Assembly: GCA_900321605.1 (NCBI GenBank)
Contig: ONWR01000019.1
Span: 1 to 33,610 of the forward strand
DNA length: 33,610 nt
Direction of reading: 5' to 3'
DNA from: an uncultured Bacteroidales bacterium
GTDB taxonomy: Bacteria; Bacteroidota; Bacteroidia; Bacteroidales; Paludibacteraceae
Positions within the stretch are counted from its first letter, which is position 1, and each line of letters starts with the position of its first letter. This document shows, in pieces, positions 1 to 33,610 of the stretch. Made by a program: the position numbers and the translations under genes. The notes under the pieces were generated by a model. It was not told the origin of the DNA. It saw nothing but the letters and a program-made list of their open reading frames with translations, and made no database searches.

Positions 1-374
1 GACCAATATTCCTCACTGCTGCCTCCCGTAGGAGTTTGGACCGTGTCTCAGTTCCAATGTGGGGGACCTTCCTCTCAGAACCCCTACTGATCGTCGACTT
101 GGTGAGCCGTTACCTCACCAACTATCTAATCAGAAGCGTGCTCACCCATAGTCCTTACGTTTCAAGTGATCGTCATGCGGCGTTCACTCACATGGAGCTT
201 TAATCCAACTTTCGCTGGGCTATTCCCCGACTATGGACAGATTGCACACCTGTTACGCACCCGTGCGCCGGTCGCCGCCAATTGAAGCAAGCTTCAACCG
301 CGCTGCCCCTCGACTTGCATGTGTTAGGCCTGTCGCTAGCGTTCATCCTGAGCCAGGATCAAACTCTTCGTTGT
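1..374 (-). rRNA. rrs: 16S ribosomal RNA, 5' portion (partial)
   Basis: Read on the minus strand, positions 367 to 348 give the near-universal 16S start AGAGTTTGATCCTGGCTCAG. The V1-V2 region follows, and then the conserved block ACTCCTACGGGAGGCAGCAG near positions 36-17. By comparison with E. coli numbering the mature 5' end should be about position 374. Only about the first 370 nucleotides are present because the window starts inside the gene. The V1-V2 sequence looks like Bacteroidales, but I cannot place it to family. A strong promoter lies about 200 bases upstream at 570-601. Confidence 0.97.
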
Positions 375-569
375 AAAAGAAATTATAAGATAGCTCAGAA
401 TAATCGAATTTATCAAGTGTAGAAATCTTAGGGAACTCACATCCGCCAAACTTGGCGGATATATTTTTTGTTCTTGTACTACATCTTGTTATGAATAGAC
501 AATCTTTCAAAGATCACGTTTTTGCTTAAGCTCGTTTGGAAGTGTTCCATTTTTGAGCGAAAGCGGATG
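375..569 (-). other. rRNA operon leader (transcribed spacer upstream of 16S)
   Basis: This stretch lies between the rRNA promoter and the mature 16S 5' end and holds no gene. It contains a perfect 9-bp hairpin at 441-460 (ATCCGCCAA / TTGGCGGAT, 2-base loop), one copy of a palindrome that recurs near dnaK and era. It also has a weaker hairpin around 502-516 (ATCTTT / AAAGAT). Such leaders are usually removed during 16S maturation. On the plus strand the 441-460 hairpin is followed by a T-rich run at 461-469, so it could also stop antisense transcription. That second role is an inference. Confidence 0.6.
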
Positions 570-601
570 CAAAGGTAGTACAAATTTTTGACATGACCAA
601 A
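570..601 (-). promoter_or_regulatory. rRNA promoter, Bacteroidota type
   Basis: On the minus strand a TTTG (-33 box) at 601-598 is followed after 20 bases by TACCTTTG (-7 box) at 577-570. A 23-base block at 585-607, covering the -33 box, is identical to the block in front of tRNA-Lys at 29400-29422. T-rich tracts upstream (about 610-630 on this strand) resemble an UP element. No gene occupies 602-715. Confidence 0.8.
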
Positions 602-715
602 TATTTTAGCAAAAAAAATGCATAAAAAATGCACTTTCTTTGTAACTCATTGATTATCAATAGATATTATTTTTGTTGTTTTTTGCGGTTTTTCTGTTGT
701 TTTGGCAAAAAGGGC

Positions 716-747
716 AAAAAAAAGCCCCCTTCACGAGGAAAGGGGGC
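716..747 (-). terminator. Rho-independent terminator of the lipoprotein/membrane-protein operon
   Basis: GCCCCCTT at 724-731 pairs perfectly with AAGGGGGC at 740-747 around an 8-base loop. Read on the minus strand the hairpin is followed by eight T residues (723-716). It lies 53 bases past the stop codon at 801. Confidence 0.85.
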
Positions 748-769
748 ATTCTATATATTATATTATAAG

Positions 770-801
770 GTACGCGTGTACGCGCACACGTGTACGCGTA
801 T
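770..801. other. Perfectly alternating purine-pyrimidine tract (possible Z-DNA)
   Basis: All 32 bases alternate between purine and pyrimidine, mostly as CG, CA/TG and TA steps. TACGCGT at 771-777 is the inverse complement of ACGCGTA at 794-800. The tract runs directly into the stop codon of the membrane-protein gene and precedes its terminator. Z-form or cruciform potential is inferred from composition only. Confidence 0.6.
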
Positions 802-1442
802 TACTCTTCTACAGGAGCATCTTTAGCATCGTCAGAGGCAGTAAGTTGTTTGTAGATCGATGCTTCTACGCCATAAAGAGCGGGAATGAAGAAGAGAATG
901 ATGAGCACGTTGATGATCGTACCGATGGACTCTAACCACTGAACTTCGCCAACACCGAAGATAGCTTCGATGATAGCAACAGCTATAAAGAGGCAGATGC
1001 AAAGGGCGAATTTGGTGAAGAAAATGCGCCATTTATTGCCGAAGGTGATGCGGTTGGATTCGCGGAGAGCCTCCAAAGCCGACATGTCTTTATCCACAAA
1101 GAGGACAGCTGCGAAGCCGAAAGCAATGGAAATAACGAATCCCGGGATAAACATAAACATGAATCCGACGCTCATGGCACCCATCATAAGAGACATGAGG
1201 ATGAAGAACTCGCCCATGTTCTTGCGATACTCGCCTTTGAAGATAAAGAAGGGGTTGATCGCTCCACCCTTTGCCATTTCAGCGGTGAGGGAGCACATAG
1301 CGATCGTCGTTCCGACGTTGAGATACGGGATCCAGATTGTCAGGACGTAGAGAATAGTGGTTAAAATAAGACTCAGGAAATTAACCAGTGCGATGGCGAT
1401 ACCATCCTTGATGGTTGCCAAAATGTCGATTTTCTTGTTCAT
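801..1442 (-). CDS. Hydrophobic multi-pass membrane protein, DUF975/YciC-like
   Basis: The predicted protein has 213 residues. It starts at the ATG at 1442 (MNKKIDIL); an upstream in-frame ATG would run into the preceding gene, so I reject it. About six hydrophobic segments are visible. A cytosolic-looking stretch, DMSALEALRESNRITFGNKW, resembles the ALxxSxxLxxGnkw motif of DUF975 and glycerophosphodiesterase-membrane-domain proteins. The C-terminus is short and acidic. The gene starts 19 bases after the stop of the lipoprotein gene, so the two almost certainly share a transcript that ends at 716-747. The function is unknown and the family assignment is by motif only. Confidence 0.75.
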   Translation of the reverse strand: MNKKIDILATIKDGIAIALVNFLSLILTTILYVLTIWIPYLNVGTTIAMCSLTAEMAKGGAINPFFIFKGEYRKNMGEFFILMSLMMGAMSVGFMFMFIPGFVISIAFGFAAVLFVDKDMSALEALRESNRITFGNKWRIFFTKFALCICLFIAVAIIEAIFGVGEVQWLESIGTIINVLIILFFIPALYGVEASIYKQLTASDDAKDAPVEE

Positions 1443-1461
1443 AATATAAAGAATTAAAAAA

Positions 1462-2052
1462 TTATAGGCGTTTTGTGCGGGTGAAAGAGAGTTTGTACCG
1501 CTCACCCGGGGTGAGTTTAGATAATACTCCGCCAGAGGAAGCACACAGAGAAACGTTACCTTTCGTTCCACCGGGTGCTAATTTAATGGGGTAAAGAGCT
1601 ATTTTTGATCCATCTAAAGTTTCAATTTGCAGAACGAGAGCAACCATGGATTCTTCTACTTTGTCTAAAACGAAGGCGATCTTGATGCAACCATCTGCGT
1701 CTGCGGTAACTATTTCGTTTACAAGGGCGACATAATTACCATCTGATCCATCAATCGCGGTTTTGCCAGATGGGGTTGAAGGAGCAGGTTCTTCAGCAAC
1801 GGATTGTTCGGGAGCAGGTTGTTCAGCGAGAGATTCCACTGCAAGGGAGTCGGTAGCGAGGGAGTCTGTTGCGGGGATCGAGTCAGTCGGCTCTTCGGCA
1901 AGAGGAGCCTCATCCAAGGGCTGCTCGGAGATCGGCTCAGCAGATTCTACGTTAGCGGACTCGTCTGCCGAATTATCTGCGGCAGGCTTGGATTGACATG
2001 CAAAAAAAGTCAAAGAGATGACGATGATTGCGGGAAAGAAAAGTTTTTTCAT
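1462..2052 (-). CDS. Acidic, Ala/Ser/Glu/Pro-rich lipoprotein of unknown function
   Basis: The protein has 196 residues. The N-terminus MKKLFFPAIIVISLTFFAC is a lipoprotein signal with Cys19 as the likely lipidated residue. Residues about 20-98 are low-complexity and acidic, with near-repeats such as TDSLATDSLAVESLAEQ, and probably form a flexible surface or periplasmic linker. Residues about 100-196 look folded (beta-rich, containing IKIAFVLDKVEESMVALVLQ) and match no family I recognise. It is the first gene of a two-gene unit with the membrane protein downstream and has a good promoter at 2095-2126. A role in envelope function is inferred from the signal peptide only. Confidence 0.8.
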   Translation of the reverse strand: MKKLFFPAIIVISLTFFACQSKPAADNSADESANVESAEPISEQPLDEAPLAEEPTDSIPATDSLATDSLAVESLAEQPAPEQSVAEEPAPSTPSGKTAIDGSDGNYVALVNEIVTADADGCIKIAFVLDKVEESMVALVLQIETLDGSKIALYPIKLAPGGTKGNVSLCASSGGVLSKLTPGERYKLSFTRTKRL

Positions 2053-2094
2053 ACGTGTAAATATTAAAGTTAGTTATCAAATTGTTTGACGGTG

Positions 2095-2126
2095 CAAAGT
2101 TAGTAAAAATATTTGATATATGCAAA
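2095..2126 (-). promoter_or_regulatory. Promoter of the lipoprotein operon
   Basis: Minus strand: TTTGCA at 2126-2121, an 18-base spacer, then TAACTTTG at 2102-2095. The boxes fit the Bacteroidota primary sigma consensus. Transcription would start about 35-40 bases before the ATG at 2052. Confidence 0.7.
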
Positions 2127-2149
2127 TATTTGTGCAAAAAAAGTGCGTG

Positions 2150-2587
2150 CTATGCCTTTAATTCCTGATAAATCATAGCGCGGATGAAGTTATCGAAACG
2201 GAAATAGTACTTCTGTTTGCCGGATTTGTCAAGGGGAGCTTGCGGATCAGGTGCGCCTTTGAGTTGCGCCTCAAAACGACGACGGTACTGATCAAGCAAG
2301 GCGCGTTGCTCGTCCGAGGCAGTTTCGGGAAATTTATAGGCAGCAATAAGTACAGTAGTGCGTTTTGCAGCTTCGCCAAAATGCTTTAAATGAGCGAGTT
2401 CGGCACTCATTGGAGGGTTGTGTTTGTAGTCGCGTTTGCGTTTCCAGAGATAAGCTTCAGGATCACATTGCTTGGTGATCTTGCCGTTGTAGTCGTGCAG
2501 ATGTTTGACGCGCGTAATGAGCTCGTGCTTGCTATCCAAAGCGCCTTTGACATAGTCGATGCCGGATGAATAAAAAACTTTTGACAT
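2150..2587 (-). CDS. Conserved-looking protein of unknown function, 145 residues
   Basis: I do not recognise this protein. It is soluble and basic, with no signal peptide or membrane segment. Visible stretches include YSSGIDYVKGALDSKHELI at the N-terminus and a central KRKRDYKHNPPMS. The C-terminal half is helical with a GKQKYYFRFDNF segment. Codon use matches the neighbours and the gene has its own promoter (2749-2779), so it is likely real. It stands alone between the lipoprotein operon and dnaK. Its 5' untranslated region of about 155 bases contains five 11-bp tandem repeats. Confidence 0.75.
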   Translation of the reverse strand: MSKVFYSSGIDYVKGALDSKHELITRVKHLHDYNGKITKQCDPEAYLWKRKRDYKHNPPMSAELAHLKHFGEAAKRTTVLIAAYKFPETASDEQRALLDQYRRRFEAQLKGAPDPQAPLDKSGKQKYYFRFDNFIRAMIYQELKA

Positions 2588-2653
2588 AAGATGTGTAGTT
2601 TGGGGTTAAACTGTATTAGGACGTTACACTGAGGTAACCACATGATAAGTCGA

Positions 2654-2708
2654 ATTACCTACTAATCACCTACTAATTACCTACTAATCACCTACTAATT
2701 ACCTACTG
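2654..2708. repeat. Five tandem 11-bp repeats in a 5' UTR
   Basis: The unit ATTACCTACTA alternates with ATCACCTACTA for five copies, the last ending in G. The strict T/C alternation makes it also a 22-bp repeat. The array lies between the promoter at 2749-2779 and the start codon at 2587, so it should be transcribed. Confidence 0.9.
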
Positions 2709-2748
2709 TTAACATACTAATATCGTACTATAATATCGTAATCGAGTG

Positions 2749-2779
2749 CAAAGGTACAACAAAAAAATGGAATATGCAA
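2749..2779 (-). promoter_or_regulatory. Promoter of the 145-residue protein gene
   Basis: Minus strand: TTG at 2779-2777 within TTGCA, 20 bases, then TACCTTTG at 2756-2749. This gives an unusually long leader of about 155 bases. Confidence 0.6.
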
Positions 2780-2830
2780 GAGGGGAAGGAAAAAAATGCA
2801 GAAAAAGTGAGAAAATCGTAGATAAGGAAG

Positions 2831-2857
2831 CCCCCTCCGACTCCCCCATGGAGGGGG
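2831..2857. repeat. GC-rich inverted repeat
   Basis: CCCCCTCC at 2831-2838 pairs with GGAGGGGG at 2850-2857. It is the first of several GC-rich palindromes between 2800 and 3020. They contrast sharply with the AT-rich flanks and resemble the GC-rich piece inside the outer-membrane gene at 15337-15370. Confidence 0.7.
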
Positions 2858-2871
2858 GGAGAGGGACAAAG

Positions 2872-2920
2872 CGGCATTTCCAATCCGCCAATCTTGGCGG
2901 ATACAAAAAGGGAAATGCCG
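2872..2920. repeat. Nested palindrome containing the ATCCGCCAA element
   Basis: The outer arms CGGCATTTCC (2872-2881) and GGAAATGCCG (2911-2920) pair over 10 bp. They enclose the inner arms ATCCGCCAA (2883-2891) and TTGGCGGAT (2894-2902). The inner palindrome also occurs at 441-460 and, slightly changed, at 5167-5186. The 2588-3032 gap otherwise holds the tandem repeats, one promoter and the dnaK terminator, and no gene. Confidence 0.85.
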
Positions 2921-2960
2921 AACGGGAGAAAGGGGGAAGGGGAAAGGAGAAACGGGAAAC

Positions 2961-2995
2961 AAAAACTCCCCCACTCCGGTAAGGGAGAGGGGGAG
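2961..2995 (-). terminator. Probable dnaK terminator
   Basis: CTCCCCC at 2966-2972 pairs with GGGGGAG at 2989-2995, with further pairing inside. On the minus strand the hairpin is followed by a run of five T residues (2965-2961). It lies about 40 bases past the dnaK stop codon. A separate perfect palindrome, ATTGCGCA/TGCGCAAT at 3001-3020, sits between the stop codon and this hairpin but has no T-run. Confidence 0.7.
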
Positions 2996-3032
2996 AAGGG
3001 ATTGCGCATAAATGCGCAATGCATAGACGCTA

Positions 3033-4952
3033 TTATTTTACTTCTTCGAAGTCGACGTCCTCAGCTGTGGGCTGACCACCGTTGGTGGTATCGTTTGCGC
3101 CTCCAGCGTTGTTTGAGGTTTGGCCTCCGGCCTGTTGACCGGCTTGCTGTTGAGCAGCGTACATCTCTGCGGAGGCAGCTTGGAAAGCTGTCATGAGGGC
3201 GTTGTTGGCTGCTTCGCAGGCATCGGCGTCGCGCTTTGCATAGGCGTCTTTGAGGTCTGCCAAGGCTTTCTCAATCGGAGCCTTCTTGTCGGCAGGGATC
3301 TTGTCTCCGAACTCAGCGAGTTGCTTCTCGGTCTGGAAGATCGTAGCGTCGGCTTTGTTGAGTTTGTCAGCCTGCTCTTTGGCCTTCTTATCGGCCTCGG
3401 CGTTGGCTTCAGCTTCGGCTTTCATACGCTTGATCTCTTCGTCAGAGAGACCGGACGATGCCTCGATACGGATCTTCTGCTCCTTACCGGTAGCTTTATC
3501 CTTCGCGGTGACGTTCAAGATACCGTTGGCGTCAATATCAAAGGTTACCTCGATTTGCGGTTCGCCACGACGGGCAGGCATGATACCATCAAGGTGGAAG
3601 ATACCGATCTGCTTGTTCTGAGCCGCCATCGGACGCTCACCTTGGAGCACTTTGATCTCTACAGAAGGCTGATTATCGACAGCGGTGGTGAAGGTCTCGG
3701 TCTTTTTGGTCGGGATAGTGGTGTTCGCCTCGATCATCTTGGTCATGACACCGCCCATGGTCTCGATACCAAGGCTCAGCGGGGTTACATCGAGCAGGAG
3801 GACATCCTTGACATCGCCTGTGAGGACACCACCTTGGATCGCTGCTCCGACGGCTACTACCTCATCCGGGTTAACGCCCTTGGACGGAGCTTTGCCGAAG
3901 AACTTCTGTACGGCATCCTGGATAGCCGGGATACGAGTCGAACCACCAACCAAGATGATTTCGTCGATATCGGATGTCTTGAGTCCCGCATGCTCGAGGG
4001 CAGTACGACACGGAGCGATGGTACGCTGGATCAGATCGTCGATGAGTTGCTCGAATTTAGCACGCGTCAGGGTCTTTACGAGGTGAGCAGGAACACCGTT
4101 TACCGGCATGATATACGGCAGGTTGATTTCCGTAGAGGTAGAGGACGAAAGCTCGATTTTTGCTTTCTCGGCAGCCTCTTTCAGACGCTGCATAGCCATC
4201 GGGTCTTTGGACAGGTCAGCTCCACCGTTCTCGTTCTTGAACTCCTGAACGAGCCAGTCGATGATACGATGATCGAAATCGTCACCACCAAGGTGTGTAT
4301 CACCATCGGTTGCTTTTACCTCGAAGACACCGTCACCGAGTTCGAGCACGGATACATCGTGTGTACCACCACCGCAGTCGAAGACAACGATCTTCATATC
4401 CTTGTTGGACTTGTCAAGACCGTAAGCCAAGGCAGCTGCGGTCGGCTCGTTGACAATACGGCGTACGTTGAGACCTGCGATCTCACCGGCTTCCTTCGTA
4501 GCCTGACGCTGCGAGTCGTTGAAGTATGCCGGTACTGTGATGACAGCTTCGGTAACCTCTTGTCCGAGGTAGTCCTCAGCGGTTTTCTTCATCTTCTGAA
4601 GGATGATAGCCGAGATCTCCTGCGGGGTGTAGAGACGTCCGTCGATGTCCACACGCGGGGTGTTGTTATCACCTTTTACTACTTTATAAGGAACACGTGC
4701 GATCTCAGATTGCAGACGATCATAGGTTTCGCCCATGAAACGTTTGATAGAATAGATAGTTTTGGTCGGGTTTGTGATTGCTTGACGTTTAGCAGGGTCA
4801 CCCACTTTACGCTCACCGCCATCGATGAATCCGACTACAGAAGGCGTAGTACGTTTACCTTCAGCGTTTGCGATAACGATCGGTTCGTTACCCTCCATTA
4901 CGGCTACACACGAGTTCGTGGTACCAAGGTCAATTCCAATAATTTTAGACAT
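3033..4952 (-). CDS. dnaK: Molecular chaperone DnaK (Hsp70)
   Basis: The protein has 639 residues, the usual length. The N-terminus [20 protein letters not shown] is the Hsp70 phosphate-1 loop. [20 protein letters not shown] (phosphate 2) and [13 protein letters not shown] (adenosine motif) follow. The substrate-binding domain contains [20 protein letters not shown], and the helical lid ends in a Gly/Gln/Asn-rich tail and the acidic ending EDVDFEEVK. DnaK folds and refolds cytosolic proteins with DnaJ and GrpE, neither of which is adjacent. The gene stands alone downstream of era, separated by the era terminator. I see no CIRCE element and no clear -7 box in the 254-base upstream gap; that gap instead holds six CTAG motifs (4994-5043) and several palindromes. 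Confidence 0.99.
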
Positions 4953-4993
4953 AGTATTTTTCCTTTCTTTAATTTATTTCGATTTATAGTTTA

Positions 4994-5043
4994 CTAGTCG
5001 CACTAGATTTTCTAGATGTACTAGATGCACTAGGGAACTAGTC
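4994..5043. repeat. CTAG-rich repeat with about 9-base period, upstream of dnaK
   Basis: Six CTAG tetranucleotides occur in 50 bases, spaced 9, 9, 9, 9 and 8 bases apart. CTAG is generally scarce in bacterial DNA, so the cluster is conspicuous. It lies 40-90 bases before the dnaK start codon, probably in the dnaK leader or promoter. Confidence 0.85.
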
Positions 5044-5065
5044 ACCCAAATAATGACAAAAGGCG

Positions 5066-5150
5066 TGCCAAAGGGGATTTGGCAGAAAAAGGCTGACAAA
5101 ATGGCAGAGGGAGAAGGGGAAATGACATATATCCGGCGGAATACCGCCGG
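5066..5150. repeat. Two perfect inverted repeats between era and dnaK
   Basis: TGCCAAA (5066-5072) pairs with TTTGGCA (5078-5084). CCGGCGG (5133-5139) pairs with CCGCCGG (5144-5150) across the loop AATA. Neither has a T-run in either direction, so they do not look like terminators. With 5167-5186 they make three hairpins in about 120 bases. Confidence 0.75.
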
Positions 5151-5159
5151 GAACAGGAC

Positions 5160-5186
5160 AAAAAAAATCCGCCAAGAATGGCGGAT
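5160..5186 (-). terminator. Rho-independent terminator of era, built on the ATCCGCCA palindrome
   Basis: ATCCGCCA (5167-5174) pairs with TGGCGGAT (5179-5186) around AGAA. On the minus strand a run of T residues follows directly, and the hairpin is 20 bases past the era stop codon at 5207. It is a variant of the palindrome at 441-460 and 2883-2902. Confidence 0.85.
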
Positions 5187-5206
5187 AGATAAAGGCGGAT
5201 TGATTA

Positions 5207-6184
5207 TCAGGAGAGATCGTAGCCGTAGTGCTTGAGGCGGTTGGTGTTGGAACGCCAATCCTTGTCCACTTTGACGAAGAGCTGGAGGAAAACCTGCTTT
5301 TGGAAGAAGTCCTCAATGTCCTTGCGTGCCTGCGAGCCGACGCGCTTGAGGGCAGAACCGGCTTTGCCGATGATGATGCCTTTTTGGCTGTCTCTTTCGC
5401 AATATATCACTGCAGAAATCTCGATGAGATTTCCTTTGGTCGTTGGTCGATGGTCGTTGGTCGTTAGTCCCTTTTCTTCGTGGTCGATGAAAGACTCGAC
5501 TTCGACTTCGACAGAGTACGGGATCTCTTTGTCGTAGTTCTGGAGGATCTTCTCGCGGATGATTTCGTTAACAAAGAAGCGTGCGGGCTTGTCAGTCAGT
5601 TGATCTTTGGGGAAGAAAGGAGGACCGACAGGCAATGCATCTTTGATAGCGTCAAAGAGCTGCGAAACGCCGAATTTCTCCTGTGCTGAGATAGGGAAGA
5701 TGGTTGCTTCCGGAAGTTGGTTTTTCCAGAACTCAACTAATCGTTCGAGGGTATCCTGTGTCGTGAGATCAATCTTATTTATAATAAGGAACACGCGCGA
5801 GCCTGCTGAAGACATCTTTTTTACTTTCTCGATGAAGTCAGGATTGCGGTCGATGGTGTCTTGCGGCTCGGTGACATACAAGAGAACGTCCGCGTCCACA
5901 AGGGCAGAACGGCTGAACTCAAGCATCTGACGCTGGAGTTGGTAGTTCGGCGAGAGGACACCCGGGGTGTCGGAATAGACCATCTGGAAGTCCTCGCCGT
6001 TGACGATACCCATGATACGATGGCGGGTGGTTTGCGCCTTCGACGTGATGATCGAAAGGCGTTCCCCCACCAAGGCGTTCATGAGGGTCGATTTGCCGAC
6101 GTTGGGGTTACCAACAATGTTCACAAACCCACTGCGATGGGTTTGTGAACATTGATTTGATATTTGAGAATTGAGATTTGACAT
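5207..6184 (-). CDS. era: GTPase Era, ribosome assembly factor
   Basis: The protein has 325 residues; Era is usually about 300. The GTPase domain shows G1 GNPNVGKST, G3 DTPG and G4 NKID. The C-terminal KH domain contains ERDSQKGIIIGKAGSALKRVG. Era binds the 3' end of 16S rRNA and helps mature the 30S subunit. Two tracts are odd. The first residues (SNLNSQISNQ) are encoded by a 7-base-period array at 6155-6189 that includes the start codon. Residues reading about GLTTNDHRPTTKGN are encoded by a second 7-base array (5438-5470) in the loop before the KH domain, which explains the extra length. A 17-bp inverted repeat (6115-6154) overlaps the codons just before G1. I keep the ATG at 6184 because no later in-frame start preserves the first GTPase strand. 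The gene starts 12 bases after the M16 gene's stop. Confidence 0.97.
   Translation of the reverse strand: MSNLNSQISNQCSQTHRSGFVNIVGNPNVGKSTLMNALVGERLSIITSKAQTTRHRIMGIVNGEDFQMVYSDTPGVLSPNYQLQRQMLEFSRSALVDADVLLYVTEPQDTIDRNPDFIEKVKKMSSAGSRVFLIINKIDLTTQDTLERLVEFWKNQLPEATIFPISAQEKFGVSQLFDAIKDALPVGPPFFPKDQLTDKPARFFVNEIIREKILQNYDKEIPYSVEVEVESFIDHEEKGLTTNDHRPTTKGNLIEISAVIYCERDSQKGIIIGKAGSALKRVGSQARKDIEDFFQKQVFLQLFVKVDKDWRSNTNRLKHYGYDLS
5438..5470. repeat. 7-base-period array inside era
   Basis: Plus-strand units GGTCGTT, GGTCGAT, GGTCGTT, GGTCGTT, then AGTCC (4.7 copies). On the coding strand it reads in frame as about TTNDHRPTT at a spot where Era proteins usually have a short loop before the KH domain. 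Confidence 0.85.
6115..6154. repeat. 17-bp perfect inverted repeat over the 5' end of era
   Basis: Arm one is 6115-6131 (CAATGTTCACAAACCCA) and arm two is 6138-6154, its exact reverse complement, with a 6-base spacer. On the coding strand the inner-gene arm encodes the conserved GFVNI before the G1 loop, and the other arm encodes QCSQTH near the N-terminus. In the mRNA it would form a very stable hairpin about 30 bases after the start codon. Confidence 0.95.
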
Positions 6185-6189
6185 TTGTG
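6155..6189. repeat. 7-base-period array carrying the era start codon
   Basis: Five plus-strand units: ATTTGAT, ATTTGAG, AATTGAG, ATTTGAC, ATTTGTG. The era ATG (6184-6182) lies at a unit junction and the array encodes about ten N-terminal residues. The same vocabulary recurs in inverse orientation at 22849-22890. Confidence 0.85.
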
Positions 6190-6196
6190 ATACTTT

Positions 6197-9127
6197 TTAT
6201 TCTCCGAAGATCTTATCTCCGCTCAACTTATTGACCTTACCGAACTTCGCTTTGAGGGCTTTTTGGTCGATGAGTTTGGGGTCGCCGATGACGAGGATCT
6301 TCACGGGTTTGCCTTGGATATGCTCTTCGTAGAAACGCTCGATGTCTTCGAATTTGAGTTTCTGGACTTGACGGATCTGAAGGGTAGCCGGGTCGATCTG
6401 ATAGCCAAGTCTCATCCAATTGGTCATTACCTCGCTCTTGGAGCGGAAGGTGGGATGATTCGAGAGCATAGACTGACGCAAGATCGTACGGATGTTACCG
6501 ATGTTCTCCGGGTTGCGCGGCATCGAATCGAGCAGCGAGCAGTACACATTGATCGCATCGTTGACCTTATCGGACTGCGTACCGACATAACCGAAGAAAT
6601 AGGTGTTACGCTGCTGGATAGCAGGAGTACGGAACGCACCGACTGCGGTATATGCCATCGAACGTTTCTCACGGATCTCATTCATGACAAGGCCGGAGAA
6701 GCCGCCACCGAAATACTCGTTAAACGCCTCATACTGAACGGCTTCGTTGATGGAATAAGGTGCGCCTTCGATGAGGAAGTAGATCTTCGCCTGCTGCATA
6801 TCGGGGTCCGAAAGGAAATAGAGTTCGGTCTTGTTGAACTTCGTACGGGGACGATCCACCGGTGAGGTGGTGGGGTTAGCAGGGTTCGAGACAGACATAT
6901 GCTGATAGAGCGCCAACTTGACGGAGTCCGCAGGGAGCTGTCCGGCATAGTGGATCTCCAACTCGTAACCGAGGGCTTTCTTCCACTCCGCCTCCAAGTC
7001 TTCCTCTACGAGGATGATACCCATAGCGGGATCGAAGATGTTACGTTCGGGCACACGTTTGATGAAATGCGAGTTGTCGCCGTACATGACATATTCGAGC
7101 GCCGCAGCGGCACGCATGTCGGAGTTCTTACGTTCTATGTACCAACGGGAACTGAGTTCACGTCCGACGATGGCATTCAGTTTCTTATGTCCCTCAGAGG
7201 AGAACTCGGGGAAGTTCATATGGAGGTTGACGAGGGAGATGATCTCTTGGAGATGCGCCTCATCGCCTTCGATATAGACTACCACGTAGCTCGGCGTAGC
7301 GGAATAAGTACAAGTAGCACCGAGTTTCGCCAGTTTCTCACGGAACTCATTGACGGATGTACCTTTGGTACCCGGTGCACCTTTGATACCTGCCTCATTC
7401 ATCATATTGACTGCAAAATCAAGCAGCGGCTTCTCGTACGTACCGATGCCGTATTTGAGTTTGAGGGAGAAGATGTGGTTCTTGGGGTTCGGGGTGACAT
7501 AGACATACACGTTTTCCGCAAAACGGTCCTGATCGATGTCCTTGAGGTCCACGAACTTCGGCACGAGTTTGCCGGCCGGGATAGAGGAGAAGTTCTTGTA
7601 ATACTCCGATTGTCCTTTACCGGGTTCGAGGGGTTTGATCTGCGGTTTGGCGAGTTTCTCTTTCTTGGGGTTTCCTTCGGTGATCTCGAAGGTTTTCTTA
7701 GGAGCAGAGAAATAGGTCTTAGCCACAGCCAGCACTTCGGCTTTGGTTATTTTGGCTACTTCCTCTTTCTCGGCAAAGATTCTCTCCAGCGGCACTTGAT
7801 AAGCGAAGCTCTGGAGCAGCATCATCGATTTGGTGTACTGGTACTCCATCGAACGGTCGTACTCCTGAAGGAGACTGCGGCGAACGGACTCGAAGAGTTC
7901 GTCCGAAACCTCACCTTTGAGCAGTTTGTCCATGGCTTTCTTCACGGAGTTCTCAGTCTCTTTCATGGAGTTATACTCACGCGAAGAGGTGTTGAGGAAC
8001 GGGATTGCCATGATCTGGATTCGTCCCATCTCACGTGCCGGACGGAGTGAAGCTTGAGCAGCGAGGAACTCGTTGTCGGACTGCAGTTCGTCCAAGAGAC
8101 CGATACCCATATCGTTAGAGAGCAGTTCGCAAGCGATCTGAAGAGCCAGCTCATCTTTGTCACCGGTCTTGACACCTTTGTATTCCTCGATGAGCATCGG
8201 GTAATAGCCCAGACGCGCTTTGAAACGCTCGTCTTTGGCGAACTCGGTGTCCGTCCATGTGTTACGAGCAGGCAGCGGCTTGGACTCCATGGCACCGAAG
8301 ATCTTCTCAATGAGCGGTTTCACCTCCTCGGAATGGAAGTTACCAACGAGGATAAGTGCCATGTTATTAGGCACATACCACGTATTGAAGAACTCGATGA
8401 GCTGACGCATCTTGGGGTTCTTGAGGTCCTGCGGATAACCGATGATGTCCCGCTCGTACGGGGTACCTTTGCAAGCCTCAGCAGCAACGAACTTATTCAC
8501 ATGTTGGCTGTTATCGTCGGAGTACATGTTATACTCCTCGAAGACGTTCTCCAGCTCGGCTTGGAACGAACGGAAGACCGGATTCGTCAGACGATCGGCA
8601 TAGAGGGTAAGCCAACGCTCCATCTGGTAAGCCGGGAAGCTGTTATGATAGAACGTGTAGTCATACGAGGTAGCGGCATTGAGTCCTTCGCCACCGATGG
8701 ACTGAATCAGGTTCGAGAACTCATCGGTTGCTCCATACTGAGCCGCGAGGATACTCTGTTCGTTGATTTTGAGCTGAATAGCATCGCGTTCCTTGGGGTC
8801 TTCCGTCATCGCGAGGGTGTCGTAGAGAGCGATGATATGCTCGTAATAGGGTTTCTCTTTCTCCCAATTGAGCGCACCAATACGGTCGGTGCCTTTGAAG
8901 AGCATATGCTCCAGATAGTGAGCCAAACCGGTCGCTGTCTCAGGTTCGTCAATCGAACCGGCACGAGTGACGGTAGCTCCAAACACATCGGGCAGGTCTT
9001 GGTCTTCCCAGAGCATGACGGTGAGCCCGTTGTTCAAAGTGTACTGCTGCAAGCCTTCAGGCAGTTGTGCAGCCATCGTTGCGATGCCGCAGACAAGCAG
9101 CAAAACGCTAAAGAAAATCTTTTTCAT
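6197..9127 (-). CDS. M16 family zinc metallopeptidase (two-domain, periplasmic)
   Basis: The protein has 976 residues from the ATG at 9127, which gives a clean signal peptide (MKKIFFSVLLLVCGIATMAA). An upstream in-frame ATG would lie inside tdh and is rejected. The inverted zinc motif HYLEH is at residues 70-74 and the third ligand probably lies in ELENVFEEYN near 191-200. The C-terminal half has GGGFSGLVMNEIREKRSMAY, the Arg/Tyr substrate-clamp motif of the second M16 domain. M16 enzymes enclose and cut short peptides. As a secreted single chain carrying both halves this one probably degrades peptides in the periplasm; the substrate is unknown. It begins 2 bases after the tdh stop codon and ends 12 bases before era, so these genes are probably co-transcribed. 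Confidence 0.93.
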   Translation of the reverse strand: MKKIFFSVLLLVCGIATMAAQLPEGLQQYTLNNGLTVMLWEDQDLPDVFGATVTRAGSIDEPETATGLAHYLEHMLFKGTDRIGALNWEKEKPYYEHIIALYDTLAMTEDPKERDAIQLKINEQSILAAQYGATDEFSNLIQSIGGEGLNAATSYDYTFYHNSFPAYQMERWLTLYADRLTNPVFRSFQAELENVFEEYNMYSDDNSQHVNKFVAAEACKGTPYERDIIGYPQDLKNPKMRQLIEFFNTWYVPNNMALILVGNFHSEEVKPLIEKIFGAMESKPLPARNTWTDTEFAKDERFKARLGYYPMLIEEYKGVKTGDKDELALQIACELLSNDMGIGLLDELQSDNEFLAAQASLRPAREMGRIQIMAIPFLNTSSREYNSMKETENSVKKAMDKLLKGEVSDELFESVRRSLLQEYDRSMEYQYTKSMMLLQSFAYQVPLERIFAEKEEVAKITKAEVLAVAKTYFSAPKKTFEITEGNPKKEKLAKPQIKPLEPGKGQSEYYKNFSSIPAGKLVPKFVDLKDIDQDRFAENVYVYVTPNPKNHIFSLKLKYGIGTYEKPLLDFAVNMMNEAGIKGAPGTKGTSVNEFREKLAKLGATCTYSATPSYVVVYIEGDEAHLQEIISLVNLHMNFPEFSSEGHKKLNAIVGRELSSRWYIERKNSDMRAAAALEYVMYGDNSHFIKRVPERNIFDPAMGIILVEEDLEAEWKKALGYELEIHYAGQLPADSVKLALYQHMSVSNPANPTTSPVDRPRTKFNKTELYFLSDPDMQQAKIYFLIEGAPYSINEAVQYEAFNEYFGGGFSGLVMNEIREKRSMAYTAVGAFRTPAIQQRNTYFFGYVGTQSDKVNDAINVYCSLLDSMPRNPENIGNIRTILRQSMLSNHPTFRSKSEVMTNWMRLGYQIDPATLQIRQVQKLKFEDIERFYEEHIQGKPVKILVIGDPKLIDQKALKAKFGKVNKLSGDKIFGE

Positions 9128-9129
9128 AT

Positions 9130-10155
9130 TTACAATTCCAATAAAACTTTTCCACATTGTCCGCTGACCATGACATCGAATCCCTTCTGGAAATCCTTGA
9201 ACTGGTAGCGGTGGGTGATCACCGGCGAGAGATCGAGTCCGCCAAGGAGCATCTGCTCCATCTGGTACCAAGTCTCCCACATGCGGCGTCCGGTGATTCC
9301 TTTGATGGTCAGAGCGTTGAAGATCACATCCGACCAGTTGACCTTGGTTTCCGACGGGAGGATACCGAGCTGCGCTATGTTCGCACCTTTGTACATATGC
9401 TCGATCATGTCGTTGAAGGCAGAGGGTGCGCCGGACATCTCCAGACCCACATCGAAACCACGGATACCGAGTTGGAACATCGCATCTTGGATCGTCTCGC
9501 CTTTGGAGCCATCGACGGTAAGGGTAGCACCCATTTTCTTGGCTATCTCCAGACGGAGCGGATTGATGTCGGTGACGACGATGTTCTTCGCTCCGGCATA
9601 ACGACAGATACCTGCCGCCATCGTGCCGATGAGTCCTGCTCCTGTGATGAGCACATCCTCACCCAGCAGCGGGAAAGCCAAAGCGGTGTGCGTGGCGTTG
9701 CCGAACGGATCCATGATAGCCGCGAAATCATCGGGAATACGCGGATGAACATGTACCACGTTCGATTCCGGCACAGAGACGAACTCTGCGAAACAGCCGT
9801 CTCGTCCCATGATACCGAGGGAGATCGTGTTTTCGCATACATGCCCCATACCTCGGCGGCAGTTACGGCAGTGTCCGCACGTAATATGTCCTTCCGCCGT
9901 CACACGGTCGCCTATCTTGAAATTGCGAACACCGGGACCGCAGTCTGCTACAATACCCACGAACTCATGTCCCATGGTGTAAGGCGGTTTGCAGTGTGCT
10001 TGAGACCATGCGTCCCACTTATACATATGCAGATCCGTTCCGCAGATAGCGGCTTTGGTGACTTTGATCAGGACATCATTGACGCCCATTTCCGGCATCG
10101 GGACATCTTCCATCCAGATGCCGGGCTCTGGAAATCTCTTGACAAGAGCTTTCAT
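9130..10155 (-). CDS. tdh: L-threonine 3-dehydrogenase
   Basis: The protein has 341 residues, the same as E. coli Tdh. It oxidises L-threonine to 2-amino-3-oxobutanoate with NAD+. It is a zinc-dependent medium-chain dehydrogenase. Catalytic zinc residues are Cys38 (AAICGTD), His63 and Glu64 (GHEFVG); structural zinc residues are Cys93, Cys96, Cys99 and Cys107 (CGHCRNCRRGMGHVC). The Rossmann motif is GAGLIGTMAAG. The next enzyme of the pathway, Kbl, is encoded just upstream, so the pair converts threonine to glycine and acetyl-CoA. The 131-base gap between the two is filled with ACGATTT-type repeats. The M16 peptidase gene follows after 2 bases. Confidence 0.97.
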   Translation of the reverse strand: MKALVKRFPEPGIWMEDVPMPEMGVNDVLIKVTKAAICGTDLHMYKWDAWSQAHCKPPYTMGHEFVGIVADCGPGVRNFKIGDRVTAEGHITCGHCRNCRRGMGHVCENTISLGIMGRDGCFAEFVSVPESNVVHVHPRIPDDFAAIMDPFGNATHTALAFPLLGEDVLITGAGLIGTMAAGICRYAGAKNIVVTDINPLRLEIAKKMGATLTVDGSKGETIQDAMFQLGIRGFDVGLEMSGAPSAFNDMIEHMYKGANIAQLGILPSETKVNWSDVIFNALTIKGITGRRMWETWYQMEQMLLGGLDLSPVITHRYQFKDFQKGFDVMVSGQCGKVLLEL

Positions 10156-10286
10156 AATTGACGATTTACAAATTTACGATTTACGATTTATTGACGATTT
10201 TGTTTAATTGACGATTTTCCGCGAACAATTGTACAATCTTTTTCAATCGTAAATCAATCGTACCTCGTCAATCGTCCAATCGTCAA
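10156..10286. repeat. Repeat-filled tdh-kbl spacer with long imperfect inverted symmetry
   Basis: The left side carries repeated TTTACGA and TTGACGA units; the right side carries their inverse complements (AATCGTAAATC, GTCAATCGTC). The ends AATTGACGATT (from about 10157) and AATCGTCAATT (to about 10284) are exact inverse complements, so the spacer could fold into one long hairpin. I see no promoter here. Confidence 0.75.
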
Positions 10287-11477
10287 TTATTTCAGTACAG
10301 CCAACTCCTTGCCTATTTTGGTAAAGGCGGCGATACATTTATCTAATTGTTCGCGTGTGTGCGCAGCGGACACCTGCACGCGGATACGCGCCTGACCTTT
10401 CGGCACAACCGGATAATAGAATCCGGTGACGTAGATGCCTTCTTTCTGAAGGGCAGCTGCGAAGTCCTGCGAGAGACGCGCGTCGTACAGCATAACCGCA
10501 CAGATAGCCGACTGCGTCGGTTTGATGTCGAAGCCTGCGGCTTTCATCTTCTCGACGAAGTACGCGGTGTTCTCATGCAGACGATCTTGCAGTTCGTTGG
10601 AACGCGTGAGGATCTCGAAGGTCTTGATACCTGCCGCAGCAATCATCGGCGGGATTGAGTTCGAGAAGAGATACGGACGACTACGCTGACGCAGCAGGTC
10701 GATGATCTCTTTCTTACCGGTAGTAAAACCGCCGACCGAACCGCCGAAAGCCTTACCAAGCGTGCCGGTGATGATCTCTATCTTACCGCGCATGTTATAG
10801 AGTTCGGTCACACCGTGTCCGGTCTTGCCGACAACTCCGGCGGAGTGCGACTCATCGACCATGACGAGGGCGTTGTATTTCTGCGCAAGTTCGTAGATCT
10901 TATCCAACGGACAGACATTACCGTCCATGGAGAAGACACCATCGGTAGCGATGATACGGAAGCGCTGTGCTTGCGCTTTCTTGAGCTGCTCCTCGAGATC
11001 CGCCATGTCACCGTTGGCATAACGGTAACGCACAGCCTTGCAAAGACGCACACCGTCGATGATAGACGCATGGTTGAGCGCATCGGAGATGATCGCATCC
11101 TCTTCCGTCAGCAGCGGTTCGAAAAGTCCACCGTTCGCATCAAAACAAGCGGCATAAAGGATCGTGTCTTCCGTTCCGAAGAAATCGGAGATGACGCGTT
11201 CAAGTTCCTTGTGGGTGTCCTGCGTACCGCAGATAAAACGCACCGAAGCCATACCGTAACCTCGCGTATCCATACGGGCTTTCGCTGCCTCGATAAGCTC
11301 TTTGTTATCAGCGAGGCCGAGGTAGTTGTTCGCGCAGAAGTTGATGACTTCTTGTCCGCCTTCTACGGCTATGCCGGAAGACTGCGGAGTAATGATCACG
11401 CGCTCGTTCTTATAAAGTCCTGCTTCGCGAATCTCATTCAGCGTTTTTTGCAGGTGTTGTTGAAAATCTTGATACAT
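10287..11477 (-). CDS. kbl: Glycine C-acetyltransferase (2-amino-3-ketobutyrate CoA ligase)
   Basis: The protein has 396 residues from the ATG at 11477 (MYQDFQQHLQ), which aligns with the known Kbl start; an upstream in-frame ATG would read through an 8-base repeat. It is a PLP-dependent fold-type I enzyme of the alpha-oxoamine synthase family. Lys242 in TGTLGKAFGG is the expected Schiff-base lysine, and Asp208 and His211 in VDESHSAG contact PLP. It cleaves 2-amino-3-oxobutanoate with CoA to glycine and acetyl-CoA, completing the Tdh route. It lies upstream of tdh in the same direction. I see no consensus promoter in the gap to gdhA. Confidence 0.97.
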   Translation of the reverse strand: MYQDFQQHLQKTLNEIREAGLYKNERVIITPQSSGIAVEGGQEVINFCANNYLGLADNKELIEAAKARMDTRGYGMASVRFICGTQDTHKELERVISDFFGTEDTILYAACFDANGGLFEPLLTEEDAIISDALNHASIIDGVRLCKAVRYRYANGDMADLEEQLKKAQAQRFRIIATDGVFSMDGNVCPLDKIYELAQKYNALVMVDESHSAGVVGKTGHGVTELYNMRGKIEIITGTLGKAFGGSVGGFTTGKKEIIDLLRQRSRPYLFSNSIPPMIAAAGIKTFEILTRSNELQDRLHENTAYFVEKMKAAGFDIKPTQSAICAVMLYDARLSQDFAAALQKEGIYVTGFYYPVVPKGQARIRVQVSAAHTREQLDKCIAAFTKIGKELAVLK

Positions 11478-11487
11478 AGTTGTTTTC

Positions 11488-11519
11488 GTAATGACGTAAT
11501 CACGTAATAACGTAATCAC
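11488..11519. repeat. Four 8-base repeats upstream of kbl
   Basis: Units GTAATGAC, GTAATCAC, GTAATAAC and GTAATCAC run head to tail between gdhA and kbl, about 11-42 bases before the kbl start codon. It is one of several short-period arrays in the window. Confidence 0.85.
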
Positions 11520-11560
11520 GAAGTTTTTTTTAGATTATTCCTTGCTCCATGATAAATCAC

Positions 11561-11595
11561 CTTGAACAGCTGCATCAAATGATGCCCTGTTCAAG
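11561..11595. repeat. Hairpin enclosing the gdhA stop codon
   Basis: CTTGAACAG (11561-11569) pairs with CTGTTCAAG (11587-11595), and inside it GCATC (11572-11576) pairs with GATGC (11581-11585) around AAAT. The gene-side arm encodes the conserved C-terminal LEQ. The gdhA stop codon (11575-11577) lies at the inner stem and loop. There is no T-run on the minus strand after it, so it is not an ordinary intrinsic terminator. Confidence 0.9.
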
Positions 11596-12918
11596 CATAG
11601 CTGTCGCAACCTTCATGAATCCGGCGATGTTAGCGCCCTTGACGTAGTCGATCGAGCCATCGGGTTGTGTGCCGTAACGAACACATTGCTCGTGAATCGA
11701 CTCCATGATATGATGGAGACGCTCGTCCACTTCTTCGGCTTTCCAAGAGAGGTGCTCGGCGTTCTGGGTCATTTCGAGACCGGAAGTAGCCACACCTCCG
11801 GCATTCACTGCCTTACCCGGAGCAAAAAGTATGCCGTTGTGTTGGAAGAAATGGATTGCCCCCGGCTGACAGCCCATGTTCGACACCTCGCAGCAACACC
11901 AGCAACCGTTGGCTTTCAGTTCCTTCGCATCGTCCTCGGAGAGCTCGTTCTGGAAGGCACACGGTAGGGCGATGTCGCAAGGAACAGACCATGCTTTCTT
12001 GCCCGCGGTGAAAGCGCACTCTTTCGGGAACTTATCGCTCATGTCTTGCACTTTATTGCGGTTCGAAGCACGCATGACGAGCATGTAATCGATCATCTCT
12101 TGGCTAATACCATCTTTGATGGCCACCACGCCGTCCGGACCGGAGATAGCTACCACTTTGGCGCCTAACTCCACTGCCTTCTTAGCGGCGCCCCACGCTA
12201 CGTTTCCGAAGCCCGAGAGAGCGACCCGTTTGCCTTTAATATCTTTGCCTGCCTTATGGAGCAGATGTTGCGTGAAATACAAAGCGCCGTAACCGGTAGC
12301 CTCCGGACGGAGGATCGAACCGCCCCAAGTCATTCCCTTACCGGTAAGGACACCTGTATGATATTCGCGAGCGAGCTTCTGGTACATGCCGTTGAGGAAT
12401 CCTATCTCACGTCCGCCAACGCCAACGTCTCCTGCCGGGATGTCCTGATCCGGACCGATGCAACGCCACAGTTCGAGCATGAAAGCTTGGCAGAAACGCA
12501 TGATCTCTGCGTCGGATTTGCCGACCGGATCAAAGTCCGAGCCACCTTTGGCACCGCCCATCGGAAGGGTTGTCAGCGCGTTCTTGAAAGTCTGCTCGAA
12601 GCCCAAGAACTTGAGCATCGACGGCGTCACAGCTCTGTGGAAACGCAAACCGCCTTTGTACGGACCGATAGCGGAGTTGAACTGCACGCGGTAACCGAGG
12701 TTCGTCTGCACTTCGCCTTGGTCATCAATCCACGTCACGCGGAACGTGAAGATACGGTCGGGTTCAACCATACGCTCCACGATCTTAGCTGCCTCAAACT
12801 CGGGGTGTTGGTTGTACACCTCTTCAATCGACTCCAGCACTTCTTGTACTGCCTGCAGATACTCTGCTTCACCCGGATGTTTCGCAGCCAACTGCTGCAT
12901 AATGTTTTGTACTTTCAT
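11575..12918 (-). CDS. gdhA: NADP-type glutamate dehydrogenase
   Basis: The protein has 447 residues, the same length as E. coli GdhA. It interconverts 2-oxoglutarate plus ammonium and L-glutamate. The substrate-binding region has GPYKGGLRFH and the catalytic region LPMGGAKGGSDFDPVGKSDAE. The Rossmann part contains ALSGFGNVAWGAAKKAVELG and the C-terminus is LEQGII. Length and sequence resemble the hexameric 450-residue class, typically NADP-linked and anabolic; cofactor use is inferred. It has its own strong promoter at 12979-13010. A hairpin encloses its stop codon. Confidence 0.97.
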   Translation of the reverse strand: MKVQNIMQQLAAKHPGEAEYLQAVQEVLESIEEVYNQHPEFEAAKIVERMVEPDRIFTFRVTWIDDQGEVQTNLGYRVQFNSAIGPYKGGLRFHRAVTPSMLKFLGFEQTFKNALTTLPMGGAKGGSDFDPVGKSDAEIMRFCQAFMLELWRCIGPDQDIPAGDVGVGGREIGFLNGMYQKLAREYHTGVLTGKGMTWGGSILRPEATGYGALYFTQHLLHKAGKDIKGKRVALSGFGNVAWGAAKKAVELGAKVVAISGPDGVVAIKDGISQEMIDYMLVMRASNRNKVQDMSDKFPKECAFTAGKKAWSVPCDIALPCAFQNELSEDDAKELKANGCWCCCEVSNMGCQPGAIHFFQHNGILFAPGKAVNAGGVATSGLEMTQNAEHLSWKAEEVDERLHHIMESIHEQCVRYGTQPDGSIDYVKGANIAGFMKVATAMLEQGII

Positions 12919-12978
12919 AATGTGTGTGTTTTTCAGGTTATTATATCATGTTTATTAGAGTTCTAATAAATTCGGGTA

Positions 12979-13010
12979 CAAAGTTACTGCTTTTTTTTCA
13001 AATATGCAAA
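12979..13010 (-). promoter_or_regulatory. Promoter of gdhA
   Basis: Minus strand: TTTGCA at 13010-13005, an 18-base spacer, TAACTTTG at 12986-12979. The spacer contains AAAAAAAAGCAG directly before the -7 box, as do the tRNA-Lys and rpmB promoters. Confidence 0.75.
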
Positions 13011-13035
13011 TATTTTTGCAATAATTTTTCGAAAA

Positions 13036-15549
13036 TCACTTTCCTGCAGACACTCCCTCACCTCCGCCAAGACGCGAAGACTCGTCAAGCTCGCCCACAC
13101 GGCGGTGTTTATGTTGCTGCTGACGACCGAACAGCCATGTGATCGAAAACATGACACGCTGCTGACGAACGGTCTGTTGATACCAACTCGTGTAACCGGG
13201 TTGCTGACCCATATCGGTAGTCGTGAAACGCATCGAACGCGCCAGATCTTGCACATTGAGGTTAAAAATAAGACCCTTTTTCATGTACATCTTCCGAATA
13301 CCAAAGGACAGATAATACGTACTCTCCTGCCGCTCATAACCGGTTGTCATCGGCGAAGACCAGTTGCCGTCAAAGGTCATGGTCCACTCTTTGGGCAAGT
13401 AAGCCGAGAGCGTGCCGCCTATATAACCGTAGTGATTGCCAAGTTCGTAAACCGGCTTGCCGTCCGGCTTCTTCTCGTATGATTTATTGAGGAAATGATA
13501 CCAGCCTGCGTTGATAGTGAGTGCTAACCAAGCACCGGACAATTTACGATTTGGACATTTACCATTTACCATTTGGCTTTCATCGCATTTCTCGTATTTG
13601 GGCACTATAGGCAACTCGGTCAAAGAGATGTTTCCACCGTGCGTAGTACAAGTACCGAAATTAACCCAACGCATTCTACCCGTTCCGTCGGCAAGTATAT
13701 CCGTCTTGCGGTTGAACATATTCTGCGTGTGCGCAAAATTGAAGGTCAGATTGAGGTATTGCGTCCAGCTGAAATGCAGCTCCACATCGTTGTTGAACTC
13801 CGGCGAGAGATCCGTGTTGCCCTCCTGATAACTATACGCATCCACATATGTCCGGAAAGGATTCAGCATCCAGTAATTCGGTCGTTTGATGCGCCTTGTA
13901 TACGAAGCAGACACAGCAATCGGTTGCTGCAACTTACCCAGCGGTTTGGAGGTATAACCAACATAAGCTGTGGGGAACGGATCAAAATACGACTTGTTCG
14001 TGATCGAGTCCGCCGATGTCCAGTTGCCGTGCGAGAACGTGTACTCTCCGCGCAGACCAAGTTTGACCGACCAGTGTTCGCCAAACTGCTTGCCGACGGA
14101 GATATAAGCCGCAGCTACGTGCTCTTGGTAACGGAAATCCGAAACGGCTTGCGGGCTGAGAAGACCATTGACCGTAGAGTCCGTCGTCATATGGTTATCG
14201 GTCGAGGAAAGGGCATATTTGACACCCGTCTCGATCATGCCGGTTTGCCAAAACTTGGTCTGAAAATCCAACTTCGCCGAGTATATCTGCGCTGTCTGAC
14301 GAGAACGCAGATCCAAGTCCAACGAACGAATGCCATAATCGGATTTCTGTATATTCTTTGCACGCGACGAATAGCGGTTATAATCCACATTAACGGTCAG
14401 TTCCCTCTCCAACGCCTCATTAAACGTGTGCGTGAAGTTGAGGTTCGCCGTGTGCTGCGGAGCCTGCGTCGAAGTATTCGTGGAGGTACGACTAAACGTC
14501 GTGTCCGAACCTATAACGGTATAACCGATGTTACGATCATCGATGATGTCTTGCTTGATTCGAATATACGGAACTTGCAGAATAAAACCGAACGTATTGG
14601 CAGAATCAATATACCAATCGTTGCCCAGTTTCATCATATAGTACTGAAACTCAATATTATAGCCCGAATACGAATAGTTCTCCATTGCCTTAGCTCCACC
14701 GACAGCAGGGGACGTTCGGCGGGTCTCAAAATCCGCATCATTCTGCGCAAAGACCTGCGTCAGTTGACCGAAAGTATAGGTCTTTTCGCCCCGATAATTG
14801 AGGTTAAGCGAGAACATATCGTTGCTCAACCATCGTTTGACGTCGCCAAAATACATGCCGCCATAACCTGCCGAAAGCATTCCGTTCAGACCTTTCATCA
14901 TATTCTTTTTGGTCTTGATATTGATGATGCCGCCTTGACCCGAAGCATCGTATTTGGCAGAAGGATTAGAGATGATCTCGATCTTCTCAATCGTGTTACC
15001 GTCCGTTCCGTCAAGCATCGCTTTGAGTTGTTGTCCGCTCAGGTACGAAGGCTTGCCGTCAATCCAGATCTCCACACCTTTACCGTTCACGGTAATATTT
15101 CCATCTTTGTCGATCCGCACACCCGGCGAACGACGGAGAATATCGTTTCCGTTGGAGCCTGCCGAAAGCGGAGAAGCGGAGACGTTCACCACCAACTTAT
15201 CCATCTGTCGTTCTATAAGCGGTTTCTTGGCTTTCACCTCTACTTCCGCAAGGCGTTCAGTCTCTTCGCGCAGCACAAAATCCGGTCCGCCGAACGCCGT
15301 TTGGTAACCCACATACGAAGCCTGAATGATATACTTCTCCTCCCTTGTGGGGAGGCCGGGAGGGGTTATTATATACTTTCCTTGTTCATCGGTAATGTCG
15401 CCGGTAAGGAGAACGGAATCTTTGTCAAGAACAGAGATCGTGACAAAAGGCATCGGATGACCATTGACATCCTTGACAGAACCTTTGATGGTCTCTGCCT
15501 GAAGAGTTACAGTACTCAGCAAAAACAAACTCAAAAAGAACTTTTTCAT
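13036..15549 (-). CDS. Outer-membrane beta-barrel protein, TonB-dependent-receptor-like
   Basis: The protein has 837 residues from the ATG at 15549, with signal peptide MKKFFLSLFLLSTVTLQA. Residues about 19-95 form a CarboxypepD_reg-like domain (GSVKDVNGHPMPFVTISVLD). A plug domain follows with ILRRSPGVRIDKDGNITVNG and IEIISNPSAKYDASGQGG. The rest is a beta-barrel ending in FSITWLFG, then a charged tail (HRRVGELDESSR) typical of the outer-membrane beta-barrel family 3. No TonB box is evident, so active transport is uncertain and the ligand is unknown. Two tracts look inserted in frame: a GC-rich piece encoding TPPGLPTREE flanked by an 8-bp direct repeat, and a 7-base array (13542-13576) encoding about ESQMVNGKCPNRK in an extracellular loop. 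It follows the kinase gene after 87 bases. Confidence 0.9.
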   Translation of the reverse strand: MKKFFLSLFLLSTVTLQAETIKGSVKDVNGHPMPFVTISVLDKDSVLLTGDITDEQGKYIITPPGLPTREEKYIIQASYVGYQTAFGGPDFVLREETERLAEVEVKAKKPLIERQMDKLVVNVSASPLSAGSNGNDILRRSPGVRIDKDGNITVNGKGVEIWIDGKPSYLSGQQLKAMLDGTDGNTIEKIEIISNPSAKYDASGQGGIINIKTKKNMMKGLNGMLSAGYGGMYFGDVKRWLSNDMFSLNLNYRGEKTYTFGQLTQVFAQNDADFETRRTSPAVGGAKAMENYSYSGYNIEFQYYMMKLGNDWYIDSANTFGFILQVPYIRIKQDIIDDRNIGYTVIGSDTTFSRTSTNTSTQAPQHTANLNFTHTFNEALERELTVNVDYNRYSSRAKNIQKSDYGIRSLDLDLRSRQTAQIYSAKLDFQTKFWQTGMIETGVKYALSSTDNHMTTDSTVNGLLSPQAVSDFRYQEHVAAAYISVGKQFGEHWSVKLGLRGEYTFSHGNWTSADSITNKSYFDPFPTAYVGYTSKPLGKLQQPIAVSASYTRRIKRPNYWMLNPFRTYVDAYSYQEGNTDLSPEFNNDVELHFSWTQYLNLTFNFAHTQNMFNRKTDILADGTGRMRWVNFGTCTTHGGNISLTELPIVPKYEKCDESQMVNGKCPNRKLSGAWLALTINAGWYHFLNKSYEKKPDGKPVYELGNHYGYIGGTLSAYLPKEWTMTFDGNWSSPMTTGYERQESTYYLSFGIRKMYMKKGLIFNLNVQDLARSMRFTTTDMGQQPGYTSWYQQTVRQQRVMFSITWLFGRQQQHKHRRVGELDESSRLGGGEGVSAGK
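13542..13576. repeat. 7-base-period array inside the outer-membrane protein gene
   Basis: Five plus-strand units: ATTTACG, ATTTGGA, CATTTAC, CATTTAC, CATTTGG. The first shares its sequence with the tdh-kbl spacer repeats. It is read in frame on the minus strand and falls in a predicted loop between barrel strands. Confidence 0.85.
15329..15378. repeat. GC-rich 34-bp insert flanked by 8-bp direct repeats, in frame
   Basis: ATATACTT occurs at 15329-15336 and again at 15371-15378, exactly 42 bases apart. Between them lie 34 bases containing the hairpin CCTCCC (15339-15344) / GGGAGG (15350-15355) and a further GGGAGGGG. On the coding strand the duplication shows as KYII before and after TPPGLPTREE. 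The arrangement resembles a small insertion with a target-site duplication, but this is an inference. Confidence 0.7.
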
Positions 15550-15573
15550 AACATCTAATTTAAAAATTTTGTG

Positions 15574-15581
15574 CAAAGGTA
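15574..15581 (-). promoter_or_regulatory. Possible -7 box for the outer-membrane protein gene
   Basis: TACCTTTG lies 25 bases before the ATG on the minus strand. No TTTG is found at the right distance upstream, so the promoter may need an activator or may be only a chance match. Confidence 0.4.
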
Positions 15582-15636
15582 ATGTTTTTTTTGTCACAGT
15601 ATTACCAACATTACTGATAAAAACGCAAAAAGTCTG

Positions 15637-17586
15637 TCACTTTTTGCGCAAATAAATATAGAAAGTGGTTCCTTTCGGCGAGGTCTCGAATGCAATCCGT
15701 CCGCCGGAACCTTCCACTATATGCTTGGAAATAGCGAGCCCCAGACCGTTTCCGTTGGACTTCGTGGTGAAGTTCGGACGGAAGATCTTCTCCTGAATAT
15801 CCTGCGGAATACCGGGTCCGTTATCGGAGATGCGGATCTCCATCTCCTTCTCCGAATACAAGGCGTTGAGCACAACGATGATGTCGCCGTTTTGAGCAAG
15901 CCCTGCGCCGCTTACCGCCTGGATAGCGTTACGAATGATGTTCACAAAGACCTGCGAGATCTGCTCCTTGTCCGCCATTCCCATGACACCCGAATCCGGT
16001 CCGACATAACGAACAGGGATCTGTTCATCGTTCTCACGTTGTAGCGTAATGACATGCGACAGTTTCTCAGCCACATCCACTTCGCTCGTCACTACTTCCG
16101 GCTGTTTTGCAAAAGTCGAGAACGACTGTGCTATATGCGCGAGATTATCAATCTCGGAGATCAACATCTTCGTCGTCTTGTCAAAATAAGCGTCAAACTG
16201 ATCCGTTCCGTGTTTGAGTTGCAGTTTCTGCACGGATAGCTTCATCGGCGTCAAAGGATTATTGATCTCATGCGCAATCTGCCTTGCCATGGTTCTCCAA
16301 GCGCTCTCTCGTTCGGCTTTCGCTAACTGCTCTGCCGACTCCTCTACTTTCTCCACCAGCAGGTTATAACGCTCCACCAACTCGCCTAACTCATCGTGAT
16401 ACGGATACTCGATATGATTTGTCTTAGCGCCCATTTCGAAATGCCGCATCTTATCGATCATCAGATGAATAGGAGCAGTCATGGATCGTGCTGCCCAGAA
16501 CGAGAACAGCAACGCCAAAATCAGCACGATGATATAAGGCGGCAACAACCGAGCCAACAGCACATCCACCTCTTCCTTTCTCGTCTGTTCGCTCAAGAAA
16601 TACGGAACCGCTATATACCCTATCGTCACAAACGAACCGTTATGGAAAGGCACATACGACACCAAATACGGATGTCCGCCTATCTGTTCCAAACACAAGA
16701 CCGAGTGATCTTCCGCAAAAAGTGCCTCAGGCGCCATACGACGTGAGAGCCTTCCCTCGCGGAACAAAGCCGGCGTAGAAGAAGCTATCAACTCACCCGA
16801 AAGCGAATAGACGTGCATATCCTGATTCATATCCAAAGCCAAGTCATGCAGATCCACTTCCAAACCTTGCGCCTGAGACGGCAAAAGCGCCACATCCCAG
16901 TAATAAAGCGACCTCAGATAAGACTGAATATACTCCGACCTCATCTGCAAATCATGCCGCTGATGCTGCTCATACGTACGATGCACATACCGAACGGACA
17001 TCACAAATATATATATGAATACCGCGAGCACGCACGCGAGGATGACATACATCATCCGCGTCGAAAGCGGCATGTTGCGTATTCCTTTGTAACGAACCAA
17101 ACCCCACACGCCGACCAAGAAAACCAAGCCCAACAAGGCGATACAGAGATAGAAATAGAATCCCGCTGTATGGATCGTAAACGGCTTGCTCTCCTCTTCC
17201 TCCGGCTCGGTAGTATAACGAATCGGCAAGACCGTCAACACGTTATACCTGTTCGTCTTGGTCCAACGAGCTTTCGCTTCTGCATTCGCAAAATGCATAT
17301 CCCGCCATGTGTCATAGGCGTATATATACACTTCATCCGCCGCAAGCCTGTTCGAAGACCAATAGACCATCTGCCGCGCATCAAAGATATAGAAGAACAG
17401 ATCGTCGTCTTTCTCCGCGATAAACCGGATCGAATCGATAGGCACACCACGATCCAAGGCATCGCACAGCAACGCCGTCCTCTGTTCTGCATGTGCCTGC
17501 CGTTTTGCCAAACGTCCCTCATCCGAGAATCCCGCCTGACACGCCACCAACAGCATACATCCTATCCAAACTATCCACTTCCTCAT
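15637..17586 (-). CDS. NtrY-like membrane sensor histidine kinase with a lipoprotein-type N-terminus
   Basis: The protein has 649 residues. The N-terminus ends in LVAC at residues 13-16, a lipobox. A sensor region (about 20-135) is followed by two membrane segments (about 142-165 and 178-197). A second extracytoplasmic region (about 200-345) precedes a third membrane segment (about 348-367), then a HAMP domain. The dimerisation box ARQIAHEINNPLTPMKL has phospho-acceptor His439. The ATPase domain has NIIRNAIQA, DNGPGIP, FRPNFTTK and GNGLGLAIS. H-box and HAMP resemble NtrY/NtrB-class kinases. No response regulator gene is adjacent, so its partner is unknown. It has its own promoter (17609-17640), and the outer-membrane protein gene downstream could be co-transcribed. 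Confidence 0.93.
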   Translation of the reverse strand: MRKWIVWIGCMLLVACQAGFSDEGRLAKRQAHAEQRTALLCDALDRGVPIDSIRFIAEKDDDLFFYIFDARQMVYWSSNRLAADEVYIYAYDTWRDMHFANAEAKARWTKTNRYNVLTVLPIRYTTEPEEEESKPFTIHTAGFYFYLCIALLGLVFLVGVWGLVRYKGIRNMPLSTRMMYVILACVLAVFIYIFVMSVRYVHRTYEQHQRHDLQMRSEYIQSYLRSLYYWDVALLPSQAQGLEVDLHDLALDMNQDMHVYSLSGELIASSTPALFREGRLSRRMAPEALFAEDHSVLCLEQIGGHPYLVSYVPFHNGSFVTIGYIAVPYFLSEQTRKEEVDVLLARLLPPYIIVLILALLFSFWAARSMTAPIHLMIDKMRHFEMGAKTNHIEYPYHDELGELVERYNLLVEKVEESAEQLAKAERESAWRTMARQIAHEINNPLTPMKLSVQKLQLKHGTDQFDAYFDKTTKMLISEIDNLAHIAQSFSTFAKQPEVVTSEVDVAEKLSHVITLQRENDEQIPVRYVGPDSGVMGMADKEQISQVFVNIIRNAIQAVSGAGLAQNGDIIVVLNALYSEKEMEIRISDNGPGIPQDIQEKIFRPNFTTKSNGNGLGLAISKHIVEGSGGRIAFETSPKGTTFYIYLRKK

Positions 17587-17608
17587 GGTCTTATTTCAAA
17601 TTCGGCTA

Positions 17609-17640
17609 CAAAGTTACAACTTTTTTTGCATATATGCAAA
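17609..17640 (-). promoter_or_regulatory. Promoter of the sensor kinase gene
   Basis: Minus strand: TTTGCA at 17640-17635, 18-base spacer, TAACTTTG at 17616-17609. The -33 box is half of the perfect 16-bp palindrome TTTGCATATATGCAAA at 17625-17640, which also forms the -33 region of the divergent lepA promoter. Confidence 0.75.
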
Positions 17641-17672
17641 CATCCGCCTCACTTTTTTTTATAAAAAACCAC

Positions 17673-17716
17673 TTTGAAACACATTTGAAACACACTGGAA
17701 ACACATTTGAAACACA
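17673..17716. repeat. Four tandem 11-bp repeats
   Basis: The unit TTTGAAACACA occurs four times head to tail, with the third copy CTGGAAACACA. It lies between the divergent promoters of the kinase and lepA. Confidence 0.9.
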
Positions 17717-18005
17717 TTCACTCGGAGCCTGCACGAGCTTTGGTACATACTTTCACGATCCAAACACGATATCGCGCCAAATGATACCCCAAACATTCCC
17801 AAAGGATACCCCAAGGATGCAAGCCGTTTTTTGTCAAAAATACGCTTTATACTATATATACGTAGTATATATACTTTTTGACGCTTTCTTTCCGTTTTTA
17901 AGCAAAAACAACACACCTATACGAGATATTCATTATTAATTATTAATTTTTAATTGAATTATTGAGATATTCATTATTAATTTTTAATTTTTAATTCCAA
18001 TTTTA
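17717..18005. other. Remainder of the kinase-lepA divergent spacer: palindrome and AT repeats, no gene
   Basis: Two copies of GATACCCCAA lie near 17783 and 17809. An inverted repeat with outer arms GTCAAAAA (17833-17840) and TTTTTGAC (17875-17882) encloses the inner arms TATACTA / TAGTATA. GAGATATTCATTATTAAT occurs at 17923 and again at 17964, each followed by ATTTTTAATT-type runs. I see no convincing coding sequence on either strand. Confidence 0.7.
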
Positions 18006-18037
18006 TTTGCATATATGCAAAATTTTTTGTACCTTTG
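18006..18037 (+). promoter_or_regulatory. Promoter of lepA
   Basis: TTTGCA at 18006-18011, an 18-base spacer, TACCTTTG at 18030-18037. The palindrome TTTGCATATATGCAAA covers 18006-18021. About 31 bases separate the -7 box from the ATG at 18069. Confidence 0.8.
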
Positions 18038-18068
18038 CAGCCGATTTAATTTGGATAAATAGGACTCA

Positions 18069-19844
18069 ATGGATAAGATACGAAATTTTTGTATTATTGC
18101 ACACATCGATCATGGCAAAAGTACCCTTGCGGATCGTATGTTAGAGATCACGCAGACGGTCGATGTGCGGCAGATGGAGAATCAGGTGTTGGACGACATG
18201 GATCTGGAGAAAGAGCGCGGTATTACTATCAAATCGCACGCTATCCAGATGCAGCACAAAGGGTACACCCTTAACCTGATTGACACTCCGGGGCACGTGG
18301 ACTTCAGCTATGAGGTCTCGCGTTCGATTGCGGCGTGCGAAGGAGCCGTGCTCGTCGTGGACGCTACGCAAGGCGTACAAGCACAGACGATCTCGAACCT
18401 CTACATGGCGATCGAGCATGATCTGGAGATCATTCCTGTGCTCAACAAATGCGACATGGACAATGCGATGCCCGAACGTGTGGAGGACGAGATTGTCGAT
18501 CTCTTGGGCTGCAAACGCGAGGAGATCTTACGTTGCTCCGCCAAGACAGGAGAAGGCGTTCCCGAGATCTTAGACGCCATCATAGAGCGTATTCCGGCTC
18601 CGAAAGGTGACCCGAATGCGCCGCTCCAGTGTCTTGTCTTTGACTCCGTGTTCAACTCCTTCCGAGGCATCATCGCTTACTTCAAAGTAGTGAACGGCAC
18701 ATTGCGAAGCGGAGACCAAGTGCGCTTCGTCAATACCGGCAAAGAGTACGATGCCGACGAGATAGGTATTCTCAAACTCGACATGAGTCCCCGCAAGGAG
18801 ATCTCCGCCGGCAATGTGGGCTACATCATCTCCGGTATCAAGACTTCGACGGAAGTGAAAGTCGGCGATACCATCACACATGTAGCGCGTCCTTGCGACA
18901 AAGCGATTGACGGTTTCGAGGAAGCCAAACCGATGGTCTTCGCGGGCGTGTATCCTATTGAGAGTGAAGACTACGAGGATCTGCGTGCTTCTTTGGAGAA
19001 ACTGCAACTGAACGATGCGTCTCTGACCTTTCAACCCGAGTCTTCGATGGCGTTGGGCTTCGGTTTCCGTTGCGGATTCTTAGGTCTATTGCACATGGAG
19101 ATCATCCAAGAGCGTCTCGATCGTGAGTTCGATATGGACGTGATCACCACCGTTCCGAACGTTTCGTACAACGTCTATACCAAAGACGGCGGTATGGTGG
19201 AGGTACACAACCCTGCCGGCATGCCGGATCTGACGGAGATAGACCGTATTGAGGAACCATATATCCGTGCATCCGTAATCACCACAGCCGATTATATCGG
19301 TCCGATCATGACGCTCTGTCTCGGCAAACGAGGCGAACTCGTCAAGCAGGAATACATCTCCGGCAACCGAATGGAGTTACTCTTCGACATGCCGCTCGGT
19401 GAGATCGTGATCGATTTCTACGACAAGCTCAAATCCATCTCCAAAGGTTACGCCTCCTTTGACTGGCATATGAACGGCTTCCGGCCGTCTAACCTCGTGA
19501 AGTTGGATATACTGCTGAACGGCGAGCAGGTCGATGCACTCTCTACCCTCACCCATCGGGACAATGCCGTGGATTTCGGTCGCCGGATGTGTGAGAAACT
19601 CAAAGAGCTCTTACCTCGTCAGCAGTTCGACATCGCTATTCAAGCCGCTATCGGCGCTAAGATCATTGCCCGTGAGACGGTGAAGCAGGTCCGCAAAGAT
19701 GTGCTTGCTAAGTGTTACGGTGGTGACGTGAGCCGTAAGCGCAAACTGTTGGAGAAACAGAAACGCGGAAAGAAACGTATGAAACAGATCGGCAACGTCG
19801 AAGTGCCGCAGAAAGCCTTCCTTGCCGTTTTGAAACTGGACTAA
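18069..19844 (+). CDS. lepA: Elongation factor 4 (LepA), ribosome-associated GTPase
   Basis: The protein has 591 residues; the family usually has about 600. The GTPase domain shows G1 AHIDHGKST, switch [15 protein letters not shown]3 [12 protein letters not shown] and G4 NKCDMD. Later domains contain [19 protein letters not shown], and the C-terminal family-specific domain has [38 protein letters not shown] in its expected place. LepA binds ribosomes and affects translation and 30S biogenesis. It is the first plus-strand gene and has a consensus promoter. The next plus-strand gene starts 46 bases after its stop, across an AT-repeat, so the two may be co-transcribed. Confidence 0.99.
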
Positions 19845-19851
19845 TAAAAAA

Positions 19852-19887
19852 TAATTATTAATTTATAATTTTTAATTTTTAATTTAC
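19852..19887. repeat. AT-rich ATTTTTAATT repeat between lepA and the antiporter gene
   Basis: The spacer repeats TTATTAATT and TTTTTAA units, the same vocabulary as at 17930-17997 before lepA. It ends 3 bases before the next ATG. Confidence 0.7.
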
Positions 19888-19890
19888 ACT

Positions 19891-21201
19891 ATGCTTGAGC
19901 ATTTGATTCCTGCGTGGATGTTAATCCCGTTCGTGGTGATGCTGCTTTGCATCGCCGTACTTCCGCTCATTCCGCATGTTGGCGAATGGTGGGAGCACAA
20001 TCTGCACAAGTTGTATGTATCTCTGATTCTCGGCGTGCCGGTAGCCGTGTGGCTTTGCTGTAACGGCATGACGCACGACATCGAGCATCAGATGATCTAC
20101 GACTACGTGCCGTTCATTTTGTTGCTGATGGCGCTCTTTGTCACCACCGGTGGTATTTGTATTCGCGGTGACCTGAAAGCAACCCCGATGACGAACACGG
20201 TGATCATGGCTATCGGATGGTTTTTGGCTTCGTTCATGGGAACAACCGGAGCAGCTATGTTGCTTATCCGTTTGCTGCTGAGTACCATCAAACAGCGTCA
20301 GTACAAAGCGCACACCGTGCTGTTCTTCATCGCCATCGTTGCTAACTGCGGTGGTTTGCTTTCGCCGCTTGGTGATCCTCCTTTGTTCCTGCTCTTCCAG
20401 AAAGGTACTCCGTTCACATGGTGGTTGCAGAACATGGTATTCGAATGGTTGATCACAGGCGCTCTGCTGCTCATCATCTACTACGTAGTGGACCTTTACT
20501 ACTACAAGAAAGAGCCGCTTAAGAACATCCGCGCCGATGTGCGTGAGGCACGCCAGTTGCGTATTACGGGTCTGATCAACGTCTTCTGGTTAATCTGCGT
20601 AGTGCTCTGCACGATGTTCATCAACTCGACTTATATCCCTGCAATGGGCGAGCACGATGCGCCTTGGTATCTCAAGTTGCTGCGTGAGTGGTGTTATATA
20701 CTCATCATCGCTGCCAGCTGGTTCACCACCAAGAAAGCTGTTCGTGTCAACAACAACTACAGTTGGACTCCTATCTTGGAGGTAGCTTGTGTCTTCTTGG
20801 GCATCTTCGCTACGATGACTCCGGCTCTGATGTTCTTGCAGCAACACCCGCTTCCTGTTCAACACGCATGGGAATTCGTTTACTGCACAGGTGCTCTCTC
20901 GGCATTCCTCGACAACGCTCCGACAGCCATGGTATTCCATGCTACTGCTACGACGCTTCCTATTCCTGAAGGCGTAGAGGCTGTAGCCGGTATTGCTCCG
21001 GAGTACATGAAAGCTATCTCGATGGGTGCAGTCTTCTTTGGATCTCTGACTTATATTGGCAACGGACCTAACTTCATGGTGAAATCCATCGCTGAGCAAG
21101 AGGGAATCGACATGCCGTCCTTCTTCGGATACATGATCAAGTTCTCGCTCATCGTCCTCCTGCCGGTATATATCATCACCCAAGTACTGCTTATTCATTG
21201 A
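19891..21201 (+). CDS. Sodium:proton antiporter-like / CitMHS-type ion transporter
   Basis: The protein has 436 residues with about eleven to twelve hydrophobic segments. Recognisable stretches are LPLIPHVGEWWEHNLHKLY near the N-terminus, GCC-poor helices with NCGGLLSPLGDPPLFLLFQ (typical of the ion-transporter superfamily re-entrant loops) and a second related loop FLDNAPTAMVFH. The pair of loops places it in the divergent arsenite/citrate/NhaD-like ion transporter group. Bacteroidota members are usually labelled sodium:proton antiporters, but the ion is not shown by the sequence. It is followed after 36 bases by a DedA gene; the two may act together in ion or membrane homeostasis, which is an inference. 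Confidence 0.85.
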   Translation: MLEHLIPAWMLIPFVVMLLCIAVLPLIPHVGEWWEHNLHKLYVSLILGVPVAVWLCCNGMTHDIEHQMIYDYVPFILLLMALFVTTGGICIRGDLKATPMTNTVIMAIGWFLASFMGTTGAAMLLIRLLLSTIKQRQYKAHTVLFFIAIVANCGGLLSPLGDPPLFLLFQKGTPFTWWLQNMVFEWLITGALLLIIYYVVDLYYYKKEPLKNIRADVREARQLRITGLINVFWLICVVLCTMFINSTYIPAMGEHDAPWYLKLLREWCYILIIAASWFTTKKAVRVNNNYSWTPILEVACVFLGIFATMTPALMFLQQHPLPVQHAWEFVYCTGALSAFLDNAPTAMVFHATATTLPIPEGVEAVAGIAPEYMKAISMGAVFFGSLTYIGNGPNFMVKSIAEQEGIDMPSFFGYMIKFSLIVLLPVYIITQVLLIH

Positions 21202-21237
21202 TGACTAACCGTCAAACAATAAACCGTAAATAAAACA

Positions 21238-21891
21238 ATGAGTTTTATTGATTCCATCATCTCGTGGTATTCGGCGCATATGAACTATGCGTCGATTACC
21301 GCGCTGATGGCGGTGGAGAGTTCGTTTATCCCCTTCCCGAGCGAAGTGGTGATTCCTCCTGCCGCCTTTGTTGCCGGACAACCGGATAGTGTCTTATGTG
21401 CCACGGGTAACTATCCCGTTGATGTGCTGATCATCGTGCTTTTCGGTACGTTGGGAGCGATGATAGGCGCCATCATCAACTATGCCCTCTCTGTCTGGCT
21501 TGGCAGACTCATCATCTATAAGTTCGCCGACAGCAAACTCGGACACATGTGCCTTCTCTCCAGCGAGAAGATACAACGCGCAGAAGAGTACTTCCGTGAG
21601 AAAGGCAATGTCTCCACGTTCATCGGTCGTTTCATTCCGGGTATCCGCCAACTCATCTCCATTCCTGCGGGACTGAGCCGAATGAACTTCGGCGCATTCC
21701 TCTGGTGGACGTTCTTGGGCGCGTTTATTTGGAATTGCATCCTGGCTGCTTTAGGCTACGTGGCTGCGGGACAGATGAGTCTCATAAAAGAATATAGCCA
21801 CGAACTGAGCGTGGCTATACTGGTTCTGCTTGGAGCAGTTGTTCTCTTTTATACAGCTAAATATCTTATTTCTTTAGCCAAGCGCAAATAG
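21238..21891 (+). CDS. DedA family membrane protein
   Basis: The protein has 217 residues. ESSFIPFPSEVVIPPAA near residue 27 is the first re-entrant motif of DedA/VTT proteins. FIGRFIPGIRQLISIPAG is the conserved arginine motif, followed by GAFIWNCILAALGYVAG. Four to five hydrophobic segments are visible. DedA proteins affect envelope integrity and proton-motive force, and some recycle lipid carriers such as undecaprenyl phosphate. Which role applies here cannot be told. The last 26 bases overlap the 3' end of the convergent minus-strand gene ending at 21866. Confidence 0.92.
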   Translation: MSFIDSIISWYSAHMNYASITALMAVESSFIPFPSEVVIPPAAFVAGQPDSVLCATGNYPVDVLIIVLFGTLGAMIGAIINYALSVWLGRLIIYKFADSKLGHMCLLSSEKIQRAEEYFREKGNVSTFIGRFIPGIRQLISIPAGLSRMNFGAFLWWTFLGAFIWNCILAALGYVAAGQMSLIKEYSHELSVAILVLLGAVVLFYTAKYLISLAKRK

Positions 21892-22843
21892 CTTTGCGTT
21901 TATCTATCAGTTCCGCTAATACGCAGCCTCCGATCCAGCCCATCAGAACAAAGAGGAAGAGGCATTTCTTGCGCTCGTTAACGGGTTTGGGATCCAGTGT
22001 AAAATGGTTCTCCAATACCACCGGCGCCGTAGCAAACTGCATCCGAAGGTCCATCTTGTCCGTATGGGTTTGATGTGAATAGATTTCACCCAAGAAGAGA
22101 TGCACTCTCCAATCACCCATAAATACCATTCCTTCGCGTACCGTTCCGAGCGGTTCGGAACCCGGATGACCATGGAAATAGTAATGGGTCGTCAAACTAT
22201 CCAGTTTCACTAACTGCGAATGGTTGAATCTCACTTGCTCTTTCAGACCTTGCAGATAAACCTCATACGCGCGTTGCAAAGCCTCATTATTATTAAGGAT
22301 TGACAACATCTCTTGCTCCACCTCGGGCAAAAGATGCAAGTCACGCGCCTTGATTCGGAACTGCAGACAGAGACGGTCTTGCATCTGGACGTTCACCGTA
22401 TCTGTCGGAGAAGACTTACTCTTGAAATCAATATAATCCGCTATGCTGTCTCCCAAACAATCGACGACGCGATAGGTATCAAAATAAGATACTTTTTTCT
22501 CTGCCAACAGTGGCAGCACACGGGAGTCGGCAGGCAACAGACGACCTGAACGAAGAGGCGCATATGCCTGCTCGAACTGCTGAATAGAGACACCATTGAG
22601 GAATGCTACTGCGTTAGCCTTGTAGATCGTGTTCTCCTCACGGGTGTAGTACAGAGCCGCAGCCGCAGCCAATACCACAAACGTAATCACAATCCACCAA
22701 TACCGGTACGTGAGACGAAGCATGTAGCCCAACAAACGTCCCAAAGCGGCACATCCACGACCTATCGCGCGACCACATAGCACGCACAGGTCAAAAAAAT
22801 TCATTTCTTTGCCCATTGTGGGCTCGAATCCTTCCTTTTCCAT
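21866..22843 (-). CDS. Membrane protein with two terminal helices, Wzz/chain-length-determinant-like
   Basis: The longest reading is 325 residues. Starts at 22816 and 22804 are also possible and give a more natural N-terminus (MNFFDLCVLCG). A membrane helix follows (YWWIVITFVVLAAAAALYY, about 48-66). Next comes a large extracytoplasmic part beginning YKANAVAFLNGVS, with helical stretches such as EVEQEMLSILNNNEALQRAY. A second helix near the end (LFLFVLMGWIGGCVLAELI) precedes KRKAICAWLKK. The two-helix layout resembles polysaccharide co-polymerases, but I see no clear Wzz motif. It is downstream of ftsZ in the same direction, separated by a 7-base array. Its 3' end overlaps dedA by 26 bases. 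Confidence 0.75.
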   Translation of the reverse strand: MEKEGFEPTMGKEMNFFDLCVLCGRAIGRGCAALGRLLGYMLRLTYRYWWIVITFVVLAAAAALYYTREENTIYKANAVAFLNGVSIQQFEQAYAPLRSGRLLPADSRVLPLLAEKKVSYFDTYRVVDCLGDSIADYIDFKSKSSPTDTVNVQMQDRLCLQFRIKARDLHLLPEVEQEMLSILNNNEALQRAYEVYLQGLKEQVRFNHSQLVKLDSLTTHYYFHGHPGSEPLGTVREGMVFMGDWRVHLFLGEIYSHQTHTDKMDLRMQFATAPVVLENHFTLDPKPVNERKKCLFLFVLMGWIGGCVLAELIDKRKAICAWLKK

Positions 22844-22848
22844 ATAAT

Positions 22849-22890
22849 CTCAAATATCAAATTTCCAATGTCAAATTTCAAATGTCAAAT
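22849..22890. repeat. Six-unit 7-base array between ftsZ and the next gene
   Basis: Plus-strand units: CTCAAAT, ATCAAAT, TTCCAAT, GTCAAAT, TTCAAAT, GTCAAAT. This is the inverse complement of the vocabulary at 6155-6189 before era. It fills nearly the whole 52-base gap. Confidence 0.9.
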
Positions 22891-22895
22891 GATCT

Positions 22896-24140
22896 TTAGC
22901 TCCTCCTAATCCATCCGAACGCTCTGCGGATAGGTTTCTCGGGTTCTTCTTGTTTGGGTTCGTCCTCTACGGTAATCACCACCTCTTCCGCTGATGTGGA
23001 AGCAGCACGTTCACGCGGTTCTTGCGGGACTTGGATTCCCTCCTCGCGCAAGGTGTCACTCAGATCGATGAGCGTTGTTTTCTCATCTTCCATCGGTTTG
23101 GGTTGCTGCGTCGGATAGTTCGCCTCTATCGCTTCGGAGATGGATTTCTTTCCTTCCTCTTCTTCCTCAGAAGGCAGTCCGTCCACCTTATAGCCGGTAG
23201 CGATGACCGTTACGCGAACCTCTTCTCCGAGCGTCTCATCAATAGAAGCACCCCATTGCACCTCGATATTATCGCCCACTTCCTGTACGAAATCGTTGAT
23301 CTGATCAATCTCCTCCATAACGATGGCATGTTCGGTCGAGCAATAGAACTGAAGAAGAATACGCTCTGCCCCATGAACGTCGTTGGTGTTGACCAACGGA
23401 GAGTTCAGCGCATCGTTGATGGCGTTGGTAATACGTTTCTCACCGGAAGCGCGACCGATATTCATGATCGCTACTCCACCCTTACGAAGCGTATTACGCA
23501 CATCCGCAAAGTCGGTGTTGATATATCCCGGCACAGTGATGATCTCTGCTATAGCTCGCGCGGCGTTCGCTACTACGTCATCCGACTTAGAGAACGCATT
23601 GAGGAGGTTAAGCTCCGGATAGATCTGTTTGAGTTTCTCATTATTGATGATCAGCAGCGCATCTACGTGCTTTGCCAAACGAGCCACACCGGTCATCGCT
23701 TTCTCGATCTTCTTCTTGCCCTCGAAAGCAAAAGGAATCGTCACGATACCCACAGTGAGGATACCCATTTCTTGTGCCACTTCGGCTACTACGGCCGAAG
23801 CACCGGTTCCTGTTCCACCGCCCATACCGGCAGCAAGGAACAACATCTGCGTGCCATCATTGAGTGCCTCACGGATATGATCACGGCTCTCCTCGGCATA
23901 CTGACGTGCGGTTTCAGGATCACCACCGGCACCTAAACCCGGTCCTAACTGCAGTTTGCTCGGAACGGAGCTTTTGATAAGCACCTGACGATCCGTGTTG
24001 CACACGAGGAAAGAGACATCCTTCAATCCCTGACGATGCATATAATTGACTGCATTGCAACCACCACCGCCAACTCCGATGACCTTGATAATACTATCTT
24101 CTGTCAGTCCCTCAAGGGGTAATGTAATAAGATCTTCCAT
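22896..24140 (-). CDS. ftsZ: Cell division protein FtsZ
   Basis: The protein has 414 residues from the ATG at 24140 (MEDLITLPLEGL). A TTG at 24164 overlapping the ftsA stop is possible but less likely, as Bacteroidota FtsZ proteins usually begin close before the IIKVIGVGGGG strand. The tubulin signature GGGTGTG is intact, and the T7 loop residues NTDFADV that activate GTP hydrolysis are present. After the globular core comes an acidic linker and a basic end, PIRRAFGWIRRS, which should anchor it to FtsA. FtsZ polymerises into the division ring. It is the last of murC-ftsQ-ftsA-ftsZ. Confidence 0.98.
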   Translation of the reverse strand: MEDLITLPLEGLTEDSIIKVIGVGGGGCNAVNYMHRQGLKDVSFLVCNTDRQVLIKSSVPSKLQLGPGLGAGGDPETARQYAEESRDHIREALNDGTQMLFLAAGMGGGTGTGASAVVAEVAQEMGILTVGIVTIPFAFEGKKKIEKAMTGVARLAKHVDALLIINNEKLKQIYPELNLLNAFSKSDDVVANAARAIAEIITVPGYINTDFADVRNTLRKGGVAIMNIGRASGEKRITNAINDALNSPLVNTNDVHGAERILLQFYCSTEHAIVMEEIDQINDFVQEVGDNIEVQWGASIDETLGEEVRVTVIATGYKVDGLPSEEEEEGKKSISEAIEANYPTQQPKPMEDEKTTLIDLSDTLREEGIQVPQEPRERAASTSAEEVVITVEDEPKQEEPEKPIRRAFGWIRRS

Positions 24141-24160
24141 ATTCTTGTAATTTACTATTT

Positions 24161-25444
24161 TCAATTTTGATCAATAAACATATCGAGTGTCGATTCTTTG
24201 ACCCTCTCGAAGAAACCCGGTCGCTGAACGAGTTGATTTCGGTGGGTATCCCGATAATCCTGACCAAGCAAGATTGTTCCCACCAACGAGGTATATTCCG
24301 GCGAGAGGTACTTGTCCTCTGTATCGCGATGCAGCAGTAAGTTATGCGCTCCGTATTGCACGCGCAAAGAAGTCAGGCTTTGGATATAATCCAATAAACC
24401 CGCCATCATCGACCCGCCGCCAGTGATATACAGCGTGGTGATTCGGCTCTCCACTTTCTGGAGTTCCTCCATCAGTGGGGCGAGGATCTCTTGTAACTTC
24501 AGTTCGATGGTCTCCGCCAACTCAACAGTAGCAATCACCAAATCGCCGCCCATCTCAGGAGTCGCGGGCACGCGTAAGCGCACGTTCTTCTCCACACACG
24601 CGGGCGAAGCGCAACCATACTTGCGTTTGAGCACCTCAGCTGTCGCGAAGCTGATGCCCTGCTGCTCCAACATACGGGTGATATGATAGCCGCCTTTGGG
24701 CACTACTTTGTTCAGCAAGTACTGTCCTCCTTTGTATGCTGTCAGGCTGGTCGTCTGTGCGCCGAAATCCAACACCGCACAACCGTTCATCAGCACATGG
24801 TTTCCATCGCAGGTAGCGAACGCCGAGAGCAAAGTCTCGGGACGTACGAACACATGCTCGATGCTTCGCCCTGCCTGTGAGAACGATTTCTGTAACTGCG
24901 TGTCCATCATCTTACGTCCGTAGAAAGCGATATAATGTGCCTCCACGAGTGCCGCCCTTTGTTCAGGAGAAGGCATCTCGTCCTGCTCTACGCCGTCTAA
25001 CTTAAAGAACGAAGGCACGAGTCCGAGCACCGCCACTTCTGGGTTGCGGGCTTCGATCTTCTCTTTGCATTCGCGTTCCATCTCGTCTAACAGCTCTTGG
25101 CTGATTTCTTTGCGACGCACTTGGTCTCGACGCGAATGAACGGCTACGATCTGCATCGATTGTCCGCCCACGGACACAAACGCCGTCGGCAGTTCCGGAA
25201 CGCCTATTCGGTTGGCTAATAGTTTGAGCACCTCTGCAATCACGTATCCCGCATTGCTCGACTGCGTAATAATCCCCTGCTCTACGCAGAGATTGCCTAA
25301 TTTCTGGGGACGCTCTTCCACTCCCAACACACGAAACAGATCAGGCGCTATGCGTTGTGCCGCCATCGCCCTGACACTGTCGCTTCCCATGTCTATCGCT
25401 ACCAAAGGAAGAGAATCCGCTGTCTGTACTTGTTTTCTTGCCAT
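24161..25444 (-). CDS. ftsA: Cell division protein FtsA
   Basis: The protein has 427 residues, with the actin-like fold's first phosphate loop AIDMGSDSVRAMAAQ. The FtsA-specific 1C subdomain follows (FVSVGGQSMQIVAVHSRRD). Later motifs are VLDFGAQTTSLTAYKGGQ (phosphate 2) and LYITGGGSMMAGLLDYIQ (adenosine site). FtsA tethers FtsZ filaments to the inner membrane. The C-terminus ends in FFERVKESTLDMFIDQN, an amphipathic helix suitable for membrane binding. It lies between ftsQ (27-base gap) and ftsZ, so the three are almost certainly translated from one mRNA. Confidence 0.97.
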   Translation of the reverse strand: MARKQVQTADSLPLVAIDMGSDSVRAMAAQRIAPDLFRVLGVEERPQKLGNLCVEQGIITQSSNAGYVIAEVLKLLANRIGVPELPTAFVSVGGQSMQIVAVHSRRDQVRRKEISQELLDEMERECKEKIEARNPEVAVLGLVPSFFKLDGVEQDEMPSPEQRAALVEAHYIAFYGRKMMDTQLQKSFSQAGRSIEHVFVRPETLLSAFATCDGNHVLMNGCAVLDFGAQTTSLTAYKGGQYLLNKVVPKGGYHITRMLEQQGISFATAEVLKRKYGCASPACVEKNVRLRVPATPEMGGDLVIATVELAETIELKLQEILAPLMEELQKVESRITTLYITGGGSMMAGLLDYIQSLTSLRVQYGAHNLLLHRDTEDKYLSPEYTSLVGTILLGQDYRDTHRNQLVQRPGFFERVKESTLDMFIDQN

Positions 25445-25471
25445 TTGTTGTATAAGGTTTATTGTTTAATG

Positions 25472-26224
25472 TTAATATCGACCTATTACTTGTCCTTTAA
25501 AACGGAGATCGAACTCTCTGTAGTTCTTGCCTTCTATAGCTTCTCCGGCATTCTCCATGAACGTCCGCATTTTCTTCAACTTACGCTCATAGCCGCTCAT
25601 AGCGCCGAGCACTAAACGCTCGTTCTGCATCTTACCATTCGCATCCTTCAGATAGAGATAGAGCATAAACGGTGATTGTACGTACAGATGATGTACACGA
25701 GCGTTCCAATACTTGTTCTCTTGAAGCCACTCCGCAAAATCCGCCAACTGCGTCACCGCCATCTGTGTGCCCACATTGCCGCTCACGATCAGAACGGTAT
25801 CTCTGACAGCCGCCCTCGCTTGCATCACACGCCGGTCGGTATCCACGAGCCATGTGTCCGTATTCGTCTGCACACGTAACATAGGCACGCGTTGGGTGAT
25901 CTGTACACGCACCTCATTGCGCGGCGTGAGGTAACACTCTGCCGTTCGAACCATCGGATGTGCTTTGATCGCACGCTCTATACGATGCAGTGAGACCAAG
26001 TTTAACTTACGCCCCAAAGGATACACGTCCTCCGCATATAGGAGCATATTCAGCTCCGACTCCGTGAGGTACATCCGCTCCGCTTTATCCTCTATCAGAT
26101 AGCGCATAGAGACGCAAGGCGCGTCAGTGGGCGTCATCCGAAAACCACTGATCACAGCCCCCACCAGAAGCAGCGCTGTCAGGCATACTCCGATGCTTTT
26201 CCATATGATTTGTGCTTTGGACAA
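25472..26224 (-). CDS. ftsQ: Cell division protein FtsQ
   Basis: The protein has 250 residues and apparently begins with TTG at 26224. No in-frame ATG occurs before residue 30, inside the mature part. A single N-terminal membrane helix (GVCLTALLLVGAVISGF) is followed by a POTRA-like segment with YPLGRKLNLVSLHRIERAIKAHPMVRTAECYLT, as in FtsQ/DivIB. The bulk is periplasmic and should link FtsB/FtsL to the divisome. Overall identity to well-studied FtsQ is low, so position between murC and ftsA carries much of the call. The TTG lies in the last unit of a 7-base array shared with the murC stop codon. Confidence 0.9.
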   Translation of the reverse strand: MSKAQIIWKSIGVCLTALLLVGAVISGFRMTPTDAPCVSMRYLIEDKAERMYLTESELNMLLYAEDVYPLGRKLNLVSLHRIERAIKAHPMVRTAECYLTPRNEVRVQITQRVPMLRVQTNTDTWLVDTDRRVMQARAAVRDTVLIVSGNVGTQMAVTQLADFAEWLQENKYWNARVHHLYVQSPFMLYLYLKDANGKMQNERLVLGAMSGYERKLKKMRTFMENAGEAIEGKNYREFDLRFKGQVIGRY

Positions 26225-26249
26225 ATTACAAATTACAAATTACAAATTG
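26222..26249. repeat. 7-base array spanning the murC stop and ftsQ start
   Basis: Plus-strand units CAAATTA, CAAATTA, CAAATTA, CAAATTG. On the minus strand these give the last murC residues (CNL), the murC TAA (26235-26233) and the ftsQ TTG (26224-26222). Confidence 0.92.
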
Positions 26250-27660
26250 TTTTCGTTATTTCAGACACAAGACGATCGATGTCTCCTGCTCCGATGGTAA
26301 GTACCACTACCGGTTCATGGGACTCCTCCACACGACGGCGAAGATAATCCACCAAGTCCGCTTTCTGTACTATCCGTTTGTCGGTATTGGTCATTTTGGC
26401 TAAGAGCATCTCGCTGTTCACACCTTCTATCCGCAGTTCACGCGCCGGATAGATAGGCAGCAACACCGCTTCGTCCAGCATACTGAGCACGCGTGCAAAC
26501 TCATCTGCAAAATCGCGTGTACGGGTATAGAGATGCGGTTGGAATACACCGATGAACCGGCGTTTGGGGTACAACTTACGGATCGAATCGATAGCAGTAG
26601 CTATCTCCTCGGGATGGTGAGCGTAGTCATCAACATAAGCTACTTTCGGCGTATTCACATGGATATTGAACCGGCGGCTCACTCCTCTAAACGAGGCAAT
26701 GCCGTTTCTCAATTCGTTTTCCGACAATCCGTTCAACCATGCTACCGACATCGCCGCTACCGCATTCTCAATATTGACATATACCGGCACGCCTAACTTC
26801 ACGTCCGGTATCGTAGTCGTGGTATTAGCAGGGATGTCAATATGGAAATCGAAGAATATCTGCCCTTTCTCCACACGAATATGATCCGCATAGAAATTCA
26901 AATCCTTCGGCTTCGGCTCATTGCTCAAGACCCCATATGTATAGCATTTCACGCCCTTCTGCAACTTCGGCTTCAGAGCGATGCCGTGCTTCATAACCAA
27001 AGCGCCGGTAATCAAAGCCGTGTAGTCTGCAAACGCCTCCCGATAAGCCTCCGGCGTACCGTATATATCCAGATGGTCGGCATCCACTGCCGTCACCACC
27101 GACATATACGGCCTCAACTGAAGGAAAGAACGGTCGTACTCATCCGCCTCTACCACCACATAGCTGCTGTCTTTCTGAAGCAGGATATTCGTGCCGTAGT
27201 TCATGCTAATACCGCCCAAGAAAGCGTTCGTGCCTATTTCCGACTGATAGAGAAGATGAGCCAACATCGTGCTGGTAGTCGTCTTACCATGCGTACCTGC
27301 TACACAGAGCGCTTTCAGACCATATGTCACCAGCCCCAACACCTCTGCCCTCTTGCGGATAGAATAACCCTGTTCGCGCAGATAGGTATAGATAGCACAA
27401 TCCTCGGGAACAGCTGGCGTGCGCACGACCAGTGTGTGCTTCGGATTGAAAGAGATAGACGAGTTCTGCAAGAATGAAGGATCGTCCACATAAGTAATGG
27501 AGATCCCTTCACTCTCCAGTTCTTTCGTCAATCCCGAAGGCGTACGGTCGTAACCAGACACCGCATATCCGCGATGATGAAAATAACGCGCTAAGGCGCT
27601 GATACCGATTCCTCCGATACCTAAAAAAAAGAAATTCTGTATATCCGCTTGACTAATCAT
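26233..27660 (-). CDS. murC: UDP-N-acetylmuramate-L-alanine ligase
   Basis: The protein has 475 residues. It adds L-alanine to UDP-MurNAc, using ATP, as the first peptide step of peptidoglycan synthesis in the cytosol. It shows the N-terminal UDP-binding loop FFLGIGGIGISALARYF, the ATP loop GTHGKTTTS at residues 122-130, the central VEADEYDRSFLQL and the C-terminal-domain entry YVDDYAHHPEEI. It starts the murC-ftsQ-ftsA-ftsZ set from its own promoter (27684-27715). In many relatives murG and ftsW lie directly upstream; here an unrelated gene with its own terminator does. The C-terminal few residues come from a 7-base array. Confidence 0.98.
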   Translation of the reverse strand: MISQADIQNFFFLGIGGIGISALARYFHHRGYAVSGYDRTPSGLTKELESEGISITYVDDPSFLQNSSISFNPKHTLVVRTPAVPEDCAIYTYLREQGYSIRKRAEVLGLVTYGLKALCVAGTHGKTTTSTMLAHLLYQSEIGTNAFLGGISMNYGTNILLQKDSSYVVVEADEYDRSFLQLRPYMSVVTAVDADHLDIYGTPEAYREAFADYTALITGALVMKHGIALKPKLQKGVKCYTYGVLSNEPKPKDLNFYADHIRVEKGQIFFDFHIDIPANTTTTIPDVKLGVPVYVNIENAVAAMSVAWLNGLSENELRNGIASFRGVSRRFNIHVNTPKVAYVDDYAHHPEEIATAIDSIRKLYPKRRFIGVFQPHLYTRTRDFADEFARVLSMLDEAVLLPIYPARELRIEGVNSEMLLAKMTNTDKRIVQKADLVDYLRRRVEESHEPVVVLTIGAGDIDRLVSEITKTICNL

Positions 27661-27683
27661 AGTTTCTTAACACAAATCGGCTG

Positions 27684-27715
27684 CAAAGATACGAAAAAAA
27701 TTGCATATACGCAAA
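27684..27715 (-). promoter_or_regulatory. Promoter of the murC-ftsQAZ operon
   Basis: Minus strand: TTTGCG at 27715-27710, 18-base spacer, TATCTTTG at 27691-27684. The spacer begins TATATGCAA, so the -33 region is a one-mismatch version of the TTTGCATATATGCAAA palindrome. The downstream bases CAGCCGATTT match those after the lepA -7 box. Confidence 0.75.
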
Positions 27716-27732
27716 CTTTTTATTAAAATAAT

Positions 27733-27760
27733 AAAAAAAAGCACCTCATGTTAGGTGCTT
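27733..27760 (-). terminator. Terminator downstream of the L12-like membrane protein gene
   Basis: AAGCACCT (27739-27746) pairs with AGGTGCTT (27753-27760) around CATGTT. On the minus strand eight T residues follow (27740-27733, partly in the stem). It separates this gene from the murC promoter and could work in both directions. Confidence 0.85.
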
Positions 27761-27783
27761 TTGATCAATTTGGGCATTCTCCA

Positions 27784-29238
27784 TTATGCCTTTGAACCAT
27801 AATTACGCTTGAGACCGACGATGATGCTATAGATCATGATGGCGAGAGATACGAAAGCAATGAGCACTACTGCACCCACCAGCAGGAATAACTTCGCCGT
27901 CATCAGAATGGCATTGATAGCTCCATCGTTAGAGAAGCCGACACGCGCACCGGACGAATCAACCGGTCTGCTGTCAATCAAATGGATAGCGCCTCCGAGA
28001 GCGAACATACCGGCAGATAATTTGGCTGTCCAAGCATAGAACTTCTGCAAGAATGCCGACTCCGTACGGGTACGTGTGATGACATATCCCCATGAGTAGT
28101 TCGCGAAGATATAGAGCGGAATAAGCGCTAAGAAGATGATCACCCAAATCATACTCTTGAAGGCTTCTTTTTTACGGAAACTGTAATGACGCTCCGTGTC
28201 TTCCAGTGCAGCTTTCTTGGCGGCTTTCATATCCCAGCCTTGGGCTTCTTTGAGTTCCTCGGTATACTCAGCCAGCTTCTTGGTGTCTTTTTCTATCCAC
28301 TCCTGGTATTTCTTCTTAGCCTCTTTGGTAGAAGCGGTATCCATGGACAGCTTGTAATTCTCTATATGCTTGCCGTAGTTCTCCACTTCCACCTGGTAGC
28401 GCTGAATCTTGTAAGCGCGATACATCTGCGGCGATGCGAGTCTATCGCCACCGTTAGCCATGCGCTGGAGCGCAAGGTCAAGGGACAATGTATCTTTTTC
28501 GGGCCAAGCCTTAACGGTCTCTACGTTTGCTTTTGCACGCTCTTTGTCTTCTTTGTCGCTATATCCCATCCAAACGATCAAACCGATCGTGATGAGCGAA
28601 CCGAGGATGATACCCCATGAGAAATTGAAGTGACGACGAGACGACCATCCTACGATACCACGCATTTCCTTGAGCATCTTATGATACTCAATGTCTTTGA
28701 TACCCTTGGCGGCTTTCTCGGACTCATCCAACAAAGCGTCCATCTGTTGGGTTTCAGCAAGTGTCTCGGGATAGAAATTATCACCGCCTACATTCATTGC
28801 CTCAACCAGTTTGGCATAGGCTTTATCTTTCGAGCCCTTGACAGCATCTACGTCTTCCGGCGTGAAGGCATATTCACCCATCGAGTGCTTAGCGTCAGAG
28901 TCCGGTCCTTTCTTTTTCTTACCGTTCTCGTCCACTTCGGGTTGCTCGTCCTTTGCCAGCGCATCTTCGCCGGAAGTAAGCAACTTAGCACTACCGCCTG
29001 CCTCATTGATAGCTTTCACTACCATCTTGGCATTCAGATAGTTACCACCACGTACAGTCTTCGGGAGGCTTCCTGCTAAATCTTCCGCTTCTGTAAGCGA
29101 AATCTCTAACTGGGTTTTGAGGACTTGTTTGATGCCGTCTGCGTTCTCGCCGGCACTCTCGATGAGGATGAAATATTTCTTTTTCCACAAGAAATACCAT
29201 CCGCATACAAACAAAGCAATGAGAAGAATGATAAACAT
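27784..29238 (-). CDS. Multi-pass membrane protein with an N-terminal ribosomal-L7/L12-C-terminal-like domain
   Basis: The protein has 484 residues. Residues 1-18 are a membrane helix (FIILLIALFVCGWYFLW). Residues about 22-87 resemble the L7/L12 C-terminal domain: FILIESAGENADGIKQVLK, then SLTEAEDLAGSLP where L12 has lgLkEAkdLVesaP, then AKMVVKAINEAGGSAKLL where L12 has AeelkkaLeeaGAkVel. A charged linker (KKKKG at 107-111) and a soluble region to about 200 follow. Next come a helix at about 206-226, a long Lys/Glu-rich probable coiled coil (228-350), and two to three more helices (362-384, 403-421, 441-476). The gene is monocistronic, with a possible -7 box at 29318-29325 and a strong terminator. 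The function is unknown; membrane protein-protein contact by the L12-like part is an inference. Confidence 0.85.
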   Translation of the reverse strand: MFIILLIALFVCGWYFLWKKKYFILIESAGENADGIKQVLKTQLEISLTEAEDLAGSLPKTVRGGNYLNAKMVVKAINEAGGSAKLLTSGEDALAKDEQPEVDENGKKKKGPDSDAKHSMGEYAFTPEDVDAVKGSKDKAYAKLVEAMNVGGDNFYPETLAETQQMDALLDESEKAAKGIKDIEYHKMLKEMRGIVGWSSRRHFNFSWGIILGSLITIGLIVWMGYSDKEDKERAKANVETVKAWPEKDTLSLDLALQRMANGGDRLASPQMYRAYKIQRYQVEVENYGKHIENYKLSMDTASTKEAKKKYQEWIEKDTKKLAEYTEELKEAQGWDMKAAKKAALEDTERHYSFRKKEAFKSMIWVIIFLALIPLYIFANYSWGYVITRTRTESAFLQKFYAWTAKLSAGMFALGGAIHLIDSRPVDSSGARVGFSNDGAINAILMTAKLFLLVGAVVLIAFVSLAIMIYSIIVGLKRNYGSKA

Positions 29239-29399
29239 AGCTGTAATTGTATTTGGTTAATAAAATGTATTGGTAATTATTGTAAGTATTTGTTCCTAAA
29301 TATTCCAAAATTTTGCGCAAAGGTACAAAAAAATAATTAAAATCACCATATATTTTCTAAAAAAAGCATAAAATGACCCCATATTTGCATTTTTTTTCA
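29239..29399. other. AT-rich spacer between the L12-like gene and the tRNA promoter
   Basis: No gene is visible. A possible -7 box TACCTTTG for the L12-like gene lies at 29325-29318 on the minus strand, 80 bases before its ATG, with no good -33 box at the usual distance. The segment 29386-29397 carries TGCATTTTTTTT in front of the tRNA-Lys promoter, matching the region upstream of the rRNA promoter. Confidence 0.6.
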
Positions 29400-29437
29400 A
29401 AAATATTTGGTCATGTCAAAAAAAAGCAGTACCTTTG
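29400..29437 (+). promoter_or_regulatory. tRNA-Lys promoter, near-copy of the rRNA promoter
   Basis: TTTG at 29406-29409, a 20-base gap, TACCTTTG at 29430-29437. Positions 29400-29422 are identical to the rRNA promoter's 607-585 (minus). The spacer's CAAAAAAAAGCAGTA also matches the rpmB promoter. Confidence 0.85.
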
Positions 29438-29444
29438 CACCCGC

Positions 29445-29577
29445 TTTTCAAAAATTAGCGATTCAAGACTCCTATGGGGTCCCCGAAAATTTCTAATTTT
29501 TGGGGAGAGCGAGAAGGCGACGAAAATTCCTATGAGCAACTTCGTTGCGAATCGTATTGAGTCGCGCTTAGCGCGAA
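29445..29577 (+). ncRNA. Structured leader upstream of tRNA-Lys (possible small RNA)
   Basis: About 130 transcribed bases separate the promoter from the tRNA. Three hairpins are visible. CCCCGAAAATT (29481-29491) pairs with AATTTTTGGGG (29495-29505), GCAAC/GTTGC lies at 29536-29548, and TCGCGC/GCGCGA at 29562-29576 ends one base before the tRNA. The leader is richer in GC than its flanks. It may be a simple 5' leader trimmed by RNase P or a stable RNA co-processed with the tRNA; the sequence alone does not decide. Confidence 0.4.
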
Positions 29578-29650
29578 GTCTCCCTAGCTCAGTTGGTAGA
29601 GCAACTGACTCTTAATCAGTGGGTCGAGGGTTCGAGTCCCTCGGGGGACA
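29578..29650 (+). tRNA. tRNA-Lys, anticodon CTT
   Basis: The acceptor stem GTCTCCC (29578-29584) pairs with GGGGGAC (29643-29649) with one T-G wobble, and the discriminator base is A at 29650. The D-arm is GCTCAGTTGGTAGAGC. The anticodon stem ACTGA/TCAGT encloses the loop CTCTTAA with anticodon CTT (lysine, AAG codons). The T-arm is GAGGG TTCGAGT CCCTC. CCA is not encoded. It is a single tRNA with its own promoter and terminator. Confidence 0.97.
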
Positions 29651-29688
29651 CAGAAAAAGGACACTGGATGGTGTCCTTTTTCTGTGTC
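29647..29688 (+). terminator. 18-bp hairpin terminator overlapping the tRNA 3' end
   Basis: GACACAGAAAAAGGACAC (29647-29664) pairs perfectly with 29671-29688 around TGGATG. The right arm holds a five-T run, and the left arm gives a T-run on the minus strand, so it may stop transcription from both sides. Its first four bases belong to the tRNA acceptor end. Confidence 0.8.
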
Positions 29689-29718
29689 TCTTGAGAGGCG
29701 AGAAGAGCCCATTATCGC

Positions 29719-30480
29719 TTACAGACTCTCGGCAAAAATCTCTGCCTCTTCTATCTGATCAATCTTACCGACATCCATCATCCGGTAGTCGTTCGGCACA
29801 AACGCTTTCAGTTCCGCTTTCTCACAAATAGACAAATAGAAATCAATGAGGGAGAATTTATCCTCTTTCATGGTGTCTAACATTGCTAACACATCGGGAC
29901 TGAGGATCTGCATTCCGCTAAATGCCAATAACTGCGTATTCTCCTTTGTCCATGTGCCATTATTCGGTCTCACCTCACCCGTCTTTATATTCGTCCATCC
30001 GCAAAGCCTATCTTTCTCATCGAAACACAGGTAGCGTTGCGTCTCCCTTTTGGAAACCACCAATTGGCTGACACCTGTACGCTCATAAGCGCTTATCAAT
30101 GCGCGCAAATCGATATTCGACAAGATATCCACATTGCACGCAAGAATCGGTCCATTGTCCATTGTCCATTGTCCATTGTCCATTAAAAGCCGAAAGGCTT
30201 TTTTGAGTCCTCCCCCGGTATCGAGCAACATCTCCCGTTCATCGGAAACTGCGATATTACAGTTCCACCCTTGGTTTGCACGGATGGTATCGATGATCAT
30301 ATCGGGGAAATGATGCACATTCACGATGATATCGGTGATTCCGGCGTCACGCAGTTTCTCTACCTGCCACTGGAGCAGCTGTTTACCTGCTAACGGCACA
30401 AGCGCCTTGGGCATCCTATCGGTGAGCGGTTTAAGGCGCGTGCCCAAACCGGCGGCAAAAATCATCGCTTTCATTCTCAT
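29719..30480 (-). CDS. MurU-like sugar-1-phosphate nucleotidyltransferase
   Basis: The protein has 253 residues from ATG at 30480, whose ATGA overlaps the stop of the RapZ-like gene; a second ATG 6 bases on is possible. The N-terminus AMIFAAGLGTRLKPLTDRMPKAL is the nucleotide-binding loop of NTP-transferases, and ACNVDILSNID is the metal site (normally vNgDil). LLDTGGGLKKA matches the family. In Pseudomonas, MurU converts MurNAc-1-phosphate to UDP-MurNAc, and the kinase AmgK makes its substrate. The kinase-like gene two steps upstream makes this role likely here. A 7-base array (30151-30184) encodes the in-frame stretch MDNGQWTMDNG just before the metal site. Confidence 0.88.
   Translation of the reverse strand: MRMKAMIFAAGLGTRLKPLTDRMPKALVPLAGKQLLQWQVEKLRDAGITDIIVNVHHFPDMIIDTIRANQGWNCNIAVSDEREMLLDTGGGLKKAFRLLMDNGQWTMDNGPILACNVDILSNIDLRALISAYERTGVSQLVVSKRETQRYLCFDEKDRLCGWTNIKTGEVRPNNGTWTKENTQLLAFSGMQILSPDVLAMLDTMKEDKFSLIDFYLSICEKAELKAFVPNDYRMMDVGKIDQIEEAEIFAESL
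30151..30184. repeat. 7-base array inside the MurU-like gene
   Basis: Plus-strand unit TCCATTG repeats four times plus six bases. It reads in frame on the minus strand as about MDNGQWTMDNG, a segment longer than the short loop usually present there in nucleotidyltransferases. Confidence 0.9.
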
Positions 30481-30878
30481 AAGGTTTTGGAGATACCACG
30501 TTCGCGGTGGATCAATCGGATTGTCACCCCGTATTTCTCTTTGAGATGTTGCGCCAGATGCTCTGCACAATAGACAGAACGGTGCTGTCCGCCAGTACAG
30601 CCGAAAGCAACCTGCATATGTTCAAAATCGCGCTCTATGAACCGCTCTACATGATGGTCCACTAACTTATCCACCGACTCCAAGAAGGTGAGTATCTCAC
30701 CGTCCTTCTCTAAAAAATCAATCACCGGCTGATCCAGTCCCGTCAGCGTTTTGTACTCTTCGTACTTGCCGGGATTATGCGTAGAACGGCAATCGAAGAC
30801 ATAACCGCCTCCGTTGCCTGAATCATCGGACGGGATTCCTTTCTTAAACGAGAACGAGTAAATCGTTACTGATAGCAT
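30477..30878 (-). CDS. RapZ C-terminal-domain protein
   Basis: The protein has 133 residues from the ATG at 30878. It matches the C-terminal half of RapZ/UPF0042: GYVFDCRSTHNPGKYEEYKTLTGLD, then VAFGCTGGQHRSVYCAEHLAQHL. In E. coli this domain binds the small RNA GlmZ and senses glucosamine-6-phosphate, thereby controlling amino-sugar supply. The N-terminal kinase-like half of RapZ is absent. The start codon lies 35 bases inside the preceding kinase gene in another frame, and the stop overlaps the MurU-like start (ATGA), so the three are translationally coupled. I infer a sensing or regulatory role in amino-sugar or MurNAc use. An ATG further upstream (30929) would add residues unlike the family. 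Confidence 0.88.
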   Translation of the reverse strand: MLSVTIYSFSFKKGIPSDDSGNGGGYVFDCRSTHNPGKYEEYKTLTGLDQPVIDFLEKDGEILTFLESVDKLVDHHVERFIERDFEHMQVAFGCTGGQHRSVYCAEHLAQHLKEKYGVTIRLIHRERGISKTL

Positions 30879-31755
30879 ATAAATAAGGATATTGGGTTTG
30901 TAACTCAGGGTTCTTTTCAAATAGTTCATGCAGGTTCTTCAGCGCCAAGGGTATCGACTCCAAGAAATGCGGCTTGCGCTCGAAATAGCCTCGATAGCCA
31001 TATGCGCCCAGCACCTGCAACGTGCGGAACAGCACAAAATGCGGCAAGGCAGCTCTCCACGCTGTTTCAGCCAAGCTTGGCTGAAGCTGCTTGAGTTCAT
31101 CCAGATATGCGTCAATAAGCTTCTCTCTCAACTCAGGAGCAATTTTCGCTTTCGCCTGCCATAGGAACGAAGCTACATCGTACTGCGTCGGTCCGCGCCT
31201 TCCGCCTTGGAAATCGATGAAGTACGGTTGTCCGTCACGTATCATGACATTCCTGCTCTGAAAATCCCGATACAGGAACGTCTCTGCCGGTTGCGCCAGA
31301 ATGAACTTCACCAAACTGTCAAAATCATCCTCTAACTTCGGCTCAGAGAACTCCAACTTCGTGCCCTTCAGGAAACAGTACTTGAAGTAGTTCAGATCCC
31401 ATCGGATAGAACGCTCGTCCATCGCCGGAACAGGAAAACAAACCGACCAATTAAAATCCTTCGCGCCCGTCACCTGTATGTGCGCGAGCGCACGTATAGC
31501 GCGTTCTAATAAGGTGGGCTCCAGATGATCGAAGAGCAGTGTGTCACCCAAATCCTCCTGCGTATAACTCATCTCATCCTCGCTCACGCTGTACAACTCA
31601 GGCACAGGTAAACCCAATGCATGAAAATGGCGCGCCATGTAAATGAACGCACGGTTCTCGTCGCGGTTAGTGCCCGTCACGCGAATATAAGTCTTTCCAT
31701 TCGCGTCCGTCTCACGCGTATATACTCTATTACTTCCTTGTTGTGCAATCTGCAT
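30844..31755 (-). CDS. APH-fold sugar kinase, AmgK-like
   Basis: The protein has 303 residues from the ATG at 31755; a GTG three codons earlier is an alternative. The sequence AAAGGTGA just upstream is a fair ribosome-binding site and comes from a 7-base array. The catalytic loop is LYRDFQSRNVM (Asp164, Asn169) and the metal motif is FIDFQGGRRGP (Asp181). This DFQ form is typical of AmgK, the anomeric MurNAc/GlcNAc kinase of Pseudomonas cell-wall recycling. Neighbours with MurU and RapZ-CTD features support a MurNAc-1-phosphate role over antibiotic modification. A perfect 20-bp palindrome (31066-31085) lies in the coding region. The 3' end overlaps the next gene by 35 bases. Confidence 0.85.
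   Translation of the reverse strand: MQIAQQGSNRVYTRETDANGKTYIRVTGTNRDENRAFIYMARHFHALGLPVPELYSVSEDEMSYTQEDLGDTLLFDHLEPTLLERAIRALAHIQVTGAKDFNWSVCFPVPAMDERSIRWDLNYFKYCFLKGTKLEFSEPKLEDDFDSLVKFILAQPAETFLYRDFQSRNVMIRDGQPYFIDFQGGRRGPTQYDVASFLWQAKAKIAPELREKLIDAYLDELKQLQPSLAETAWRAALPHFVLFRTLQVLGAYGYRGYFERKPHFLESIPLALKNLHELFEKNPELQTQYPYLYAISNDLLVLV
31066..31085. repeat. Perfect 20-bp palindrome inside the kinase gene
   Basis: TTCAGCCAAGCTTGGCTGAA reads identically on both strands. It encodes LQPSLAE on the minus strand, away from catalytic motifs. Its core, GCCAAGCTTGGC, resembles the centre of the ATCCGCCAA/TTGGCGGAT palindromes. Confidence 0.95.
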
Positions 31756-31763
31756 AATAATCA

Positions 31764-31798
31764 CCTTTTATCTTTTATCTTTCATCTTTCACCTTTCA
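31764..31798. repeat. Five-unit 7-base array filling the gap between two genes
   Basis: Plus-strand units CCTTTTA, TCTTTTA, TCTTTCA, TCTTTCA, CCTTTCA. The array starts exactly after the lipid kinase stop (31799) and ends 8 bases before the ATG at 31755. On the coding strand it is purine-rich (GAAAGAT), and its last unit supplies AAAGGTGA. Confidence 0.92.
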
Positions 31799-32722
31799 TT
31801 AGCATCTAAACTGCAATGCGTTGTGGATGCAGCTTATTGTACATGGACCGATGATGTTTTCCAAAATACCATCCGCCTCAAAGAGAAGATGCTTGTCATA
31901 GGCTATCTCTATCTCTTTGCCCACAATAGGATAAACGAACGGCAGTTCGGTCAATCGACCATTGAAGAGGTTTGGCAAGGCCTTGAGAACTTGTCCGAAA
32001 GTCGGCTTGCGAACAAACATCGCGTGAAAGACACCATCCGTCGGATCTGCTTGAGGATTTTGACGAATACCTCCTCCCGAGAACGGCCCGTTGCCGATAT
32101 TCATCGTAAAAAGCAGATCATTCACCGCCTCTTTGCCATCCACCGTAAGAACCATATGCTGCGACTGATGCTCCATAATGGCATCGATAAGTCCCATCAC
32201 ATAGTTCACACGATGGGAACCGATATAGCGCTTGATCGTCTCTGCCTTCTTGCAACAAAGCGAATCCACTCCAAAACCGACCGAATTGATAAAATAACGG
32301 TGATGTTCAATGCCGTTACGCCAATAGGTAACGCAGCCGATATCTATCGGACACCCCGTTCCCTCAAAGAACCGAGACAGAGACTCTTGATGGTTCTTGG
32401 TAAGCGACCAATACCGGCTCCAGTCATTTCCTGTGCCGCGCGGCATCAGACCTATCTGTATCCGCGCACGTTGCGATACCGTCAGCTCCGACCGCATGAT
32501 GCCGTTCACTGTTTCGGACAGCGTTCCGTCTCCGCCTAAAACAAGTATCTCATCGTATCCCTTTTCCACTAACTCACGTGCCAATTCGATAGCATGACCG
32601 GCATATTGGGTCACGCGATAAGCAAACGGCTGATGACGCTTCCGAAGAAGTTTCCACAAGTACATCCGCTGTGCTCGATAAAAACGCTTGCCGGATTTGG
32701 GATTGATGATGATGCCAAGCAT
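31799..32722 (-). CDS. Diacylglycerol/sphingosine kinase-like lipid kinase (DAGK_cat family)
   Basis: The protein has 307 residues from the ATG at 32722 (MLGIIINPKSGK). An upstream in-frame ATG would start in the ribosomal-operon terminator and is rejected. The nucleotide motif VLGGDGTLSETVNG and the following GLMPRGTGNDWSR are signatures of the DgkB/YegS/LCB5 family. It phosphorylates a lipid alcohol such as diacylglycerol with ATP at the inner membrane; the exact lipid is unknown. No promoter is visible between the ribosomal terminator and the start, so it may depend on read-through. The AmgK-like gene follows after the 35-base array. Confidence 0.92.
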   Translation of the reverse strand: MLGIIINPKSGKRFYRAQRMYLWKLLRKRHQPFAYRVTQYAGHAIELARELVEKGYDEILVLGGDGTLSETVNGIMRSELTVSQRARIQIGLMPRGTGNDWSRYWSLTKNHQESLSRFFEGTGCPIDIGCVTYWRNGIEHHRYFINSVGFGVDSLCCKKAETIKRYIGSHRVNYVMGLIDAIMEHQSQHMVLTVDGKEAVNDLLFTMNIGNGPFSGGGIRQNPQADPTDGVFHAMFVRKPTFGQVLKALPNLFNGRLTELPFVYPIVGKEIEIAYDKHLLFEADGILENIIGPCTISCIHNALQFRC

Positions 32723-32730
32723 GGTCTGAA

Positions 32731-32773
32731 ATAAAAAAAATGCGTACCGCTCCATTGGGGTAGTACGCATTTT
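32731..32773 (-). terminator. Terminator of the rpmB-rpmG-DUF4295 operon
   Basis: An 11-bp stem (32737-32747 with 32763-32773, core ATGCGTAC/GTACGCAT) has a 15-base loop. On the minus strand a run of T residues follows. It begins 7 bases after the DUF4295 stop codon. Confidence 0.85.
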
Positions 32774-32779
32774 CGTTTT

Positions 32780-32932
32780 TTACTTGAAGAACTCGTTAAC
32801 CTTCTCGTTCAGAACGATTTCCTCTTGGAAGACGTAAGCACCCGTTTTAGGCGACTTAACCATCTTGATGCACTTAGAGTGCGCGCGTCCGGAGTTACCG
32901 GTTTGAAGGGTCGCAACCGCTTTCTTTGCCAT
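32780..32932 (-). CDS. DUF4295 small protein (Bacteroidota ribosomal protein bL38)
   Basis: The predicted protein has 50 residues: it begins MAKKAVATLQTGNSG, continues IKMVKSPKTGAYVFQEEIV and ends VNEFFK. This matches the DUF4295 family found directly after L28 and L33 in Bacteroidota. From memory, the Flavobacterium johnsoniae ribosome structure showed this family to be a ribosomal protein, named bL38; I am fairly but not fully sure of that link. It follows rpmG after 29 bases and is the last gene before the operon terminator. The short length makes it easy to miss in automated calls. Confidence 0.92.
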   Translation of the reverse strand: MAKKAVATLQTGNSGRAHSKCIKMVKSPKTGAYVFQEEIVLNEKVNEFFK

Positions 32933-32961
32933 AGTTCTAAGCCTTTCTAAATTAGGGTTAA

Positions 32962-33150
32962 TTACTTAATCTCCTTGTGAAGAGTGTATTTCTTCAAATA
33001 GGGATTGTACTTCATGAGCTCCAAACGATCCGGAGTGTTCTTACGGTTCTTGGTGGTGATGTAACGAGACATTCCCGGAACTCCGCTGGCTTTTTGCTCT
33101 GTGCACTCAAGGATTACTTGAACGCGGGCTTCTTTTGTTTTCTTTGCCAT
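32962..33150 (-). CDS. rpmG: 50S ribosomal protein L33
   Basis: The protein has 62 residues, with the family core [31 protein letters not shown]. The zinc-ribbon cysteine pairs of the C+ form are absent; only one cysteine (ILECTEQ) is present, so this is the zinc-independent C- form. It is a small component near the E site of the 50S subunit. It lies 17 bases after rpmB. Confidence 0.97.
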
Positions 33151-33167
33151 ACTTCAACTCCTTTCGT

Positions 33168-33404
33168 TTAATTGAGATAGCCCTTCTCCGCAGCTTGTTT
33201 CAGCGCGTTGTCGAGGCCGATCTTGTTAATTGTTCTCAGACCTGCTGCACTCACGTTCAGCTCGATCCATACATCTTGTTCTACCCAGTAGAACTTGCGG
33301 CGGAATAAGTTCACATCAAAACTGCGTTTGGTGTGACGTTTCGAGTGCGAAACGTTGCAGCCGCCCATGGCTTTCTTGCCTGTAATTTGACAAATCTTTG
33401 ACAT
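33168..33404 (-). CDS. rpmB: 50S ribosomal protein L28
   Basis: The protein has 78 residues: it begins [20 protein letters not shown], continues [20 protein letters not shown] and contains the typical [18 protein letters not shown]. It is the first gene of the rpmB-rpmG-DUF4295 operon, with a consensus promoter about 66 bases before the start. No zinc-binding cysteine cluster is evident. Confidence 0.97.
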
Positions 33405-33469
33405 TGTATTATATATTTTATATTTTTTCTAATTCAGGTATTCTTCGCACATTTACACGAAAAATCGCG

Positions 33470-33501
33470 CAAAGGTACTGCTTTTTTTTGACATACGCAA
33501 A
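33470..33501 (-). promoter_or_regulatory. Promoter of the rpmB operon
   Basis: Minus strand: TTTGCG at 33501-33496, 18-base spacer, TACCTTTG at 33477-33470. The last part of the spacer and the -7 box share 26 consecutive bases with the tRNA-Lys promoter. Confidence 0.8.
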
Positions 33502-33559
33502 TTTTTTTACAAGAAAATGAAATTTTTCTTCATTTCTTCACCAAAATCAGCAAAAAACA

Positions 33560-33610
33560 TAAAATATTCCCCTCTCATCCACTCACCCACTAATCCACTC
33601 ATCCTCTAAT
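33560..33610. repeat. CCACT/CTAATCC-type short repeat at the right edge
   Basis: The end of the window repeats CATCCACTC, ACCCACTAA, TCCACTCATCC and CTCTAAT with a loose 7-10-base period. It continues beyond the window and I see no gene in 33502-33610. Confidence 0.55.

What the first reader, a model, noticed from the sequence alone, without database searches (positions are those of the whole stretch)
27784..29238. Membrane-anchored protein with a ribosomal L7/L12-like domain
Seen: after a membrane helix, residues about 22-87 follow the order of the L7/L12 C-terminal domain, with SLTEAEDLAGSLP and KAINEAGGSAKLL at the expected spacing. Known: that domain recruits translation factors on the ribosome. 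Inferred: here it is fused to a coiled coil and several further helices, so it may recruit a factor to the membrane. The gene stands alone between two terminators and beside tRNA-Lys. I know of no described system with this full architecture.
Basis: partly seen in the sequence, partly recalled or inferred. Interest (0 to 1): 0.7.

Follow-up and report, generated by a model that had tools for sequence, protein, structure and literature searches.

The report
Membrane protein with repurposed ribosomal-stalk domain
A bacterium of the Bacteroidales has a membrane protein that carries a copy of the ribosome's L12 domain, fused from two genes that relatives keep apart beside a flotillin-like gene; one loop, probably facing outward, looks swapped between near relatives, which suggests a membrane recognition or stress device and not a ribosome part.

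Summary
The ORF and its L12-like stretch are real. Alone it scores weakly (Pfam E=0.3 whole protein, 0.0066 domain), but a profile of 11 family members finds, besides the gene itself, only ribosomal L12 in the window's genome (E=1.6e-6); profile-profile P=7e-7.

The protein fuses two genes. Of 178 genus genomes, 11 hold both halves: separate neighbours in 8, one cluster in 1, fused in 2 (window and its nearest relative). In 7 the pair lies in a cluster with an SPFH+GYF_2 gene and a Zn-ribbon/TPR membrane protein gene; neither was found in the window's genome.

Lysines that ribosomal L12 keeps (K65, K70, K84) are lost here, so translation-factor recruitment is unlikely for this domain. Other L12 domains in such SPFH clusters mostly keep them.

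New: the loop between helices 2 and 3, probably extracytoplasmic, is 50% identical to the nearest relative with near-saturated synonymous change, while its flanks are 99-100% identical: probable exchange of the loop by recombination. No structure model was obtained (21 busy replies). Best reading: a membrane adaptor/receptor derived from an SPFH operon.

The parts
27784..29238 (-). Fused gene, 484 aa: membrane-anchored L12-like domain + linker + multi-helix membrane protein with a large loop
   Evidence: 84% identical full-length relative L002; the halves are separate genes in relatives
29185..29238 (-). Membrane helix 1 (res 1-18), followed by KKK, so the next domain is predicted cytoplasmic
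   Evidence: hydropathy
28978..29184 (-). L7/L12 CTD-like domain (res 19-87)
   Evidence: 2 nonsynonymous against 10 synonymous differences from L002 over res 19-90
28624..28977 (-). Linker and conserved, predicted cytoplasmic part of the second half (res 88-205); res 91-205 100% identical to L002
28567..28623 (-). Membrane helix 2 (res 206-224)
28153..28584 (-). Variable loop (res 219-362), charged, perhaps coiled (by eye); predicted extracytoplasmic; 50% identity to L002 against 99-100% in the flanks
27787..28143 (-). C-terminal membrane part (res 366-484): strong segment 360-378 at its start, possible weak one about 404-422 (by eye), strong one 451-469
   Evidence: 404-422 did not pass the script's threshold
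27737..27762 (-). Terminator-like hairpin with T-run just after the stop codon
   Evidence: consensus scan; number found is near chance

Best explanation
The gene encodes a membrane receptor/adaptor that came out of an SPFH (flotillin-like) operon. Shown by sequence: a membrane-anchored L12-like protein and a multi-helix membrane protein, separate genes in most relatives that have both, are one polypeptide in the window and its nearest relative; the SPFH and Zn-ribbon/TPR partners are not found in the window's genome; the loop between helices 2 and 3 is fast-evolving and mosaic. Inferred: the two halves act as one complex (fusion of neighbours); the L12-like domain lies in the cytoplasm and serves as a small protein-binding or self-associating module whose ribosomal contact surface has been replaced; the loop faces the periplasm and contacts a variable partner (envelope component, phage, toxin or neighbour cell); binding there is passed to the cytoplasmic side, as YdjG/H anchor YdjI and PspA to the membrane in B. 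subtilis, but here without PspA.
For: L12 homology. Split neighbours in 8 genomes, same cluster in 1, fused in 2, of 11 with both halves among 178 genus genomes (layout). Cluster with a Band_7_1 + GYF_2 protein and a Zn-ribbon/TPR protein. The SPFH+GYF_2 query rings in 53 of 178 genus genomes (some only over its GYF_2 end), but not in the window's, G285, G208 or G335; no Zn-ribbon/TPR match in the own genome. Pair kept without an SPFH match in G208 and G335, so it may work alone. K65/K70/K84 lost with G62/L80/A83/P91 kept. Loop 50% identical, pS 0.84; flanks pS 0.01-0.07; five neighbouring genes pS 0.12-0.17. Synonymous exceeds nonsynonymous change in the L12 part and the cytoplasmic part. Analogy: PMC8581546 (abstract, outline and passages).
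Against: No structure model and no functional data on any member. The side of the loop is not firm: positive residues also stand on the loop side of helix 3. PspA matches none of 18 genomes checked, so the YdjGHI comparison covers layout only. The window's genome is 95% complete and G208 83%, so a missing SPFH gene could be an assembly gap, though it is also unfound in G285 and G335. Assembly error at the loop borders is not excluded: no reads at hand. In the C-terminal part (res 366-484) too few differences exist to show purifying selection (pN and pS both 0.011).
Confidence: 0.45

Rival explanations
1. Translation-factor trap: the L12 domain binds EF-Tu, EF-G, IF2 or RF3 and holds it at the membrane.
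For: True relationship to L12. Four L12 domains in proteins of SPFH clusters of G278, G237 and G210 keep K84 in 4 of 4 and K65 and K70 in 3 of 4. Position 73 is Lys in 11 of 11 members, as in the RplL of G101.
Against: In the membrane-anchored family K65, K70 and K84 are Lys in only 1 of 11 each; position 69 is K, E or Q in 10 of 11 and position 66 is polar or charged in 6 of 11; the window has A, D, K, Q, E at 65, 66, 69, 70, 84. K65A lowers poly(Phe) synthesis in E. coli (PMC6110070 passages). That 66, 69, 70, 73 and 84 are contact positions is recalled, from no call.
Confidence: 0.12
2. Polymorphic recognition module (phage or toxin exclusion, kin discrimination): the loop is the specificity part and changes by recombination.
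For: Mosaic loop in window/L002; in G158/G225 one flank is near-identical (40 codons, pS 0.04) and the loop near saturation (0.84), the other flank 0.64; mean identity 0.28 in the loop against 0.47 in flanks over 171 pairs; the loop of the Zn-ribbon partner is the most variable of its three regions compared (0.26 against 0.52 and 0.45); in G335 the pair lies beside a type II R-M system.
Against: No PADLOC match for the seven window or SPFH-cluster proteins tested; no phage, plasmid or viral-contig copy; no second loop copy in the window's genome or G285; tree conflict for L050/L055 not significant (p-AU 0.074); in the Zn-ribbon partner of L058/L060 a stretch before its first helix varies too.
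Confidence: 0.2
3. ClpS-like adaptor: the L12/ClpS fold delivers substrates at the membrane to a protease.
For: L12 and ClpS are named as one domain by Kaur et al. 2020 (PMC7159879 passage).
Against: No ClpS family among Pfam matches up to E=10. No protease gene caught the eye in the clusters; none was searched for.
Confidence: 0.05
4. Leftover of a decaying operon, no longer functional in the window lineage.
For: SPFH and Zn-ribbon/TPR genes not found; G231 shows only a C-terminal fragment and G272 a short form.
Against: Intact ORF in two genomes; cytoplasmic part (91-205) 100% and L12 part 97% identical, synonymous change exceeding nonsynonymous.
Confidence: 0.1

Closest known systems
Ribosomal protein bL12 C-terminal domain (PF00542)
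   Same: Aligns over 67 columns; the family profile finds RplL in whole genomes
   Different: Membrane segment in place of the bL12 N-terminal part; K65/K70/K84 lost; below Pfam's cut-off
L12/ClpS domain insertions in Bacteroidetes vWA-MoxR beta-propeller conflict systems (PMC7159879, passages)
   Same: L12 CTD reused as an accessory domain in Bacteroidetes; loci that seem of this kind (MoxR-like gene two genes away, by eye) in G631, G627, G544
   Different: Different partners (SPFH/GYF_2, Zn-ribbon/TPR); small membrane-anchored form; no MoxR or vWA gene recognised by eye in the SPFH clusters
B. subtilis pspA-ydjGHI (PMC8581546; also named in PMC11237479, passages)
   Same: SPFH protein plus integral membrane proteins encoded together
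   Different: No PspA match in 18 of 18 genomes; L12-like protein in addition; SPFH protein ends in GYF_2
SPFH cluster of G278/G175 (L063, L136)
   Same: SPFH gene next to a membrane gene and an L12-domain protein
   Different: L12 domains at the end of an 881- or 763-aa coiled-coil-like protein, scoring well with L12 models; no multi-helix half seen there

Membership tests
PF00542 Ribosomal_L12 domain | Score above Pfam cut-off 25.9 bits | tested here: not met
   11.9 bits whole protein, 17.2 domain alone; homologue L014 reaches 27.6
PF00542 Ribosomal_L12 domain | Detectable homology to bL12 CTD over its length | tested here: met
   hhalign P=7.3e-7, 67 columns; RplL E=1.6e-6 in own genome
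PF00542 Ribosomal_L12 domain | L12 alpha/beta fold | not tested
   Structure prediction answered busy 21 times
bL12 ribosomal protein | Ribosomal gene context and bL12 N-terminal domain | tested here: not met
   The window gene lies beside murC and tRNA-Lys (murC named by eye) and starts with a membrane segment; the genome has its own RplL
bL12 ribosomal protein | K65, K70, K84 | tested here: not met
   A, Q, E in the window; 18 of 18 RplL keep all three
YdjGHI-PspA system | SPFH protein in the genome | tested here: not met
   Not found in G000; in the cluster in 7 of the 11 genomes with both halves
YdjGHI-PspA system | PspA/IM30 | tested here: not met
   0 of 18 genomes; control rings in 9 of 14
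vWA-MoxR L12 systems | MoxR and vWA genes next to the L12 protein | tested here: not met
   Window neighbours read by eye as murC, ftsQ, ftsA on one side, tRNA-Lys and a nucleotidyltransferase on the other
ClpS | ClpS family match | tested here: not met
   No ClpS among Pfam matches to E=10

The most novel reading that the evidence does not exclude
A membrane recognition system in which an extracytoplasmic domain, swapped between strains by recombination, controls a cytoplasmic L12-fold arm; in clusters whose L12 domains keep the lysines of ribosomal L12, that arm captures translational GTPases at an SPFH platform, so that an event at the envelope throttles translation. In the window the arm has been re-tuned to another partner and fused to the receptor.
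Probability: 0.07. Interest if true: 0.85.

Novelty: new variant of a known kind. Interest (0 to 1): 0.5.

Why it matters
Reuse of the ribosomal stalk domain outside the ribosome is on record as insertions in predicted conflict proteins. Here it is a small membrane-anchored protein that recurs with flotillin-like gene clusters, has lost the ribosomal contact lysines in one branch and mostly kept them in others. That gives a natural comparison of what the domain binds when it leaves the ribosome. The mosaic loop suggests that something outside the membrane selects for variety, in a kind of cluster otherwise linked to envelope stress.

Tried and rejected
Eukaryotic Pfam and PDB hits (Huntingtin, EMC3/TMCO1, Fam-L/Fam-M-like) are below their cut-offs or weak, and were not followed. 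Phage, plasmid or viral-contig origin: no match. Second loop copies: none in the window's genome or G285. Known defence system: no PADLOC hit for seven proteins tested. PspA partnership: no PspA match. G214 first looked like a third fusion because of the tool's open-frame length; the DNA shows stops between the halves. A loop exchange between L050 and L055 was suspected and not supported (p-AU 0.074). Spread of the multi-helix profile beyond the family: 2 of 295 class genomes, one the window's own and the other marginal, E=5.6e-4. The SHOCT-domain paper (PMC3581485, passages) pairs SHOCT with Band 7 but does not mention L12.

Full report
WHAT IS THERE. The ORF at 27784-29238 on the minus strand (484 aa) is intact. 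Hydropathy gives membrane segments at 1-19, 206-224, 360-378 and 451-469; a weaker one near 404-422 is my reading by eye and did not pass the script's threshold. Residues 19-87 line up with the C-terminal domain of ribosomal protein bL12. A terminator-like hairpin follows the stop codon (27737-27762), but such sites are no more frequent here than chance (3 found, 2.8 expected), and none was found upstream of the gene. tRNA-Lys lies 339 bases upstream on the other strand.

IS THE L12 LIKENESS REAL? On one sequence the signal is weak: Pfam E=0.3 whole protein, 0.0066 for the domain, seven bL12 sequences of the PDB at E 0.037-0.26, with Huntingtin at 0.023 as an unrelated hit. With relatives it is firm. 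An HMM of 18 RplL C-terminal domains gives the window domain 21.4 bits, above all 1000 shuffles (max 12.5). hhalign of 11 members (window included, 10 used) against 10 RplL gives P=7.3e-7 over 67 columns. As a whole-genome query in 250 genomes of the taxonomic family, the 11-row profile rings in 214. In G254, G214, G335, G101 and the window's genome the top match is the membrane-anchored gene (E below 1e-29). I checked that it is RplL in the window's genome (E=1.6e-6; the same place as the PF00542 match) and in G101 (beside an rplJ-like gene), not one by one elsewhere. Against: 7 of 11 members score poorly alone with the RplL HMM (7, 8, 15, 19, 7, 32 and 331 of 1000 shuffles as good), so the family has drifted far.

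A FUSION OF TWO NEIGHBOURS. Of 178 genomes of the genus, 21 match the protein. Seven show only the multi-helix half (G158, G197, G225, G253, G262, G277, G306). G231 has a C-terminal fragment, G272 a short form, and G278 matches by an L12 domain in an 881-aa protein. In a family-wide sample 9 of 200 genomes matched, own included; four of them, in other genera, weakly and only over the multi-helix half. A profile of 19 multi-helix proteins finds 2 of 295 genomes class-wide, one of them the window's own and the other marginal, so this half is nearly confined to one family; L003's record is titled Paludibacteraceae.

THE CLUSTER IN RELATIVES. In G101, G210, G214, G230, G237, G254 and G255 the two genes lie on one strand with an SPFH gene (PF13421 Band_7_1 plus PF14237 GYF_2, scanned on the G237 protein only), a small membrane protein and a ~640-aa protein with N-terminal Cys pairs (read as a Zn ribbon by eye), TPR matches below Pfam's cut-offs and two membrane segments. 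That these clusters are operons is inferred from order and strand. In G158, G197, G253, G262, G277 and G306 the cluster shows no L12-like gene at phmmer E 0.001. The SPFH+GYF_2 query rings in 53 of 178 genus genomes, some only over the GYF_2 end, but not in the window's genome, G285, G208 or G335; the Zn-ribbon/TPR query finds nothing in the window's genome (not run on the other three). So the pair appears alone in four genomes, of which G208 is only 83% complete. PspA, the partner in B. subtilis (PMC8581546, abstract, outline and passages), matches 0 of 18 carriers while the control rings in 9 of 14 genomes.

MORE L12 DOMAINS IN SPFH CLUSTERS. In G237 and G210 a further protein of the cluster carries a clear L12 domain (PF00542 E=1e-11 and 4e-10); its counterparts in G255 and G230 show none by reading and by phmmer. 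In G278 and G175 a second kind of SPFH cluster encodes a long coiled-coil-like protein with two and one L12 domains (G278: PF00542 E=3e-29; G175: RplL-HMM E=4e-19). In a phylum-wide sample, 9 of 296 genomes had more than one PF00542 match at E 0.001, a threshold that the window's own domain does not reach; several of the nine are partial or weak, and three (G544, G627, G631) lie two genes from a MoxR-like gene, named by eye, which fits the insertions that Kaur et al. 2020 report for Bacteroidetes vWA-MoxR systems (PMC7159879, passages). One cyanobacterial orthocaspase with a Ribosomal_L12 domain is on record (PMC8283722, passages).

DOES IT BIND TRANSLATION FACTORS? Positions G62, L80, A83 and P91 (E. 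coli numbers) are kept in 10, 11, 11 and 11 of 11 members. K65, K70 and K84 are Lys in 18 of 18 RplL, but in 1 of 11 members each; the window has A, Q, E. In E. coli, K65A lowers poly(Phe) synthesis; Arg, and less well His, can replace Lys (PMC6110070, passages). That 66, 69, 70, 73 and 84 belong to the contact surface is recalled. The four L12 domains of G278, G237 and G210 examined keep K84 in 4 and K65 and K70 in 3; the G175 domain was not examined. So factor capture is unlikely for the window protein and open for those.

THE LOOP. Between the window and L002, residues 104-205 and 366-484 are 100% and 99% identical with pS 0.065 and 0.011, while residues 219-362 are 50% identical with pN 0.34 and pS 0.84; five neighbouring genes have pS 0.12-0.17. 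In 15-codon steps, nucleotide identity is 0.96-1.00 over codons 91-210, 0.82 at 211-225, 0.40-0.71 over 226-360, 0.89 at 361-375 and 0.96-1.00 after that, so the borders lie close to helices 2 and 3. Selection on protein sequence alone would not saturate synonymous sites, so exchange or import of the loop by recombination is the simplest reading. A second case is G158/G225: one flank pS 0.04 (40 codons), loop 0.84, other flank 0.64. Over 171 pairs mean identity is 0.47 in flanks and 0.28 in the loop. The loop tree still joins window and L002 (100/99) but with 1.03 changes per site against 0.005 for the flanks. A suspected exchange between L050 and L055 was not significant (p-AU 0.074). There is no second loop copy in either genome. 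The loop of the Zn-ribbon partner is likewise the most variable of its three regions compared (0.26 against 0.52 and 0.45, 78 pairs), although in L058/L060 a stretch before its first helix varies as well. Caveats: draft assemblies without reads at hand, and the side of the loop is inferred; positive residues stand on the loop side of helix 3 as well.

MECHANISM. Shown: homology, fusion, gene context, loss of key residues, mosaic loop. Inferred: cytoplasmic L12-like arm as a protein-binding or self-associating module, extracytoplasmic variable contact domain, and signal passing between them. I put 0.45 on this adaptor/receptor reading, 0.2 on a polymorphic recognition device as its specific purpose, 0.12 on translation-factor capture.

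NOVELTY. Searches of open-licence papers for L12 with SPFH, Band 7, GYF_2, zinc ribbon, DUF4339 or domain architecture showed no such cluster or protein; listings were capped (8 of 4,794 seen) and subscription papers are mostly not held. Both ingredients, L12 as an accessory domain and SPFH membrane operons, are known; their combination, the fusion and the swapped loop are a new variant.

Noticed in passing
window 17927-17996, 19852-19885, 22846-22891, 26221-26248, 31761-31799; also 5436-5469: Short tandem repeats of period 7 with different units, in or at the edges of gaps between genes (5436-5469 lies inside an Era-like GTPase ORF, named by eye).
   Followed up: no
window 30150-30184: Five perfect 7-base repeats (GTCCATT) inside the nucleotidyltransferase ORF; L002 has a different short sequence at that place.
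   Followed up: no
window 1-374: 5' part of a 16S rRNA gene on the minus strand at the end of the window, which is the end of its contig.
   Followed up: no
L136 3191-10433; L063: Second kind of SPFH cluster in G175 and G278: SPFH, membrane protein, long protein ending in L12 domain(s), two further proteins, bactofilin-like protein (named by eye).
   Followed up: partly
L056 9438-11824: In G335 the split pair lies directly beside a type II restriction-modification system.
   Followed up: partly
L140 3098-10750: In G221 an SPFH locus with a TerB-like gene (named by eye) sits among neighbours like those that flank the window gene (nucleotidyltransferase, kinase genes); possibly a favoured site.
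   Followed up: no
L137 7142-7522: G313 seems to have two RplL-size L12 genes on different contigs; assembly mixture not excluded.
   Followed up: no
L052 2571-4553: Upstream of several SPFH clusters: a protein with a C-terminal sigma-r4-like HTH (Pfam E=5e-4, below cut-off; TPR-like and membrane parts read by eye) and a ~105-aa protein sharing that end.
   Followed up: partly
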